NCBI GenBank assembly: GCA_015178975.1
Contig: WHVD01000034.1
Span: 620,001-684,000, forward strand
DNA length: 64,000 bases
Direction: 5' to 3'
Origin: Hysterangium stoloniferum
Taxonomy: Eukaryota; Basidiomycota; Agaricomycetes; Hysterangiales; Hysterangiaceae
Under the pieces are notes generated by a model. It worked only from the letters and a program-made list of their open reading frames with translations, ran no database searches and was not told the DNA's origin. Made by a program: the position numbers and the translations under genes. Shown here one piece after another: positions 1 through 64,000 of this stretch. Position 1 is the first letter of the stretch; each line of letters starts with the position of its first letter.

Positions 1-563
1 CCTCATTTTTACTATTATGTCGACTTCTATTACCGATCCCCACCAGGTGCTGGAACAGCACAGTAACAACATTCGAGATCTCCAAGCCTCCCAGAAGCAA
101 AATACGGACCTGTTGCAGCAAATTCTTCAGCAACTCACTGTACAAACACAACCACCAACAAATCCTCCGCAGCCGCCCGCGTTACCTACGTCGACCTCTG
201 CTGCCGTTTCGACCAACTCAGGTCCGAAGGTTCCACTTCTGAATGCATACGACGGTGATCGATCTGGCAGACGTACCTTCTACAACTCGTGTCTGCTGTA
301 CATCAGCATGAATGGGTCGAAGTTCCAGACTGACAAGACGAAGGTTCAATGGGTGGTGTCGTTCATGAAGACCGGTCGAGCCGCCCTTTTCGCAAATCGG
401 CTCATGAAGTCATGGGGTCAAGGCGACACGGTGCCTTCATGGGAAACCTTCGTGCGGACCTTCGAGCGTGAGTTCTTTCCAGCTGACGAAGCAGCTTTGG
501 CCCATATCAAACTAGAAGGAATGATGTACCATCAAGCGCGAAGAACGGTCGACGAGTACACAG

Positions 564-1275
564 TGTTAAGAACTGGAAACTGACTAATGTCGGTGGCCGA
601 CGGGGACCGATCGGAAGGACTTGGCTTCAGCTTATGTGCTGCGCCCTCGCAAATATCCGTAGGTTGTCCTTAAATTTCGGACAGGCGAAGACTAAATCCT
701 AAGAAGGACCTTTCGGTGAGATACCGATCGGAGCCGAAGGACAGGTCAAGTGTCGGGCCAAGGGATCGGGCTGAGAATGGGCGAGCGCACGCGAAGGCGG
801 AAGGGGGGTTCTTCTAGTATGAGACTGCTACAGACGTATGAGGGTATTCTGAGTCGATATTCTGATTGCCTAGTAACTACAAATACAGCGAGTTCATATA
901 CAAGTAACAGGCGTCTAGAAAATACTAATGGGGAGGAGGGCGGAAAACGGCATTAACATTAAGCTTGACTAGGAACAGGAAGTTTATGATTAGTTCGGAG
1001 GCTGATGATAACCGAGAATGGAAATTACGATAAAAGGAAATAGTTCGAGGACTACAAATATAGATAGACATATGTGGAACATAAGATGAGACGGATCAAC
1101 ATGATGAAAGGGACATATCAAAGCATAACCAGACAGAAAGGCGTAGTCGGGTTTGATTGACCGGAGAGCATACGTCAGCGTCGGGGAACCGACGGCTTGC
1201 GAAGGGTTGTATTGTCGAAGACGTATAACGAGGGTATTCCATCGGGGACCGTCGGCTTGCGACACAGTCATAACA
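564..1275 (+). mobile_element. Solo LTR, family A, inserted in gag of G1
   Basis: A 712-bp sequence beginning TGTTAAGAAC and ending GTCATAACA. It is flanked on both sides by the exact 5-bp duplication CACAG (559-563 and 1276-1280), which is the signature of LTR retrotransposon integration. Gag coding sequence lies on both sides. A second copy of the same family lies at 48000-48740. It carries the shared hairpin module at 617-650. There is no internal region, so it is a solo LTR left by recombination, younger than G1. Confidence 0.92.
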
Positions 1276-4200
1276 CACAGACAAGTTTCGCGAACTCGTT
1301 GACCTTGCAGGTTACAAAGACGCGTTAGCCATTGTAATGAAGTATCGACATGGCCTCTTACTGAATATTCAGAACCAGGTTGCGACAATGGAGAACCACC
1401 CGAAGGACGACGACGAGCAAGGCTGGTACGACGCCGCTTCCCGCTTCGACCGAAACCGAAATGCAAACGAAATTTTTCGTTCAGCAGGTGTCACAACGCG
1501 ACCGGTCGCACTGAAACCTTCGACATTCCCTCGCGTCGTCCCCCCACTTCCCCCACATCCTACGTCGACACTACCCTCCTCTAGGCCGATCGACGCGATG
1601 GATGTTGATGCGACCAAAGGCCGGGGTCTTCCCTCAACACTCTGTTTCGAGTGTCGTCAGCCGGGTCATATCAGCCGTGACTGCCCTCGAAAACTACAAC
1701 GAATCCGCTCCCTACTTACTAGCCTTGATGAAGAGGGACAGGACATGGCCATGGACATCCTTCTTGCAGAAGTGGATGTTCGAATTGCCTGTAGTAGGGT
1801 GGCCAAAGCAAATGACTCTCCTCGAGGGGCTGATCTACAGCCTGTTTCGGGTTTTCCCAACTGCAGCGAGTGAAGGGTATGCCCTCGCTGCCACTTTCAA
1901 ATAGATTCAGTGTCCTCTCTGTTGATGATGTATGTACAGTTAATACATCAGAAGTTGAACCTCTGTTGAGTGAGGACACTGGAATTCAAGTCATACCTAA
2001 CCTACCCAAGTCTCCCTCAGTCCATTCACATCGTAGAAGACCAGTTTGGGAACGTTGTCTTCCAAAATCTCTCATTATTGCCTCAACGGCAACTGCCAAA
2101 TCATTACACCTAAAAGTTGAGCTCCAAACAACTGACACTGGTCTTCTCCAATCGACTCGTGCATTGGTTGATTGTGGTGCAACTGGTCTATTCATTGACC
2201 GAGACTATGTGCATGAAAACGGAATTGCCACATGATCACTCATCTACCCAATTCATGTATACAATGTCGATGGGACACCCAATGAAGCAGGTTCAATCAC
2301 CGAAGTTGCTGAGTTGGTCCTCTGCTACAAGGATCACTCAGAAAAGGCATTGTTTGCAGTCACCAAGCTTGGGAATGAATCCCTTTTACTTGGCTATACC
2401 TGGCTTCGGGATCACAACCCAGAGATCAATTGGCAGACACAAGAAGTCAAAATGACCCGTTGTAACCCACACTGTAAAGAGTGTAAAATCTCAACCCTCA
2501 AGGCACATGAAGAGATTAGATGTTTACAAGCTTGTAGAGATGCCCCTGCCCTAGTCTTCACATCTGAGGAAACAGAAGAGCCAATTCCTGATTTACTACC
2601 TGATCAGTCTGATGAGGTTGAAGACCAAATAGAGGACTTAATTGAAGATGGAGATTGGGTATTTGTCACAGTGCTGCACCCAGAACTGACTCCAAGTCAG
2701 ATTCGAGCATCTGCCACAGTGTCTCAGCGACTAGCAGAGGCTAGTGCAAGGTTTAATACACTGAGCCCAAAAGGTTTTTGAGACATTGTCCCTGAGTATC
2801 TCCACACCTTTGAAGATGTGTTCTCCAAGGAGTCATTTAATTCGTTGCCTGATAGAAAACCTTGGGACCATGCAATTGAACTAATCCCTGATGCAAAGTC
2901 AACCAATTGCAAGGTCTACCCTATGTCCCTCAATGAACAGACAGAGCTGGATATTTTTATTGCTGAAAACCTTGCAACTGGTCGGATACGTCCTTCTAAG
3001 TCACCCATGGCATCCCCAGTTTTCTTCATCAAGAAGAAGGATGGCTCCCTTCGACTTGTACAAGACTATCGTGCATTGAATGCCCAAACAATAAAAAATC
3101 GATATCCACTCCCACTTATTTCAGAACTGGTGAATCGATTTAAAGGGGCACGATATTTCACAAAACTTGATGTCAGATGGGGCTACAACAATGTTCGCAT
3201 TAAGGATGGTGATGAGTGGAAGGCTGCCTTCCGAACAAATAGAGGGTTGTTTGAACCCTTAGTCATGTTTTTTGGCCTCACTAATAGCCCAGCCACCTTT
3301 CAGACTATGATGAATGACATCTTCCGAGATTTGATTGCAGAAGGAGTTGTCTGTGTCTACCTGGATGACATCCTCATTTTCACCAGGACGCTTGAGGAAC
3401 ATCGGCGTGTTCTATTACTGGTTCTAGAGCGTCTTCACGAGTGTAAGCTCTACCTTAAGCCAGAGAAATGTGAGTTTGAAAAGACAAAGATTGAATACCT
3501 TGGTCTAGTCATCTCTGAAAACCAAGCGGAGATGGACCCAATCAAGGTGTCAGGTGTACGTGACTGGCCCACTCCTACCAGTCGGAAGGAGGTACAGGCA
3601 TTCCTTGGTTTTGCCAACTTCTATAGGCGATTCATATCGGATTTCTCCCACCATGCGCGACCACTGTTTGATCTCACAAAAAAGGAAACCAACTGGAGGT
3701 GGACCATGACAGAGGACAATGCCTTCCTTCTCCTCAAGGATCTGGTTACAAATGCACCAATTCTGACAATGCCTGATGATTCAAAACCATTTAGAGTTGA
3801 AGCTGACTCATCAGACTATGCCACTGGAGCAGTCCTCTCACAACAGCTGGATGATGGAAAGTGGCATCCTGTTGCCTTTTACTCAAAAAGCCTGTCAGCT
3901 GTTGAACGCAATTATGAGATCCATGACAAAGAGATGCTGGCAGTGATTCGTGCCTTGGATGAGTGGAGACATTTCCTAGAGGGGGCACAGCACTCAGTGG
4001 AGGTATGGACTGATCACAAAAACCTCGAGTACTTCATGTCCTCAAAAAAGCTAAACCGAAGACAGGCCCGATGGTCACTGTTCCTGGCACGTTTTGATTT
4101 CCAACTGCACCACCGACCAGGGCGCTCTATGGGTAAAACAGATGCACTCTCTCGCCGGTCTGACCATGGTTCAGGTGAAGGAGACAACTCAAACATCACT

Positions 4201-5870
4201 CTACTTAAGCCAGAGTTCTTTGCAATTCGAGCCATGGAGGGTGTATCAATACATGGGCCGGAACGTGAATTCCTCACTGCTATTCACCAAGGAAATGAGA
4301 AGGGTGAACAGGAGGAAGCGGTGATCAAGGCAGTGAAGGAACTCCGGAAATCTGGTGGCCGATCTATCAGATTAATGGAATGGTCAGAGGAAGATGGATT
4401 GGTGTTGTATCGGGGTAAAATATATGTCCCAACCGACCCAGAACTGAGGCATAGGATTGTGGAACAGCACCATGACTCTCAGGTTGCTGGCCATGCAGGA
4501 CGATGGAAGACTTTAGAGCTAGTAAGTCGCAACTTTTGGTGGCCAGGCATATCACGATATATAGGGCAATATGTCAAGACCTGTGACACATGTATACGCA
4601 CCAAGTTCCAGCGTCGAATGCCAATTGGGGAATTACACCCAAACACCACACCAGCAGACCGATGGGATACAACCAGTTTTGACTTCATAGTTGACCTACC
4701 TGAATCTCAAGGGTATGATTCAGTTATGGTAATTGTAGATCTCATGACAAAGCGGGGACATTTCCTGCCCACACACAAAACTGTTGACTCTGTGGGTGCA
4801 GCTTGGATCTTTTTTAAGGATGTGTGGAAGCATCATGGACTCCCACAGAGAATCATCTCAGATCGTGGATCACAGTTTGCAAGCCATTTCACTCGGGAAT
4901 TATACCGGCTCCTTGGGATTCAACCAGCCTATTCCACAGCCTACCACCCTCAAACTGATGGACAAACTGAACGAGTCAACCAAGAGCTTGAGACATATCT
5001 ATGGATTTTTGTGAATCAGCACCAATCAGACTGGGTTGACCTTCTCCCACTTGCAGAATTTCAATACAACAACCATATCCATGCATCTACACAACAGACA
5101 CCATTCATGTTAGACTGTGGACATCATCCACGAATGGGTTTTGAACCAAACCTTCAATCCAGCAAGGTGGAATTGGCAAATGATTTTTGAGATCGAATGG
5201 CTGAAACTCTTGAGGAGGCAAAAGCAGCATTGGCTAAAGCAAAGGACGAGATGACAAAGTACTACAACCGTTGGCGGACCCCAGCACCAAACTTCAAGGC
5301 AGGAGACCAAGTTTTCCTAGATGCCAGTGATATTCAAATGGCCCAACCCTCAAAGAAGCTTTCACACCTTCGGTTAGGGCCATTCAAGATACTTGAACAG
5401 GTCTCACCAATTGCCTATAGGTTGGAACTGCCAAAGTCAATGAATAGACTCCACCCAGTATTCAATGTGGTGAAACTGACACCAAAAATTGAGGATCCAA
5501 TCATCGGCTGCCATTCTCAACCACCACCAGATCCAATAGTAGTGGAAGGAGAGGTGGAGTATGAAGTTGAGAAGGTATTGGATAGTAGATGGAGATATGG
5601 GCGAATTGAATATCTCATAAAATGGCAAGGCTTTGGCATGGAACATAATAGCTGGGAACCAGGATATATGGTATTTGCTCCCACTCTGACAGCAGACTTC
5701 CACACACGACATCCAGAGGCAGTAACAACTCAGGGCCCTATTCGAGGATCAAGACAACCTCCAAACACCATAGTACGAGTGACCCAGATTCCACAGTGTC
5801 GAAAGGTCAAGCCTGGACTTTATTGGCAGCAACAGCATGTCGGGACGCCATATCTTAAAAGGGGGGGTGA

Positions 5871-6172
5871 TGTCAGGGGACAATCTCAAGTTTTCTAAAT
5901 TCATCCCTGACCTTCCTTAATATAGTCTCATAAGTCAAGGATAAGAGTACTTTGTTTTCATCACATTTTCAAACTCAGCTGCACCTTTAGTTAGTCACTC
6001 GCTAGCCGAGGATTCCTTAGACTTTTCTCTTTGGATTCCCTCTGCTAGGTAAGTAATAATGAACATTGTATGTATATAATAGATAGGTATAAAACTTACT
6101 TCGGATTCCGTCTGCTAGTGCCCCAACTCAGTCGTAGTGCGAGTCAGTGTGGTCTAGAGAGTTGCCCTTACA
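5871..6172 (+). repeat. Probable 3' LTR of G1
   Basis: It starts TGTCAGGGGA directly after a run of G preceded by A (polypurine tract, 5857-5868) and ends about 6172 with TTACA, giving TG...CA ends. The matching 5' LTR lies outside the window, so the right boundary rests only on the CA end and is approximate. The LTR of the related fragment at 11262 starts with the same TGTCAGGG. Confidence 0.55.
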
Positions 6173-6325
6173 GTTCCGGCAGGTATTCCAGTGACTGATA
6201 CATGAAGTAACAAAGGTTGAGTGTGGACAGGTCTGATGTACAGAGTCCAGTGGGTATTCCGGTAAACTGATAATTGGTGCATATAAGTTAGTGCCTGGAG
6301 TCCAGTGGGATTTCCAGTTGTAACA
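6173..6325 (+). repeat. Fragment of LTR family B (3' end)
   Basis: This matches the last ~150 bp of the LTRs at 7574-8923 and 13113-15203, including the stretch around GACAATTGGTGC-like sequence and the terminal GTTGTAACA. No 5' part or target duplication is visible. It abuts the end of G1. From 6326 to 6604 I see nothing recognisable. Confidence 0.6.
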
Positions 6326-6604
6326 CAAAGGGTGGCTATACCAAGTACTAAATATAAGTAATTTCCTGCCAAAAGCCTGTCAGTGACAAAAGGTATCCAA
6401 TGACCCCTCTCTATTAAAATATTCATATTGTTACCATATATGGACATTACATAATGACATTATGGTGCCTTGGACTATGCATGATAGAGCATGTTGGAAA
6501 ATATTTTGGTGATGTTTATGATTTTATCTACTGGGGTATAAGCTATACAAGTTGAAACTGCAAAACATTGGATACATTTTGTAAGTCACTGTATGGGGGT
6601 GGTA

Positions 6605-6798
6605 CAGTGACCCAAAAAAGTGTCTGGATGTTTGGTGAAATTGGAAAGAGTGGTTCACAGCTCCAGAAATAAAATAGATAAAAATCAGAAAAAATCAGAC
6701 CTATATGATGACATAAGCATGACATCATAGCTTTCCTTATCAACAGAGTAAAAAATGAACAATGGACATGGTGCATCCTGACACTTTTTTTTTGCTCT
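6605..6798 (+). repeat. Left terminal inverted repeat of Tm1
   Basis: About 190 bp, nearly identical to the reverse complement of 10037-10241. Its outer edge carries the motif AAAAAAGTGTCTGGATG. Its inner edge carries the same motif inverted (CATCCTGACACTTTTTT, about 6774-6790), so each terminal repeat is itself bounded by an inverted pair. Confidence 0.85.
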
Positions 6799-6826
6799 TG
6801 TAATTAACTACCAGTTTTTACCAGTT

Positions 6827-9095
6827 TCAGTATTTAGTGTATCCCCCCTTGGCCTTTAGCATTGCAGCAACCCTTCTAGGCATGCTCTTGATCAATTCAA
6901 GGCATTTCTCCCTTGGAATACCCTTCCCTTCCACCTCCACCCTCTCCCAGAGTTCCAACATGCTCTTGGGTGCCTCAGAGTATGTTCACCATAAGTGTTC
7001 TAGTGGATTCAGGTCTGGAGACTGTGCAGGCCAGTCTAAAACCTCCACCTGATAGTCCTTGAACCAATCTTTGGCCAACTTGCAAGTATGTTTAGGGTCA
7101 TTGTCCTGCTGGAAGACAAACCTTTCCCTGTCCATCCATAATACTCCACTGTTTTGAAGATATAGTCCTCCAATATGTCCCTGTACATCTTCCCATCCAC
7201 CCTCCCATCTACATTGCACATGTACCCCACACTATGTGCTGTCATACATCCCCAAATCATCAGATTCCCCCCTCCAAATTTGATAGTTCCATTGATATGC
7301 TGCTGAGTGAGTGCAGAATCTGGTCTTTTCCACACCTACAACCTCCCATCAGAGCCCAAACAATTGATTTTGGTCTCATCTGAGATGATAACCCTAAACC
7401 AGTCCTCCTCAGTCCAATGCTGATACTTGACAGCAAACTCATATCAAGCCTTGATGTGTTGAGAGGCAAGAAGGGGTCTTTTGGCCTTCACCACAGCCTT
7501 CAAATTCTCTTTCTTCAATGCATTGTGAATTGTCTGTGTGCAGACATTGAGGGAGAGGTGGGACTTGGCCTGGTGTTAAGGAGTGCATGTGGAGCTTATC
7601 GGAGGGTTGCTGGGTGTTAGGGTATGTACACGGCAGGTCTCTGGAGAAACCCATGGGATATCCAGTAGGACTTGGCTTCAGCTTATAGGCTGCGCCCTCG
7701 TGAGATCGTGTCATCCAATTTCAGACAGGTGGATGGGAATCCCAGGGAGTCTGGGCAGGGTTCGTGGGTCGAGGGGTCATAGGTTGGAGGTCATGGGTCG
7801 AGAGGTCAGGGAGTCGAGATAAATAAGAGATAGATGTGTCGGAGCCCGTGGGCTCTGACTAGTGAGAGTGGTGTAATTCAAGGAGGACTTTAGAGTGGAA
7901 AAGGTATTAGATTACTGGGGGAATTCTAAGCTGATTTTCTGACTGGATTAGCAAAACATAAAATGAGAATGGTAAACACCAAATTGGTGTTAGGAATGGG
8001 ATGGAACGGAGCAGAGTCTGAATCATGACAAATCATAGACCATAATGGGAAATGGAGCAGGAGCGGAGTCCGAATCATGACAGGTCATTTGACTAAAACG
8101 GGAATGGGGCTCAGTTAGAGTGACGACAGGTTTTCTGAGCGGGGTTCGGTGACTGACATGTGGGATGAGGTCTGACATAGGCAGGGATGGAGTCCAGTGG
8201 GTATTCCGGTGACTGATACACAACATAATGAGGTTGAACGTAGACAAGTCTGACATATGGAGTCCGGGCAGGAATTCCGGTAAACTGACAATTGGTGCAT
8301 ATAGGGTGTGGGTGTGTATGAGTTAGTACCCGGAGTCTGGCGGGATTTCTGGTCGTAACACTGGGGAAACCTGTGGGAAAGCTGGTAGGACTTGGCTTCA
8401 GCTTATAGGCTGTGCCCTCATGAGATCATGTTGTCCAATTTCTGACAGGCAGACAGGTTTTCTGACTGGATTGTATGTACAACATCTGTCAGACTATATA
8501 GACTGTGGAATGTATAACATACCAAATCCAGTAATAATGAAATCCAAACTAGTAATCATGAAACAAGATAAGTAAACACCAAATTTGGTGTTAGAATGGA
8601 ATGGAGTGGAGTGGAGTCCAAAATGTGACAGGTCATTAGACCATAACGGGAATGGGGTGGGAGTGGAGTCTGAAACGTGACAGGTCATTTGACCATAATG
8701 CATAATGGGAACGGGGCTCAGTTAGAGAGCTGATGGGTATTCTGAGTGGAGTCTGGTGACTGATGTGTGGGACAGGGTCAGGGATAGACAGGTATGGTGC
8801 GCACAGGCGCACAGGTCCCAGTGGGTAATCCAGTGACTGATTCTTGAGACAATGAAGGTGCATGTAGGGTGTGGGTGCATATAGGGTAGTGCCCGGAGTC
8901 TGGTGGGTTTTTTAGTTGTAACACCTGGGAGGCATTATCAACCTGTCCAGAGATGATAGAATGAGCCAGGTGGTGATGATCCCTGGGGGAGAGCTTGGGA
9001 GGGCAACCTCTGGAAGGTGTTGGAAGTGGACCAGGGAGTTGGGAGCAAATTTCTGATACTGTAGAATGCCCAATATGGAGTTTAGAAGCTGTAAT
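6827..9095 (-). pseudogene. Tc1/mariner transposase of Tm1, disrupted
   Basis: DDE transposase that would excise and insert the element at TA sites. Reading the minus strand: an N-terminal helix-turn-helix remnant (about 9095-8929, STVSEICSQLPGP); then, after the LTR insertion, ISDETKINCLGSDGR near 7395-7350 with the first catalytic Asp; then GGGNLMIWGC near 7260; then FQQDNDPKHTCKLA with the second Asp near 7110; then SPDLNPLEHLW with Glu 34 residues later. The C-terminal tail MPRRVAAMLKAKGGYTKY ends at 6827. There is a frameshift near 7125, an internal stop just after the EHLW motif, and the 1.35-kb LTR insertion, so it is inactive. The tail closely matches that of the second element at 15494. 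Confidence 0.85.
7574..8923 (+). mobile_element. Tandem pair of LTR family B copies in Tm1
   Basis: The first copy runs 7574-8360 (TGTTAAGGAG to GTCGTAACA). A second, shorter copy follows at once, 8361-8923, ending GTTGTAACA. The pair is flanked by the exact duplication CCTGG (7569-7573 and 8924-8928), so it entered as one event, probably as a longer element now reduced to its LTRs. Both copies carry the hairpin module (7667-7700 and 8387-8420). The sequence is strongly CpG-depleted. Confidence 0.85.
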
Positions 9096-9096
9096 G

Positions 9097-10036
9097 TATT
9101 ATGACTATTTAGCGTACTTGTAAACTCTTTTTACTTGAGTTAAGTAGCATAGCTTGAGAAAGGAGATTCAAATTTGAAGTAATCGGTATATAGGGGCTTT
9201 GTCAATTAATTCAGTATTCACTTAGTTTTATTTAACTACGTGCCTGTGTCCCTTTTCTGAGGAGAAAGCTCAACTCAAGGAAACAAGATGGTCAACAGAT
9301 TGGCAAGGAGAGTACTTGACTTAAGCACAATGTGTGGATCTGGTAGGCAAGTGTAGCTAAATGAGCAAGTGATGTGATATTGAATGATTGTGTTTAAATA
9401 CATGATTTGAGCCTGTATTTATACTAGTCCAGGATCCTGCTTACTAAGTAATGTGACTAGGAGAATGAGTCAGTATTTCCCATACTTGACTCATAGGTGG
9501 ATTTCAGAGTCATCCAACCAGCTATGACTAGTCAATGAGTCATCTCCCTTAATATGTAGTCAGGGAGACAAGGCAGATTACATACTACAAGGGTTAGGGA
9601 CACCTTATTAGTAAGTAATCCATGACTCTGCCTGTTTCAATGGAATCACTATGACAATGCTACCTAGCTACTTAGGGTTTAGAGCTAGCAGTAAATCATA
9701 TGTTATCAGGACAATGACATAATAAGAACTCTTGAGACAAAGTTAAAGGATCCAGTCCTCTACTGTTTGACTAATGTCTTTTAAAGGTTAAACACAGAAA
9801 TGAAATTGTAAAATATATGACAGAAGCAATTGTTCTGTAGGAGTGACCCTCCTGGAGAAGGGAAATGACAGAGAGTCTTGTTTCAGCAGAGTGCTTCTTT
9901 ATAATGTGGTGGAGGGTGACATGAGGCAAAGGTTCATATAAATGTGTTATTTAAACATGTGGTCACATGACCTTGTTGAACCTAACCAGAAATTCCCACA
10001 GTCATATGAACCTTAGTTGAGTTTCATGTATCAGTT
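9097..10036. other. Unassigned AT-rich insert within Tm1
   Basis: The transposase N-terminus stops matching at about 9096. The next ~0.9 kb shows no coding potential and no clear LTR ends. TATTATGAC at the left has a near-inverted partner GACATAATA at 9714-9723, which may mark an insertion, but I cannot define it. Confidence 0.3.
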
Positions 10037-10241
10037 GACAGAGCAAAAAAAGTGTCCAGATGTGCCATGTCCATTGTTCATTTTTTACTCTCCTGATAAG
10101 GAAAGCTATGATGTCATGCTTATGTCATCATATAGGTCAGGTGTATACCTTTTACTTCTGATTTTTATCTATTTTATTTCTGGAGCTGTGAACCCCTCTT
10201 TCCAATTTCACCAAACATCCAGACACTTTTTTGGGTCACTG
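10037..10241 (-). repeat. Right terminal inverted repeat of Tm1
   Basis: Reverse complement of 6605-6798 with few differences. The outer end GGGTCACTG stops at 10241. The inner edge carries the inverted terminal motif (GCAAAAAAAGTGTCCAGATG). Confidence 0.85.
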
Positions 10242-11496
10242 TGTATGGAAGCTCCATGGTCTCCCCTTACAGATCATTAGTGATAGAGGACCCCAGTTTG
10301 TCTCAAAATGTACACAAGAGCTGAACTCAATTTTAGGGATCCAAGTGGCAGCCTCCACAGCCTACTACCCTCAAACAGATGGTCAGACTGAAAGAGTAAA
10401 TCAAGAAGTAGAACAATATCTCAGACTCTTTGTCAACCATGGGCAGGATGATTGGACAGAATGGTTGTCTCTGGCAGAATTCTGTCATAATAACAGGATT
10501 CAAGCATCCACTAGGCAGACACCACTTATCCTGAATAGTGGCAAACATCCTAGATTAGGAATTGAGCCTTTCAGAAACAGTAAAAATAAAGTCTGTGGAG
10601 CAGTTTGTCAAAGACATGCAGGAAGCAAGGAAGGAAGCAGAAGCTGCACTTTACAGAGCTGCTGATGATATGGCCAGATACTATGACCAATCTAGAAGAG
10701 ATGCAGACACTTACAGGGTAGGAGACAAAATATGGCTAGAAGGCAGGGACATTCAAACAGATAGGCCATCCAGAAAGTTGGAGGACAAAAGATATGGCCC
10801 CTTTTAAATCATTAAGGTTATTGGTTCCAATGCCTATGAATTTAAATTACCTCCCGCTATGGAAATCCACCCAGTCTTCAATGTAGCCAAACTTAGACCT
10901 TTCCTTGAAGATACCATTGAGGGGAGACAGGCACCAGTTAGGCCCCCTCCAGCCATTAAACGAGAAAACCTTGAATTGGAGGTTGAATATATCAAGGATA
11001 GTATATTGTAAGGGGAAAGTTACATTACTTGGTGAAATGGAAGGGATACCCTCAAGAAGAAAGCACATGGGAACCTGCTGGTAATCTCAAAGGTTCTAAA
11101 AAATTAGTAGATAACTTCCACAACCAATATCCCTTTGCACCCAAAATTACCAGACTTCCTTTCAGATCTTACATAAATCTCACAGAGACTGTTGCTCAAT
11201 CTGGAACTACCTGGACCTCTGGCAAGCACATTGAGGGTAATGTGCCTTAAGGAGGGGGTGATGTCAGGGCTCTAAATATTTGTCTTATTTTTATCTCAAT
11301 TTAAAATTGTCTTTATTTTAGTTTATTTAGTCATTGTTGTGAAATGAGGGCTTACACATGCTACAATTAGGAGTCAGTGAGAAGCACATGATTTACAGGC
11401 ATCTCTGTCCGGAGACGTATAAATACACTCAAACTACCAAGAGCTACCTCAGTCGATTCCTATCTACCAATTGACTGAGATATAATGATTGTTACA
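10242..11496 (+). mobile_element. Ty3/Gypsy chromovirus fragment G2 (integrase, chromodomain, 3' LTR)
   Basis: The reading frame resumes inside an integrase core (HGLPLQIISDRGPQF) directly after the right end of Tm1. It runs through ASTAYYPQTDGQTERVNQEV, a GPF-like segment near 10796 and a chromodomain (VKWKGYPQEESTWEP, about 11029-11073). A polypurine tract (AAGGAGGGGG) precedes a 235-bp LTR at 11262-11496 (TGTCAGGG to GTTACA). The 5' part of the element is missing. It is broken and related to G1 but of a distinct family. Confidence 0.85.
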
Positions 11497-11540
11497 GGTA
11501 TAATGTAATAGGGTCTTGATTGATAATAGTCATGCATCAT

Positions 11541-11741
11541 CACATGTAACAATGCATGACATCACATGAATGATGAATGGCTCAAAAGACCATTCACAGT
11601 TGTGCATCACATGTAACAATGTGTGACATCATGCAAACAATGAATGGCTTGAAAGACTGTTTGCAGTCACATGTCACATGTCACAACATGTGATGTCACA
11701 TGAATGACAAACAGCTTGAAACACCATTCACAGTCACATGT
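11541..11741 (+). repeat. Three tandem copies of a 67-bp repeat
   Basis: Copies begin near 11541, 11608 and 11675 with CACATG followed by AACAATG-like sequence. Each contains a TGACATCA/TGATGTCA-type palindrome and the TTCACAGT(C/T) end. The 67-bp spacing is regular. Function unknown. Confidence 0.75.
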
Positions 11742-11884
11742 CATTTGATACACACATGTCAAAATATTAAGTTTAAACTGTATTTAGTTTTTTCTTTAGT
11801 ATAAATACTTCAGGTACATATATAAATAGACCCCTGTTTCAATCTCTTGGGATTTCCACTAAACACAAGTGTGATATTCTTAAG

Positions 11885-12230
11885 TCATTAGAACCAAATT
11901 GGTGTTAGGAATGGGACAGAATGGAGCGGAGTCCAAATTGTGACAAAGCATAACCCATAACGGGAAATGGAGCAGGAGCGGAGTACAAATTGTGACAGGT
12001 CATTTGACTAAAATGGGAATGGGGCTCAATTAGAGTGGTGACGGGATTTTGAGCGGGGTCCAGTGACTGATGTGTGGGATGAAGACAGACATAGACAGAG
12101 ACGGAGTCTGGTGAAAGTCTGGTGACTGATATGTGTCGTAATGAGGTCAAATGTAACAAGTCTTGACATACGGAGTCCGTGTGGGAAATCCTATAAACAG
12201 ACAATTGGTGCGTGTAGGGCATGGTGGCAT
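11885..12230 (+). repeat. Fragment of LTR family B
   Basis: Matches the middle and 3' part of the family B LTRs (TTGGTGTTAGGAATGGGA start, CAATTGGTGCG near the end). It is cut at about 12230, where a different sequence begins. Confidence 0.65.
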
Positions 12231-12448
12231 ACAGACTTGTCTGCTATACCACACACAAATATAGCTGTTCACTCTACACACAGGAACCATGCCCTATAGC
12301 ACACAGCGGGGCCCATAACCTGTTAAAAGTGTAGAAAATGAATGGCCAGACTGGGGATTGAACCCAGGGCTTCTGCATATATAGCAGGGGTGTTAACCAT
12401 TACACCACCTGACCCTAGGAAGCACTGCTAGCATTACTCAATCTAACA
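12231..12448 (-). mobile_element. Miniature LTR element with a tRNA-like gene inside its LTR
   Basis: On the minus strand a 128-bp LTR-like unit runs from 12448 to 12321, with termini TGTTA...TAACA. It is followed at once by GGTTATGGGCCCC (12320-12308), a copia-type primer site complementary to the anticodon stem-loop of initiator tRNA-Met. About 75 bp of non-coding internal sequence follows. The LTR contains a tRNA-like sequence in the same orientation. Only one LTR is visible, because the other side is cut by the family B fragment. It has no coding capacity and resembles a TRIM. The assignment is inference from structure. Confidence 0.5.
12344..12414 (-). tRNA. tRNA-like sequence (UAU anticodon position, degenerate)
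   Basis: The 71-nt sequence folds into a full cloverleaf: a 7-bp acceptor stem (two G-T pairs), a 4-bp D stem with AATGGTTA loop, an anticodon stem with one C-A mismatch at 27-43, a 4-nt variable region and a perfect 5-bp T stem with TTCAATC loop. A box (TGGTGTAATGG) and B box (GGTTCAATCCC) match consensus. TTTT follows 4 nt after the 3' end. The anticodon loop is TATATAT, with A instead of the invariant U at position 33, so a functional tRNA is unlikely. It is better read as a Pol III promoter or tRNA relic. Confidence 0.6.
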
Positions 12449-12478
12449 GAGTTGTGGAAGTTCTGACCACTCTATATA

Positions 12479-12535
12479 CAGTAGGGAACAAAACCATTTG
12501 GATGTTTCTTTGTTTTGAAAAGATCCTTTAGGGAG
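12479..12535 (+). repeat. Left terminal inverted repeat of Tm2 (outer part)
   Basis: It matches the reverse complement of 18427-18475. The remaining inner part of this repeat lies at about 15285-15466, displaced by the inserted LTR and other DNA. That part contains GCATTAGCCCAAAAT and ends in the inverted terminal motif ACATCTGAACAGTTGTG. Confidence 0.8.
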
Positions 12536-13112
12536 GATATCTAAAAACTATTAAGTATACCAAATTCTAATATACTCTAAAGGTCATTTAAACATCTGGG
12601 ATGTGATTCAAACATAATTTGGTTTTTAAAACTTTCAAAAAGTTTTAAACTCTCTTGTACATTACAAACTAAAGAATCTTTCCAGACATGAGTAGACAAT
12701 AAAAGAAATTAGTAGTTTGAAACACTAATACTTTTAAAAAATAGATACCTTTAGATAGTCTACTCCATGCATATGTATATCATTGGCACCTCTAAATACA
12801 TGTGTAGATATTACTTTGGAATGGATCTGTCAATCTGAACAGATTTTTACTTGATTCAACATACCCAGAATATATAGGTGATTTCACCCAACTAAGAAAG
12901 CCACAGGACAAAAAATTTCCAATTATATATCACATATTTTACTAGGAAATAACTACAGTTTAGCTTTTAAAAAACAAATTAACAACAAAAGTATTTGCAA
13001 GTATTTACATAACTTGGAAAACCATATACAATAGGTTCTATTAATTGACTCTGAATTGTTTAGGATGTAATATGGAGAATTGTTTCTTATGGTTGGTGGT
13101 TAACAATATAAT

Positions 13113-15203
13113 TGTTAGGGTACATACATGGCAGGTTTCCAGAGAAACCTGTGGGAGATCCAGTAGGACTTGGCTTCAGCTTATAGGCTGCACCCTCATG
13201 AGATCGTGTTGTCCAATTTCAAACAGGCAGACGGGAAACCTGGGGAGTCCAGGTGGGGTTCGTGGGTTGAGGGGTCATAGGTGTGATGTATCAGCATCAT
13301 CTCATAATATCCTCTTAATTTTCTGTGGATTATTTAATATTCTTTCGAATTTATTGTATTTTTATTATATTTTTATTGTGAAATATAAGGCCTTATTCCT
13401 TTTAACTTCACATAATAATAGCATATATGAGCTCATATTATGCTATTATATCTTAGTTAATTTATTATAATTTTTAACTAATTATTTATATTTTATTTAC
13501 TTAGTTATTACCTTTTGGCACCTTGCTGCAGCCCAGTTTGCACATTTTTGAAGTCATGTGACGTATTAGATAAGCCTCCGGTGTCGGGATGTCACAAAAG
13601 TCACGAATGTGACTACCCGAGTCATTATTAGATTCCGCCGACTCATCGTTTGCTTCCGTCCCAGGACCGCGGCCTTGAACCTTCCTGTTCAAGCAAGAGG
13701 TTAGAACCCTTGTCTCAGAGAAGGGAATCACATGATAAATAAAGGGTAAATAATGAGTAGAATATGAGGTCATTATGATCTAACTAATGACCTCATAAAC
13801 TAAATAGTTAGCTAATCATTGAGTTATCAAAATGTATATAAGGAGGGCTAAGTTTCCAATAAAATCATCTTATCTCTCACACATTTTACAGTACAGCACA
13901 GAAGCTTACCTCATCATCCTAAGGACAATAAAAGCCTTAGTCTGATACACTCACTGCAAGCACCTACACTTGCAGCATCTTGAATCTTTGTCAGCAACTC
14001 TTGGACTTAGCTAATCATCTAAGTTCCCCAGCCTCACAGCTACCCTTTAGGCTTATTAATTAGATAATAAACCTAATAAGTATCTAAGTATCCTTACTGA
14101 AATTCCTGCCAATACTAGATTACTCAAGGCCCAGCCCTAAGTTTATTGAATTAAAAGTACAAGCACTCAGATAATCCAATACATATTATTTTCTCTATTA
14201 ATAAATTATTTAACACCTTGTTAAATAACTATTAATAGTTACAAATAAGCATACAAAAATCCGAAGCTCTTATATCAAGTCTCTGCTAAGTTACTGCACA
14301 TATATTCAGCTTCCAGCCCCTATTCTCAAGGAATAGTTCTTTTATTTGCTAAAAGAGTCATACACAGTTCTATTGAACCTTTCAATAATCAAAATAATTG
14401 ATTTGAGTTGTTTAAGCTTCATAGTGCAGCTCATTAATCTATCAGTATTTAAATTACTGGACCTTTGCTTGTTTTATTGTTGAAGCTCTGTGACACTATA
14501 GCATATATTGAGCTATCTAAGAGAATCCCCTGAATACATTACAATAGGTTGGAGGTCATGGGTTGAGAGGTCGGGGAGTTGAGATAAATAAGAGAGTTAG
14601 ATGTGTTGGAGCCTGCAGGCTCCAACTAGCGAGAGCGGTGTAATTCAAAGAGGAGTTTAGAGTGGAAAATGTATTAGATTACTGGGGGAAATCTAAGCCA
14701 AATTTTTGACTGGATTGTATGTACAACATCTGCCAGACTATATAGACCGTGGAATGAATAACATACCAAATCAGGTAATAATGAAACGAAACTAGCAAAA
14801 CATAAAATGAGAATAGTAAACACCAAATTTGGCGTTAGGAATGGGACAGAACAGAGTGGAGTCCTAATCATGACAAATCATAAACCATAACGGGAAATGG
14901 AGTGGGAGCAGAGTCCAAATCATGACAGGTCAATGACTAAAATGGGAATGGTGCTCAGTTAGAGGGATGTCGGGTTTTTCGAGCAGGGTCCAGTGACTGA
15001 TGCGTGGGATGAGGTCAGACATAGACAGGGATGGACTCCAGCAGGTATTCTGGTGACTGATACACAATGTAACGAAGTCGAGCGTGGACAAGTCTGACGT
15101 ACAGAGTCCAGTGGGAATTCCAGTAAACTGACAATTGGTGCGTATAGGGTGTGGGTGCATATAAGTTAGTGCCTGGAGTCCAGCGGGAATTCTGGTCATA
15201 ACA
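13113..15203 (+). mobile_element. Solo LTR, family B, in Tm2, itself interrupted
   Basis: Starts TGTTAGGGTA and ends GGTCATAACA, with the exact duplication ATAAT on both sides (13108-13112 and 15204-15208). Without the nested LTR it is about 824 bp. It carries the hairpin module at 13165-13198 and is CpG-depleted. Confidence 0.9.
13282..14543 (+). mobile_element. Young 1.26-kb solo LTR inside the family B LTR
   Basis: Starts TGTGATGTATCAGC and ends ATACATTACA, flanked by the duplication ATAGG (13277-13281 and 14544-14548). The uninterrupted sequence is seen at 7760-7790. It has a TATA-like ATGTATATAAGG at 13832-13843. A segment at 13558-13680 keeps many CpG sites, unlike the surrounding LTR, so it is the latest layer here. 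I found no coding sequence. Confidence 0.87.
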
Positions 15204-15666
15204 ATAATAGTCTCAGAGGATATATCACTATTTAAAGATGGAGTTTTGTAGAAATATAAATTTTACCAGTAAACATCTGATATTATAATGATTACAGACA
15301 ACCTCCTAGCATTAGCCCAAAATCCCTTCTAGAAATTCTGAATAAATTATGATAGATGCTCTAATATAACTAAATTTCAATTACATAACCATGATGTCAT
15401 ATGTCCATTTATGGTGATGTAATAATAGGATTACTGAGGCTTGTACATCTGAACAGTTGTGTTGCCTGTATTTTATAAACCCTATATACTAAACTAGTAC
15501 TTGGTATACCCTCCCTTGGCCTTAATTACAGCTTCTACTCTTCTAGGCATACTCTCTATCAAGTTCTGACACACCTCCTTTGGTATCTTTTCCCATTCCA
15601 CTTGACAGCACTCCCAAAGCTCCTCCACTCTACTAAGTGGTGTTTCATAGTCAGCTAGCCTCCTTT

Positions 15667-16338
15667 TGGAGGATAACCCAAAACTTTAAAAATTATTTAT
15701 CCACTAAAGTATATATATTTATATTGTTTGTTGTAAAATTAATATTTAATCAAATTCAGTTGATTAGGTATCACTCTGAAGAATGCAAAAATATTAATAT
15801 TTATCCTATATCTGACAAAATTTAGTCAAACAATTGTCTGTAGATTATTCTTTTGGAATAAATTGCACAATGGGGATTGGTACCCCAGATAGTTCTGGTT
15901 AACTCTCTAAACCAACTAAATTTAAATTATATGAAATATATTTGAAAGTTTGCTTGTATACAACAGAATACATCATAACCCAAAGATTAAGTCATAACCC
16001 AAAGATTAAGTCATAACCCAAAGATTAAGTCATAACCCAAAGATTAAGTCATAACCCAAATAATCTTGTTTAACCCAAATAATCTAGGTTAACCCAAATA
16101 ATCTAGGTTAACCCAAATAATCTAGGTTAACCCAAATAATCTAGGTTGACCCAAATAATCTTGTGTAACTATATAATTTGTGTGTATTTTAGAAGGACAT
16201 GCATATTTTAAAGATGAAATTTCAGATAATTAAATATAAAATCATAGAATAAGTTGTCATGGCCAGAAGGAATAGACTCACTTAGAAAATATGAGGATTA
16301 TTCAGTAAAATTTTGTATATTCAATAAAGTGTGACCAT
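15667..16338. mobile_element. 672-bp non-coding insert in the Tm2 transposase, 8-bp target duplication
   Basis: The transposase reading continues on both sides. CCTCCTTT flanks the insert at 15659-15666 and 16339-16346 (perhaps 9 bp, CCTCCTTTT, with one base lost). The size points to a hAT- or Mutator-type non-autonomous element. Convincing terminal inverted repeats are not visible. It contains the 19-bp tandem array. Confidence 0.6.
15974..16168 (+). repeat. 19-bp tandem repeat in two variant blocks
   Basis: Four copies of CATAACCCAAAGATTAAGT are followed by about six copies of a diverged 19-mer (AACCCAAATAATCTAGGTT). Both blocks share AACCCAAA, so they derive from one unit. Confidence 0.9.
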
Positions 16339-17269
16339 CCTCCTTTCAAGTGCCCCCAGAGATGCTCTATGGGGTTTAGATCTGGAGACTGTGCTGGCCA
16401 CTTCATCACATTGTAGCTATGGTCATCAAACCACTTTCAAGCCAGTTTGCTGGTATGCTTTGGATCATTATCCTGCTGGAAGATGATATCAGATGGAGTT
16501 TTCTTGTAAAACTCAAGGGATTGCTGATGTTCATCCTCCAAGATAGAGCAGTAAAGCTGTGAATACATCTTCCCTTCAATCCTAGTGGCATATCCAATGC
16601 CTTCCCAAAGCGTGCAACCCCACATCATCACACTACCACCACCAAACTTCAATGTTCCCTCCACCTGCCTATCAGTCAACCCCTCCCCCACCTTTTTCCA
16701 CACCCACTTCCTTCCATCTGACCCAAGATGATTGATTTTAGTCTCATCAGAGAATACAACTCTCTTCCAGTCCTCCAGAGTGTATTCATGATGTCTCTCT
16801 GCCCACTGTAGCCTCTCCCTCCTATGAGATGTCACAGAAAAGGGCACTTCTTCTTCACCACAGGCCTTAGGCCAGCTTTGTGTAAGGCACAACAAACAGT
16901 TGGGGAGGAGAGGGATTGATTTGTAACATCCTGAAGAGATTTGGTAACTTGCACTGCATTATCAGCTTTCTGCTGCAAATGAGATACTTAGCATACATAG
17001 CTGATATTGGCAGATGTAAGTTTAGTTGGATGACCACCAAAGAACTTGGGAGCCTCAGGACAGTATTCAGAGTGTATTTTTGAGATAGTTCCAATGCTAA
17101 CACCAGTGGTCTGATGAATAGAGTGTCCAGAGACATTAGAGAGGAGCAGAGTAATGATGTGTTCATGAATAGTAGGGGGAACAAGTTTCAATCTACTGTG
17201 AAGTTTGTGAATTCCGAGGAAGTCCCATGGAGGTTTCCAGTAATTAATTCTGAACACTTCTTTCTTCCA

Positions 17270-18020
17270 GGTAATGTCCCATGGAGTCCCCGGGTAATAG
17301 GTCCAGGGAGTTTACGGGATTAGTAGTACAAGACATTGTATCAGAATAATTACCAGAAGTTGGTATGGCTGAGATGGACTTGGCTTCAGCTTATGGGCTG
17401 TGGCCTCGTACACTCATTCGGGTGTGCATATTTCGAGCTGACGGAATGCATACAGGAAGATGTAGATTCCGGAGTTCCTGTGGGAGTTCCGGGAATTGAG
17501 TGTGAAGACAGACAAGAGGAATAGAGACTGGATCGGGATGAGGGTGTAACTTGTTCGAGGGAAACTTATTTGAGGGAAACTTATTCAAGATTGAAACTTA
17601 TTCGAGATTGAAACTGGATTGTAAGTGCATGAATATACCAGACTTATATAGACTATGAAATGTAATAATACCAAATCCAGTATTAATGAGAGGCTGAACT
17701 ATTAAACATAAAACAAAACAAGTAAATACTAAACTGGGAATTAGGGATGGAATGGAACAGGAGCAGAGAACAAATCATGACAGGTCATTAGACCATAACA
17801 GGAATGGGGCTCTGTTAGAGGGGGTCCAGGAGTCTGGTCAGAGTCCAGTGACTGGTCCGTGAGATAAGAGTGTCAGGTGTATATAGTGTGGAGTCCGGAG
17901 TCCAGCAGGTTTTCCAGGTATAGAGAGTTGGGTGCAGATAGGGTGGGGTGCATACAGAGAGTCAGGCATAAACAAGTTGACATGTGGTCCCAGGCAGGAA
18001 AACTCTGGTTGTAACTATAC
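17270..18020 (+). repeat. LTR-like relic with the shared hairpin module (family C)
   Basis: It contains the module at 17376-17408 and an end-like GGTTGTAAC near 18000-18013, with text resembling the 3' half of family B. Boundaries and target duplication are not clear. It lies in the right part of Tm2, upstream of the transposase N-terminus. Confidence 0.45.
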
Positions 18021-18477
18021 AATATAGAGGGTTGGGAGCATGTAGGATGGGGTCCGGGAGCCCAGAGGCCAGCGAGGTTTCCAGTTCCTGACAGAACAGT
18101 GTGCATGGTGAACTGTGGGGACAAGCATGTTAAAAGGCCTTGTATATATAATTGAACATGAACAAATCATGTGACTTTTGGGTTTAAGGTTCATGTTTTA
18201 GGTTGTGGAAGTAAAGTCGTGTAATCATGAATATTTTTAGACCACTTCTTTGCTCTGTGAATCTTGGCAACAAAACCATTCAGATGTACAAGCTGCATTC
18301 ATGGTATTATTGCATTGCCATAAATGGACATATGTCAGCATGGTTATGTAATCAACATTTCGTGATATTAGAGCATGTATCATAATTTATTCAGAATTTC
18401 TAGAATTTATTTTGGGCTAATGCTAAAGGATTGTTTCAAAACAAAGAAACATCTGAATAGTTTTGTTGCCTACTGTA

Positions 18478-20831
18478 TGAAGAATATCAACTGTCTAGGT
18501 ATGACATGACAATATATTGACTATTGAAGTACAATATAGATAGTAAAATAGTTTTAGCCGACTTTAGTAGCTGTAAGACAACTATGACTAAAGGAAAGTA
18601 GAATTGACCTTACAGTATGATTCTAAGGAGTGAGTTAATGAAGTAATGAGTTAAGGGGAAAAGAGGATGATATGAGTAATGTGAAATGCAAGTTGAAGCC
18701 AATGATAGTTTGAGCTTCGACTATTCAGTATGAAGCTAGATAGTGATTGCAAGTTTGAGTTGAAAGCTGTTCAAGATGGCTGAGATGATACCCCAATCAC
18801 ACTAAGAAGGGTGTCTGGGCAAGTTGTGGTTGCAGGGTAAAAGTGTCTGAGTTCTAACTATGTGCACTAATGTACATAAAACTATGGTGTGCACACTCAC
18901 AAGTGTCTATGTACCCACAGGTGTACATAGATCTTTGAACTAATGTAAATACTACTGAATGTGAGATGTAGTAGTAGAAATAAAGAAAGAAGCATGGGAG
19001 GTGTCATGTAACAGGTAGATTTGATATCAATTACTCAGCTGCTAACTAAATTGTCACGCTAGAGTCCATTCATTTGGTTTTCATTCTCTCATCAGATAGA
19101 ATCAATTGTTATGATGCATGTATTCAACATACAAACATTACCAGGTATCTGAGCTATTAATGTTTGATACATGGAGTTAGGATACCTATTTGTCAATGGA
19201 CAGTAAAGGCTCAAAATGCATATCATTGTTTACCTAAAATTAATCTGAGACAATCATAACAGTGCATGTGCAGCCACACTATGTTTCAATCATGTGCAGC
19301 TGCACTATATTTCAATCATGCGCAGTTATTATGTAGCAACCATAGTTTGTATGCAGTAATGTGCAGTTGCACAGCACCATGCCTATGTATTTAAATGGCT
19401 GAATCACGAAAATAGAACTTTTTTTGAACCCCCTAAACTAGACAATCTTGTCACATTTGCATTTGTGCATCTTATTCCACCTGTTCCAGGTTTACAGGAT
19501 ATTACCTTTCTCAGGTTAACAAGAATCACTCTTATCACTAACGTGACTTATCTTAATTACACACTCCGAATGAAAGCTATTCGTTCATTTTCCGATATTT
19601 TATTTTATCTTTAACTACTATTAAACAAGAACCCTGAAATAATAGTCTACTGACACACTCAGCTCTTTCATATATAACAAGTTGACATCTTTAAGTTACT
19701 GCTAAGTACCTAAGGACCCCCAGCCTAAACGATACATCACAGGAGGTAAAATATGTATAATCAGAGATATATTTTAGGATACCTCTCACAGTGCCCCCCA
19801 GTTCAAAGAGCTGTGTCAATGGAGAGGTCAAAGGATGTCAAGAACTCCTCCCCATGTGTTTTGAGTGGATCCTCCTAGCTGCAAGATAGCTTGGGCCCAA
19901 ATTAGCTGCTTAGTCCAAAATGACTCAATAATGTCATCCCTCCTTAACTTATCTAACTGCTAGTGACATCCAGATATTCCACAAGGGAAACAAATAAATG
20001 TCCTTCAGGAATGCTGAGAGGAACTAGAAAATGTCCCAGAAGAGAACTGGAAAGCAAATCACAGTTTGGAGTGTATCCAGGTTGTGAAAGCTGACAACAG
20101 GGACAGCAAGAATCTTCCTGACCCGGAGTCTGGGTGCCCAAAAACCAGACAGTCAGCATATGTCAATCCCCTTAGTTTTTGGATGGAAGATACCCACCAC
20201 CTGTAAGCCTTTTGACATATTTGAATGATAGGTTTAATACAGTTGATTGGGGCCATTGTAAGTCAGGCAATGAGGGGGGGCCAAGGATTTAGTAGTGTCA
20301 ATGAGGAGGATGAAGGGATTAGCAGTTGGGAACTGCTAGTGGATGGTCATATAGGCTAGTGTCAGCATTGGAATGGGGGGACTCTGGGGCTTCTGGCCCC
20401 AACAATTGCTGTTCTAGTAGGTCAACTAGGTCCATGATGGTGGATATAGCTGTGTGTTCAGGGGGAGTATGGTGGAGATCCACTCAGAGTGATTGAAACA
20501 TTGAAAGTCGAACTTTCTTGATGCTGTCTGCTAGTCATTCCCTCTCTATGGAGTCATTGACACACAAATAGAAATTGTCCATGCAATCAGTCAGTATGAA
20601 CAACCCACTATAGCTCTGTATGTGTCCCTTGAGCAGTTGTTGTTGTAGCACTGGTCCCAGCTGTGCTAATACCTTCCCAATTGTGAATTGTGCAGAAGGG
20701 TAGTTGATCAACACATGTATCCAGCCTGTTGGAGGAAGATGGTCTGTGGCAGCCATGAAGTTGATGGGTGAAGGTCCCCATGGAGGGAATGATTCTATCA
20801 TGGGCTCATGGACAGGGTCAACTGGTGTGAG
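18478..20831 (-). mobile_element. 3' end of a Ty3/Gypsy element, family D, minus strand
   Basis: The LTR is split. A short outer piece lies at 12449-12476 and the rest at 18478-19791, with Tm2 inserted at a TA between them. The inner LTR edge is GGATACCTCTCACA at 19791. Reading the minus strand, a polypurine stretch (AACTGGGGGGCAC) directly precedes it. The internal part (19792-20831) has only degraded open reading frames. Its reverse complement partner is the LTR at 20832-21405. Confidence 0.65.
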
Positions 20832-23800
20832 AGGTATCCTGAAATATACCCATACTTCCTTATTTTTACCACTACATCTCGCATTCAGTAATATTTACAT
20901 TAGTTCGAAGTTCCATGTACACCTGTGGGTACCTAGACACTTGTGGGCACACACACCATAGTTTCATGTATATTAGCACACGTAGTTGAAACTCAGACAC
21001 TTTTTACCCCACAACCACGACTTACCCAGACACCTTTTCTACATAGTGTCCTGTAGGTCATGACTGGGGTATTGTCTCAACTGTCTTGAATGGCTTCCAA
21101 CTTGAACTATCAACTGCTTTTAAAGCTTCATACTGAATAGTCGAAGCCTGAACCACAATCAGTTTCAACTCGCAATTCACATTACTCGTTTAACTTTCTT
21201 CCCCTTCAATTCGTTACTCTATTAACTCACTCCTTAGAATTGTACTGTAAAGGTTGATTCTATTCTCTTTTAGTCGTCTCAGTTGTCTAACAGCTACTAA
21301 GTCAACTAAAACTAGTTTATTATCTATATTGTACTTCGATAGTCAATATACTTGTCATGTCATACCTAAATGGTCAATATTCAGAGCAGTCAGAACTTCC
21401 ATGACTCTTAACAGTGATGATCTGGGCCAGACCATTCTTTTCCTACAGAGAAAATATTTTACAAAGAAAAAACAGCTACATTTAGCTACACACTATGACT
21501 ACAGGCAAGGAACAAGTGGCGAAAGCTTCAGCAGGACCGAGTACTCCCCTCCCATGACAAAGACCTGCTAGTCTGGAACTGCCCAGAAACATTATGATGA
21601 GAAGACCCTCACTGACCTCCCAAAAGCAAGCCTCCATCAGAGATTCCCCCCAAATTGACATTGGACCATTGACAGTTGCTTCACCCAGTCAGTCAGGATT
21701 TGACTCACATCAGGAACCACCAAAAGCATCAGAAAGAAACTCTTCACCTATCATCCACAATGACTACGTGAATTTGGATTTTCTGCCATGTCAAGTAATA
21801 CTTCAGCACACCTACCATGGACAATTGGTCTACAACGAACCTATGGATAACAAGTGGGATATGTCTTATGCCTCTCAGATTTTGGAAAAGGAAGTTACAA
21901 CTATTGCGGAAGATTACATGATCAGATACCCCTCAATGCCCATGACAATTGCAATGTCGCTGGGCAGGTATCATGGGATTCTATTGGCCAAACCCTGTTC
22001 ACACGATCAAGAACCTTGGATGAGGTCACTCAGTCAATCCCTGAATGGTCTGAAGAGCTGACAATCCTGATGGAGAGAGGCAGAATTGCAATAAAAAGGG
22101 AATTGTTTTATCCAACTAGTAGACCTGGTCAAAGTACATGACAATGCATTGCAAATTTTGCACATACTGATTAGATGTCCTCATGCTGTCCCCAAGGTCA
22201 ACTATTGATACATATACATCAGGATTTTAGAACGTTCTCTCTATGAAAGGTCACCCAACATACCTTTCATGTATTTCAGCCTCCAGACTAGACTCATGCA
22301 CATCCAGCAAAAATGTGATAAAATGATCATGGAATTATTGCATGAATTTGATGAGTCAATACAAATACCCCTATCTCCAGTTTCTACTACAGACTTGTTC
22401 ATACAAGAGCTCAAAGGTTCTCCCAATACTGTCTTCCACTGCTCCCTCAATTGCCTGCTGATCTGAGAAGGTTTCCCCATGGATATGAGGATTGAAGTGA
22501 TGGAACACCTACAGGAGAAAAATATTCCAGTCAAACTTTCCCTTCACCAACCACAACTGTGTCACCTTCTTAGCATGGCTGAACTGGAAAGTGAAGCTTT
22601 GAGAGAACAATGACTGACTCCCAATGTAGAAACTCCCCATGCCTGAGTGACCTTTGACACTGCCCTTAACAACCCCTTTGACGACCTCCACTGGGATCTA
22701 GACAGACCGGTCACCAGTAAAGGTCGACCATCTTTTTCAACTGCATTCATCGAAGGGATAGCAGGCCAAGTTCTCAGTCGAGGATCACTGGACCCAGACA
22801 AAGCTTGCTGTCCCTTACATATAAAGTCCAACCTGTTCCTCCTGCCAGGAGGGGAACCAAGTGACTTGTCTGGAAGCTCAGGTAGTTTTGACAGTAATAG
22901 GGATCAGGGATGTGGGGGGCAGAATCCCAGAACCCCCAAATTCTCAACTCAACTAGTGTCAGAATCAATGAATTACCTAAAGACAAGGTGCTTACTCTCA
23001 ACACCAACAACATTAAGATCAAATGGTCCAACCTTCCTGAAGACAATGGAAGTCACTCCAAAGCGCTGGAATACATCCCGGATATCATGAGCCTCTCAGA
23101 GATATCTGATTCAATGAGCTCCTTGTTGGGAGTCGCTCTTCCTAGACGACTCACAGGTAATGCTAAGATCTGGTGGAGCACCTTGGACTGTGAGCATCAT
23201 ACTGAATTTAGTTGATCTCATGGATCTTTTCTTTGGGGAATTATTGAAGGTTTACTGGGAACTACATGGCGTGAATCCTTAGCTCTGGAATGGGAGGAAA
23301 TGAGATTCCATCAACCTTGTCACAACTGAAAGACTCCAGTACAATACATCCAATGCAGAATCAAACTATATCACTTCCTGTATGGCTTCCATCAAAATTG
23401 GAAGGAAGAAACACACCATTTAATCTTGACTCTACCCATGGAATGGCTGTACCTGTTACAAGGCAAACCCATTAATGATGTAATTGGATTACAGATGTAT
23501 GCCAACAACTTACAGGAAGCTCTTGTCAACACTTGGAATCAGATGTACCAAGAAGTTACAGGTTCCAAAAACCCAGAGTGATGACTGCAGAATGGGAAGA
23601 ATTGAGTCTTGAAGCCGAGGAGGAACTCTCAACCAGGAACAACTCGACTGCCACAGTTGCATTCTTGCCAGTGAAATGGGTGATGACAGTGTCACAAGGA
23701 AGCTGAGCTCAAGACAAGGGAAGAAACATGGGAATTTCTTCTTCAAAAGAAGTGAGAAAAAAAGCATCACTAGGCCTCCTAAGGAGTGCTGGATCTGTGG

Positions 23801-24578
23801 GAGCCCAGAGCATTTTAAGATTGACTCTCCTCACATGGGCAAGATGTCTCATTATATTTCAATCAATAAATGCTCCACACAGAACCCCATGGAGGAGGCT
23901 GAGGACCAGAGGTTATATGAAACGGTTTATGGATTAAGCACACAAGGACTAGGAAATAATATCAATGATGAATCAATTTTCATTTTTGCTTATTCTCCTC
24001 AACTAGAGGGTGATACAATCTCAGAGATAGAACCTAACTCAAACATGAATGAAGTGTTAGACATTTACATCTTGATATCAGATTGCAACTTCAAAAAAAG
24101 GGAGATTGGTTGAGTGCCCGTCATCAGAACTGTAAGGATCTGATAGGAAAAGAAGCCTCATCATCGTCTCTGATGTCTACTATAGAGGAAATCATTGACG
24201 AAGACGTATCAATCAATCAGTCTACAAATATCAGTAAGGGTTACATTATTGAGGACCCCTCTAGACAAGAAGGGCCAGAAGAGGAAAATTTCCCCTTCAA
24301 TCCAGGATCGCTACCTACTTTAATACCCTACAAAGATTTGGACTCAGGAACTGATGTCCCTGCTACAGGAACCACCTTACTAAACCAGACAGCAGATGGA
24401 TACAGAGAGATGCCAAGCTAGCATTACAAAAAGAAAGCAAGAGACCTAAGATTCAATACCCTCGATCCAGCTGGCTAATGAAGGAGGACACGACCATTGT
24501 TTATTGAAAAAGGGATCCTCCCAGCAGTTACTCCAGTATAGGAATCTCAGTGTTACATGTGTATAGGCATGTTGGAAG
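20832..24578 (+). mobile_element. Ty3/Gypsy family D, 5' LTR plus gag, plus strand
   Basis: The LTR at 20832-21405 (TGTGAGAGG to CTCTTAACA) is followed by degraded gag (about 21594-24400). Recognisable parts are the segment around LTGNAKIWWSTLDCEHHTEF near 23150-23205 and a CCHC knuckle (CWICGSPEHFKID) near 23797. The same gag is found on the minus strand at 30.4-31.8 kb. The copy ends abruptly at about 24578. It is heavily broken, with many interruptions. Confidence 0.75.
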
Positions 24579-24582
24579 CTCA

Positions 24583-25085
24583 GTGTGAAGAGTGGTGGAA
24601 GTTCTAACTGTTCTATATACGAAGAATATTGACCGTTTAGGTATGACACAACGATGTATTGACTATCTAAATCTAATACAGGCCAAATGTGTATTGACTA
24701 TGTAGTTCAATACAGTTAAGAGGATTAGCTTTCCTAAGTAGAATAGATAGCTAAGGCGAAATAAAGAGAATCAACTTTGGAGTTCAATTATGAATGACTA
24801 CTTGAGTGTTTAAGGAAATAACAAGAGAGTTGAATAAACAGAGTAGCGTGGATATAGTCCACGTGGATCGAGATAACCGATTGAGTTTCAACTAGTGTAG
24901 TTCGAAACTATGATTGCACTGGTAGTTAAAGCCCATCTGTGACGGTGGAGACAATACCTCAATCACAACTTGCAGGACACTAAATGGGTGTCTGGGCAAG
25001 TCATGGTTACAAGGTAAAAAGTGTCTGAGTTCTAACTATCAGTGCTAGAATACATACAGTAGGTCTGGCACGTATACACCCACAC
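24583..25085 (-). repeat. LTR of family D, minus orientation
   Basis: Outer edge TGTGAAGAGTGGTGGAAGTTC at 24583. It matches 18478-18950 in the same orientation and 20838-21400 inverted. It may be the 3' LTR of the following minus-strand element, but the sequence beside that element's primer site (32496 onward) does not look the same, so the pairing is uncertain. Confidence 0.6.
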
Positions 25086-28000
25086 CAAGTGTCAGAGGAC
25101 AGGGGCGCCACTTTTGGGACAGGGCCTGTCCATGTAGGATATGTGGACGAAGAGGCCTCCCCCAAGTGCTCGACAATCTCTGTTCGAGGTGGTGGGGAAG
25201 GAGGAACCATCATTTGGGGTCGAGGTATCCTTTTAAAGTTGGGAAGTTGGGGTCTGGGGAGAGGGGTATATGGAGTGAAAACAGCTCCACTTCCTGAGCT
25301 GGTGGAGGTTCCTGCTGTGTTATCCTGCAGGGTGGAGTGCATCGATGATGACATCCCAGAATTACCTGTACAGTGCTTGATGTTTTCAGTATGAGACGAT
25401 GTGGTAGAAGTATTGATAGGTTGGGGTCACGGTATTCTTTTGAAGTTGGGGAACCTGGGTTTGGGTTGTTGTTCCTGTGACATAGCATACTGACTTGCAA
25501 GGTTGACGTGGAGGGAAGAGACAGGGGGATAAAAATTTCTTTAGCGGATTTACGTATTTTATATTAATTTTAAGCTCCACTTGGTTATTGAGGTGAAAGG
25601 CCGAGGGGGATGAATAATGAAGGGTAGAGTTAAAAGTAATAAACAGTGTTTTTGTTGTGAAAAGGTGAAATGATCATTAGATTCGATAAATAGTTTTGTA
25701 AGCTCTGAGGAGAGTGGGGGCATTACAAAGGTCATTGCCATTTAACCAAGTGTCCTCTTCTGGTCCATATCCTTTCCATCGAACTTGGAAAAGGAGTTGA
25801 TTTTGATGCTTTTTGTGTCCCACTATAGCCTCTACTTTGTACTCCTCATTGTTACGGTCTAGTTCCCAAGGGTTTTCGAGTAGCACCCTTGATCCAAATT
25901 CCTTGGGGGAGAGATGGTACTTTTTAAGATGGTCTCAGTTGATCATGGGGTGTATTTGATATTCCAAGGGAATGTGGAGTCAAAAGACCTGAGGATTGAT
26001 CTTCTCCAAGACTTCGAATGGTCCTATCTGTCTTTGTATGAGTTTCCTCCCAGGTCCTTTGGCTTCGACAAGCTCGAGAGAATGAGGATTGATTAGAACA
26101 TAATCTCCTTCTGAGATATCTTCCACCGATCTCCTTTTCTTATTGTAGCTGCGAGCTTGCCATTCTTGTGCTCGCGCAATCGAATCTCATGCCACCTGTC
26201 GATGGTTTTCCAGTTCTAAGATCCATTGGTTGGCTAAGGGGCTATCTGACAATTCTCTGGGAACTACGGGGTCATCCCCTCCTAGGCAGTGAGACATTCC
26301 TCTTGGTAAGTATCCCATCAGCAAAAAGGCCAGTGTGTAGCTTGTTGAACTCTGAACCATCAAATTGTAGGTATGGGCCACTACTTGAGTCCATTTAGAC
26401 CATTCCTCTTTCAAAGAAGCACAGTACACTCTGAGCATTTGCTCAATGATAGCATTGGTGTTCTCCATTTGACTGTCAGTTTGAGGATGATGGGATGAGG
26501 ATACCACGAGGGTGCTTCCGGATACCTTGCAGACCTCTCTCCAGAACCTACAGGTCCATCTCTTGTCTTGATTACAGATTATCCTTGAGGGTAAGCCAAA
26601 GGGAGCGGCTACTTTATTCACAAAAATGTGTGCGAATCCTTCTGCAGATAAATCTGAGGTCGTGGGCTCACAAATTAAGAAACACATGAGTTTATCCACA
26701 GCGACAAAGATGGCAGAGTAAGCACCCTCTGCAGAAGGTAGCAATCTGGGAATCAGGTCCATTGAGACAACCTCAAATGGCCTTAAGGGTACATCTGTGG
26801 GTTGAAGAGCTCCTTGTCGAGCAGAATGATCAACCTTAGTTTTCTGGCATATGTCACAGCTGCGAGCATATGCCACGCAGTCCTGCAACATCCTCGGCCA
26901 GAAAAACTGGTCCTTCATCAGCTGAAAAAGTCTGTGACTGCCTGCATGAGCTCCTTTGAAGGGATTGTCATGTATCAATTTGAGTATGGTCGATGTCATG
27001 CTGCTAGGTATGCAGATTCGACTTTTCCAGTCTGAATCTCAAAAGAACAATAGCTTATTCTTGCTGATGAAATAGTGCAAAGGGGTAGCTACCATGTTTG
27101 GGGAAATGGGATTGGCAGTGTAATGATTTCTGAAGGTGGGATCTTTCTGATATCTGTCATGAAGTTCCTGAGCATAATTCTTGTCAATTTCTATAAGCAA
27201 TTGGGGATTCGAGAGAGTAAAGTTTGCCTCATCAATTTCATCATTTCTGGGGAGGTTGTGCAGATCCCATTTCGTTTAGGGGACCTCCTCCATCGTTCCA
27301 ATCAGTTCAACTAACTCGTGATGAGTGAGAAAGACGGCCTTTCTGCTGGTTTGTTCTCCCATAATGTCTCGTTGTCATTCCGGTTGTAAGAATCCACTAC
27401 GATTGGTAAGAGGTCATCTCTTGCAGGGCTAGTGCAGTCAGGTACTCGAGGGAGTCTAGACAGTCAGTCAACATTGCTGTGTATTCGTCCCAGTCAATGT
27501 AGGATTTCCAGACCAGGGTATGCAGTGTATACCGCCCCCCATGCGCCCAGTCAATGATTGGTGTTCTCGTAAGATCTGGCCCATTGTAATGCCGCATGGT
27601 CGGTGATCAGAAGTATATGTTCTCCTTCGATAAAGGGCTGGAAATGGACTAGTCCCTCCTTAGTGGCTAACGCCTCTCACTCCATGGCTGAGTAGTTACA
27701 TTCTGCTTTCTTGAGCATGTGGCTCCAATAGGCAATGATGCACTCAACAGTGACACTGGTGTTGTCAAAATCTGAGGCCTAGGAATCTGTCCAAGTGAAT
27801 TCCGGCTCCTTGGTTTTATAATGAGTGACGAAAATGGGCACACCTCGAGATTGATCAAAGGCTGATCTTGCTTGAGCATAGATTTTGGTGTCTTTTAGAT
27901 CCTTGAGCATCATTTTCTGTATTTGTTGGAGACAACATCCCAATGTGAAGTCCGAAGCATCCATTTATAGCTGATAAGGCATGCCGCTCATGGGGTGTCC

Positions 28001-31000
28001 AAGTACTGGAGCAGAGCTCAATGCAAATTTGATATCTTCAAAGGCTCGGGCATGTTCAGAATCCCAAGTCCAATGGACTCCTTTCTTTAAGAGGTTGAAG
28101 AGTGGAGCAACAGTCCAGGAATAAAATGGTATGTAAGCAGAGAAGTACAGAACCAACCTGAGGAAATGTTGAAGATCTGCTATCTTGGTAGGTGTAGCTA
28201 GTTCTAGTATGGCAGTGACCTTTTCTTGATAGGTCGAAAAACCGAGTCTAGACACCTTATGTCCTAGTAATATAATTGAGTTATACCCAGCATAGCACTT
28301 TTTTGGTGAGAGGGTGATTCCCACTGCAATTACATATGGCTTGTAGGACCTGGTCTAAATGCTCTAAATGATCGTCCCATGTCTTAGAAGAGATCACGAT
28401 GTCATCAATATAAACTAGGCAGAATATCTATAAGTAGGGTGCAAGTATGGTTTGCATAGCTCTCTGGAATATAGAGGGTCCATTATGGAGTCCAAAGGGC
28501 ATTCTCCTGAATTGCCACAGTCCTCGGTGGGATCTGAAGGCAGTCTTCAGTTTGTCTTCTTCTAACATTTCGAGTTGGGTAAAGCCGGCTAATGCATCAA
28601 AGGAAGATAGGATGTTGGATCCTGAAAGTACTTGCATTATTTCAGACTGGCATGGCAATGGGAATTCATCGGGAACTGTTAGGCTGTTCAACTTCCTATA
28701 GTCAATCACCACTCATGGTTTCCCATTGCGATAGACGACGAAGGCTGGTGCCTCCCCCAAGGACTCTTCGACGGTTCGATTACTCCCTGTTGAAACCAGG
28801 TATCAATGACCTTCCTATTGGCTGGGGAAGTTGGAAACATTGGCATCAAAATAGGTTGCATGCCTTCCTTCAACGGGACACTGACTCCAACACCCACTTG
28901 TCCTAAATTCCTGTCTACTCCAAAGGCTTGAACATTCTTAGTCAAGACCAACTCCAAGTGAGAGGAGACGTCAGTAGGAATGTCAGGTCCTAAGTTAACC
29001 AACTTATGTAGTCCTCCGAATGAAATGTTTCCATGGTGGCAATCTCTGAAGTTTTAAGGCCTGCTGGGTCGAAATCATCTGCGAGTTCCCATTCTGGGGA
29101 CTGTCCGGAAGGTCAAGGGTTAAGGACACACTCCTCTTCTATTCTTGATAGGCTCTCTATGAGGTGAGTGATCTTGGTTGCCATTGACCGCATTGATTCC
29201 TTCTCAGTTGAAGATCTAGGTGTCTGAGCCCATTTGTTTGCATTGTGAATTAATCCCACAGTTTCCCCTCACCTAATGATTCTTGATGTCAAAGAGGGAT
29301 TAGCAAGAGGTATTGTGGCATGTTCCCTAGAAATAGCAGTGGTGGGAGTGGCTAGTATACTTCCATTGTCATTCTGCAAGACAACTCCCTCGATTATCCA
29401 TTGGTCACCGATAAGATCTCCGACATAGATTGGTACTAATTGAGCTGATTCCGGTTCTATAGTACAATCCTGTAGGGCTCATGTGACTCTTTCAGTATGC
29501 ACCCCTTTGTCTGGTTTGGAAGTCAATTCAGGTGAGTCGCTGGTTTGTTCCCCAAGGGGAATCTTGCTAATCGAGAAGGCTAAATGCTGCAGCTCTTTGG
29601 AGGAACTGGCTGGGATGGACCCCGCCCTCCCTGGTAGAATCAATCTAGAGCCCAACAGCTGGTCTCGTAGCATCCCGATCTCATAGTTCATGTGAAAGTC
29701 CTCCCCAAGAAGAATAGGTACAGTCATGCCTCAGACAATGTACATTTCAGCAGTAAATTTAAGGAGCGTACCAGTTTCATCTTCAAGGTAAATGGGGACA
29801 TTGACGTATCCTAAGACTTTAGCATTACCAGTAAGCTGAATGAGGTGCAACTTGAGTCCTTGCTTGAGCTTGGGGCAGTCTTCTAGTTCCTTATAGAAAT
29901 CCCTGAAATTAAGGAGAGGTTGGCCCCAGTGTCCAGCCTGATTTTGATAGGATTAGAGGCTTCTGAGTTCCCTATGTGTCCGTAGACATGTAATGCCAAG
30001 ATCCCAATACTGGAGTATCCACCCAGGGATCCCTTCTGTGGTAAATGATGGTCGAATCCTCCTTCATAAGCCGACTGGATCGAGGGTATTGGACCTTGGG
30101 TCTTTTGCTTTCCTTTCTTGCAGCCAGTTTGACGTCCCTCCTAACGCATCTACCGTAAGGTACCTTGGGTGTAGCATTCAGAACGGAGTCGTCTGCTTCA
30201 GAGTCTGAATCCTCATAAGGAATTAGGGTAGGTAACTGTCCTGGATTGAAGGGGAAGTTCTCCTCCTTCAATCCCTCCAACTCAGAGGGGTCTTCTATAA
30301 TGTAGGTCTGACTTATTTCCTTAGATTGGTTTGCAGATACTTCCTTGTCGATGATTTCCTCAATGGTAGGAGGTTCAGGTTGCAATAAGGCTTCCATCTC
30401 AGTCAGACCTTTCCGGTTCTGACAATGAGCGTCCAGCCAGTCTCCTTTCTTGAGGAAATCACAGTCTGATATAGAGACATAGAACTTGTGACACTTCATT
30501 CTCATTTGAAGGTGAACTCACGTCTAAAACAATGTCATCCTCTGATTGAGGAAGGTAGACAGAAATGGAAATCAATTCCTCATCAACATTATGTACTTCT
30601 CCCTGTATGCTTAATCCATAAACCATTTCATAAGCCCTCTGATCCTCCGCCTCCTCAGTTGGGTTCTTCATGGAGCATTTGTTAATAGAGATGTAATGCA
30701 ACATCCTACCTGTGTGAGGGCAGTCGATCTTAAAATGCTCCAAACTCCCACAAATCCAGCACTCCTTCGGAGGTTTAGCGATGCTTCTCTTGTCACTTCA
30801 TTCGAAGAAGGACTTGCCGTGTTTCTTACCTTGTTTCATGTTAGATCTCCTAGGGACGGTTTTATCTTCAGCTTTGCTGAGAAGGAGGTGACCACGATTG
30901 GTGAAGTGGATTCTCCTAAGTGTTCTTCCTCATGCCAGGGGTCTGACTCTTCCTGTTTGGCAATCATGACTCTGGGCTTCTGAAACCGGTAATGTTCCCG

Positions 31001-32496
31001 ATGTGTTTGGACCCAAGCATTAATCAGAGCTTCTTGTAGATTGTTAGTATAAGTCTGCAAGTCGATGGGTTGTCCTTGTAGAAGGTAAAGTCATTCCATG
31101 GGCAGCATCAGGATGAGTCTGCACATTTCATCCTTTCGATTTTGGTGGAACCCATACAGGAATCGATAAAGTTTAATTCTCCATTGAATGTAGTGAACGG
31201 GTGTCTCATTATCATGGCTGACCTGTTGAAAGTTCATAGCTTCCCATTCTAAGGCTAAGGATTCATGCCAATGAGTTCCAAGTAATCCCTCTACAATGCC
31301 CCAAAGGAATGACCCGTGAGATAAACTGAATTCAGTGTGATGTTCACGGTCCAGGGTGCTCCACCAGACCTTAGCATTGCCAGTGAGTCGTCTTGGCAGA
31401 GTGACTCCTAACAACATGATCATGGAGTCTGATACCTCCGAGAGACTCATGATATCCATGATGTAGTCCAAAGCCTTGGATTGAGTTCCATCGTATTCAG
31501 GAAGGTCAGACCATTTTATCTTGATGTCATTGGTGTTAAGAGTAATCTTCTTATCCTTAGGTAAGTCATTGATAAACGTGCTGGCTCGAGGCTGTGTTGG
31601 AGTTTGAAAGGGGGAATTAGGTACTCTGCCATGACACCCCCCACATCCTGAATTCCCTCCATAGTCTGAATCATTCAAACTCCTGGATGAAGTGTTATGG
31701 GGTCCTCCTGGTGGCAGAAAAGGATTCAAGGTGATTGGCAGAGAATGGCGGGGATCATCTGGATTCAGCAATCCTCGACCAGTGACCTGACCAGCTATAC
31801 CCTCAGTGAATGTGGTAGAGAAGGAGGGTCAACCCTTGCTGGTGACCGATCAATTCCTAACCATGGGCTGTTCATCACTGAAGTTGGGGCTATCCCAAGT
31901 TCTTTTGAATGTGATGTGAGAGTGATGAATCCCTGGTGGGGTGTAGGGCTGGGTTCCATCACAATTCTTCTCTCAATTTTGGTCGTATTCAAAGGCCAAC
32001 GTGGCTGAGGCTGATGGAAAGGAGCACAGACTTCAATCCTTTTTTCCTGAAGGCAATCTATCACTTCCATCCTCATATTCAATGGGAAATCCTCCAGAAT
32101 GACAGGACAATTGAGTGAATGGAGGAAACGAGTATCAAAAGACCCATTTAGGTTGTGAACGAACGAATTAGTCATGGAGATAGGCGAATTGGGCACTTGA
32201 ATCAAATTATTATAAGGGTGTGTGCAACTGGGATGGCCTTCTTTCCTGCCATCGGGAGTCTCAACTTCCACTTAGTGGGAAAGTGTCCCTGCACTCCACA
32301 CCCAAGCAGCTTGGGTCATGAGATAAGTTACGGGTGGTTGCTATCTGTTGTTGAACATCACAGTCCATGGAAACCTCCCCATATTACTGCCATAAAACCC
32401 TGGTGCAGTGGACTGCTGCTGCCACAGCCGCTAACCAGTTGCCTTTAGTGATGATTATTCCTTTCATGCTCTAGCTCCTTGGCCATGATACCACTT
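25086..32496 (-). mobile_element. Ty3/Gypsy chromovirus, minus strand, all domains recognisable
   Basis: From right to left on the minus strand: a primer site TGGTATCATGGCC at 32493-32481; gag about 32270-30700; CCHC knuckle near 30750; a protease region about 29480-29730 with GEDF; reverse transcriptase about 28960-28300 (FGLHNGPSIFQRAM near 28490); RNase H about 28000-27400; integrase about 26999-26187 with a zinc domain and ASSHHPQTDSQMENTNAI; a chromodomain at 25886-25740 (QVRWKGYGPEEDTW); and a proline-rich tail to 25086. It has the full set of parts but is heavily broken, on the order of a dozen interruptions. Same gag family as the element at 20832-24578. Confidence 0.88.
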
Positions 32497-32782
32497 GTTG
32501 GCAAAAATATAAATTCCTCTCCACCCCTCATTGCCTTCTGTCATGATTTGGTGGTGAGTGAGATATAAAGGAAAAGGCAGAGGCTCTTAAAGGCCATTTT
32601 CACTTCCCATGGAATAGCTGGGCAAGGATCGTGTGAGTCTGACAGTCAGACAAGTACGGTACAACAAAGACAGTGTGCCACCCAACACCTTGTGCTCTTC
32701 AGGCTGTAACATGGTGCTGTACCCAGCTGTACTGCAGACTGAATCATAGTGGTTCTGGATGCCTGCAGCACCACCAACTTCA

Positions 32783-33116
32783 ACTGTCTGGAGTGAGCTG
32801 CATGCATTCCACAATGCAGCTAAACTGTCTATATTGAGTTGTATGCAAACTATGGCACAGCTAAACTGTCTGTACTGAGCTGCACACATTCCACAACATA
32901 GCTACACTGTCTGTATTGAGCTGCATGCATTCCACAATGTAGTGAAACAGTCTGTACTGAGCTGCATGCATTCCACAATGCAGCTACACTGTCTGTGTTG
33001 AGCTGCGTGCATTCCACAATGCAGCCAAACTGTCTGTAATGAGCTGCATGCATTCCACAATGCAGCTAAACTGTCTGAATTGAGCTGCACACATTCCACA
33101 AATGCAGCTAAACTGT
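32783..33116 (+). repeat. 41-bp minisatellite, about eight copies, each with a hairpin
   Basis: The unit starts GAGCTGCATGCATTCCACAA. Copies are spaced exactly 41 bp apart in the right half (for example 32921, 32962, 33003, 33044, 33085). Each unit holds AGCTGCAT and ATGCAGCT as inverted arms 10 bp apart. Because 41 is not a multiple of three, the open frames across it are artefacts. Confidence 0.92.
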
Positions 33117-33586
33117 GGATTTCTCAAGAGTTTGCCTTAAACCCTGGTATAATTTCAGGGATTGGAGTCTTCTATTGCCCCAGGTTTCTTTAGTTGGTGA
33201 TGTTGCAGTGTTGACCCCTTGTGATGCTCCTGGGTTCATGAAACAAATTTGTTTTGCCTGGTGAAGCATCTGCCATAGGTCTCCCCTCCTCAGAGTTACT
33301 GCCATTTAGTAACTGGTGCCTGTGTGCCATCAACTGGGCTATCTCCCCACCATTGCTAACAGCATTGTTGGTGGTACTACTGAATGTTCTGGGATCCCAG
33401 CCACCCCAGGTGTTATCGCCCCAAACCCCACCCCTGCATGAGGTAAGTGCTTCTCTCCACCCAGGTTAATATCCAAGTGCACAAAGACCCATCATGGCAA
33501 GGATCTAGTGTGAGATCTAAATAATTAGAAATGTTTTTTAAAAAAAATGATAATGCATCAATTGAGCATAAAATTTTAAAGACTAG
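33117..33586. other. Degraded repeat DNA, no gene seen
   Basis: CpG-poor, with short open frames and no recognised domain. It ends at a sharp change to CpG-rich DNA near 33587, which marks the edge of the gene island. The stretch 32497-32782 is similar in character and may be LTR of the minus-strand element. Confidence 0.4.
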
Positions 33587-33733
33587 AGCGACAGAGTCGT
33601 CGCAGAAAACAAAAGACGTGAGAATCCTTCGTACGCTCGGCTGGACGTTGAGTGCCGAACTTCTCCCGGCATGCCCGGGATCATGCGGCACTCTTACTAG
33701 TCCCCAAAACTTGCCCCAAAGATTTGGCCGTGC

Positions 33734-33746
33734 CACGTGATATAAT
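33734..33746 (+). promoter_or_regulatory. CACGTG and TATA-like site upstream of PIG-A
   Basis: CACGTGATATAA lies about 90 bp before the proposed start codon at 33827, in the first CpG-rich stretch after the repeats. CACGTG is a known bHLH-type binding site in fungi. Its use here is inference. Confidence 0.3.
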
Positions 33747-33826
33747 CCTCCCTGGCTTACATAAAGGGGGGTCGGTTCTTGAGTGCCCAATCTTATTGCC
33801 AAACAACTAGGCTGGGGCAAGCGGTG

Positions 33827-35655
33827 ATGACCAACATAGCGTATGTTCCCAAACAAAAGTCAAAATAAATCCGGCTCACCGGTTTATCAGATTGATATCC
33901 GATTTTTTTCACCCAAATGTTGGCGGCGTAGAGAATCACATTTATATGTTAGGAGTGAATTTGCTCAAACGAGGACACAAGGTCATTTTACATTGATTTC
34001 ATCCCACAATTCGTTCGATGTAAGGTTAACAAACATATGCAGGTTATTGTTGTCACGCATTCACGTCCTCCAGACCGTGTCGGTATCCGTTGGCTCGTTC
34101 CAGGTCTCAAAGTATATTATATCCCCTTCCTCGCTATCGCCTCATCCGCTACTCTTCCGAACTTCTTCACCTTTCTTCCGTACTACCGCACTATCATCCT
34201 AAGGGAACGCATAAAATTAATTCACGCACATGCTAGTCTATCACCGTTCGGTCATGAGGGGATTCTACATGCCTATCTAATGGATGTCCGCACAGTCTTC
34301 ACAGACCACAGCCTTTTTGGATTTGCTGATGCCGCTTCCATATTAACTAACAAGCTCATGGAAGCGACTTTGCGAAATGTGGACGCTGTAATTTGCGTTT
34401 CATACACAGGGTAATTCAAGGTCTACTTTCTATTTTATCTGGCTAAGTTGATTATACAGTCGAGAGAATACGGTCCTCAGAGCCGCCATATCGCCCTCTA
34501 TCGTGCACGTCATACCCAATGCCCTAATTGCGGAGCAATTTCGCCCCTCGGAAATCCCTCCCGCCACAGACATCAGTGGGTTCATTCGAGCTTTTCCCGT
34601 ATTTATCTGATCTGTTTGCCGAAATAAGTCACAATCGTGGTAATATCCCGTCTTGCGTACAGGAAAGGCGTCGATCTCTTAGTCGCCACCGCTCCGCGGG
34701 TCTGTGCGCGTTTTCCAAATGTAAGATTCATCGTAGGTTGGTCCTATATCGCGTTTATTTTGAGGTCTATCCGATACTATCGTTTTTGTCAGGCGGCGAT
34801 GGGCCTAAACTCATTGATCTTTTGCAAATGCGAGAGAGACATTTGTTACAGGATCGTATATTACTACTTGGCTCAGTGAAACATTCAGATGTCAGAGGGG
34901 TGAGGTCAATCATACATGAGTTAAATGCGTCGACTTTTCTTTCTCTCCAGGTTTTGACCAAAGGGTCTATTTTTTTGAATACATCCCTGACGGAATCATT
35001 CGGTATAGCGATTTTAGAGGCTGCGTGCGCGGGCCTTTATGTGGTCAGCACCCGTGTCGGTGGTGTACCAGAAGTGTTGCCGGAGGATATGATTTCATTC
35101 GCAAATCCGGAAGAAGATGGTGCGTTCTTATAAGTAAAATGCTGTCTCCAAATTCAACATTTATCAAAAGATGTTGTCCGCGCCCTATCCGAGGCCATTT
35201 CCATTGTCTCTCAAGGAAGACATGATCCAATGAAAGCTCATGAACGTATGAGAGAATTCTACGATTGGGCCCACGTCGCCGAAAGAACAGAAGCAGTATA
35301 CAACCAAGTCTTGGCAACGGAACCTCAAGACCTTTGGACAAGGATCCAGCGGTAAGGAGTGCTGGCGTTCTATCCGAGAAATTATTTGTTTATTTCTTCA
35401 GAACTGTGTCCCTCGGACCCTTCGTTGGCCCGATTTATTTGGGCATGCTCGTTATGGCCTGGGTTTTCTTCAACGTTCTTGAATATTTGATGCCGCGTGA
35501 GGGACTCGATTATGTGGACCATGACTGGGACTTGCAAAGATTTCGTTCGGTAAGTAATCTACAATGCACTATTACTAGTACAGTTTCATGTGATACTCGT
35601 ATAGCTAGCACAAGACGCGCAACAACGTAATGCACGAGAAAATGACCCAAATTAA
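33827..35655 (+). CDS. PIGA: PIG-A/GPI3, catalytic subunit of GPI-GlcNAc transferase
   Basis: Transfers GlcNAc from UDP-GlcNAc to phosphatidylinositol at the cytosolic face of the ER, the first step of GPI anchor synthesis. Ten exons: 33827-33840, 33891-33981, 34043-34410, 34460-34575, 34629-34736, 34793-34899, 34951-35119, 35171-35351, 35402-35549 and 35605-35655. All phases agree and give 450 residues. Visible features are an N-terminal [63 protein letters not shown] and the glycosyltransferase family 4 motif [16 protein letters not shown]-terminal hydrophobic segment near residues 394-414 ([19 protein letters not shown]) is the expected membrane anchor. The first exon is only 14 nt and the second intron starts GTCATT, so these two junctions are the least certain. 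Its stop overlaps that of the convergent neighbour. Confidence 0.95.
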
Positions 35656-36992
35656 GGCCAGATAATTTGCATGATTCGTCTGCTCACGCCCGCTTTCTGC
35701 TCAAAAACTGTTATGCATTGTCCGCCAGCCTCTTCAATAGCCCTTTCAAAGCCCATGACCCCTCCGCCGACGCCAAAATATATGACCTTTGCTGCGACAA
35801 GACAGATTGGGCGGGGAGGGGGTTCCCCTCCCGCGTCTTGAGGTGCTCCAGTCTCGGTCCCGTGAGACACGCGAGATGAGGAGCGGAGGAGAGCGATGAA
35901 GCTGGGAAGACTGGCCATTCGGTAGATTGTCTCTGAAGAGAGAACCAGATCGTATCTGATGTCTTTTTCACGTATCCAAGTGTCCGTATCATTCCAAGAG
36001 CCACTTATGAAGTTAAGTCCAATGTTCCGGTCTTGTAGTGACGCCGTAAAGGCCGATAACAACTCGGGGGACAAAGCTAGTTCGCCCGCTTCTGAGAAAT
36101 TCAGCTCTAAAGCGTGCGGATCTTCTTGTGCGCGGTATGATTCTGAAGCAGGTGATGAGTCTGTCGTGTAAAATAACGTCCGGTCAATCAAAGCATTCAA
36201 TGAAAATTGATGGGTAGGTGTGCGTACACCATGCAAGAATCACATTCGGCAATGTCACCTGCAACGAAACTATAAGCTAAGATGTTTTATAATAATGTAT
36301 ATTCTCACTAGTTGCAAGACAACTGAGTTGTAATCCTGTAGATGAATGACCTTGCGAGATGATTGGTCGCTTGAGGACCCCACCTGAAATAATTTGTGCA
36401 GAAAAATGAGAGATGGGACAGCTGTCCCACATCCCACCTAATATCTCACCGTCAGTCGGTCTATATCTTAGATTAGTGTGTGCTCGAAAAATATCACCTC
36501 CAGTAAATTGCAGGGAGGATTCTTTAAACCAGGCTCCAGGGTGTGCAGATAAGCAGCAAGATCTATACTGCATTCCCATGTTTTCAGACCGCCTTCATAT
36601 ACCCCCGGAACAAGATCTGACGGTGCGTCGATAAATGTCAGTTTTTCAGATGCCTCCTGAGCTGATGACTCAGAAATTAGCTGAAACCGAGCATCAAATA
36701 GATCTCGTCGTAATAGCGTATAATGTTGGCCGTTTGGAAGGGGGATATTAAGGGGTGAGTAGGATATAAGTGAGGGAAGGTTGTCAATCTTTGGATAGTT
36801 GTAAAATTATAAGGATTTTGTCGCTCCCCGGAGAAAAAAAACACTTGCTAGGTCTTCGACTGTTGAAATTGTCAATGGTGGAGAACCGATAAATGGTATT
36901 TCTCCAGGATCTGCTTTAAATTCGCCTGTGTTGTCCTTCTGTGGGATAAAATCATCTTCTGTATCTTCGAGATCGAACTGAAACTTGAACAT
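35652..36992 (-). CDS. HPM1: Protein-histidine N-methyltransferase (HPM1/METTL18 family)
   Basis: SAM-dependent enzyme. Family members methylate a histidine of ribosomal protein uL3 and affect ribosome assembly and translation. Five exons on the minus strand: 36992-36843, 36788-36498, 36437-36309, 36258-36228 and 36160-35652, giving 369 residues. Family hallmarks are the start MFKFQFDLED, DLVPGVYEGGLKTWECSIDL, the SAM-binding motif LEVGCGTAVPSL (split by an intron after LLE), LQDYNSVVLQLVTLPNVILA, YDLVLSSETIY and near the end KVIYFGVGGGV. The first intron has a weak donor (GTTTTT), chosen because it keeps the frame. The gene is convergent with PIG-A, with overlapping stop codons. Confidence 0.93.
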
Positions 36993-37035
36993 CTCTCGCT
37001 TTCAGATTCAAACCCCGCCGGTACAAAGGACAAAA

Positions 37036-37160
37036 GCTCATGATATGATGTGAGTAAATTTTCAAAAAAAACAAAGGACACTTCCTATAGAGAAGCGTTG
37101 TAACTACCGTCGCTCATGATATGATGTGAGCAAGTTTTCAGAAAAAAAAGGACACTTTCC
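37036..37160 (+). repeat. Imperfect ~50-bp direct repeat upstream of HPM1
   Basis: Copies at 37036-37085 and 37112-37160 share GCTCATGATATGATGTGAG, then a T-rich and A-rich stretch, then GGACAC. They lie 44-170 bp upstream of the HPM1 start codon, where duplicated promoter elements would sit. The rest of the spacer (37161-37460) shows nothing clear. Confidence 0.75.
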
Positions 37161-37460
37161 ATGGCATGAACTTCTACTTTCTCAACAGTATATAGTATAT
37201 GATCGGGGACCAAGAGGCAGCGTGCTAAGGACTTTATTTTTAGTCCTTGATTGATTCCAATTTATAAGCAGTAAAACTACTACATACACAGAGGCATGAT
37301 TTCCGACTGGTGGTCCACTCTAATCAAAATACGACCCATCAAAAAAAACAGAACTTAAGGCTGAGAAAACAGTGTCATTTCGCCACACAAGACACCAAAG
37401 TACCACAGTCCCAGAGCATTTATTTCAAATAGTTAAAAAGTCCCGAAACGTGTACAACCC

Positions 37461-39083
37461 CTACTTCGTCGGATCCAGAGGCTCCCACATGATCCATGGC
37501 GCATCCGTGTTCTTATTCTGCTGGAACCCGCGAAACTTGCGGCTTTCCTCCTCCTCTTTGCGTCGGTGCCGGAACGCAAGAATTTCGGGGTGGGTTGGTG
37601 CTGGGGCACAAGCGCATGCTTCGAAAAGCGTCATGAGTGCTGTGTATTCGGTAGTTGGACTGTATAGTGGCAGCCCTGAATTGTGGATCGTGGGTCAGCC
37701 GCGGGCGTATGGCGTGGCGCCGATAGTAATGTGTGGCGGCGGAAACTCACCGACTTCGAGGAGGCGAAAAGTGCTTGCGGTATTTAGATTTCTGATAGCC
37801 ATCCCTAGTCCCTTTATCAGCAATATCAGGCAAGCGGTGAAACACGGCTCACAATAGGCAGACACCGCGACACAAATGCGCGTTAAATCGAAGGAATGCA
37901 CGAGGATCACAGAGTCCGCCGATTGCTTCAACCCACGGTCAATAAATTCCACCACTTCCGGCAAGCCTAGAACGAGATCGTCTGATAGGCCGTCTTCGAG
38001 ACTGAGATGGCAACGCTCCACTACTGGGGTAGATTCGGACATGGTGATAGGCTGGTAGGGGCTCATCGTGAGTAAGTGTGTGACGCCGTGTCTCCTCAGA
38101 AATGAGGCGAGTGGTTGGGCTGTGGCGGGAAGATCTCTGGTCGCAGCCATTAAATGAGTGCACTGTGGTTCGGCGTGCAGTACGAACCACCCACTCTGTA
38201 ATATACAGTTTATCCGCTAGCCGGATAGGTTCGGAGCTCGAGTTGAGTAATAGCCTGTGCTCCTCGTCGTGCTTGCGTTTCCATGCTGTGCTGAAGACAG
38301 GCGTAAAAAATGAACGCAAAGCCACAGGCTCGTGGGCTCACTAAGCTGGATGGGTCACGGACGGCGCGAAATCGCATGCTTGCCAAACCTCGAGTTGTTC
38401 CAGAAACCCGTAATTCGGCCGTGCAACTTGACGAACTTTGGATCGGAAATAATGGCGTCAACGATATATGTAAGACAGCCGGACATATTACGATGCGTAC
38501 TGGATTTGACGTGCGCAAGTGCCGCTGCCGCCGACATCCCTTGCGTCTTCATTACTGTATGCGTATTGTAAGGAAAATATCGTAAAATAAAGAAATGGGA
38601 GTGTTGTACAGTATGCACATACAACTGTAACGCTCCTTGATACACCCATTACGCAATGGACATAAACCTTCCCACCACTGTCTACAGCTCGCTGTATAAA
38701 TTCACAAGCTTCTGGCAACCGGATGAGAATATTGGTGTCGGGGGCATCATCGATATGGATGGCCATGCGGGTCCTGCAAGTGACTATTATAATTCGCCTC
38801 CAAATATTTAATCATTGGACCTACGGCACATCCCAAGCACACTCCGGACAAACCGACAAAACATGTGTAATCCCAAACGCGCTCATCACACTCGCATCCA
38901 GGGCCGCATTGATACTACAATTAAATCAAAGACCCCTCAGTACATGGCTCTCTAAGACCGGAGACAATAAATAATTATGAGCACGGACCCGCCTAGGTAC
39001 AAACAGTCGGCTATAATCTCGTCCGGTGTTGCGGTGAGAGCAGTCAAGAAGGTTCTTTGCCGGGTAGGGAGTCTGCCTTCCAT
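37461..39083 (-). CDS. Tandem dual-specificity phosphatase, second domain catalytically dead
   Basis: Nine exons on the minus strand: 39083-38989, 38914-38825, 38773-38610, 38554-38501, 38435-38342, 38290-38195, 38136-37853, 37804-37751 and 37675-37461. Phases agree and give 381 residues. The first domain (about residues 15-150) is a normal dual-specificity phosphatase: ADCLYLGGINAAL, ITHVLSVCP, HIDDAPDTN with the general-acid Asp, the P-loop VHCVMGVSRSVTV with catalytic Cys, and RPNYGFLEQL. The second (about 180-310) repeats the fold (DKLYITEDLPATAQPLASFL, VTHLLTMSPYQP, LEDGLSDDLV), but the P-loop reads VHSFDLTRIC, with Ser in place of the catalytic Cys and no GxxR spacing. The basic tail HRRKEEEESRKF follows. 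Substrate unknown. Divergent from RPT6 with a 408-bp spacer. Confidence 0.9.
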
Positions 39084-39491
39084 ATGCACACGCTTTCAAG
39101 GTGGAGAGTTACGGGGATGGGGCAGAGCGTAGAAGGCAGGAGCACTGCGCTTCGAAAGCGGTGGAGTCGGGTCGGTGCCCCACAGCCGCCTGAATAAGGC
39201 AGTTACGAAGGACTGCTGGAAACCGTGACCACACCGGGTCCAGACGTCAACGAATGGGGTCGTCCTGATTAAGAATCCTTGCTCTTCTCGCAACTTATTA
39301 CATCCACAGCGTTCACAGGCACGTTCAGCTCCTGAATCCTCCCGTTAATTGCAAGGTTCCCACGGTTTACAAGGGGTGACTGTGACGGATATTGTAGCGC
39401 AGGTGACGATCCTGAAGCGCTCGTAAAGGACGCGTCGCCTTCAATATTTTGTCGACTACACTAGGACGGTGCCCCTTGCTCACTTTCTACC

Positions 39492-41113
<1,622 letters not shown>

Positions 41114-41845
41114 ATTCGCATGTATGTAGTCGTCCGCATGATGCATACGTGCTTTTTTTGTTTTTCATGGCCATCGTATGGTGTAAGAGTGATGTCAACG
41201 ATAATGGTTGAAGCACAGATGATTTCGTCATGGTTGGTCGATGACCGTATGTAAGGACGATGGGGAGTTTTCATAGAGGGTGTAAAGAGAATATTCAGAT
41301 TGGAATTCGCCAGCGTGACATAATTACGTCGAATACTTTTTGATAGTTCTGATAGTGGAGGCCATGAGCCCACACTCGTGGCCCAGAATGCATTTCCTCG
41401 GGTGTAGCGACGCTTTGAATTGTTGTCCTTTGACGCCATGTTTTCGGGTGGGCTTTTTGTTTGGGTGAGTTATGCTATTATTGTTCTGGTTAACAACGTT
41501 ACATAATAATCTTTAAGATGGTGGAGATGGTTTTCTTGTAGACGAGACTGCCTAGCTCGTATGAATGATCATAATGAGACTACAACAACGTTGTTCGTTT
41601 TGGCACGTGCGTTCGTATTGCCTAGAAAGTACTTGATTATTCGCTCCCTCCTTCTACGTTCAACGGTAATGATTGACATTAATTCGCTGGTCGGAGGAAT
41701 GGAATCGGATCCTTATTATCCTCTATTATACTATTTGTCCAATCCAATAATATTGTCATTCGAACCCACGCGCGTCTCCGAGTCACCTCTTTCTGGCCAA
41801 TTGTCGCTGTCAATTGGCTTTAGCTCCTCCTATCTTCCAGGGCAG

Positions 41846-41854
41846 TATTTATAT
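41846..41854 (+). promoter_or_regulatory. TATA-like box of the S1/P1 nuclease gene
   Basis: TATTTATAT lies 58 bp before the start codon at 41912, a normal distance for a fungal TATA box. The spacer from 41114 to 41845 has no convincing gene. Confidence 0.4.
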
Positions 41855-41911
41855 GCCAAAGCGCGACGCGTATCAGTACCACTATCTCCATCACCACCCC
41901 AGACATATCCC

Positions 41912-43177
41912 ATGCGTATCATCCACCTACTTCCCCTAGCTTCACTGTCTTGCTATGTCCCACAGGTAGTAGCATATGGTGCAGTGGGTGAGCAAACGGT
42001 ACAGATCCAGATCCAGAGCTATCACTAACCGCAAAATACCCCAACAGGCCACGAAATCGTGGGCACCATCGCCCAAATGTACCTCTTCGACTCCACCGTC
42101 GCCGCCCTAAGCACCATCCTCCCCGCGGACGCGAAGAACCACCTCGCAGCCGTCGCGACCTGGGCAGACCAAATCAAATACCGCATGCGCTGGTCCTCCA
42201 AGCTGCACTACGTCAATGGCATCGGCGACCACCCCGGGAATCTCTGTGTCTTTGGCGAGCAGGGCTGGGAGGGGAAGGAGAATATCAATGTGCTCGGGGG
42301 CATTAGGAACACGACCGATTGGCTGAGGGATGGGAAGGACGGGGAGGAGGAGGCGCTGAAGTTCCTCGTGCACTTTTTGGGCGATCTGCACATGCCGTTG
42401 CATTTGACGGGGAGGAATAAGGGAGGGAATAGCGACAAGGTCAAGTGGAGCGGCCGTTCTGCGAGTGAGTCGCCGTGTAGTCTCTCTCTCTCTCTCTCTC
42501 TCTCTCACTGCACTCTCATCGCCGTCACAGAGTTCCACGCCGTTTGGGACAGCCTTATTATCGCCAAGCAGGTGCGCATAACACCGAGCAGGTACGACTC
42601 TCCGCTCCCCAACGAACACGTCGAGAGCGCACTCCGAGACACTATCTACGACCCTTACGTCCGCCAAATCGTCGATAACATCCTCACTAACTGGACAAGC
42701 GAGGTCGTCTCATGGTCCGAATGCCCCGCTGATCTATCCACGTCCACGTCCACGCCCATCGCATACCACAACTCCGATCAAATCCCCCTCGACGCCAACG
42801 CCGACACCGACACCAGCCCAAACGCAAACGCAAACATCAACACGAACACGAACACGAACAGCACGAACAGCACGAACGGCCTCCCGATCCCACAAACGGA
42901 CGACGCGGTCGCCTGCCCCTTCTACTGGGCCAAGCCGATCCACGCGCTCAACTGCGAGGTCGTCTGGCCCCCGTCCATGGACAGCGACGACCACCCCGCC
43001 GTCGAGCTCGACACGCCCGAGTACGCCGGCGTGCTCGAGCGCGACCTGGTCGTGCAGAAGCTGCTCGGCATGGGGGGCGTGCGGCTTGCGGCCATTCTGA
43101 ACACGCTCTATGCGGACGAGGAGGAGGTGAGGGTGATGGGGCGCGGTGGGAATTTAAATTTGGCGGCTATGCAGTGA
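41912..43177 (+). CDS. Secreted S1/P1-type zinc nuclease
   Basis: Zn-dependent extracellular nuclease/3'-nucleotidase acting on single-stranded DNA and RNA. Three exons: 41912-41987, 42048-42464 and 42531-43177, giving 379 residues. A signal peptide (MRIIHLLPLASLSCYVPQVV) leads to the mature start. Of the nine zinc ligands known for P1, eight are visible: His in GHEIVG, Asp in WAD, His in KLHYVN, His-Asp-His in VHFLGDLHMPLH, and His and Asp in FHAVWDS. The first ligand, the N-terminal Trp, appears as Tyr (AYGAVGHE). A low-complexity stretch rich in Asn, Thr and Asp (about residues 240-270) and a C-terminal extension past CPFYWAKPIH follow. The second intron (66 nt, with a CT microsatellite) is open in frame. 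Convergent with SWC5. Confidence 0.93.
42480..42506 (+). repeat. CT microsatellite in intron 2 of the nuclease gene
   Basis: About 13 CT units directly before the splice acceptor region, acting as the polypyrimidine tract. Its length is likely to vary between strains. Confidence 0.9.
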
Positions 43178-43474
43178 GGTGGACGGTATAGCGCGTGCTG
43201 TATTGTATACCCTTAAACTTTGGACTCTGGGGTTGTTGGCCGTGTTTTATTATGAGCTTTTGTATAATATGACCAGTACGTAGATAGTGAGAAAAAAACA
43301 CAACTGTAGATTTTGTCGTAACCAGGCCTATAGCTATCCAGCAACTTGAAGGGTATATAGTTAAATCAGCTGGCATTATAAAAATGACGGGCCAACTACA
43401 CTAGACCAAGTCCCGAATACCAAGGATATCCGCTCCCTCCCTTGTCCCCAACACAACACAACATCCCTCTCTCC

Positions 43475-44747
43475 TCACCCTCTCCTCCTCTTCCTCCCAA
43501 CCGCCTCCTCCCTAACCGCCTCCGTCCGCTCCTCAACCCGCTGCAAAAACGCCACTTTCTCCAGGAACCCACCGCCCCGCCGATTCGCCTCCAGGTCCTC
43601 CCGGATCTCCTTCGACGCGTCCGACTCGACGTGCTCTTTCCAGTCCATCGCCGACTTGTCGAGCGTCGACAGCTTCTTCGCCTTGGCGTTGGCGTCGGCG
43701 AACATGGCGTCGAGCGACTTGCGGGCTCTGCGGGGCCCGGGCCGGGGCGGCTTCATGCTGGCGGCGGGGGTCGTGGTCGTGGCTGCGGCTGCGGCTGTTG
43801 ATTGTGTTGCTGCTGTCGTCGTTGTCGTCGTCGTGTCGGCGTTCGGCGTGGATGTGGAGGATGGCGGCTGTGGTGTCCCCAGCGAGCTGGCGGTGGGTGA
43901 GGGGGAAAAGGGCGTATGAATTGGGAGATGGGGTGCTGGCTTGTCAAGCGCAGCATGCTTTACAGGGTTCCAGAGCGGCCATTTCTTCGCGTCTGCAGAG
44001 TTTTCTGGGACTTCTTCGACCTTGCTGTGTACGTGATGGTGGTAGGTTGAGCTACGGACAATAAAAATAGACGGGAAAAACCGACTCACGACACATCCTC
44101 GCCCGCAAATCGGTACCTTTTCACGATCTTCACGGTCTTGGGAGGCTCAGACGCCTTCCGCGGCGGCGGCGGGGTGGAGATCGAAGCTTGAAATTCGTCC
44201 CAGAGCCTCTGCCGTGTCCTTAACAACAACGACAACAATCAAAAAACACACCCTCACATGAAAACCAAGAAAGAAAAAAAAAAAAAAAGAGAGAGAGAGA
44301 GACACGCACTCCTCCTTCCTCCTGCGCGCCTCCTCCAAGTCTGCAGGAAGACGTTCGTCCACAACGGCCAGTTTAGCCTTCTTTGCACCCCGCCCGGTGC
44401 CGGGCCCGTCATCAGAATCAGACGCCTCCGACCCCGAGCCTGTGGAACAATGTGTTCAATACGAAAGACACAATCAGGCGTTCCACACGGACCTAACCTG
44501 ATTCGTCTGCTGCGCCTGGGGCCGTAGGGACGAAATCAGGGTCGTTCTCCTCGTCTTCGTCGTCGTCACCGGCTTCTTCGGTGTTTATGTGGCTGTTGTT
44601 GTTGTTGTTGTTGTTGTTGTCGGCCCCGGCCCCGGTCCGTGTCTTGGTTTTGGCTCTGTTGTGGGTGATTTTGGTGCTGCTTTTTGCCTTTCCGTTGCCT
44701 TTGCCTGTGTTTTTGGTGGTTTGTGGTGGCGCGCCTCGGGTGGACAT
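43475..44747 (-). CDS. SWC5: SWR1-complex subunit SWC5 (BCNT/CFDP1 family)
   Basis: Nuclear subunit of the SWR1 remodeller that exchanges H2A for H2A.Z. Four exons on the minus strand: 44747-44498, 44439-44310, 44218-44090 and 44024-43475, giving 352 residues. The N-terminal part is acidic (EEAGDDDEDEENDPDFVP), as is typical for histone binding. RQRLWDEFQAS follows near residue 130. The C-terminus holds the BCNT domain: KLSTLDKSAMDWKEHVE, then GGGFLEKVAFLQRVEERT. A poly-Asn run (GTT microsatellite, about 44594-44620) and a Thr/Ala-rich linker (about residues 225-255) are low-complexity. An in-frame ATG 48 nt upstream (44795) is possible, but MSTRG is the likelier start. Divergent from the next gene with a 201-bp spacer. 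Confidence 0.9.
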
Positions 44748-44948
44748 GGTGGGAAGAAGGAAGAAGCTGGGTTTTTCACTCGATCGGGTTCCCACGTGTC
44801 GGGGTTTGTGGGTCCGAGACTCCGAGGCCCCGTGTTCGGGTCACACCCCCCAAACGGCTTAACTACAGTGTCACTTGTGTAGAGGTGATAGGTGTGTCGG
44901 ATTAGCTTAGATTATGCCCTGCTTTGAATAATATGTGTGGTAGCAGAA
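44748..44948. promoter_or_regulatory. Shared divergent promoter of SWC5 and the EEP gene
   Basis: The two start codons face away from each other across 201 bp, so both promoters must share or overlap this spacer. No clear TATA box is visible on either strand. Confidence 0.5.
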
Positions 44949-46552
44949 ATGGTGGCTTCTGGTAAATAAACTCAGACCAACTGGTTTGCAAAGAACAGAA
45001 ATAAAACGCAACCCCCCTCTCTTCCAGCCAAATCCACATCCATAAGAGTTCTCTCGTTCAATTTACGTTATGACTCCCAACCAGACACTACATCCGTTTC
45101 GGAAACGATCAGACATCTCCCAGATCCGCTTACCCCCCGCAGTGCATTCTACGCGAATACGAATGAACGGAAGTGGAGCGAGAGGCGGATTGCGGTTGCT
45201 AATGAGGTTTTGTTCAATAAAGTAGACTTGATAGGTGAATTTCCCTTTAATGACTTAATTTCTTTATTATTCGATTGTAGTTTAACACGATGGTGTGTGT
45301 AGGGTTTCAAGAAGGTGAAGCAGTAGTTTTAATAGACATACGGTTGATCGGTCGATCGGCGCACGCGAATCCTGCATAGACTGACTTTTCACTTCTTTCA
45401 AGCGCTCCTCAGACAAGTCAGCGATCTCCAAGAACTCCTCGGGGACGAATGGGACCATCGGGGTGTCGCTCGCGACGACGGGAAAGAGGCCGGCGAATTC
45501 GGGTATGTCCCTATGATTTATTTCGCCACCATCTTCCTCCACTCCCGCATTCCATCCATTTTACCATCTTCACGCCGCCATCCCCCACCTCCAAAACAAA
45601 AAAAAACTAACGCATGCACACCAAAAAGCCCAATATTCTGGAACAAGTCCGTCCTAGACCTCCAAGAATGGGACACCTTCTGGCTCTCCCACACCCCCTT
45701 CGACGCCGGCTCGCGCTACCCCGGCGCAGGGTCCGTGCGCATCTGCACGGTGGCGCGCTTCAAGCACGCAGCGGGCGAGGTGACCGTCATGGCCGCCCAC
45801 TGGGGTGAGCCGGCGCGCGCGCGCACACACACACGAGATCGCGCGCACTCTCGCTAACTAACAGCCCCTCTCGCCCCCCTCAGACGAGCGCTCCGACGCG
45901 CAGCGCCAGCTCGCCGCCTCCCTCATCCTCCACCGCGCGCAGCACGAGGCGCTCCGGACCCACGCGCCCGTCGTCCTCCTCGGGGACTTCAACGCGCCCG
46001 CGGCCGGGAGGGACAGTGCGGGCTACGAGATCATCACCGGGTGCCGGGTGCCGGTGAGCATCAGCGACGTGTTCAGGCAGACGTATTCGGTGCCGGGCAA
46101 CGCTGCGGCGTTTGCGATGGTCGATTTGCTGGGCGAGGCGCCGCGGCGGCGTGTTTCGGGGAACTATGGTGCGTGGTTTTGTGTTCTGTGGCGCGACGAT
46201 CGTTTTGTGCAGGGTGCAGAGGGGACGGCCTGCAGGGGGAGGCATGATTGTTGATTTTTTTTTTGGCATACAGCGACATACACGGGGTTTAACCGCGTGC
46301 AAGACTCGAAAGACTTTGGTCGGATTGATTTTATTATGGGAGGGTCGAATCGGGGATGGTGAGTTCTAGTTTGGCATGCATATCGTGATCATGAACGATT
46401 CTTGACAATCTCGTCATCACATCGATACTGAAACTGGTTGTATTTTATTTTATTTTAGGGAGGTGCTGAGTTATAGGGTGGGACAGGCGTTGTATGATGA
46501 TGGGATGTACGAGAGTGATCATCGGCCTGTGTTTTGTGATATCGTTTTTTAG
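44949..46552 (+). CDS. Endonuclease/exonuclease/phosphatase (EEP) family protein
   Basis: A DNase I-like fold hydrolase, substrate unknown. Eight exons: 44949-44961, 45028-45234, 45303-45314, 45403-45502, 45629-45804, 45884-46168, 46274-46358 and 46459-46552, giving 323 residues with all phases consistent. The catalytic set is complete: Asn in SFNLRYDS, Glu in GFQEAL, GDEWDHRGVARDDGKEAGEF, His in AAHWDERSDAQRQL, LLGDFNAP, RIDFIMGG and ESDHRPVFCDIVF. Exon 1 is 13 nt (MVAS) and exon 3 is 12 nt, carrying the GFQE codons. No signal peptide is seen, so it is probably intracellular. It resembles an uncharacterised fungal and bacterial EEP group rather than APE1 or sphingomyelinase. Confidence 0.9.
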
Positions 46553-47632
46553 AGGAGTGAGTGAGTGAGGGGTATTGGGTACTCGTGGAAATGTTAGTAA
46601 CATACTGTTGTTCTTACCAAGGTCTGATGCGTCAAATAACCTGCTAGGAGATGCAGTAGTACAGGGATATGCCACAGGACTTCTGAGTCAGTAAATTTGT
46701 ATTCAGATCGACGATAGCTGGTTCCATCAAAAATAGTATTAGATGATTCTGCAAATTTTATTCAGCAACCAATATAGAATAAAGTTCATTCAATGTAATT
46801 TGAAGCTCGGGTAGAAGGTTCTGGGGTTCACGTCGAGTTTTATGCATATGTATGGTCAGGTGGGGTTTCAATTCCATGTCTCTTCCCTTTCAACATGTGC
46901 TGTAGACGTTCTACACCTTGTCATCTTTCGGGATTAGTCACATATGGTCATGACCTGATACACCACATACTTATACTCAGACTAGATAGACTTATTTAAT
47001 TCTCTCTTGCTCCTCACCACGACGATCTCATAGCTCTTTCATTGCGTAAAACAGTGGGGTATACTCAATCCCACTCGTTTTACTTCATTGCATCGCAAAA
47101 CCCAGACGATATTGTTATGTGAGACGCATATAGCCATTTCGTGCACGCCACTGCACAACAAGCCCGATTTTCTTCTCACCTAATGTCTCTTGTCAAAGGC
47201 CCACATGGCGTTTGTTGGACAGCCCAATCCACTCTGAATTTTCCCGAGGACAGTGCACACAGGAAGGACCATTGATCAATAGCCTTGGGATATATTACGA
47301 TGACAAAGAGCGCAGGTCGTCTACTGGTTTTAATGAGATTTTCCATAACTTGATCCCCGAAGAGTACAAAAGGCTATTCAAAGGCATGATAGGATGGACA
47401 TTGACGGTCTTGGTTCATTGACCAGAGACGGCGGGCTTCTGAGATCAAAGGAGATTCGCCCGCCATCCATACCTTCGACACCGTTCAGATTATACTGGGA
47501 GAGTCATGAGTGATACAACAGAAGATGATGTCTGGCGAATGAAAACAACATTTCTGCATCATGGAGAGAATATGGGGTATGCATTGTGAAGGAGCATGTC
47601 TCTTCCTTCAGGTAGGAACAAAGACTCCATAA
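46553..47632. other. Intergenic stretch, unassigned
   Basis: Mixed composition with some CpG. One open frame of 69 codons (47212-47421, containing NLIPEEYKRLFKGMIG) is not recognised and may be a gene remnant. I see no other structure. Confidence 0.3.
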
Positions 47633-49090
47633 TTGACAATAAATGTGGTGGAGAAAATAATTCTCAAGGTAACCTCCTCACAGCATCACAAACCATATGC
47701 CCTTCTCAAGCAACTTTCAGTACCAGAATACTTGTGGAATTCAATTTCCATGGATTTTATTGAACACCTCCCAGACTCTGAAGGCTATACCACAATCCTA
47801 CTTGTGGTTGACAGATTCTCAAAGAAAGGTATTTTCATCCATACACACAATACCATTACATTCATGCAACTAGTGGAACTTTTTCATCAACCATGTATGT
47901 ATTTTCCAAGCACAGTGTCACATCCCACATATGTAACCTCTGATTGAGGCTCCAAGTTTATCTCTCACTTCTTTAAATCCTTCAGAAAAGCCCTCAATGT
48001 GTTAAGAACTGGAAACAGACTAATGTCGGTGGACCGATGGGGACCGATTGGAAGGACTTGGCTTCAGCTTATGTGCTGCACCCTCGCAGTTGTCCGTCAG
48101 GTGTCCTTAAATTTCGGGCAGGTGAAGACTAGTCCCAATGAATACCTCTCGGTGAAAACTACCAATCGGAACCGAGGGATGAGTCGAGTGTCGGGCCAAG
48201 GGGTTGGGGACTGAAGGGGGGCCAGCACACGCAAAGGCGGAAGATGGGAATCTTAGTAGGAGACTTCTGGAGGTGGAAGAGGTATTCTGAGTCAATATTC
48301 TGATTGCCTAGTAACTACAACTACAGCGGGTTCATATACAAGTAACAGGCATCTAGAAAATACTAACGGGGAGAAAGGCGGAAAACGGTATTAACAATAA
48401 GCTTGACTAGGAACGGGAAGTTTATGATTAGTTCGGAGGCCGATGATAACCAAGAGCGGAACTATGGTAAAAGGAAATAGTTCGAGGACTACAAATATAG
48501 ATAGACATATGTGAAACATAGGACAGAGCGGATCATCATAATAAAGGGGACGTATCAGAGTTTAACCAGATAGTTCGAGTATGTTTTGATGTGGGCGTAA
48601 ACGGGGTTTGATCACTGCGAAAGCATACGTCAGCGTCGGGGGGCCGATGGTTTCTGATGTGGTGACTTGAACAGTAACTTGAATCGTCGATAAGTGGCGA
48701 TAACCTTAGGGACCGATAGGGTTACGACATGGTTGTAACACAATGTAAAGTTACATTATACTTCCAGATACCACCCAAAGGATGACAGACAAACCAAATG
48801 TGTTAATCAAACTTTGGAAGAGTACCTCCATGTATATTGCAATTATCAACAGGACAATTAGAAATCCCTTCTTCCCCTAGCAGGATTTGCTTACAACAAC
48901 ACACCATCCACCACTACTAGTGTGTCAGTTTGTTGTCAATAAGGTTACAACCCCAACATTATGGTACACTCAAAATGCAACCTTGCCTCAGCTCATGCTC
49001 AAGAGTTTGTCATGGATCATGATACACTTCACCAGAACTCCAGAAAGCAATAACATCTGCTCAGGAATAATACCAATGTTCTGTAATGTT
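47633..49090 (+). mobile_element. Ty3/Gypsy integrase fragment split by a solo LTR
   Basis: Integrase core sequence (SMDFIEHLPDSEGY, VDRFSKKGIFI) to 47999 continues after the LTR from about 48746, with CVNQTLEEYL near 48810 and ASAHAQEFV near 48990. Old, CpG-poor and broken. The same family is present on the minus strand just to the right. Confidence 0.78.
48000..48740 (+). mobile_element. Solo LTR, family A, inserted in Gypsy integrase
   Basis: 741 bp, TGTTAAGAAC to GGTTGTAACA, flanked by the exact duplication CAATG (47995-47999 and 48741-48745). Closely related to 564-1275. The hairpin module is at 48054-48087. Confidence 0.93.
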
Positions 49091-49139
49091 AAGCTTGGGT
49101 CTTACAGGTATTGGGATGGAAGTTGCCAATGAGATGGGA

Positions 49140-50780
49140 GTTGAAGTGGAGGAAGGATTTGGGATGCTGGAAACATTGAAATGAATGTATCTTTATTTTT
49201 TTTAAATAATTGACTTGCACAAAATTTCTTGATGTGAAAGAGAGTAGTAATGGAAGTGTTGGAAATGATTGGAAAAGGTCGGAAACCAGACAGACAGACA
49301 GGAATGGAAAATCAGAGTGCTGATAAAGGTTGGGGTTTACTAGGATAGGTGGTGTGGAAGTCAGTTACAATTTCCCTAGGATGTCCAAGTTTCCTGGCCA
49401 ATATCTATCAAGTTTCTTCATTGGTACCTTTGTAGCCTGCCCATTTGACTAAATAAAGCAATTTACAAGTATGTCAGTGATTGTCAATTTTAGAATCCAA
49501 AATCTTGGAAACTTCAAATTTGCGTTCTCCATCAATGACGACCAGAGGAGGTGGAGGTTGAGTATATTCCGGGATGTTGTTAGGAACACAGGGTTCTAAC
49601 ATGGAAATGTGGAAAATGGGATGAACTGCTTGTATACTATTGGGAAGTCAGAGAGTCCAGGAAAGTGAGCCAGCTTGTGCTATGATTTTGAAAGGACCTA
49701 AGAATTTCTCAGCAAGTTTTTTGGAGGGTTGGGTAGTTCAGAAGAATTGAGCTTTTATGAAAACATGATCTCCAATCTTGAAGTTAGGAGGCAGAATTCT
49801 GTTTTTATCAGTGGAACATTGATAATGTTCCTGGGCAGAAGAAATAACTTTCTGAAGTTCCTGGTGTAACTCATCAAGGTTGGTAATAAATTCTTGAGCA
49901 CAAGTGGATGCCAGATTTTGTTTAGAATGTACTGCAAGATTAGGATTGTATCCTTTATTGGTGAAAAAGGGAGAGATGTTGGTAGTGGCATTTGGAGAGT
50001 TGTTGTAAGCAAATTCCACAAGTGAAAGAAGGGATTTCCAATTGTCCTAGTTGCAATAAATGCAGAGGTATTGTGGTTGACACATTCTATTTGTCCATCA
50101 TCTTCTGGATGATATCCTGAGGTGAAGTGTAATTTCATATTGAGAGCTTTTCTGAGAGCCTTGAAGAAGTGGGAAATGAACTTGGAACCTCAATCAGAAG
50201 TTATGTACATGAGACAGAACACCATGTTTGGAAAATACATGAATGATGAAAAGTTTGGCTAGTTGCAAGGATGTGATTGTATCATGAGTGGGTTTGAAAA
50301 TTCCTTGTTTTGAGAATTGCTCTACAACAACAAGAATGGATGTATAGCCTTTGGAAGATGGGAGTTGTTTGATAAAATCCATGGAAATTGAATTCCAGGG
50401 TTTTTCCAGTATTGGGAGTTGCTTGAGAAGGCCATATGGCTTATGTCTCTGGGATTTGGAGTGTAAGCAGGTGATGCATAACTTACAGAACTGGGTTACA
50501 AAATCTTAGAGGTTGGGCCAAGTATATTCTCTTCAGATTAATCCAAGAGTATTGTGAATACCATAATGTCTGGAGATCGGATGATCATGTTTGTACTGAA
50601 GTACATGGAGTTGGAGATTGTCAGAATCTGGAACATAGATACATCCATCAAGACAGATGAAACCTTGAGAGTCTTGGGACCACCAGGGTTGATTGGGATC
50701 TTTAGGAACTTCTAGGTGTGACTTGAGAGCCAGATCAAAAGTAAGTGTGGAAAGGATATCTTGATGTAATTGCTCAATGT
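49140..50780 (-). mobile_element. Ty3/Gypsy 3' fragment, minus strand
   Basis: Integrase pieces (DGQIECVNHNTSAF near 50090, MEFAYNNSPNATTNISPFF near 50010, MDFIKQLPSSKGYTSILVVV near 50380) and an upstream linker (WWSQDSQGFICLDGCIYVPD) near 50680. It is cut at 50780 by an LTR. Broken and CpG-poor. Confidence 0.78.
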
Positions 50781-52000
50781 TGTTACAACCAGAATACCCA
50801 CCGGGACCTGGACCCATCCTACATATACCCAACTCTCTATATTGTATGAACAATGCACCAGACCCCACCTGGACATTCTGGAACTCCTTGTTCCCAATCC
50901 ATCTTTGCTTGTTTGTCATCTGGTTCAGTTTTACCTTTGTTCCATTTTAGTTTTGACACCTGGTTTATTGTATTATTGTACTCCTGTTATGTCTTTTTGT
51001 ATGTCTGAAGTAGTAGTACAATAACCTACTAGTCTATATAGCAAAGTAGTTATTTGTACATACAATCTGATCAGAAAATCAACTTAGTATCTATTTGTCT
51101 CTTGCACCTTGCATATCCCTGGAACCCATGGGATTCCCATCTGCTCCTGTTAAAATTGGACAATGCGATCTGTGAAGGTGCAGCACATAAGCTGAAGCTG
51201 TGTCCTTCCTGGAACTTCCATAGGTTTTCCCCAGACATCTGTGTGTGAGCCTTTGTTAAGGAGTGTGCATGGAGCTTATTGGAGGGTTTCTGGAGAAACC
51301 CATGGGAAAGTTGGTAGGACTTGGCTTCAGCTTATAGGCTGTGCACTCGCAAGATCATGTTGTCCAATTTCAGATGGGTGGGTGGGAATCCCAGGGAGTC
51401 TGGGAGTAGTTGGTGGGTTGAGGGGTCAGGCAGTGATGATGAGTTGGAGGTTGAGTAATAGATAGGTCAGAGCCTGTGGGCCCCAATGAGGTAAATAGTG
51501 GTGTGTTTCAAAGAGGAGATTAGAGCAGAAAATGTACTGAGATTACTGGGGGAATCTAAGCTGATTTTCTGACTGGATTGTATGTACAAAATCTGCCAGA
51601 CTATATAGACTGTGTGTTGATAACTCATATATAAACCTGCTGTAATGTAGCTACTAATCAATCAGAATATCGACTTAGATACACCTCTAGTTTCTGACTC
51701 CACTATCCGTTCATGACCCCCACATTCTGACACCATCCGATTTCATGACCTCTGGATTCTGATGCCATCCAATTTCATGACTCAACCTACATTTATGACC
51801 TTGACCTTGATTCTGATATTTGCCACTTTGGTTTCCAACTGTTCGCATACAGCTCGGTTTCCGATCACTGAGTATTACCTTATACATTTGAAATTTAAGG
51901 ACATTCGATACCTTTGTGAGGGTGCAGCACATAAGCTGAAGCCAAGTCCTTCTGTTCAGTCCCCATCAGTTCCCTGAACCTCCCATTTTAGTTCTTAACA
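50781..52000. mobile_element. Cluster of three LTRs in alternating orientation
   Basis: An antisense LTR starts TGTTACAACC at 50781 (module inverted at 51174-51207). A sense family B-like LTR starts TGTTAAGGAG at 51253 (module 51317-51350). A second antisense LTR ends TTCTTAACA at 52000 (module inverted at 51918-51951). Boundaries between the second and third (about 51600-51700) are unclear, and I find no flanking duplications. Confidence 0.65.
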
Positions 52001-52036
52001 GTATATTCTGATTACACACTCACATTTCCATCAATC

Positions 52037-55000
52037 ATGCCTCCAAGGAAGAAAGATGCTAAGCTAAGTGGCGAAGCAGAATCTTCCACCCTCCAATCTC
52101 CATTCTTGTATACAGCTCGAGCTACTCTGAAAACCCCACAACCAGAACCCTCTAAAGAATCCCGCTTTGTGGAAATTACTGGTGACACTGAGGAAGAACC
52201 CAAAGCTGCCGAACCTGAAGCACCTGAAGAGGTTAACAATCAGTCCACCCCTGGACTGGAACCCGAAGGTAATGATTGGCCTCCCACATGAGCCAGCGAC
52301 CAGTCTACATCCCAAGCCAATGGTCCTATGAAGTCTGCAAAACAAAAACCGGAATTCACTCCCAACAAAGCATGGGAATTGTTCTCAGGTACCTTGGGAT
52401 CCCTTAATGATTTTTTAAAGAACAATACCAAGGAAAAGGAACCTGGGCAAACCCGAGTCAATAAACCCAAACCCTTTACTGGCTCAAACCTGAAGAAATT
52501 ACTGACATTTCTTATGCAATGTCGATTCAACTTTTGGGACTGCCGGGCTGCCTTTGCAATGGATGACCGAAAGGTAAACTTTGCACTCTCTTCCCTCAAG
52601 GATTCTGCAGCAGCCTGGTTTGAACCCACATTCTCTGACCTCACTTCTGATGAACCCAATTGGCTCCATGACTGGATGCTTTCATTGAGGAACTCGAAAC
52701 AAACTTTGGCCCCTATGACCAAGCTGGTGATGCTGAGGCTGTGCTTTCTAATCTCAAAATGAAAGACACCCAACATATTACTGACTACATCATCCAGTTC
52801 AACAACCTTGCTGTGCATTGTGACTGGGATGACTCAGCCCTCCATGTTCTACTCCAGCCTCCCATCCTGCCTCAAAGATGAAGTTTCCAAAGGGGAGACC
52901 AGTAAACCAAAAACTCTCCCACTTATACATCTAAAGGCCCAAAACATGGATGCCCAATACTGGGAATGACACTCGGAAGTCAGTCACAGTGGCCCATCAG
53001 ACAGAAAATCATCAGACAACAAGAACAACAACAAGTCTGGTAATCAAAATACCAACAATACTGGCAACTTGAATTCTGATAAAAAGTCTGAACAACAAAG
53101 GCTCCAATGACAAAAAGGGCAAAGGCAAACAGTCGAGTAAGTCTCAAGACAAGGACAAACCGGACCTTACTGGCAAACTCGGCTCTGACAGCAAGCTCCT
53201 ACCACAAGAAAAGCAATGCTGAATGGACAACAACCTTTGTTTGTTGTGTGCAGATCCAAGACACTGAGTCGCCACATGCCCAAAAGCCACAAAGCCCAAT
53301 CAGCCAATACGGCTACAACTTTGCAACTGGCCAAGCTGGCTGCCAAGTCAAAAAAAGATTAAGCAAGTCTCTGGATTCCATGTGGTTAGAGAGTTGCATT
53401 GAATCTCCCTGCACACCAGAGAATTGTCATCTTAATGTGTCTGCTCTTTATGATCCAAATTCATTGTTTATAGATCTTACTTTGGAACCCTTCAGGAGCC
53501 TTACTTTTCAAGCTCTTGTAGATTCAGTCAGGTTCAACCCATTGTTTCATAGATATAAGTTTTTCCCAAAAACATCAGTTAAAAAACTATGCAATAGATC
53601 CAATTCCACTCCAACATTTTGATGGTACCTCAAACTTTGCAATCTTGCAAGCCTGTGAACTCCAAATTCAGTTCCCATGTGGAACCTTTCAGACAGTTAC
53701 TTTTTTTGTAACACAGTTGGACTTGAGCTGCTCCACGGTTCTAGGACATAACTGGCTCACCTACTACAATCTGTTGATTGATTGGGTATTGGGCAGTATA
53801 CTCTATCAGCACCTGATACGACTGGTCTGTCTCCACCTGTTTCAGCAAATATGGCCTCTATAGCACCTCCGGCCCCTGTGGCAAATCCAAGCTCTCCGCC
53901 TTCCATCTCTCTAATAAATGCCACAGCTTCTATGAGAGCCATCAAGTTGGAAGAGTCCCAAGCATTTACAGTCAATCTTAAAGTTGACAAAGCCACCAGT
54001 TGTTTTGCAACCCCAGTGGCTGAACCTGTTGCAGATTTGGAAGGTGTTCCAGAAAAATACCATGAATTTGCAGATGTCTTCAGTAAATAAAAAGCTGATC
54101 AACTTGCCCCTCACAGGCCCTACAATTTAAAAATTGATATTGAAGAAGGTTCACATCTGCCCTTAAACCCAGTTTATCCTCTCTTGCAGTCCAAACTATC
54201 AGCTATCCAAGATTTCTTGGATGAACACTTGGCTGTAGGATTTATCCAACCCTCAAAATCTCCTTATGGAGCCCCTGTTCTATTCATTCAGAGAAAAGAC
54301 GGTTCCCTATGGCTTTGTGTTGACTTTTGAGGACTCAATGCAATCACTCAGAAAGATAAGTACTTGTTACCACTAATTTCTGATCTACTCAATACCCCTC
54401 GGAAAGCCTGAATCTATATAAAGAATAGATCTTAAACATGCTCATCATTTGGTTCAAATTGCCAAAGGCAACAAGTAGAAAATAGCTTTCCGCACTCGCT
54501 ATGGCTCCTTTGAATGGTTATGATGCCTTTTGGTCTTACCAACCCTCCGTCAGTCTTTCAACAACATTTTATCAATGTCATTGTGTACTTAGATGACATC
54601 CTCATATTTTCCGAAGACCCTACACTTCACGATGAACACATCCATGAAGTTCTCTGAAGACTCTGAAAACATGGTCTTTTCGCAAATGGTAAAAAATGTT
54701 CATTTGATGTTGACACAGTTGGATATTTAGGTTTCATGAAGGGACCCGACAGTCTCCACATAGATGACTCTAAAATTCAAGTCATTCAAGATTGGCCAAA
54801 CCTCGGAAGGTCAAGGACATTCAGTCCTTTTTAGGCTTTGCCAATTTTTATCATCATTTCATTCACAACCACTCAAAAATCAGTGTTCCGCTCACTCATC
54901 TTACTCATAAAGACACCCCATGGAATTTTTCCAAGGAATGCTGCATGGCATTCCAAGAATTGAACAGTGCATTTACATCTGCCCCTATTTTGTCCCACTG

Positions 55001-55690
55001 GAAGCCTGACATTCAACTCATTGTGGAAACTGATGCCTCGGATTATGCACTTGCTGTGATATTGTCCATTCTGGACACCGACAGTGAAGTCCACCCAGTA
55101 GCCTTCTTGTCTCACACCTTCTTGGCACCTGAACTCAACTATGATGTTCACAACAAGGAACTGCTCATGATATTTGAAGCTTTCAAGGCATGGCGACATT
55201 ACCTGGAAGGATCGACTCATCTGATAGATGTTATAACTGACCACAAAAATTTGGTCTACTTTTCAACCACTAAACTCTTGACCTGCTGACAAGCTCACTG
55301 GTCCGAATACCTTTCCACTTTTAATATGGTAATCTGCTTCCGTCCCAGCCACCTTGGTGGAAAACCCAATGCTATGACTAGACAATGGGACGTCTATCCT
55401 AAAGAGGGGAGTAGTGACTATGCCACAGTTAATCTGCATAACTTTAAGCCTATGTTTTCATCCAAACAACTGTCTGTGTCTATCTGAGCCACTTACCTCA
55501 TTCACCCAGTCTTGCAAAGTGTTATCCTTATGATTACCAAAAAGTTACATCAAGACATACTATCAGCAATTCCATTAGACCCAGTCACCAAAGCACTCCA
55601 TTTCATTGGAGTCTTTCATCCAAATTGTACCATTAAGGTCAATTCCACTTATTGCCCTAATCACCTCCAGCTCCCTTACAGGTGCTTGCA
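52037..55690 (+). mobile_element. Ty3/Gypsy element, gag to RNase H, plus strand
   Basis: Gag from about 52037 (MPPRKKDAK), with KPKPFTGSNLKKLLTFLMQC near 52470. A zinc-knuckle-like region lies near 53220 and a protease region about 53500-53760. Reverse transcriptase spans about 54120-54800 ([12 protein letters not shown] near 54590). RNase H spans about 54990-55260 (ETDASDYALAVILS, TDHKNLVYF), followed by the start of the integrase linker. It is truncated before the integrase core and heavily broken. Same family as the minus-strand fragment at 49140-50780. Confidence 0.85.
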
Positions 55691-55693
55691 ATG

Positions 55694-55797
55694 ATTATTC
55701 ACCTTTTACTTATATTGTACTTTGATAGTCAATACAACTTAGCCATACCTAGAAGTTCGACATTCTTTGTATGTCAAATGGCCAGAACTTCTACAAC
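55694..55797 (+). repeat. End piece of LTR family D
   Basis: TATTGTACTTTGATAGTCAA and the terminal CTACAACTCTTCACA match the ends of the LTRs at 20832-21405 and (inverted) 24583-24680. Confidence 0.6.
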
Positions 55798-58405
55798 TCT
55801 TCACACTGCCATTCCCAATGGAAGGTGATACCATTGAGACTCTGTATTCTGTATTTGTGGCAGTCTTTGATGATGAGTTGGAGAGGTTAAGGGAGGACTT
55901 GCAGGCTGAGGCAGCAGATCCAGACCCAGACACAGCATCAACAAGACTACCTCCATTGAGGGCTGCTAATCATACCATTCTAATCATTGATGAGATGAAA
56001 ATTTACTTGTGGAGGCCATCAAAATGTCCAGAAGTATCACAGGAGCTCTGGCATGAGGGTCAGGAACAGACTCATGCCTGGAGGGAGAGACAACAACATT
56101 CACTGCTGATAGACAGGGTGTCTCTGCAACTGGACATACTGGGTAGACTTCCATCACTGCATCAACCCAGCCTCAGGTATTTGTTGTCACCAGAAAAAGA
56201 AAACACAGCAGCATGCTCCCAAGCCTTTGGCACTATCTGTTTTGTAATGCATTGAAATTTGTCTGGGGAACAAATCATCCTCCCTCTGTCATCAAATGGG
56301 ATTGGGTGACACTGAGAGGTGCACAATTGATTTGGTAGAATCTCAGGGGGCAGCCACCACACATTTGCACAAGGGCAGGTCAGAGGGCCTGATTCAACTG
56401 GTTGATAGAGATCAAGAGGAGAGTAAGGAGGTCAAGCCATAGGGGAAGGTGGCTGCTGGGATGATGGTTTAGATGAGCTGGAGCAGGGGCTTTTGGAACT
56501 ACACAGTTAAGCCAGTCCACTGTAGATTGCATACTGCCTTGCAGTGTGGGAGGGCAGGTGTAATGGGAGTGGATCTGGTGGTGGCCTTGGCACTGGGTGG
56601 GCCACCACCGTTGTCTCAGAAGATCAGGGGTAAAAGAGAGGGTACTATAATTTTCTGCTCATTACAGTGTTTCAGCTTTATTATGTGTTTTCAGGGGGTT
56701 AGTCTACTATTGTTCGCATAAATAGGCAAACTTCCACTAGTTAGAGGAGTCTTTTTCAAATTGGAGCCTAGTCCTACTCTGTGCATTCCACATTATATCC
56801 AAAGCTGAACCATATGGAAGTGTCACTGTCATATCACATATCCATAAAAAAAGAATCCTCCTATCTTGGGCAGTTTTCTTGAAGCTGAGTACCGAGATGG
56901 AAGTGCTATGGAAACCAGTGGGGCTTAAGCACTCTTCACATTATGTGGCTATGTGCTGCCCCTATTTCTTTGAAAGTAATTTCTCATTATCAACGAAAGG
57001 AACACTCCCATCCAAAAATCATATACCTTTGTTGATAGATATATGTTGAATGATTGTGAAATAAATGATTATGACTGTGCTCACCAGTAACTTCAAGTTG
57101 AAAGCACACTGGAAAGAGCACTTCACTTTAGACTATCATCTGCTGTTCTATATATGGCTGGGTATCTGGTCAGGATTGTGATTTATTGACCTTCACAATG
57201 ATTTGTGCCTCCTTGTAAGTATACATTGGATCAAGGTGATCCACAGCGAGGATAGAGGTAGGAATATATGATATCTAGGTCCATCGCTTTACCTCAGGTA
57301 GTAAAGAGATTGTATAATCTTTGACACGAAGAGGAGTGGGTAAGATATTCAACTTGGTAGTATACTAGAGTACCTAGAATATCAATAATGCTGTATTTCT
57401 CAGTGTAGTATAAATAACATAAACAAGTGAAATGGAGCAGCAGGCTATAGACTGTTCCTTGCAAGCCAGCACTTGGAGTATACTGAACTAGGAAGACATG
57501 CTTCTTACCCTTAGGTACATATATAAATGCCCATATGGAGACCCTGAGTTATACTTTACCTCGTTGCAACTGTATGCCAGCGAATAGGGGGTTTGTTCCC
57601 AAATGGGGCTAGGTGAAGAAATAAAACCTTGAGGTTATTTCGCCATCATTGTCGAATGAGAACTGGATGAAGAAAATTTTTACAAACTGTGCTCATATGT
57701 CTCTTTACAGCAGGCTCGCATGTCCTGTTGTAAAAAGGGATGAGGAATACATGAGGCTTCCTTTTGGGCTAGGAACAAAGGGAAGATTTTCTCATGGCAA
57801 TTCTTCTCGGGTGCCCCTTATCCTGATCCTCGTGCCCAGCTTCTTCTGTAGTGGTTCTGTTCAAAGGAATGGATGACTCTCCGTAGCACTAAAACTCTAA
57901 GTTTCTAATTCAAACTGATGGCTGTGACAGGTGACATGGTTTAGAACTTGCTGTCAAAACTGTAGAGCCAATTTCCATAAAATGGGGGATTAGATGTATA
58001 TGACCAGACCGTCATAGCCATCCCATTGTTGTGACCTTCTAATGCCACCTCTCATGTCACAGTGCCATGTTTACCTTCAATACATTCAGTGTTCATGTGC
58101 AGGACATTCAAAATGAATTGCAAGTTGAAAGCCTCACTCGTATTTCAATCTACAGCCCCCCTATATGTTTGTAACCTTTGTATCTATTTGTGTAAATTGT
58201 TTGACACATTTCACTGAACTTTAAATAATGTATTTGCTTACCAGTAAACTTTAAAGGACTTTGCAGACAAAAAGGGTATAGCAATGAACAAAGCAGGAGT
58301 CGCAGCTGCAGACCAGATACAGAGGGCCAGGTGGCAAGGCGGAAGCAAATGACTGAAAAGGATATATGGATTAATATATGACACAGTGAGAAATTAGGTA
58401 CTCAC
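55798..58405. other. Degraded, CpG-poor DNA without recognised genes
   Basis: Only short open frames. The longest (55767-56255, an acidic stretch DDELERLREDLQAEAADPDP) resembles a degraded retroelement gag-like or tail segment but matches nothing I recognise. Confidence 0.4.
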
Positions 58406-58447
58406 AAAAATTATGAACGAGGGTCCTGACCCTCGTTCAAAATTTTT
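58406..58447. repeat. 42-bp near-perfect palindrome
   Basis: Two 20-bp arms (left AAAAATTATGAACGAGGGTC, with one mismatch) around a 2-base centre. It retains CpG in an otherwise CpG-poor area and the right side continues into a T run. It could be a cruciform or transcription-end hairpin, or the head-to-head junction of two transposon ends. Confidence 0.9.
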
Positions 58448-59265
58448 TGTTTAGGACAAATCATCCACCTTCAAAAGGTGACATGACAGTTTCCCTGTTG
58501 TCACTTAACCATCGGCATACCAGCAGTATCACTTAGAACTGAGAATTTAGGATTATAGGGCTACGGAGAGTCATCCAATGTTGAAATAGGCAAGATGGTT
58601 GTTGTTTTATGACAGCCAGTTCTATTCCATCGGTTGATAAATTAATTGTTAGAAGCCTAGGGTCTAATGAATTATTGTTCATTTCTGTTTGTCGAAAAAA
58701 GATTACATCCCCTGGATAGTGACGGGATTGGTCGTAAGACCCCGGCGAATGTGTAAGCATCTCACATCAAGGTGATAACAACTGACTAACTATCAAAACA
58801 ACATACTCCCTTTATGGCATATTCCACATTCATTATTTTCATCTTTTTTCATCTTTTAGTCCCTCGGTGTGTAATCCTGCTGGCTTACCAACACAGACCC
58901 ATTTCCACCGGACACCCAACTCCATTGTCTATCTGATTGCCTTCCCAATTCTACCGGACATCCAACTCCATTGTCTACCACTTCAATCCATTGTCTATCT
59001 GATCGCCATTGTTCTCGGGCCAATCTGGAACTCCTTTTTCTTCAGACTCCGAATAGTTGCCTTTTGTTATGAAGATTCATTTGGTTCCTTATGTCTCATG
59101 TCACCACACCATTGTTCCATGAGGATATATAATCACTCCCCTAGATGTAGCTAAAAGGACAGAAGCTTCTACCACTTGTATTCACATATTGTACTACATT
59201 AACAAGGATAACTTAGTCCTGTCTGTACTGATAGTGAGGTCACGCAACAACCTTACACTTTTCTT
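58448..59265. other. Probable LTR/leader region of the next Gypsy element
   Basis: No gene seen. A direct repeat around CCAACTCCATTGTCTA occurs twice between 58916 and 59000 with a partial third copy. An LTR-like end (CAACCTTACA) lies near 59250. Boundaries are not defined. Confidence 0.35.
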
Positions 59266-62200
59266 TTGACATTGACTAAGGACAAACCATCCACTGTGTC
59301 TCATTTACCATCCACACCAACACCACTGCTTACTCGCACAGAAATGAGAAGGAGACACCAGCTTGGACTACCTCCTCTCCTCATAAACCCCCTTGTAGAC
59401 ACCATACCTACAGCACCCTCTATCTCAAGGACCTGTTCAATCAAATCAGACTCTTCGGAAACAGATACAGATACAGACACTGAATACTCAACCATTCAAA
59501 CATACCCCTCACACCTCAAGGTCTCATCAATACCATGAAGCAAGACCTTAACAATGCCACAAGCTGAACTAAGCCAACTGATAGCTGAAGTCAAGGTCGG
59601 CAAATAAAAGAATGCCCAATGCTTACCACCAGCCAATACACACCAATAGTCCACCAAAGTTGGTCTACAGCCTGTCGCCGATATATGAAGTTTGGAGAAA
59701 AGAAACCTGAGGAGATTGTGCACTATGTAGCAGATGCCATGATGGAACCATGGCTCATGGAGACTTGGATCAATGCCCTTACCTTAGAGAAATATCTGGA
59801 GGAACTTCCAAGCATTACCCTCAAGAAAAACTGGGCCCACCTCATCAGGGAGAAAATTCTAACCACATCACAAGGCAGCCGAAGATTCATTGATTGGAAG
59901 ATAGAAATGGAAAATCTCAATGCAATCCTTAACACTTCAGCAAAATCCTTTGCATTATCCATGGTTGCCCTGAAGATACAGCTAGAGGCGAATCTTGACA
60001 AAGCACTCAAACGTAACCTTCTTGTTGAGCCTATACTTTCAACAGAGCTTTCCACATGGAGTAGTGAAGTGAAAGAATGTGATGAGCATGTTCGTGAACA
60101 ACAAGAGTTAGTCCAGGAACAGATCACAGCTAACAATGCTGCTCATGCCCTCCACCGCAATGAGAGGAAGGATCTAGCTTCCAGGCTATCTGACCCTCCT
60201 TCAGGTTCCTCTGCCAAAACAACCAGGACCAAACTTCCTAGGTTAACTGAGGAAGAATGGAAGCTCCTCCACAACCATGAAGGATGCACATGCTGCCGTG
60301 TTTTCTATCCTGGTCATCGCTCCGATTCATGCCCTATGAAAGCTAACAATTCATGGCCAGATGCTGCTACCTACGAAACACTCACCATATCAATGGCTCA
60401 TGCTGCTGCACCTCGTGTCACAGCTGGCCTTGCAATGGCCCACATCAAAGAATGCTTAGATGAGGATACTGACACGTATGTCACTTCTACTGACACACCA
60501 ACACTCCCCTTTACTGTACCACACCTCTATGCACCCATAGAGTTAACAGGTCCACTCATCTCTGAATTCCCCATCTCCATAAAAGCCCTCATTGACATAG
60601 GATATCCTTCTACAGTGATTAGCGATCCCCTTGTTTCACAATTAGGATTACATCGATTTTCCCTACCCAAGGAGGAAGATAATCTATCATCACTATCAGA
60701 GATGCCATTGAGTTGTAAAGAGTTTGTAAGGTTAAAGGTTACTTCAGGGAATGGGGCATGGCAATCAGGAGTTATTCAGGCAAAAATACATGTTGGATTA
60801 CCAGTGCCACTCATACTAGGAATGTCATTTCTTTCTCCACATCACATAGTAATTGACACCAATAAGCGGACAGCACATGACACATGGGCCAACTATGACA
60901 TTGCCAACCCAGTGCCTCCAAAACCAAGAATGCTACCAGTCCACCCCACCAAGCCACAGACTCCCCCACAGGTCTCACAGACCAACATGAAATCAGAACC
61001 ACCACTTGCAGGATATTTGATGCCAGCTCCTATCATGGCTGCTGTACGTGAATGCATCGAGACCTTGGCATTACAGGAGATGTTAGCAAAAAAGGATGCA
61101 GAATTAAAGAAAATCTTCAGTGATCGATTCCCACTCAGACTACCAGATGTGACTACTCTACCCACCCACATCTACCACCACATCCGACTCAAGGACCCAT
61201 CCAAGGTTACAACAGGACAGGGATATTCTGCTCCCAAGAAGTTCCATGATTCGTGGAAGATCCTCCTTGAAGAACACTTGGCTGCTGGGCAAATACAGCC
61301 ATCATCCTCAGAATATGCATCACCAGCCTTCTGTGTACCAAAGTATAGCAATGGTGTGCCAGTCTTTGACATCCCCCCACAATGGGTAAATGACTATTGA
61401 GAGCTTAACAAGAACACTGTGCAGGATAAGTATCCACTCCCTTGAGTGGATGATATACTGTCTGATTGTGGCCAGGGTATGATATTTGGAAAACTAGATA
61501 TGACAAATTCATTCTTTCAGACCAGAGTGCACCCTGATGACATTCACCTCACTGCAGTCTGTACACCTTGAGGACTATACGAGTGGACCATCATGCCAAT
61601 GGGTGGATGTAATGCACCCTCCACACACCAATGACCCCTACGACAGGTGCTGGGGAAATTTTGCCATGTCTATATGGACGATATTATCATTTGGTCAAGG
61701 TCAATAGAAGAACATGAACATAAAATCACCATCATTCTACAGGCACTCCAAGAGGCCCAACTGTATTGCAACCCAGAGAAATCCATACTCTTCGTGAGGG
61801 AGATCTCTTTCCTTGGGCATCACATCACACCTGAGGGTATCTGCCTAGATGCTCAGAAGACAGAGTGTATTGTCAACTGGCCACAACCTACAATGGCAAC
61901 CAATGTCCGTGGATTCTTAGGACTCACCCGATATGTCTCCACATTTCTCCCTGCCCTAGCAGAGCACACCAGTGTCCTCACACCCCTCACTACCAAGGAC
62001 TGTGACTGCCAGTTTCCCACCTGGACCTCCAAACACCAGGCTGCCTTTGAAGCCATTAAACAATTGGTCACCAGTGTTGATTGCTTGACAGTGATTGACT
62101 ATGAGGACACAACTGGGAAGATATTCCTTACTACCAATGCCAGTGACAGGCGCACAGGTGGGTGCAGTACTCAGCTTCGGCCAGGACTGGACTACTGCTT

Positions 62201-62700
62201 GGCCCGTCGCTTACAATTCATGTCAACTAAATACAGCGGAGCGCAACTACCCCGTCCATGAAAAGGAACTATTAGCCATCATCAAGGCACTAAAGAAGTG
62301 GCACACCAGTCTGCTTGGATGCCATTTTGAGGTATACACAGACCATAGGACACTCGAATATTTCCAATCACAGAAGGAAATGTCCCACCGGCAGATGCAT
62401 TGGTCCATGTACCTTGCAGATTTCGACTTCAACATCAAATATATACATGGTGAGGACACTGTTGCCGGTGTCCCGCATGCCCAATTGTGAACCAGATGCC
62501 AGATACACTGCCTGTGCCTTGGCATACACTCGCTCCCCACGAAAACGACTCGTGGGTGGCACCTTGAGTATAGCCACAGATCCCTCCCTGCTGGACAGCA
62601 TCCGGGAGGGATATGCTCAGGACACATTCTGCATACAACTCCGAGCCGACATCATTGCTGGAAGTGTTCGTTGTGTGTGGTTTGGACCCATATGTACCCA
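59266..62700 (+). mobile_element. Ty3/Gypsy element, gag to RNase H, plus strand
   Basis: A long gag-protease-RT open frame covers 59619-61400. It includes a zinc knuckle CTCCRVFYPGHRSDSCP near 60287, a protease-like segment (ALIDIGYPSTVIS near 60587) and the start of RT (SSEYASPAFCVPKYSNG). RT continues with VYMDDIIIWSRS near 61670. RNase H runs about 62100-62480 (TDHRTLEYFQSQKEMSHRQM). The element is cut near 62700 where a copia-like element begins, so integrase is missing. It has about five breaks and is less decayed than the Gypsy elements at 20-33 kb. Confidence 0.87.
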
Positions 62701-62727
62701 CATGTACTTACCATAGCGCTATCTGCG

Positions 62728-64000
62728 TGTTGGCAATCTACCACCGCCGGTCATTCGAGTTTGAGTCTGAGTCTGAGTTTGGTCACTTCTGGTGACTTCT
62801 GTGTCCTTCTATCTACTATTCCAACAGGTTATGGGCCCCGGCTTCCACTAAATCTCCATCAATTTCACATAATTCCCTTATCAGTACTCCTATTCTGACA
62901 CCTCCTGAATCCTTCCATCCAACATCATGTCCTCTGGTCTTACCTCCATCTTCTCTAGTGCTCCTCTCCTTGTTGAGGACAACTACTATGAGTGGAAGAG
63001 AGCAATGAAGATGTGTTTCCTGGGTGCTGCCTTCACCTGGATCACTGATGATCCCAATGCTGTTGTCCCTACAGATAAGGTCACAGAGGATGGACAGGCA
63101 GCCTTCTTTATCTATTCTCGCATTTCTTTTCAACTCCAGTCAAAGGTGTATGACATCAGCTCTGGATTGGCATCCTGGAAGGCTGTTCATGCCTATTTTC
63201 AGAAGTCTACCATGGGTCGTAGGGTCAAAGCTGTAGAAGCCTTTATGGCAACTAAACAGGATCCTTCCAAACCTATTGAGGTGTATATCCAATCGATTCA
63301 GAAGTCTCGTCAAGTGCTAGAAGGTCTTGGAGTTCCATTCAGTGATGTTTTCATTGGTGACATCATTCTTGTTGGTCTCCATCCATCCTATCATACTGTT
63401 CACACTAGCATTCTTACTGCCAAGACTGAACCCTCACTTTCTGATATCATCGACATTCTCATTGGTTCCTCCACTTCAGTTATCGATATCAAAACTGAGC
63501 CGATCGAGACTTCATTTTTAGCCCGGGGTGGACGAACTACCAGAGGTGATTTACATTCTTCAGGTCAGAAATCAGAATATGGAGCTATTCCCAATCATTC
63601 TTTAGAGGATGATAAAGGGTATTGTTGGTGCAATCCTGCCAATGAAGGTCACTGTCATCGTTGTGGAAGACCCAATCATCATTCAGTCACCTCCATTTAT
63701 GATATGCCTTCTCACATCAAGGATTACATCATGTCAGGATCATCTCATCCTCCTGATCATGCCAATTCCACCCAAGTTCATTTTTCAGGTGGTGCTTACT
63801 CTGGTCTGGTTCATTCTTCACACTCTTCCCCTAGATTATCTCGAGCCCCTTCTCCTGAGAATGATTCACATCCCTTTGTTGTGCTTCGCACTTAGTTTTT
63901 ACATTTGGTGGGAGCTTCCAAGCTATTTTCTTTTTGTTCACTGTTTATATTTGGTGGAAGCTTCCTTTTATCTTTCTCATATTTCTTTGATTCGGTGGGA
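62728..64000 (+). mobile_element. Copia-like element with 99-bp LTR and stand-alone gag (continues past window)
   Basis: A 99-bp LTR, 62728-62826, has perfect inverted ends TGTTGG...CCAACA. It is followed at once by the primer site GGTTATGGGCCCC (62827-62839), complementary to the anticodon stem-loop of initiator tRNA-Met, as copia elements use. One open frame of 322 codons (62927-63895) encodes a copia-type Gag (YYEWKRAMKMCF, STMGRRVKAVEAFMA) with a Cys/His cluster (CHRCGRPNHH). Gag looks whole. No protease or RT follows within the remaining 105 bp. Two or three repeats of TTTGGTGG(G/A)AGCTTCC follow gag. Confidence 0.75.
63905..64000 (+). repeat. Direct repeats after the copia-like gag
   Basis: ATTTGGTGGGAGCTTCC near 63905, ATTTGGTGGAAGCTTCC near 63949 and GATTCGGTGGGA at the window edge, about 45 bp apart. 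They are purine-rich and could mark repeated polypurine-tract-like units. Confidence 0.7.

Follow-up and report, generated by a model that had tools for sequence, protein, structure and literature searches.

The closest described systems to the locus reported here are the Helenus elements (TRIMp3), known from Pucciniales and a few Agaricomycetes, which mostly carry a primer-binding site (PBS) for the anticodon arm of initiator tRNA-Met (iMet) and have 5-bp target-site duplications (TSDs), as set out in the main text of Kojima (2024; PMC10886601). In that text, Pol III transcription of Helenus is considered unvalidated, its helpers are inferred from the PBS and from internal similarity, and no indication of a helper is given for Cassandra (PMC10886601). 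The helper of a TRIM is mostly guessed from similarity. A literature search for Helenus together with tRNA, LTR and retrotransposon returned this one report (PMC10886601).

The window analyzed here is a stretch of 64,000 nucleotides from Hysterangium stoloniferum, and its first-pass annotation supposed that a fungal element corresponding to Cassandra but carrying a tRNA would be a novelty, a claim overtaken by the 2024 description of Helenus (PMC10886601, main text). The TRIM kind itself is known; the new part is a set of insertions with mismatched LTRs that join a copia element, P2, to a second tRNA-bearing family, B. The best explanation of the window feature, which we hold to be very probable, is a truncated Helenus-type TRIM, family A, with the life cycle proposed below.

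Structure of the copy in the window

The features of the window copy, and of the 99-bp copia LTR that is compared with it, are as follows.

12321..12448, minus strand: 5' LTR of Helenus-type family A, 128 bp, consisting of a 34-bp U3, the tRNA-like part, and U5
12343..12414, minus strand: tRNA-like sequence, 72 nt; ARAGORN tRNA-Ile(TAT); Rfam RF00005 at 46.8 bits (cut-off 29 bits)
about 12397-12407, minus strand: A box of the tRNA-like sequence
12354-12364, minus strand: B box of the tRNA-like sequence
12335-12338 and 12325-12328 (within 12325..12338), minus strand: two T4 runs at LTR positions 111 and 121, candidate weak Pol III terminators
12308..12320, minus strand: PBS GGTTATGGGCCCC, directly after the LTR, complement of the host iMet anticodon arm
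12232..12307, minus strand: remnant of the 155-bp internal region; BLASTN with the 411-bp element L006 gives 217 bp at 98.6%, ending at 12232
62728..62826, plus strand: 99-bp copia LTR, followed at 62827-62839 by the same PBS as in the window copy and by a different internal region

The LTR has the ends TGTTAG...TTTTAACA on the minus strand and is 99.2% identical to the LTRs of L006, with one base in 128 different (BLASTN). The copy breaks off at 12232, 89 bp into the internal region, and its 3' LTR was not found in the 64-kb window by BLASTN with the L006 element; in the window, family A is represented by a copy truncated at the 3' side. The first-pass annotation had described a 128-bp LTR-like unit on the minus strand with the PBS directly adjoining, a TTTT a few bases after the tRNA-like part, and a PBS matching that of the 99-bp LTR at 62728, and these descriptions are borne out; its cloverleaf is recovered as a tRNA-like part by both ARAGORN and Rfam, at 72 nt rather than the 71 nt given. 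A frame at 62909-63895, after the 99-bp LTR, contains the gag domain PF14223.

Two other repeats were observed in the window. The broken copy is abutted by a piece of an abundant repeat (11893-12234), which has at least 39 other places at 90-94% among the best 40 of 4187 candidates scored, and in apparently the same repeat, by eye, sits a P2/B insertion on C68. A gypsy-like retroelement with RT, RNase H, integrase, and chromodomain lies at 2782-5898.

Family A across the genome

In the 111-Mb assembly to which the window belongs, at least 42 matches to family A were obtained, the best 40 of 603 candidates being scored. A complete copy comprises a 128-bp LTR, a 155-bp internal region, and a second 128-bp LTR, in total 411 bp, within the TRIM limit of about 1 kb, and has no coding region; a purine-rich AAGGGAG, ending two bases short of the 3' LTR, was recognized by eye as the PPT. 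Among 26 distinct two-LTR copies, which are the best matches to the window copy and lean toward young copies, perfect 5-bp TSDs are present in 25, the one exception being L080, and the LTR pair is identical in 22. This sample leaves out L086 (3' end cut), the single-LTR rows L001, L005, and L092, and L049, L051, and L056, loci counted already as L091, L090, and L006; it includes two LTR-internal-LTR-internal-LTR dimers of 694 bp with TSDs (L082 and L083). Because the flanks of the copies, compared over up to 280 bp, show no match to one another, the copies represent separate insertions. Family A is young. These two-LTR copies support the earlier claim of a non-autonomous LTR element, and the check proposed with it turned out in its favor, since the tRNA-like LTR and the PBS stay joined between 5-bp duplications in 25/26.

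By structure family A is a Helenus-type TRIM, set beside the named Helenus families by description: it combines two LTRs, a PBS, a PPT, and 5-bp TSDs with a tRNA-derived A/B-box sequence inside the LTR, and the PBS is complementary to the iMet anticodon arm and also precedes a copia gag in the same genome. Junctions of an LTR end with internal region A, allowing up to three mismatches, number 75, C290 at least having a foreign LTR. Against these 75 LTR-A-like junctions stand 79 starts of internal A, so that a small number remain whose LTRs are of another kind or decayed. No other element with the internal region of A was seen by eye in the 71 bases printed for each of the first 30 zero-mismatch PBS loci. 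Judged by eye, two rDNA copies in the same assembly (L009 and L010) show numerous C/T and G/A differences of the kind left by RIP or methylation decay; the 5.8S/ITS region on L009 is presumably agaricomycete.

The primer-binding site and family B

Three places in the genome read GGGGCCCATAACCCCGAAGTCCCAGGATCGAAACC and match the pattern GGGGCCCATAACCC...GATCGAAACC; we take this sequence to be the anticodon and T arms of initiator tRNA-Met, and the PBS is the complement of its first 13 letters. The junction AACAGGTTATGGGCCCCG, with at most one mismatch, occurs 794 times in the 111-Mb genome versus none for a reversed-pattern control. A B box followed after 22-52 nt by the LTR end and PBS has 125 exact occurrences (control 0), and by our own count the 100 listed of these divide into 58 of A type and 42 of B type. 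The association of the tRNA-like LTR with the PBS is not due to chance. The first 30 zero-mismatch PBS loci in contig order comprise, by eye, 4 of family A, 4 of family B, three of which belong to a single array, and 22 with other LTRs.

Family B, which coexists with family A, has a tRNA-bearing LTR of 251 bp and an internal region of about 66 bp, and its tRNA-like part matches the Rfam tRNA model at 47.8-48.6 bits. Between the D loop and the end of the LTR the two families align at 64/84 columns, with no other strong match reported by BLASTN. Tandem arrays of family B units were observed at L057-L059 (C4) and at C534:48047-49769, the listed sites of the latter being spaced alternately by 318 and 356 bp. 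The first 18 letters of the tRNA-like part of LTR-B are, by eye, common to a host tRNA-Cys(GCA) prediction (L054 and L022), a hint of where that part may have originated.

Insertions joining copia P2 and family B

In the proposed life cycle, Pol III would start at the tRNA-like A and B boxes of the 5' LTR, read through the weak T4 runs there, and stop at the same runs in the 3' LTR, with the tRNA-like segment forming the repeated R. The RNA would then enter particles of copia elements that share the iMet anticodon-arm PBS, where reverse transcription would be primed by iMet tRNA, and integration would generate 5-bp duplications. During reverse transcription the plus-strand strong-stop DNA, which consists of U3-R-U5-PBS, pairs with the minus strand at the complement of the PBS. 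Were this DNA supplied by a co-packaged element with the same PBS, the resulting insertion would have a 5' LTR from that element and keep its own LTR at the 3' end.

P2 is a copia element with PF14223 gag and RVT_2 domains and an LTR of roughly 352 bp, TGTTAAAAC...TTTAACA, in which Rfam gives no tRNA match in the copy tested (L070). A query composed of the P2 LTR end and internal B identified at least 16 full-length places, a lower bound from the best 40 of 297 candidates scored. When the composites C2, C259, C35:1081672, and C534 and the place C441:338545, whose 5' end is not resolved, are left out, 11 simple hybrids with the order 5' LTR P2, internal B, 3' LTR B are obtained; in all 11 the start of LTR-P2 was read and its last 100 bp were matched. 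Perfect 5-bp TSDs flank 8 of the 11, and the eight are all different (CTGTC, AAAGA, TTTAT, CCTGG, GATTT, TTACA, ACGCG, and ATCCA; the hybrid with TTTAT has one substitution in the LTR end), while C543, C514:299883, and C68 have none. Shuffling of the flanks never reached 8 TSDs in 100,000 trials, and the 5' flank of one hybrid matches the 3' flank of another in 0/110 pairs. The 3' LTR-B pieces fetched in full, from eight simple hybrids and the composite C534, match the Rfam tRNA model in 9/9 cases; for three of the eight TSD-bearing hybrids (C182, C35:945621, and C514:409156) the reading covered the final 31 bp at the 3' end, and LTR-B is known there by its end and place.

Because perfect 5-bp TSDs frame them, the eight hybrids were integrated with two different LTRs. 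These insertions fit a plus-strand strong-stop transfer between molecules at the shared PBS. Their structure gives good support to the idea that B and P2 cDNAs shared particles and exchanged plus-strand strong-stop DNA at the PBS, and, from sequence alone, it points to P2 as the probable helper copying B. The earlier suggestion that the window element is copied by copia machinery is likely, the direct support from mismatched-LTR insertions applying to the sister family B.

We consider it unlikely that the hybrids arose by ectopic recombination or gene conversion in chromosomal DNA at the shared LTR end and PBS, without shared particles. Ectopic recombination is the better reading of the hybrids that have no TSD, namely three of the 11 simple P2/B hybrids and the reverse-type C14 and C256 described below, and the presence of tandem and composite arrangements also agrees with it. 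However, a crossover would join the flanks of two loci and lose the TSDs, which are perfect in 8/11, and gene conversion would require the left crossover to fall, at eight loci, within the few bases common to LTR-P2 (TGTTAAAAC) and LTR-B (TGTTAGAAA). A single replicating family with one copia LTR and one tRNA-bearing LTR, in place of independent recombination events, is improbable as well. Although the P2/B places L107, L111, L113, and L115 have common LTR-B haplotype letters at informative sites, as copies of one family might, each of the five TSD-bearing hybrids with a fully read 3' LTR-B has a haplotype of its own. In canonical reverse transcription the R regions of the two ends must match, and the two LTRs come out alike; a hybrid family of this kind is at odds with it. 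Strong-stop transfer between co-packaged molecules is preferred: the foreign 5' and own 3' LTR that it predicts is the structure found, with integration marks in 8/11 in this direction and 1/3 in the other.

Reverse-type, composite, and family A junctions

In the reverse type, LTR-B precedes P2 coding sequence. Six such junctions were found, two with a longer part of gag and four sharing a gag deletion, and the three simple places followed to the 3' LTR all have that of P2 (3/3). One of these three (C35) has a TSD, AGAGA, in a GAGA-rich flank of low complexity, and C14 and C256 are without a TSD; a single frame runs open across the two overlapping pieces read in C35 and likewise in C14, with equal phases. 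The composite C2 reads LTR-B, copia, LTR-P2, internal B, LTR-B, with the low-complexity TTTTT at both outer ends, and in C35:1081394 and C259 the P2 LTR is followed by internal B. L096, L097, L100, and L101 are P2 copies with a common gag deletion and LTR-B at the 5' end, possibly a second non-autonomous lineage.

Family A is joined to other LTR elements at several places. On C135, nine LTR-end letters of the L068 type precede internal A, as predicted beforehand and with 0 mismatches, and are followed further on by LTR-A and an internal region 99% like L068 over 190 bp; the gag of L068 is PF14223. On C290 an LTR 96% like L063 over 82 bp precedes internal A, and on C58 another LTR precedes internal A and an internal region 83% like L063 (85 bp) follows LTR-A; L063 is called an LTR element only, with no coding region in the part examined. 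C533 has internal A, LTR-A, and a third internal region with a frame that is copia-like by eye, and this 50-aa frame has no Pfam match at E <= 1. From the shared PBS and from these junctions, read at their inner joins, we infer that copia elements may be the helpers of family A.

The tRNA-like segment and its putative promoter

Among 29 copies of LTR-A seven positions vary, 1/72 in the tRNA-like part and 6/56 outside it (Fisher p 0.043), a contrast that is marginal and involves sites that share ancestry. One variable position outside the tRNA-like part abolishes the first T4 in 13/29 copies. Both A and B LTRs carry T4 runs. Of 35 distinct flanks of host tRNA genes, taken from 44 tRNA predictions that are mostly tRNA-Lys copies, 29 have T5 or longer as the first T-run downstream, 5 have T4, and 1 has none. 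Because TATA-like repeats stand near -30 in LTR-B and no TATA-like box is found in the sequence of the 34-bp U3 of A, Pol III appears likely for family A, and both Pol II and Pol III appear possible for family B. TATA-like sequence also occurs in 10/38 distinct upstream flanks of host tRNAs versus 2/42 in a control taken 400 bp upstream. C112 987097-1219099 and C68 744746-852232 hold numerous scattered tRNA-Lys(CTT)-like genes, often near-identical and each with a 22-nt intron, which represent either a tRNA-derived repeat or a large gene array.

There is little reason to expect that the segment is maintained because it yields a working tRNA. Folded in isolation, the 72 nt of A have a cloverleaf as their MFE structure (z -2.18), and the Rfam match covers the whole model, both as expected of a working tRNA; yet the cloverleaf is absent from the fold of the whole LTR-A, and the MFE fold of the segment of B is not a cloverleaf. 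A U is expected at position 33 of tRNAs, but an A, read from the fold, occupies it here, and the working tRNA was rejected as the main role. A SINE has no LTRs and inserts by target priming, and among the loci examined no tRNA-like part was seen by itself between duplications of its own. A chance insertion of an ordinary tRNA gene or SINE into or next to an old LTR, as the good scores of the tRNA-like sequence on its own (ARAGORN, Rfam) might suggest, is hardly credible given the 125 exact B box, LTR end, and PBS places (58 of the 100 listed being family A) and duplications that lie outside two LTRs with a PBS in 25/26, and the SINE or stray tRNA relic was likewise rejected.

Discussion

An insertion that has two different LTRs and a TSD would be direct evidence that particles were shared, and any genome can be searched for such cases. 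These insertions also illustrate a way in which non-coding and coding elements may pass a Pol III-type promoter module to one another. As a tentative joint reading, which we put forward with somewhat less than even confidence, TSD-framed mismatched-LTR insertions would be a general record of the helper: B would ride in P2 particles, A would be joined promiscuously to at least three LTR elements through the shared iMet PBS alone, and the coding P2 would gain a tRNA-bearing 5' LTR with the frame open where read (C35 and C14), so that the tRNA promoter would be an exchangeable module.

Searches on plus-strand transfer, LTR swapping, and TRIM helpers gave, among the matches listed, no mismatched-LTR insertions for a Pol III-type TRIM in titles or abstract openings. 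LTR swapping between autonomous and non-autonomous elements has reportedly been described in soybean (Du et al. 2010, by title), which would likewise be an exchange of LTRs between a non-autonomous element and its helper, in a plant. Recombinants of Onsen likewise give new insertions with LTRs of mixed origin, but, in the portion of Sanchez et al. (2017; PMC5668417) used here, recombination takes place within one family and is mostly consistent with the first template switch. The three-LTR dimers L082 and L083 resemble the template-switch complexes of Triticeae, which have an internal LTR and flanking TSDs and are attributed to a change of template between co-packaged RNAs in the part of Sabot and Schulman (2007) consulted; the partners there are near relatives with like LTRs, whereas those described here have unrelated LTRs, one of them tRNA-bearing (PMC1950507).

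The Cassandra TRIMs of plants likewise hold a Pol III gene inside the LTR, but theirs is 5S rRNA, whereas families A and B carry tRNA-like sequence (PMC10886601, main text); in the LTRs of A and B Rfam gives only tRNA, and no 5S rRNA, at the gathering cut-off. The main text of the Helenus report contains no word beginning with chimer, hybrid, or swap (PMC10886601). Families A and B are like Helenus, as that text presents it, in being short non-autonomous LTR elements with an A/B-box tRNA-like sequence in the LTR and a relation to copia, in the presence of several families per genome, and in forming tandem arrays (LTR-11_DR in Helenus) (PMC10886601). Unlike in the Helenus report, the helper is read here from mismatched-LTR insertions.
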